A program made the position numbers and the translations under genes. From assembly GCA_016193385.1 (NCBI GenBank), contig JACPSF010000163.1:1-7115 (forward strand): 7,115 nucleotides of DNA, given 5' to 3'. Shown piece by piece: positions 1 to 7,115 of this stretch. The notes under the pieces are model-generated. The model did no database searches. It was not told the DNA's origin and saw only the letters and a program-made list of their open reading frames with translations. Source of the stretch: Deltaproteobacteria bacterium. Its GTDB lineage: Bacteria; Desulfobacterota_B; Binatia; UBA9968. Numbering within the stretch: the stretch's first letter is position 1; each line of letters begins with the position of its first letter.

Positions 1-3
1 CAT
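1..3 (-). other. Possible start codon of a minus-strand gene leaving the window
   Basis: On the minus strand an ATG occupies the first three bases. It is preceded by a good ribosome-binding sequence, GAGGAG, about five bases upstream (around 9-14). The small exported-protein gene on the same strand ends at 126, so a second gene of that unit could begin here. Only the start codon is visible and nothing can be said of the product. An alternative in-frame ATG lies at 31-33 but has a poorer ribosome-binding site. This is inference from start-site quality alone. Confidence 0.2.
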
Positions 4-125
4 CTGCTCTCCTCTCTGCTTGCTCTCCGGCATTGTTCCGGTGAGAAAGCAGACGGTATCAGTGGACACCGACCCGGTCCGCTTAGTAAGTCCCTGCTCT
101 GAAGAGTAAGGGTTTCGGAGAGTGT
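4..125. other. Intergenic stretch without recognised gene
   Basis: No complete coding region is visible on either strand. The only structure seen is a short imperfect inverted repeat, GGACACCG (64-71) against CGGTCC (75-80), which is too small to call a terminator. The stretch lies downstream of the minus-strand exported-protein gene. Confidence 0.4.
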
Positions 126-509
126 TTAAATGCGAAGCGCGAGATAGAAGATGGGAAACGAAAGCTTAGGAGTAGGGGGGAAGAATGTCCTTAGCTGCGC
201 GGCACTACGTAGAGTTCCTTCTGGCGCGAGGGCTTCTGCTGACAAGAGTCGCTCCAGCGTGAAGAACTGAGCCGGGGCGTTCCACGGAGATTGTGACGCT
301 TGGATGGAAAGCATATTGCGGCGGACCGACTTGCAAACGTCTGCTTTGGTCTCGCCGCAAGGGTCTTTCTTCATCGTCGTCTCGCCCATCGACGCATGCG
401 TGCCCGAACTCTTCATGAAATCCCGGCCGGAACAGGCGTAAGCGATAGAGGTCAACACAAGGGAAAGGACGAGTGTTGCTACCGTTATGGTTCTTAGCTG
501 CTTAGTCAC
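126..509 (-). CDS. Small exported protein of unknown family
   Basis: The product is 127 residues if translation starts at the GTG at 507-509. The reading frame is open further upstream, to an ATG at 651-653, but the extra residues are basic and low-quality and lie across a candidate sigma-54 promoter. The GTG places a classic signal peptide at the N-terminus: TKQLR, then a hydrophobic stretch at about residues 8-24, then AYA before Cys26 (signal peptidase I type AXA; it does not fit a strict lipobox). The mature part has three Cys (26, 51, 59) and several Met and His residues (M32, H38, M41, M46, M66), followed by a Pro-rich segment and an aromatic tail ending in YLALRI. I do not recognise the family. 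Met, His and Cys could mean metal binding in the periplasm, and the divergent CopD-like gene makes copper a reasonable guess, but that is inference. The ribosome-binding site is weak (AGGGAAG about 20 bases upstream), so the exact start is uncertain. Confidence 0.6.
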   Translation of the reverse strand: MTKQLRTITVATLVLSLVLTSIAYACSGRDFMKSSGTHASMGETTMKKDPCGETKADVCKSVRRNMLSIQASQSPWNAPAQFFTLERLLSAEALAPEGTLRSAAQLRTFFPPTPKLSFPIFYLALRI

Positions 510-624
510 GGGTAAATTTTTCTTTAACTTCCCTGGCCCTTCCCCTTCTAATACGATTGAGTGGGGCCGAAGACGACGTTTGCTCGGCAGGAGCCTGAGC
601 CGCCAATCTCGGAAGCGGGACTCC

Positions 625-640
625 TGCAAATAGCGTACCA
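625..640 (-). promoter_or_regulatory. Candidate sigma-54 (-24/-12) promoter for the small exported protein
   Basis: Read on the minus strand the site is TGGTACGCTATTTGCA. It matches 11 of the 12 defined positions of TGGCACGNNNNTTGCW, with the invariant GG and GC ten bases apart. Transcription would start near 613, giving a leader of about 100 bases before the GTG at 509. The site supports the short start over the long open frame. An enhancer-binding activator would be needed; none is encoded in the window. Confidence 0.6.
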
Positions 641-890
641 GGGCGTGCTCCACCCTCGCCTCTCGCCTGGAGATCGAGGGTAAAGTGAACGCAACGCTGC
701 GGTGCTCTTATCGATTCTGTTATTTTTCGGCGAGGGGGGAAATCAGCTTCCTTCCTACATTTTGGAACAAGCCAATTGTTTTTTCCTGTTTTGTGGAAGA
801 AGATGCGCACAAGCCGCCTCTTTTATTCGCTTGCGGATGTGGCGGGATGGGCTTATCTGGTAAGGCTGAGTAAATAAGGGGGGATCTTCA
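641..890. other. Divergent intergenic region upstream of the CopD-like gene
   Basis: The region lies between the sigma-54-like site of the leftward gene and the TTG start of the rightward membrane protein. Short open frames here (for example 685-873 plus, or the minus frame crossing 502-810) have no family resemblance, and I do not call them genes. I searched for a correctly spaced GG-N10-GC motif facing the CopD-like gene and found no convincing one, nor a clear sigma-70 promoter. Confidence 0.4.
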
Positions 891-1400
891 TTGCATGCTA
901 TTTACCTGTTTTCCGTCTGGCTGCACATCCTGGCCGCTGCGGTCTGGATTGGGGGCATGATTTTTTTGTCCGTGATCCTGCTCCCTGCGATCCGGCGCCC
1001 GGAATTCAGAACCGCCGCGCCCCTGCTAGTGCATTTCTCCGGTGTTCGTTTTCGCTGGGTCGGTTGGCTGTGTCTGGTTGTTTTGGTTTTGACCGGAGTC
1101 TTCAATTTGATTTATCGTGGGGTCACGTGGGAAGATCTCGGGATTGGAGACTTCTGGAGAAGCCAATTCGGCGTAATCCTCAGCACGAAGCTGATCCTGG
1201 TAGTTGTAGTGCTTCTCCTCAGCATCCTGCACGATTTTTTCATCGGGCCGAAGGCCTCCGCTCTCGGGCGGACCAGTCCCGGATCTCCTGACGCGATGCG
1301 CTTCCGGCGCTACGCTAGCTGGCTCGGTCGGGTTAACCTTTTCCTGGCGCTGGTCATAGTGGCATTGGGGGTCATGCTGGTGCGCGGCGCTCTTTGGTGA
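891..1400 (+). CDS. CopD-like four-helix membrane protein
   Basis: The product is 169 residues with four predicted transmembrane helices at about 4-31, 56-76, 93-116 and 146-166. The first helix carries WLHILAAAVWIGG, the signature of CopD-type (copper resistance D domain) and related inner-membrane proteins. His12 in that motif and His114 in the LHDF segment after helix 3 are the obvious candidates for metal or heme ligands. Family members are linked to copper handling, but biochemical roles of the short, stand-alone versions are poorly known, so copper transport is inferred. The start is a TTG at 891. It is chosen because GGGGGGA lies six to seven bases upstream (878-884) and the protein begins directly with the first helix; there is no better ATG. 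The small exported protein is divergent upstream, and a radical SAM gene follows 222 bases downstream on the same strand, possibly co-transcribed. Confidence 0.8.
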   Translation: MHAIYLFSVWLHILAAAVWIGGMIFLSVILLPAIRRPEFRTAAPLLVHFSGVRFRWVGWLCLVVLVLTGVFNLIYRGVTWEDLGIGDFWRSQFGVILSTKLILVVVVLLLSILHDFFIGPKASALGRTSPGSPDAMRFRRYASWLGRVNLFLALVIVALGVMLVRGALW

Positions 1401-1622
1401 GTTGATCTCTAAAGGAGACCACGAAATTTTAGCATAGACATTGCCCCAGGAAACGATCAACGACGCCCAGGTTTTCCAAAAGATGAGAATTGACAAGTTG
1501 GAATTTCTTAAAAAAAGAAAACTGCGATGGCGAAGCTTCCTTGGTGCAGGAAAATTCAACAAAAACTGGCGTCCGGCTTGCGGCACGCTTCTTGCCTGCA
1601 GTTTCGGTGATGGGGAGGGGCT
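1401..1622 (+). other. Gap between CopD-like and radical SAM genes
   Basis: The gap starts with AGGAG (1413-1417), twelve bases after the CopD-like stop, but no start codon at a proper distance follows it. The rest is A-rich around 1500-1525 and holds the doubtful small ORF. No terminator or confident promoter was seen, so co-transcription of the flanking genes is possible. Confidence 0.35.
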
Positions 1623-1626
1623 ATGA
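1441..1626 (+). CDS. Doubtful small ORF abutting the radical SAM gene
   Basis: This is an open frame of 61 codons from a TTG at 1441, or 47 codons from an ATG at 1483. Its TGA stop overlaps the ATG of the radical SAM gene (ATGA at 1623-1626), the usual sign of translational coupling. The peptide is rich in Lys and Arg and ends with a segment holding two Cys (CGTLLAC). Neither start has a convincing ribosome-binding site, and I recognise no family. It could be a chance frame in the leader of the radical SAM gene, or a small peptide coupled to it. If real, it would be worth testing as a substrate of the SPASM enzyme. Confidence 0.2.
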   Translation: MPQETINDAQVFQKMRIDKLEFLKKRKLRWRSFLGAGKFNKNWRPACGTLLACSFGDGEGL

Positions 1627-2747
1627 AGGCTGCAGGTAATGGCAACGCAGGCGCGAAAAACCGTTTTCTCTATTCCGATGCGCCGTTTCTCGTTTACTGG
1701 GAGGTCACGCGGGCTTGCGAACTCGCTTGTCTTCACTGCCGGGCAGAAGCTAACGCGCAGAGAGATCCGCAGGAATTGAGCACCGATGAGTGCCGTCGGG
1801 TGCTTGAGATGATAAACGGTTTTGGAGCGCGCGGACCCCACCTTGTGCTCACCGGAGGAAATCCGCTCAAGCGGCCGGATTTTTTTGATTTGCTGGAATA
1901 TGGGGCCAAGCTCCGTTTGCGCATGTCGGTAGCTCCGAGCGGAACGGAAGGCCTCACTGGGGATGTTCTCCGTGCGATTAAAAATACCGGCGTGGAGAGC
2001 ATATCTCTCAGCCTGGATGGATCGTCGGCCGAAAGACACGACAGCTTTCGCGGCGTTCCGGGATGCTTTGCCTGGACGGTCCGAGCGGCTCAAGCCGCCC
2101 ACGCCGAAGGGCTTCACTTGCAGATCAATACCTTGGTTACGGGGGAGACAGAGGAGAATTTGCCGGAAATTTATCAGTTGGTGCGCGGCCTCAGCCCTAT
2201 GCGCTGGAGTCTTTTTTTCCTAGTGGGCGTGGGCAGAGGCCGGGCTCTGCAGGCGGTCCCCGCGCAGCGGTGCGAGGACCTTCTCCATTGGCTCTACGAT
2301 CTCTCCAGGCGAACCCCATTTGCCATTGCGACCACTGAAGCGCCTCACTTCCGCCGGGTGGCTCTAACCCGGATGCGCTCGGAAGGGATACCCCTCAGCA
2401 AAATTCGGGAGACGCCCGTGGGAAGAGGATTCGGCATTCGCGACGGCAACGGCATCATGTTCATATCGCATACGGGAGACGTTTATCCTTCAGGGTTTCT
2501 TCCCATCGTGGCCGGGAGTGTGCGGAGTTCCGATCTCGTGAAGATCTATCGCGAATCGGAGGTTTTCGGAAGGATCCGCTCTACGAGTCAGTTCGGAGGT
2601 AGGTGCGGGCTCTGTGAGTTCAAAGAGATCTGCGGTGGCTCGCGGGCGAGGGCGTATGCGGGCCATGGTGACTTCCTGGCCGAAGATCCTGCCTGCAATT
2701 ACGAGCCCGGAAAGTATCGGGCCCCCGGAAGGCCCCTGCTGATATGA
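1623..2747 (+). CDS. Radical SAM/SPASM protein, TIGR04053 (BA_1875)-like
   Basis: The product is 374 residues, a cytosolic iron-sulfur enzyme. The radical SAM core begins at about residue 21 with the cluster motif CELACLHC (Cys32, Cys36, Cys39), which binds the 4Fe-4S cluster that cleaves S-adenosylmethionine. The usual GGEP motif is TGGNP here (77-81), and SLSLDG follows at about 128-133. The C-terminal SPASM domain holds the segment YPSGFLP (288-294) and Cys328, Cys331, Cys337 and Cys358 in the arrangement GRCGLCEFKEICGGSRARAYA, which should carry an auxiliary cluster. This layout resembles the TIGR04053 group and, more distantly, the heme-pathway enzymes AhbD and NirJ. The substrate is unknown, and no other heme-synthesis genes are visible. 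The start ATG at 1623 has GGGAGG four bases upstream (1613-1618). The gene converges on the QueD-like gene, with 71 bases between the stops. Confidence 0.88.
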   Translation: MKAAGNGNAGAKNRFLYSDAPFLVYWEVTRACELACLHCRAEANAQRDPQELSTDECRRVLEMINGFGARGPHLVLTGGNPLKRPDFFDLLEYGAKLRLRMSVAPSGTEGLTGDVLRAIKNTGVESISLSLDGSSAERHDSFRGVPGCFAWTVRAAQAAHAEGLHLQINTLVTGETEENLPEIYQLVRGLSPMRWSLFFLVGVGRGRALQAVPAQRCEDLLHWLYDLSRRTPFAIATTEAPHFRRVALTRMRSEGIPLSKIRETPVGRGFGIRDGNGIMFISHTGDVYPSGFLPIVAGSVRSSDLVKIYRESEVFGRIRSTSQFGGRCGLCEFKEICGGSRARAYAGHGDFLAEDPACNYEPGKYRAPGRPLLI

Positions 2748-2806
2748 GCGGGCTGGGCCGCCAGCATTCGACCTTGAGGCTTCGGCCCAAGCTCAGCCGA
2801 GCGGCT

Positions 2807-2849
2807 CACCTCGAAAGGTCACTGCCCTTCGTAATGACAGCTCGAGGTG
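2807..2849. terminator. Two-tier inverted repeat between convergent genes, possible bidirectional terminator
   Basis: The outer arms CACCTCGA (2807-2814) and TCGAGGTG (2842-2849) match perfectly over 8 bp. Inside them GTCA (2818-2821) pairs with TGAC (2835-2838), with symmetric three-base bulges and a 13-base loop. The structure overlaps the QueD-like stop codon (2819-2821) and lies 59 bases past the radical SAM stop. A second weaker stem, GGGCCG (2755-2760) with CGGCCC (2783-2788), precedes it. There is no T-tract on either side, so intrinsic termination is uncertain; it may instead stabilise mRNA 3' ends. Confidence 0.35.
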
Positions 2850-3199
2850 CAGGTTTCTTGCAGCGACACGCGCTTGAGGCCGGGGAGGCGGTTTTTTAAT
2901 TGCCCCCAGATCCATCGGGCAATATTTTCCGAGGTCGGATTTTCCAGTCCGTCGATCTGGTTCAGGTAACCGTCCTCAAGGTAATTTTCGAGCAGCGGAT
3001 CCATTGCCTGCTCGATGTCCTCATAATCGACCAACTCACCGGTTTGCTCCCGCGGGTTCACCTCTCCTTCAACCGTCACATCGACCCGAAAGCTGTGTTC
3101 ATGGGGACGAGTCGATCTATCCCCGGCCGGGGCATAAGGCAGCTTGTGGAGCGCGTTAAAGCTGAATTCTTTGACCAGCTCTATTTTCAATACGCTCAT
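2819..3199 (-). CDS. QueD/6-pyruvoyltetrahydropterin synthase-fold protein lacking canonical catalytic residues
   Basis: The product is 126 residues, close to the 120 or so of QueD, which makes 6-carboxytetrahydropterin from dihydroneopterin triphosphate for queuosine and other deazapurines. It aligns well end to end with E. coli QueD as I recall it: KEFSFNALHKLP, HEHSF, then GLENPTSE at 84-91 and ETCTSSC at 115-121. The zinc ligands His18, His33 and His35 are present, as is the substrate-anchoring Glu115. The catalytic Cys (Cys27 in E. coli) is replaced by Ser29, LHGH has become PHEH, and the catalytic Asp-His pair (LDHHYLN in E. coli) reads LEDGYLN (Glu75, Asp76). Normal QueD activity is therefore doubtful, and an altered reaction or a binding role is possible. 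The start is the ATG at 3197-3199, with GGAGGG six bases upstream; an upstream in-frame ATG at 3253 would overlap the preceding gene. It is the second gene of an operon with the membrane protein ending at 3226. Confidence 0.82.
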   Translation of the reverse strand: MSVLKIELVKEFSFNALHKLPYAPAGDRSTRPHEHSFRVDVTVEGEVNPREQTGELVDYEDIEQAMDPLLENYLEDGYLNQIDGLENPTSENIARWIWGQLKNRLPGLKRVSLQETCTSSCHYEGQ

Positions 3200-3225
3200 G
3201 ACGGCCCTCCGAGGGGCATCCATCT

Positions 3226-3501
3226 CTAAGAAGGTGGAGATTCGCTTAGACACCTCTCATGGCAGCCCCTTCTTTCCGGCCATAGACTGCAGTCCCTGAC
3301 ACGCAGGATCGGCTTTCCGAGCGTCGAGGAAAACGCCGCGTGGCGAGCGTCAACGTTCACCTCTGCCAACGTCCTCTCTTCAGGGCATGTTAGGACTCTT
3401 TTTTTACGATAGCGTTGAAACGTATGGGCGGCGACGGGGAAAAATACATAGATCGTCGCTAGCCCGACGATAGCAACTACCGTAAGCCACGGAGCAATCA
3501 T
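3226..3501 (-). CDS. Single-helix membrane protein with conserved-looking Cys pattern, unknown function
   Basis: The product is 91 residues. One transmembrane helix spans about residues 4-26 and is followed by a basic stretch (RYRKKR), so the C-terminal part should lie in the cytoplasm. That part holds four Cys: Cys39 in LTCPEE, Cys71 in DCSLWPERRGC, then Cys80 and Cys84 (CHERC), plus His residues. This could be a small zinc or iron-sulfur site. The look of the sequence (TCPE, then VDARHAA, then CSLWPER) suggests a conserved small family rather than a chance frame, but I cannot name it. The ATG at 3499-3501 has a near-perfect ribosome-binding site (AAGGAGG, ending about six bases before it). 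A candidate sigma-54 promoter lies upstream at 3555-3570. The QueD-like gene starts 26 bases after the stop, so both probably share one mRNA. Confidence 0.72.
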   Translation of the reverse strand: MIAPWLTVVAIVGLATIYVFFPVAAHTFQRYRKKRVLTCPEERTLAEVNVDARHAAFSSTLGKPILRVRDCSLWPERRGCHERCLSESPPS

Positions 3502-3554
3502 GTTATCCTCCTTGAGCCCAAATGGGCCTCCTGTTCAGGCCATGAATTTATCCG

Positions 3555-3570
3555 AGCATAAAACGTGCCA
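3555..3570 (-). promoter_or_regulatory. Candidate sigma-54 promoter for the membrane protein/QueD operon
   Basis: Read on the minus strand the site is TGGCACGTTTTATGCT, 11 of 12 defined positions of TGGCACGNNNNTTGCW, with GG and GC ten bases apart. Transcription would start near 3545, giving a leader of about 44 bases before the ATG at 3501 and its strong ribosome-binding site. The same ATGCT form of the -12 element occurs at the universal stress protein gene. Confidence 0.7.
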
Positions 3571-3620
3571 AGGGAAATGCGAGGAAACACCTAGCAAGTT
3601 GCGGAAAAACTCCCTGTTTA

Positions 3621-3662
3621 CCCTTCGACGAACTCAGAGCCTGTCCTGAGTTTATCGAAGGG
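3621..3662. repeat. REP-like palindromic repeat, copy 1
   Basis: Arms of 17 bases, 3621-3637 (starting CCCTTCGAC) and 3646-3662 (ending TCGAAGGG), pair with two mismatches around an 8-base loop. The CCTTCGAC...GTCGAAGG core with CTCAGG/CCTGAG is a type of dispersed intergenic palindrome seen in many environmental bacterial genomes. It lies between the operon promoter at 3555-3570 and the universal stress protein 3' end. Confidence 0.7.
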
Positions 3663-3691
3663 GCGAACGGAGACCCCGTTGAAATCATTGA

Positions 3692-3800
3692 TGATTTTCC
3701 GGTCATGCTGAGCCCTTCGACAAACCAGCCGTTCGTCCTGAGCTTTGTCGAAGGATGCGGCTGGTTTGCTCAGGACAAGGCTCTCGAAGCATGAAAATCA
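3692..3800. repeat. Compound REP-like palindrome, copy 2, past the universal stress protein stop
   Basis: CCTTCGACAAA (3714-3724) pairs perfectly with TTTGTCGAAGG (3744-3754). Alternative pairings are AAACCAGCC (3722-3730) with GGCTGGTTT (3759-3767), and GTCCTGAGC (3735-3743) with GCTCAGGAC (3768-3776). The outermost TGATTTTC (3692-3699) pairs with GAAAATCA (3793-3800), and CATGCT (3704-3709) with AGCATG (3788-3793). The element starts 17 bases past the universal stress protein stop and could act as a transcript end or mRNA stabiliser. It shares its core with the copy at 3621-3662. Confidence 0.7.
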
Positions 3801-3816
3801 CTTTTCCCGCATCCTG

Positions 3817-4311
3817 TTAAGTGCCGGACGGGACCTTTTTTTCTTTGAAGAGCTCCGGCCGGATTGAAAGGACCGGGCAAATCGCTTCACGGACCACTTT
3901 TTCCGTGACGCTTCCGAGAAGCATGTGGGAGAGACCAGTTCGGCCGTGGGTGGAGATGACGATCAGATCTGCGGCTTCTTTAGCGGCTTCTTCTATGATG
4001 TTTTTATCCGGTTTGCCGAGCTCTACTTTTTCACGCGCCGCGATCAGGGGAAGGAGATCGGAGCAACTCTCCTCGAGGAAGCGCTTCAGAGCTTGGTGGT
4101 GCCGCTCCAGGAGCTGTTGCGGCGATCGAGAGGCGAAATCTGTTGTGTCCTCATCGGATCCCCTTTGGATTCGCGTGATCTCGTCATAGCTCACGACATG
4201 ATAAACGATGACTTCAGCGCCGCTGTCTCTGGCCAGTTCCAGAGCATAGCGGACCCCGGCGAGGGAGAGTTTTGACAGGTCGGTGGGCGCCAGAATTTTT
4301 CTGATCTCCAT
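3817..4311 (-). CDS. Universal stress protein (UspA family)
   Basis: The product is 164 residues, a single UspA domain with a short C-terminal extension. The N-terminus MEIRKILAPTDLSKLS gives the first beta strand and the conserved Asp of the nucleotide site. The C-terminal STHGRTGLSHMLLGSVTEKVV is the ATP-binding loop, with the G-9X-G(S/T) part intact; the first Gly of the classic G-2X-G is Ser here, as in many homologues. Such cytoplasmic proteins bind ATP or dimerise during starvation, redox or respiratory stress. The start is the ATG at 4309-4311, five bases after AGGAGG. A longer frame to 4389 would run through a candidate sigma-54 promoter and is rejected. The gene appears to be monocistronic, bounded by repeats on both sides. 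Confidence 0.93.
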   Translation of the reverse strand: MEIRKILAPTDLSKLSLAGVRYALELARDSGAEVIVYHVVSYDEITRIQRGSDEDTTDFASRSPQQLLERHHQALKRFLEESCSDLLPLIAAREKVELGKPDKNIIEEAAKEAADLIVISTHGRTGLSHMLLGSVTEKVVREAICPVLSIRPELFKEKKVPSGT

Positions 4312-4372
4312 TAGTGCCTCCTGTTTGGTGGGTCTCACTACCAACTCGGAATCCGATTTCTTCACCAAGGTG

Positions 4373-4388
4373 AGCATAACCCGTGCCA
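4373..4388 (-). promoter_or_regulatory. Candidate sigma-54 promoter for the universal stress protein gene
   Basis: Read on the minus strand the site is TGGCACGGGTTATGCT, 11 of 12 defined positions of TGGCACGNNNNTTGCW, with GG/GC spacing of ten. Transcription would start near 4361, about 50 bases ahead of the ATG at 4311. It is nearly the same as the site at 3555-3570, differing only in the four free spacer bases. Confidence 0.7.
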
Positions 4389-4405
4389 ATAAAATGGGAG
4401 GGAAC

Positions 4406-4552
4406 CTATAGTGAAGGAAAAAAGAAAATTACCATAATCACCCTGTCCTCCCTCAAATCCCCCTTTCTCCCCCTTTGGTAAAGGGGGATAGAGGGGGATT
4501 TAGGAGAGCGAGAGGGGATTTGATGTCAACTTATTTAACTCCGTCACTATAG
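4406..4552. mobile_element. MITE-like element with terminal and internal inverted repeats
   Basis: Perfect 9-bp terminal inverted repeats CTATAGTGA (4406-4414) and TCACTATAG (4544-4552) bound a 147-base segment with no coding capacity. Weaker similarity continues inward for about 15 bases. In the centre is a strong palindrome: 22-base arms at 4455-4476 and 4480-4501 (AAATCCCCC... and ...GGGGGATTT), two mismatches, 3-base loop. The outer TATA ends could be TA target duplications of an IS630/Tc1-mariner type element; that is inference. The element sits between the divergent universal stress protein and cupredoxin genes. Confidence 0.55.
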
Positions 4553-4594
4553 TAGCATCGGAGCCTTCTTTTCCGTTGGGAGCTGTCTCTAGCA

Positions 4595-4610
4595 GAGGCT
4601 GTCCCAAAAG
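4595..4610. mobile_element. Possible solo insertion-sequence end remnant
   Basis: GAGGCTGTCCCAAAAG resembles the terminal inverted repeats of several insertion-sequence groups that end in TTTTGGGACAGCCTC. No partner repeat or transposase is visible in the window, so it would be a relic. The match is from memory and short. Confidence 0.25.
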
Positions 4611-4714
4611 CTTTTTTACTCCGTTTGCGAATTTCATTTCCGGATTTTCTCAAATTTGGGAACCTCGACTTGGACCAAACTCAGTAAGTATTCAAAATAT
4701 TGATTAAAATCCTC

Positions 4715-4730
4715 TGGCATAAACATTGCT
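4715..4730 (+). promoter_or_regulatory. Candidate sigma-54 promoter for the cupredoxin/cytochrome cluster
   Basis: TGGCATAAACATTGCT matches 10 of 12 defined positions of TGGCACGNNNNTTGCW, with the GG and GC ten bases apart. The expected start of transcription, near 4740, leaves a leader of only about eight bases before the ATG at 4749. This fits the absence of a ribosome-binding site but is unusual for sigma-54 genes. A weak sigma-70 alternative is TTGGAC (4670-4675) with CAAAAT (4693-4698). Confidence 0.5.
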
Positions 4731-4748
4731 GATGCCGACACTAGTGCC

Positions 4749-5492
4749 ATGACCAAACTAAGCCAAGTACTACCGCTAGGTTTATGTTTGGGGTTCACAA
4801 CTTTGTTGCTTTTACCCTCGCTCGCGCCGGCTTATGACGAGGTCGTTGTTAAAAACGGGGGAAGCATCAAAGGGAGCGTAAAACTGGAAGGGAAGGCGCC
4901 GAAGCTGCCCCCCCTGGAGATTTTCAAGTTCGAGCAGGTTTGCAAGAACGTCCCGGATGAAAGCCTGGTGGTAGGACCGACCCGGGGGATTCGGTATACG
5001 GTCGTGACGCTGGAAGGGATTACCAGGGGAAAAGCGGTCGAAAAAGAGGCTGTCCACGAGCTGGATAACGCCAAGTGTCGTTTTGTCCCCCACGTCCTGG
5101 TAGCGAGCGTCGGCCAATTTCTGTTGCTTAAGAACACAGATCCCATTCTCCACACGGCTCATGCTCGTTTCCAGGATGGCCAGCCGGATTTTAACGTGGG
5201 TCTTTATCCCGGAAGGGTAAGCCGCAAACCCCTCGTTAGCCCGGGCCTCGCGAAGATTCTCTGCGAAGTCCATCCTTGGATGGGCGCCTACATCGTCGTT
5301 ACCGAGCATCCTTATCATGCCGTCACAGATCTCTATGGGGAGTACCTCATCGGAGAGATCCCTCCGGGGAGTTATCGGCTCAAGGTGTGGCATGAAAAGT
5401 TGGGGACCCAAGAGAAGCAGGTTGAGATAAAGGAGGGGAAAACTTTTCAGGTTGACTTCACTTTTTCATCCGCCTCGGGGGCGAAAAAATGA
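4749..5492 (+). CDS. Exported cupredoxin-like protein with type 1 copper-site residues (first of a tandem pair)
   Basis: The product is 247 residues. A signal peptide covers residues 1-28 (hydrophobic core about 8-23, cleavage after APA). A beta-rich N-terminal part begins with GGSIKGSVKLEG and has two Cys (65 and 110) that may form a disulfide. The cupredoxin-like region follows: His135 in NTDPILH, then Cys172, His175 and Met178 in LCEVHPWM, a His/Cys/His/Met set expected to bind one blue-type copper. The C-terminus (about 195-240, GEYLIGEIPPGSYRLKVWHE) looks like a carboxypeptidase-regulatory-like beta-sandwich. A periplasmic role in electron transfer or copper binding is inferred. The start ATG at 4749 has no ribosome-binding site, but the signal peptide begins there and no better start exists. 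The stop overlaps the next gene's start (ATGA), so the two are translationally coupled. Confidence 0.83.
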   Translation: MTKLSQVLPLGLCLGFTTLLLLPSLAPAYDEVVVKNGGSIKGSVKLEGKAPKLPPLEIFKFEQVCKNVPDESLVVGPTRGIRYTVVTLEGITRGKAVEKEAVHELDNAKCRFVPHVLVASVGQFLLLKNTDPILHTAHARFQDGQPDFNVGLYPGRVSRKPLVSPGLAKILCEVHPWMGAYIVVTEHPYHAVTDLYGEYLIGEIPPGSYRLKVWHEKLGTQEKQVEIKEGKTFQVDFTFSSASGAKK

Positions 5493-6112
5493 AGCGGCAC
5501 GCGACGTGGGGAGCGAGCTTGCCGGCGATCCTCTTGCCGCTGCTTGTCTTTGGGGTTGAGGCGACCAAAACAGGTATCATCACAGGAACCATCGCTGTCG
5601 GCGGGAGGCCGACTGCGGACGCCGTCGTCTCGGTGGAAGGCCTGCCCCAGGAGGATCTCAAATCTCAAATCTCAAATCTCAAATCTAAGAAGGCGGTCAT
5701 GGACCAGCGCGAGACGAAATTCATCCCTCGCGTCCTTCCTGTCCTGGCTGGGACCACGGTAAGCTTCCCGAACAACGACAAAACCTGGCATAATGTCTTT
5801 TCCAAATCCGAATCGAAGCCATTCGACCTCGGTCTCTACCCGGGCGGCGAGACCCGGAGCGTGACCTTCGATAAGCCCGGCGTAGTAAGGATCCTCTGCA
5901 ATGTCCATCCGAGTATGGAAGCCTACATCGTGGTCAAGAGCCACCCTTACTTCGCCGCGCCGGACAAGCGTGGCAGTTATCGAATCAACGCTGTTCCTTT
6001 AGGGCAATACCGCCTGGAAGTCTGGCATCCGGATCTCGGTACGAAAGTGGTCTCTTTCAATCTCGTGCGCGAAGGGGAGGTGCTGACGCTCAATGTGGAT
6101 CTCAAAAAGTGA
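5489..6112 (+). CDS. Exported cupredoxin-like protein, second of a tandem pair, with an internal 7-bp repeat
   Basis: The product is 207 residues, a paralogue of the preceding protein and clearly alignable from FDLGLYPGG through CNVHPSMEAYIVV to YRLEVWHPDLGT. The signal peptide is at 1-25 (core 11-22). The copper-site set is His101 in NNDKTWH, then Cys137, His140 and Met143 in LCNVHPSM. A carboxypeptidase-regulatory-like beta domain ends the protein. Residues 57-66 (LKSQISNLKS) are encoded by a 7-bp tandem repeat and sit in a linker between the N-terminal beta segment and the copper domain. A change by one repeat unit would shift the frame and remove the copper site. A periplasmic electron-transfer or copper-binding role is inferred, and the pair with its different spacing around the site may act together. 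The start overlaps the upstream stop by four bases. Confidence 0.83.
   Translation: MKRHATWGASLPAILLPLLVFGVEATKTGIITGTIAVGGRPTADAVVSVEGLPQEDLKSQISNLKSKKAVMDQRETKFIPRVLPVLAGTTVSFPNNDKTWHNVFSKSESKPFDLGLYPGGETRSVTFDKPGVVRILCNVHPSMEAYIVVKSHPYFAAPDKRGSYRINAVPLGQYRLEVWHPDLGTKVVSFNLVREGEVLTLNVDLKK
5655..5686 (+). repeat. Heptanucleotide tandem repeat (ATCTCAA, 4.6 copies) inside a cupredoxin gene
   Basis: Four complete ATCTCAA units and a partial ATCT run without mismatch from 5655 to 5686. Because seven is not a multiple of three, gain or loss of one unit changes the frame; three units restore it. It is the only perfect short tandem array in the window. Confidence 0.9.
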
Positions 6113-6392
6113 AATCGGAAACGTAAAAGACAGGAGAAGCAACCCGGAAGCCTTGACCAGAGAGTTGGCACCTATAACGGCGCAGGAGAGGAAAGTCCTG
6201 GGACTCATCGCCGAGGCGCTGACCAATAAGGAGATTGCGGTCGCGCTGGAGATCAGCCCTGCCACAGTGAAGAGGCATCTGGAGAACATCCTGCGAAAGC
6301 TGGAGCTAAAGAATCGCGTGGACGCCGCCATCTTCGCCGTGCGGAATGGCCACGCTCTCTCCAAGACGGGCCGCAACGGCGTAGCGGCGTAA
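6093..6392 (+). CDS. Stand-alone LuxR-type helix-turn-helix regulator
   Basis: The product is 99 residues. Nearly all of the recognisable part (about 28-85) is one GerE/LuxR DNA-binding domain: ITAQERKVLGLIAEALTNKEIA, then the recognition helix ISPATVKRHLENILRKL, and NRVDAAIFAV. No receiver or ligand domain precedes it, only about 25 polar residues, so its input is unknown. Input could come from a partner protein, or the protein may act on abundance alone. The ATG at 6093 overlaps the upstream gene by 20 bases and has AGGGGAGG twelve bases upstream (6073-6080), a long spacing. In-frame TTG codons at 6153 or 6165 would remove most of the polar leader and cannot be excluded. It may control the cupredoxin genes or the downstream cytochrome. 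Confidence 0.82.
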   Translation: MWISKSEIGNVKDRRSNPEALTRELAPITAQERKVLGLIAEALTNKEIAVALEISPATVKRHLENILRKLELKNRVDAAIFAVRNGHALSKTGRNGVAA

Positions 6393-6409
6393 ATGGGCCG
6401 TTTGGGTAG

Positions 6410-6438
6410 TAGACAACAAGCTAAATCCGTAGTATACG
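6410..6438 (+). promoter_or_regulatory. Possible sigma-70-like promoter for the multiheme cytochrome
   Basis: TAGACA (6410-6415) and TATACG (6433-6438) are 17 bases apart, with 5/6 and 4/6 matches to the consensus hexamers. Transcription would begin about 44 bases before the cytochrome ATG. It lies in the 96-base gap after the regulator gene; short AT-rich matches like this occur by chance, so the call is tentative. Confidence 0.35.
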
Positions 6439-6488
6439 CGGTTAGAATTTCCCGGCAGAGTCACTAACAAAACAGAGCGGAGGGAAAC

Positions 6489-7115
6489 ATGAAGCGAACG
6501 TTTGCGGCTGGCCTATTTTTCGCGCTCATTTTTGGCTTTGCTAAGATTGTGACCTCTGCTGAAGGCCCTCCTGCCAAAGCCACCGCCGTTGGCAGCGAAG
6601 TCTGCAAGGCCTGCCACGCTCCCCAGTTCGAGAAATTCTCGAAAACCCAGATGGGGAAAATTTTCCTCTTCAATGCCCGCAACGATCTCGAGAAACAAGC
6701 TTGCGAGAGTTGCCACGGTCCGGGGAGCGATCATGTGGCTAAAGGAGGAGGAAAGGGCGTGGGCGGGCTCATCACGTTCGGTCCGAATTCGCCAGTGCCT
6801 GCCAAAGTGCAGAACGACACCTGCCTCCAGTGCCATCAGAAGGGAGTCCAGACGTACTGGCTGGCAGGCCCTCATGCCGGCCGTGGAATTGTTTGCACCA
6901 ACTGCCACACCATCATGGAAAAGACCACCGATCGCTTCCAGCTTGCCAAGGTCGATGACAAAACCGTCTTCTTCAACAAGCGGGCACAGATAGAGGTTTG
7001 TGGCCAGTGCCACCTGCAAAGGAAAGCCCAGCTCATGCGCTCCTCCCACATGCCACTGAGAGAAGGGAAGCTGACTTGCACCGACTGTCACAATCCACAC
7101 GGCACGCCGAATCCA
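6489..7115 (+). CDS. Multiheme c-type cytochrome, DmsE/MtrA-like (3' end beyond window)
   Basis: The first 209 residues are visible and the frame is open at the window edge. A signal peptide (1-24, cleavage after TSA) sends the protein to the periplasm. Six CXXCH heme-binding motifs follow: CKACH (39-43), CESCH (72-76), CLQCH (112-116), CTNCH (136-140), CGQCH (171-175) and CTDCH (197-201). Extra His residues that could serve as second axial ligands occur at 82, 129, 187 and 204. The openings GSEVCKACH and CESCHGPGS and the phrase TCTDCHNPHGT are typical of the DmsE/MtrA family of decaheme cytochromes, whose members carry electrons across the outer membrane inside a porin. That family is about 300-340 residues, so four more hemes would be expected downstream. 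The ATG has GGAGGG four bases upstream (6479-6484). A porin (MtrB-like) gene would be the expected neighbour past the edge. Confidence 0.92.
   Translation, partial: MKRTFAAGLFFALIFGFAKIVTSAEGPPAKATAVGSEVCKACHAPQFEKFSKTQMGKIFLFNARNDLEKQACESCHGPGSDHVAKGGGKGVGGLITFGPNSPVPAKVQNDTCLQCHQKGVQTYWLAGPHAGRGIVCTNCHTIMEKTTDRFQLAKVDDKTVFFNKRAQIEVCGQCHLQRKAQLMRSSHMPLREGKLTCTDCHNPHGTPNP

Follow-up and report, generated by a model that had tools for sequence, protein, structure and literature searches.

Genes of the locus

The window, by which we mean the whole stretch of 7,115 nucleotides analysed here, carries the following predicted genes, some of which are given short handles.

126..511, minus strand: EXP, small protein of no known family whose N-terminus resembles a signal peptide (start GTG at 511)
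891..1400, plus strand: CopD-like membrane protein (PF05425)
1623..2747, plus strand: radical-SAM/SPASM protein (TIGR04053; the next-best model, AhbD heme synthase, is below its cut-off)
2819..3199, minus strand: QueD-like 6-pyruvoyl-tetrahydropterin synthase family protein (PF01242; below the QueD cut-off)
3226..3501, minus strand: MEM, small membrane protein, Cys-rich in its tail, of no Pfam or NCBIfam family
3817..4311, minus strand: USP, universal stress protein (PF00582)
4749..5492, plus strand: CUP1, exported protein with a carboxypeptidase-regulatory-like domain, labelled plastocyanin by some sources
5489..6112, plus strand: CUP2, cupredoxin-like protein (PF00127; PF13620 below its cut-off)
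6093..6392, plus strand: small LuxR-type DNA-binding protein overlapping the end of CUP2 (PF00196)
6489..7115, plus strand: multiheme c-type cytochrome running off the window (nearest models DmsE/GSU2203 decaheme)

EXP gave no match in Pfam or NCBIfam, and homologues of it were found in 7 of 97 genomes. For USP, a start at 4389, which belongs to an overlong mechanical open reading frame, was rejected in favour of 4311. The LuxR-type gene also follows CUP2 at the related loci L002, L004, L005, L008 and L009. To our knowledge the lineage is known only from MAGs.

Predicted sigma-54 promoters

An earlier note on this DNA had described four sigma-54 (RpoN) sites, matching 11, 11, 11 and 10 of the 12 defined bases of the consensus, each with a GG-N10-GC core and each pointing at a gene start. 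A rescan recovered all four at the same positions and on the same strands, with the core in every one, but the set was incomplete, since a fifth site at 1581-1596 on the plus strand had been overlooked; no other match in the window combines the core with 10/12 or more.

625..640, minus strand: predicted sigma-54 (-24/-12) promoter of EXP, TGGTACGCTATTTGCA, 11/12
1581..1596, plus strand: predicted sigma-54 promoter of the radical-SAM gene (the fifth site), CGGCACGCTTCTTGCC, 10/12
3555..3570, minus strand: predicted sigma-54 promoter of the MEM/QueD-like operon, TGGCACGTTTTATGCT, 11/12
4373..4388, minus strand: predicted sigma-54 promoter of USP, TGGCACGGGTTATGCT, 11/12
4715..4730, plus strand: predicted sigma-54 promoter of the cupredoxin/cytochrome cluster, TGGCATAAACATTGCT, 10/12

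All five have GG at -24 and GC at -12 with 10 bases between them, every one lies upstream of a gene, and each is directed towards a start codon close by (EXP 511, radical SAM 1623, MEM 3501, USP 4311, CUP1 4749). The CopD-like gene is without a core site of its own of at least 10/12. The radical-SAM site ends 26 nt ahead of the ATG at 1623, and the CUP1 site begins 34 nt before its ATG in the window and 31-40 nt before it in all eight orthologues. Sigma-54 transcription usually starts about 12 nt downstream of the promoter; by this rule CUP1 transcription is predicted to begin about 8 nt ahead of the ATG, which would leave a very short leader.

Dinucleotide-preserving shuffles of the window gave a mean of 0.47 core-bearing matches of at least 10/12 and a maximum of 4, and five were reached in none of 1000. 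A scan with the earlier consensus, requiring no core and allowing up to 3 mismatches, is far less informative than the core-bearing scan; it returned 17 matches against 9.95 expected, a number reached by 2 of 200 shuffles. The density of sites had been called unusual, which holds to the extent that three strict sites fall within 7.1 kb (Poisson P 4e-5 at the density of the relatives). The window is not unique in this respect, as three strict sites within 7.1 kb also occur at three places in the related genome G007 and once in the G001 contig that is locus L001, according to lists read by eye. A sigma-70 promoter scan of the window found 2 matches against 3.0 expected, no excess, and an Rfam search of it returned nothing at gathering scores.

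Conservation among relatives

The rpoN gene is present in nine of nine related MAGs, and by kinship the genome from which the window derives would be expected to have it as well. In five relatives the strict motif occurs 217 times, against 18 for the reversed pattern (12-fold) and 16 for the pattern with +1 spacing (14-fold). The closest relative, L001, shares four of the window sites, with 13-16 of 16 bases kept. At EXP the site is identical at 15/16 positions with flanks at 3/20 and 6/20, at MEM at 16/16 with flanks at 5/20 and 4/20, and at radical SAM at 16/16 with flanks at 12/20 and 11/20; conservation is confined to the site itself at EXP, MEM and CUP1. The GG-N10-GC core of the CUP1 site is found in all eight orthologues (L001-L008), with at least 9/12 in seven of them and 8/12 in L006. 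USP is absent from L001, and sigma-54 sites also lie upstream of this gene in L003, L007 and L008. The radical-SAM site was found in L001 only and is absent from three orthologues of about 70% (L217-L219), and none was found for MEM in its next-nearest homologues (L248-L251). Judged from sequence, the sites are kept upstream of their genes across orthologues, weakly so for radical SAM and MEM.

Tandem dyad arrays

At three of the five promoters (CUP1, EXP and radical SAM) there are 16-bp dyads of the form TTCYCA-N4-TGRGAA in tandem, 31 bp apart, in arrays that resemble the enhancers of an enhancer-binding protein (EBP).

752..798, no strand: putative tandem dyad array of EXP (752-767 and 783-798, 31 bp apart), pair score 23.7
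1474..1552, no strand: putative three-dyad array of radical SAM (1474-1489, 1505-1520 and 1537-1552), pair scores 25.4 and 19.6
4616..4662, no strand: putative tandem dyad array in the USP-CUP1 interval (4616-4631 and 4647-4662, 31 bp apart), pair score 25.6

The seed consensus was drawn up by eye from the regions upstream of CUP1, 4647-4662 of the window among them, so that the 16/16 agreement of 4647-4662 is with a consensus taken partly from itself and CUP1 is not an independent test, which EXP and radical SAM are. With a matrix trained without the window, three arrays score at least 20 in the window where 0.01 would be expected, each of them upstream of a sigma-54 site. The EXP dyads sit 127 and 158 nt upstream of the -24 element; none of 400 Markov shuffles scored as high as this pair, and it was recovered by both held-out matrices. 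The EXP promoter of L001 has no strong pair (score 7.7, P 0.035). The radical-SAM dyads, spaced by 31 and 32 bp, lie upstream of the 1581-1596 promoter, and L001 has a three-dyad array (1048/1079/1110) ahead of the same gene, 211-273 nt away. Seven of eight CUP1 orthologues have a pair, with one dyad at -85 to -89 and the other at -54 to -58, L006 having the CUP1 site without dyads. In the window itself, MEM and USP both lack a pair within 220 nt; in L003, L007 and L008 USP shares the CUP1 array.

Among the relatives, pairs scoring at least 14 lie upstream of 62 of 149 sigma-54 promoters and downstream of none, with 0-2 in shuffles. For the first matrix, the promoters scored were those on which it had been trained; a separate hold-out run found pairs upstream of 20/68 and 36/77 promoters and, again, none downstream. 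The 149 promoters comprise 46 of 48 strict sites from G001, 40/42 from G007, 28/29 from G004, 31/73 from G003, 2/25 from G008 and a single one from each of G002 and G005, two further sites with short upstream sequence having been left out; six extra G008 strict sites, examined later and outside this set, included one with a pair. Spacing peaks at 31 bp (37 promoters at a score of at least 18), followed by 30 bp (16) and 32 bp (10). The idea of one uniform dyad was rejected, as 12 of the 62 pairs are nearer TTYGCA by an ad hoc rule of our own; the dyads vary in detail, which may point to more than one EBP. In a survey of wider kinship, in which 30 of 70 strict sites were examined, pairs scoring at least 14 were found at 0/6 sites in Candidatus Binatia G021, 0/7 in Syntrophobacter G023, 0/7 in Acidobacteria G101, 0/4 in Myxococcaceae G100 and 1/6 in G017, and the Rokubacteria genome G099 had no strict site.

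A candidate enhancer-binding protein

One EBP family, with domains PF00158 and PF02954 and a helix-turn-helix of ...EAAKLLDISLSSLYRKIEELGI, is encoded beside dyads at 9 of 13 loci, against 1 of 36 other EBPs. The family was defined after three members had been found beside dyads in G001 and G007; at the ten loci of genomes other than these, which lie outside this definition, the count is 6/10 against the same 1/36. The comparison set of 36 other EBPs is drawn from G001, G003 and G007 only, L342 is not among them, and the duplicates L325=L340 and L312=L350 are each counted once. The EBP gene of L342 has a frameshift after the HTH. Members of this family are candidates for binding the dyads, and we infer that one is encoded by the window's own genome. 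In G011 the EBP gene adjoins a universal stress gene with dyads and a sigma-54 site, whose product is 54% identical to the window USP; the USPs of L003 and L007 are 57-58% identical, so that the window protein is no closer to that of G011 than to these, which speaks for kinship and not for strict orthology.

The dyad targets scanned include genes for hydrogenase, PFOR, molybdopterin oxidoreductase, cytochrome c7, hemerythrin and OsmC. An NtrC regulon was rejected, the 20 targets scanned being mostly redox or catabolic and the candidate EBPs scoring below the NtrC cut-off.

A proposed regulon and its alternatives

Very probably the five neighbouring genes or operons form a real, largely co-regulated cluster of redox genes. 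We consider it likely that all five sites are genuine RpoN promoters, three of them with EBP-bound dyad enhancers, within a mainly redox and low-oxygen regulon. The five sites would work as RpoN promoters, and an EBP, likely from the conserved family found beside such enhancers, would bind the two or three dyads at EXP, radical SAM and CUP1, whose 31 bp spacing corresponds to three helical turns; from there it would reach the waiting sigma-54 polymerase through a DNA loop and open the promoter. The promoters, their conservation, the dyads, their spacing and the linkage to the EBP family can be read from the sequence itself, and the binding by an EBP, the looping and the signal are what we infer from them. 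In relatives USP is divergent from CUP1 and has the putative enhancer in common with it, and in the window a putative insert separates the two; enhancers tolerate distance. The idea that removing the insert (4406-4552) restores the exact spacing of L008 was rejected, the distances being 243 and 274 nt (96 and 127 nt without it), and a plasmid search with 4400-4560 gave no match.

The reading as a single RpoN regulon, proposed as probable in the earlier note, is supported for CUP1, EXP and radical SAM by their common tandem dyads and for USP only through the relatives, and finds no such support at the MEM/QueD-like operon, where the promoter is present and the enhancer absent. This operon is probably sigma-54 dependent but under a different EBP.

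The strongest competing explanation, though in our judgement a rather doubtful one, is that the promoters are true but not co-regulated, each answering to its own EBP, with the dyads a common taste of the related EBPs of the clade. The relatives have 8-37 EBP-domain matches each, there are at least two half-site types, MEM is without dyads, and the dyad-positive targets join catabolic genes such as UbiD and TctC to redox ones; against this, the three window arrays have equal spacing and all score high under one matrix, and a single EBP family is linked to dyads far above the others. It is much less probable that the dyads serve a regulator other than an EBP, for instance of OmpR or LuxR type, at other promoters, with the nearness to sigma-54 sites incidental. 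A small LuxR-type protein is indeed encoded in the cluster, and in 207 kb around EBP genes four of the six pairs scoring at least 20 lack a downstream core site of 9/12 or better (two of six have one), but that these strong pairs number just six, that pairs lie upstream of sigma-54 sites and never downstream, and that the window shows no excess of sigma-70 matches all tell against it. Chance matching of a short degenerate motif, four to five matches being picked by eye in a GC-moderate window, is extremely improbable: the coreless scan gives only a modest excess, but the shuffles never reached five core sites, the core is kept in every CUP1 orthologue, the enhancer arrays are independent, and the restriction of conservation to the site at EXP, MEM and CUP1 already contradicts it.

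Beyond the co-regulated cluster that we favour, a wider proposal is that a single EBP family, whose members carry a receiver domain in some cases and are bare PspF-like AAA+ proteins in others, might be the master switch of a clade-specific sigma-54 hypoxia and redox regulon taking in universal stress, CBS, Hsp20 and rubrerythrin-like proteins, hemerythrin, hydrogenase and cytochromes. We hold this to be speculative; if true, sigma-54 with tandem TTCYCA-N4-TGRGAA enhancers would do here what FNR- or DosR-type regulators do elsewhere. The analysis yields a testable regulon: its enhancer code is defined, 62 promoters of relatives stand as candidate targets, and there is a candidate activator.

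Relation to known systems

The architecture is already known, while the dyad motif, the regulon and the candidate EBP look new. No paper joining 'Binatota' and 'sigma-54' was found, in a search that covers literature outside subscription and in which the group may bear other names, and neither of two spellings of the TTC-N10-GAA dyad was found in the papers searched. TGT-N10-ACA is the NifA site, and this NifA/AnfA-type enhancer has the same 3-N10-3 geometry of a 16-bp dyad, with TTC-N10-GAA here. The two main NtrC sites of glnA are about 32 bp apart.

In the enteric glnA/NtrC system, a tandem pair of activator sites about 90 and 140 bp from the start lies upstream of a -24/-12 promoter and activates it by looping (Cells 2020, PMC7408454), an arrangement like that of the window; the dyad sequence here is another one, the scanned targets are not nitrogen-assimilation genes, and the candidate EBPs fall below the NtrC cut-off. 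NmpR of Myxococcus xanthus, an NtrC-like protein with a regulon for oxygen utilisation, has a pair of dyads at each promoter, in most cases separated by 14-15 nt and so about 30 bp from start to start (PMC11841059); its dyad is GCGCA-N5-TGCGC, whereas that of the window is TTCYCA-N4-TGRGAA with 15 bp between dyads, and the Myxococcaceae genome surveyed above had no pair of the window type at its four sites. For Desulfovibrio vulgaris an EBP-rich RpoN network has been rebuilt by footprints, and two of the motifs given there, yGTCA-N6-TGACr and an AT-rich palindrome, differ from the window dyad (PMC4641369).

Sigma-54 sites in the window

The window most probably carries five RpoN promoters, with dyad enhancers that would be bound by an enhancer-binding protein (EBP) at three of the genes, EXP (an exported protein of unknown family), radical SAM and CUP1 (the first cupredoxin gene). 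An earlier note had listed four matches to the sigma-54 consensus, and a scan allowing up to three mismatches recovered all of them, but the list was incomplete, having overlooked a fifth site that ends 26 nt before the radical-SAM gene. Requiring the GG-N10-GC core together with 10 or more matches to the 12 consensus bases leaves exactly five window sites.

Sigma-54 sites in the window
625-640, minus strand, before EXP
1581-1596, plus strand, before the radical-SAM gene, CGGCACGCTTCTTGCC
3555-3570, minus strand, before MEM (a small membrane protein)
4373-4388, minus strand, before USP (a universal stress protein)
4715-4730, plus strand, before CUP1

Dinucleotide-preserving shuffles of the window (n=1000) gave a mean of 0.47 such sites and a maximum of 4. 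Five related genomes (25.0 Mb) contain 217 copies of the strict motif TGGCAYRNNNNWTGCW, compared with 18 for the reversed pattern and 16 for a version with one extra spacer base. The strict motif fits three window sites against 0.06 expected at that density.

Related loci and conservation of the promoters

Most named relatives of the window proteins come from MAG entries labelled 'Deltaproteobacteria' or 'Candidatus Binatia'. A scan of genome contigs, made with 28 aligned CUP1 sequences, returned 39 loci. The close ones are L001-L009 (63-73% identical), of which L005 is labelled Verrucomicrobia and the other eight Deltaproteobacteria. Part of the gene order survives: L001, the closest relative, has EXP, CopD, radical SAM, MEM and CUP1-CUP2 as in the window, without USP; USP is divergent from CUP1-CUP2 in L003, L007 and L008; and CUP1-CUP2-LuxR-cytochrome recurs in L002, L005 and L009. 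Sigma54_DBD is present in all nine related genomes and in 4 of 14 controls; the activator domain is likewise in 9/9 (8 to 37 matches each), but as its family is matched in 14/14 controls, its bare presence tells little.

The promoters are conserved upstream of orthologues, more weakly for radical SAM and MEM. Between the window and L001, identity inside the sites is 15/16 (EXP), 16/16 (radical SAM), 16/16 (MEM) and 13/16 (CUP1), and just 2-6 of 20 bases are kept in the flanks of the EXP, MEM and CUP1 sites, the radical-SAM flanks being the exception (12/20 and 11/20). The CUP1 core is found in all eight orthologues with an uncut upstream region, with at least 9/12 matches in seven (8/12 by eye in L006), and in every one of the eight the site starts 31-40 nt ahead of the ATG. 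Sites also precede USP in L003, L007 and L008, and EXP in five of seven homologues, including L001, at 9/12 or better. The MEM family (window 3226-3501) comprises small membrane proteins that no Pfam or NCBIfam model covers; it has a site at -41 to -107 in 10 of 23 loci (L247-L269, paralogues included) and none in L248-L251, the next-nearest homologues after L001. Among near homologues the radical-SAM site is kept in L001 only, being absent from L217-L219 (68-70%), with scattered matches in 4 of 26 remoter homologues. The L001 radical-SAM gene (1360-2423) matches in two pieces in different frames (residues 1-279 and 296-373), which reflects either a genuine frameshift or faulty assembly.

A tandem dyad upstream of sigma-54 promoters

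Comparison of CUP1 upstream regions revealed a 16-bp dyad, TTCTCAAATTTGGGAA at 4647-4662, recurring at a fixed distance in orthologues. It is general to sigma-54 promoters of these genomes: scoring 200 nt upstream, window included, a dyad of at least 12/16 lies upstream of 40 of 152 strict sites and downstream of none. An iterated symmetric matrix, trained on 149 promoters with the window left out, has the consensus TTCYCA-N4-TGRGAA; 57 of the 92 pairs that it called are 30-32 bp apart, and positions concentrate about 55 and 86 nt before the -24 element. Pairs totalling at least 14 lie upstream of 62/149 promoters (G001 23/46, G003 14/31, G004 7/28, G007 14/40, G008 2/2, G002 1/1 and G005 1/1, by genome) and downstream of none, with counts of 0-2 in Markov shuffles; one of six further G008 sites has a pair. 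When the matrix was trained on two genomes and tested on two others, pairs were found upstream in 20/68 and 36/77 and downstream in 0, with counts of 0-3 in shuffles. Against strict coupling, 207 kb around EBP genes contains six pairs of at least 20, and only two of these are followed by a core site of at least 9/12.

NtrC is a known case of tandem dyads set about three turns apart upstream of sigma-54 promoters. NmpR also has them upstream of such promoters, mostly with 14-15 nt between dyads (PMC11841059), and the present arrays resemble both in this three-turn arrangement. Literature outside subscription papers gave no match for TTC-N10-GAA or TTCN10GAA, nor for Binatota together with sigma-54; given the known architecture and no match for the dyad string, the dyad would be a new instance of it.

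Dyad arrays in the window and its relatives

Window pairs scoring at least 20 occur only at 752, 1474 and 4616 (0.01 expected), upstream of EXP, radical SAM and CUP1, respectively. The probable RpoN regulon of the earlier note, with its four sites each heading one transcription unit, is supported by these arrays for EXP, radical SAM and CUP1; no pair precedes MEM, and USP is array-linked in relatives.

Strong pairs accompany EXP homologues in L212, L213, L214 and L216, and none EXP in L001. The L001 radical-SAM gene has a three-dyad array (1048/1079/1110), 211-273 nt from the promoter and separated from it by a dispersed repeat. Window 3591-3826 is itself a dispersed repeat with TTGCGGAAAAA-type ends, matched by pieces in relatives such as L001 1133-1277 (before radical SAM), L324, L326, L117 and L171. 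For MEM, the window and L001 both lack a pair; seven other homologues were scored, and three of them (L252, L256 and L268) carry one.

Window USP has no pair within 220 nt, its -24 element lying 243 and 274 nt from the CUP1-array dyads. The USP gene of L003, L007 and L008 shares the CUP1 array, with distances of 109, 67 and 81 nt from the start of the nearer dyad to the USP -24. Between the window's USP promoter and CUP1 enhancer sits a putative 147-nt MITE-like insert (4406-4552), which is bounded by CTATAGTGA ends in inverted orientation and contains a 29-nt inverted repeat; it had no match in the EBP loci examined or in plasmids. Without it the distances would be 96 and 127 nt, the nearer dyad then falling inside the relatives' range. 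They do not reproduce the exact L008 spacing, which slightly lowers confidence in the explanation as a whole.

A candidate activator

Among the EBP genes examined from G001, G003 and G007, the three with the HTH ...SLS(S/T)LYRK... adjoin dyad arrays. Adding homologues and removing duplicates gave 13 family loci, compared with 36 other EBPs. A pair of at least 15 lies within 1.5 kb in 9/13 versus 1/36 (P 3e-6), a pair with a sigma-54 site (9/12 or better) after it in 6/13 versus 0/36 (P 1e-4), and a pair in 6/10 of the family loci that had no share in defining the family (P 1e-4), the related genomes in all three comparisons not being independent. By this linkage, which falls short of proof of binding, the family is a candidate activator. 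In G001 the family member carries a receiver domain; in G002 it consists of AAA+ and HTH alone. Neighbours include an APH/AAA_33 protein in two genomes (L343, L346), four more resembling it by eye and, in G011, a universal stress protein with 54% identity to window USP. In three genomes (L094, L126, L201) a strict sigma-54 site precedes a receiver-histidine kinase hybrid that lies, by coordinates, near an EBP gene.

Content of the proposed regulon

The family scan covered 20 of 61 dyad-positive targets, hand-picked from the larger half-site class. It named PFOR, a nitrogenase-type oxidoreductase, a molybdopterin oxidoreductase, UbiD, two FAD subunits of molybdenum hydroxylases, a NiFe-hydrogenase small subunit, cytochrome c7, two 4Fe-4S proteins, a beta-propeller protein with a weak cytochrome-c match, hemerythrin, OsmC, a PaaA-like protein, a TctC receptor, a hydantoinase and a ThiS-like protein; for the remaining three the outcome was no match or an unknown family. 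Further targets, named from their sequences outside the scan, we take to be CBS-domain and Hsp20-like, and a rubrerythrin-like one scored just below its cut-off. The window contributes cupredoxins, a multiheme cytochrome and a heme-synthase-like radical-SAM protein. We read the regulon as one of redox and low-oxygen physiology, presumably resembling DosR- or FNR-type regulons. In G007 (C107, C110 and C141), strict sigma-54 sites precede five paralogous small proteins of 55-58 aa. CUP2 contains a perfect 7-bp tandem repeat, ATCTCAA, in 4.6 copies (window 5655-5686).
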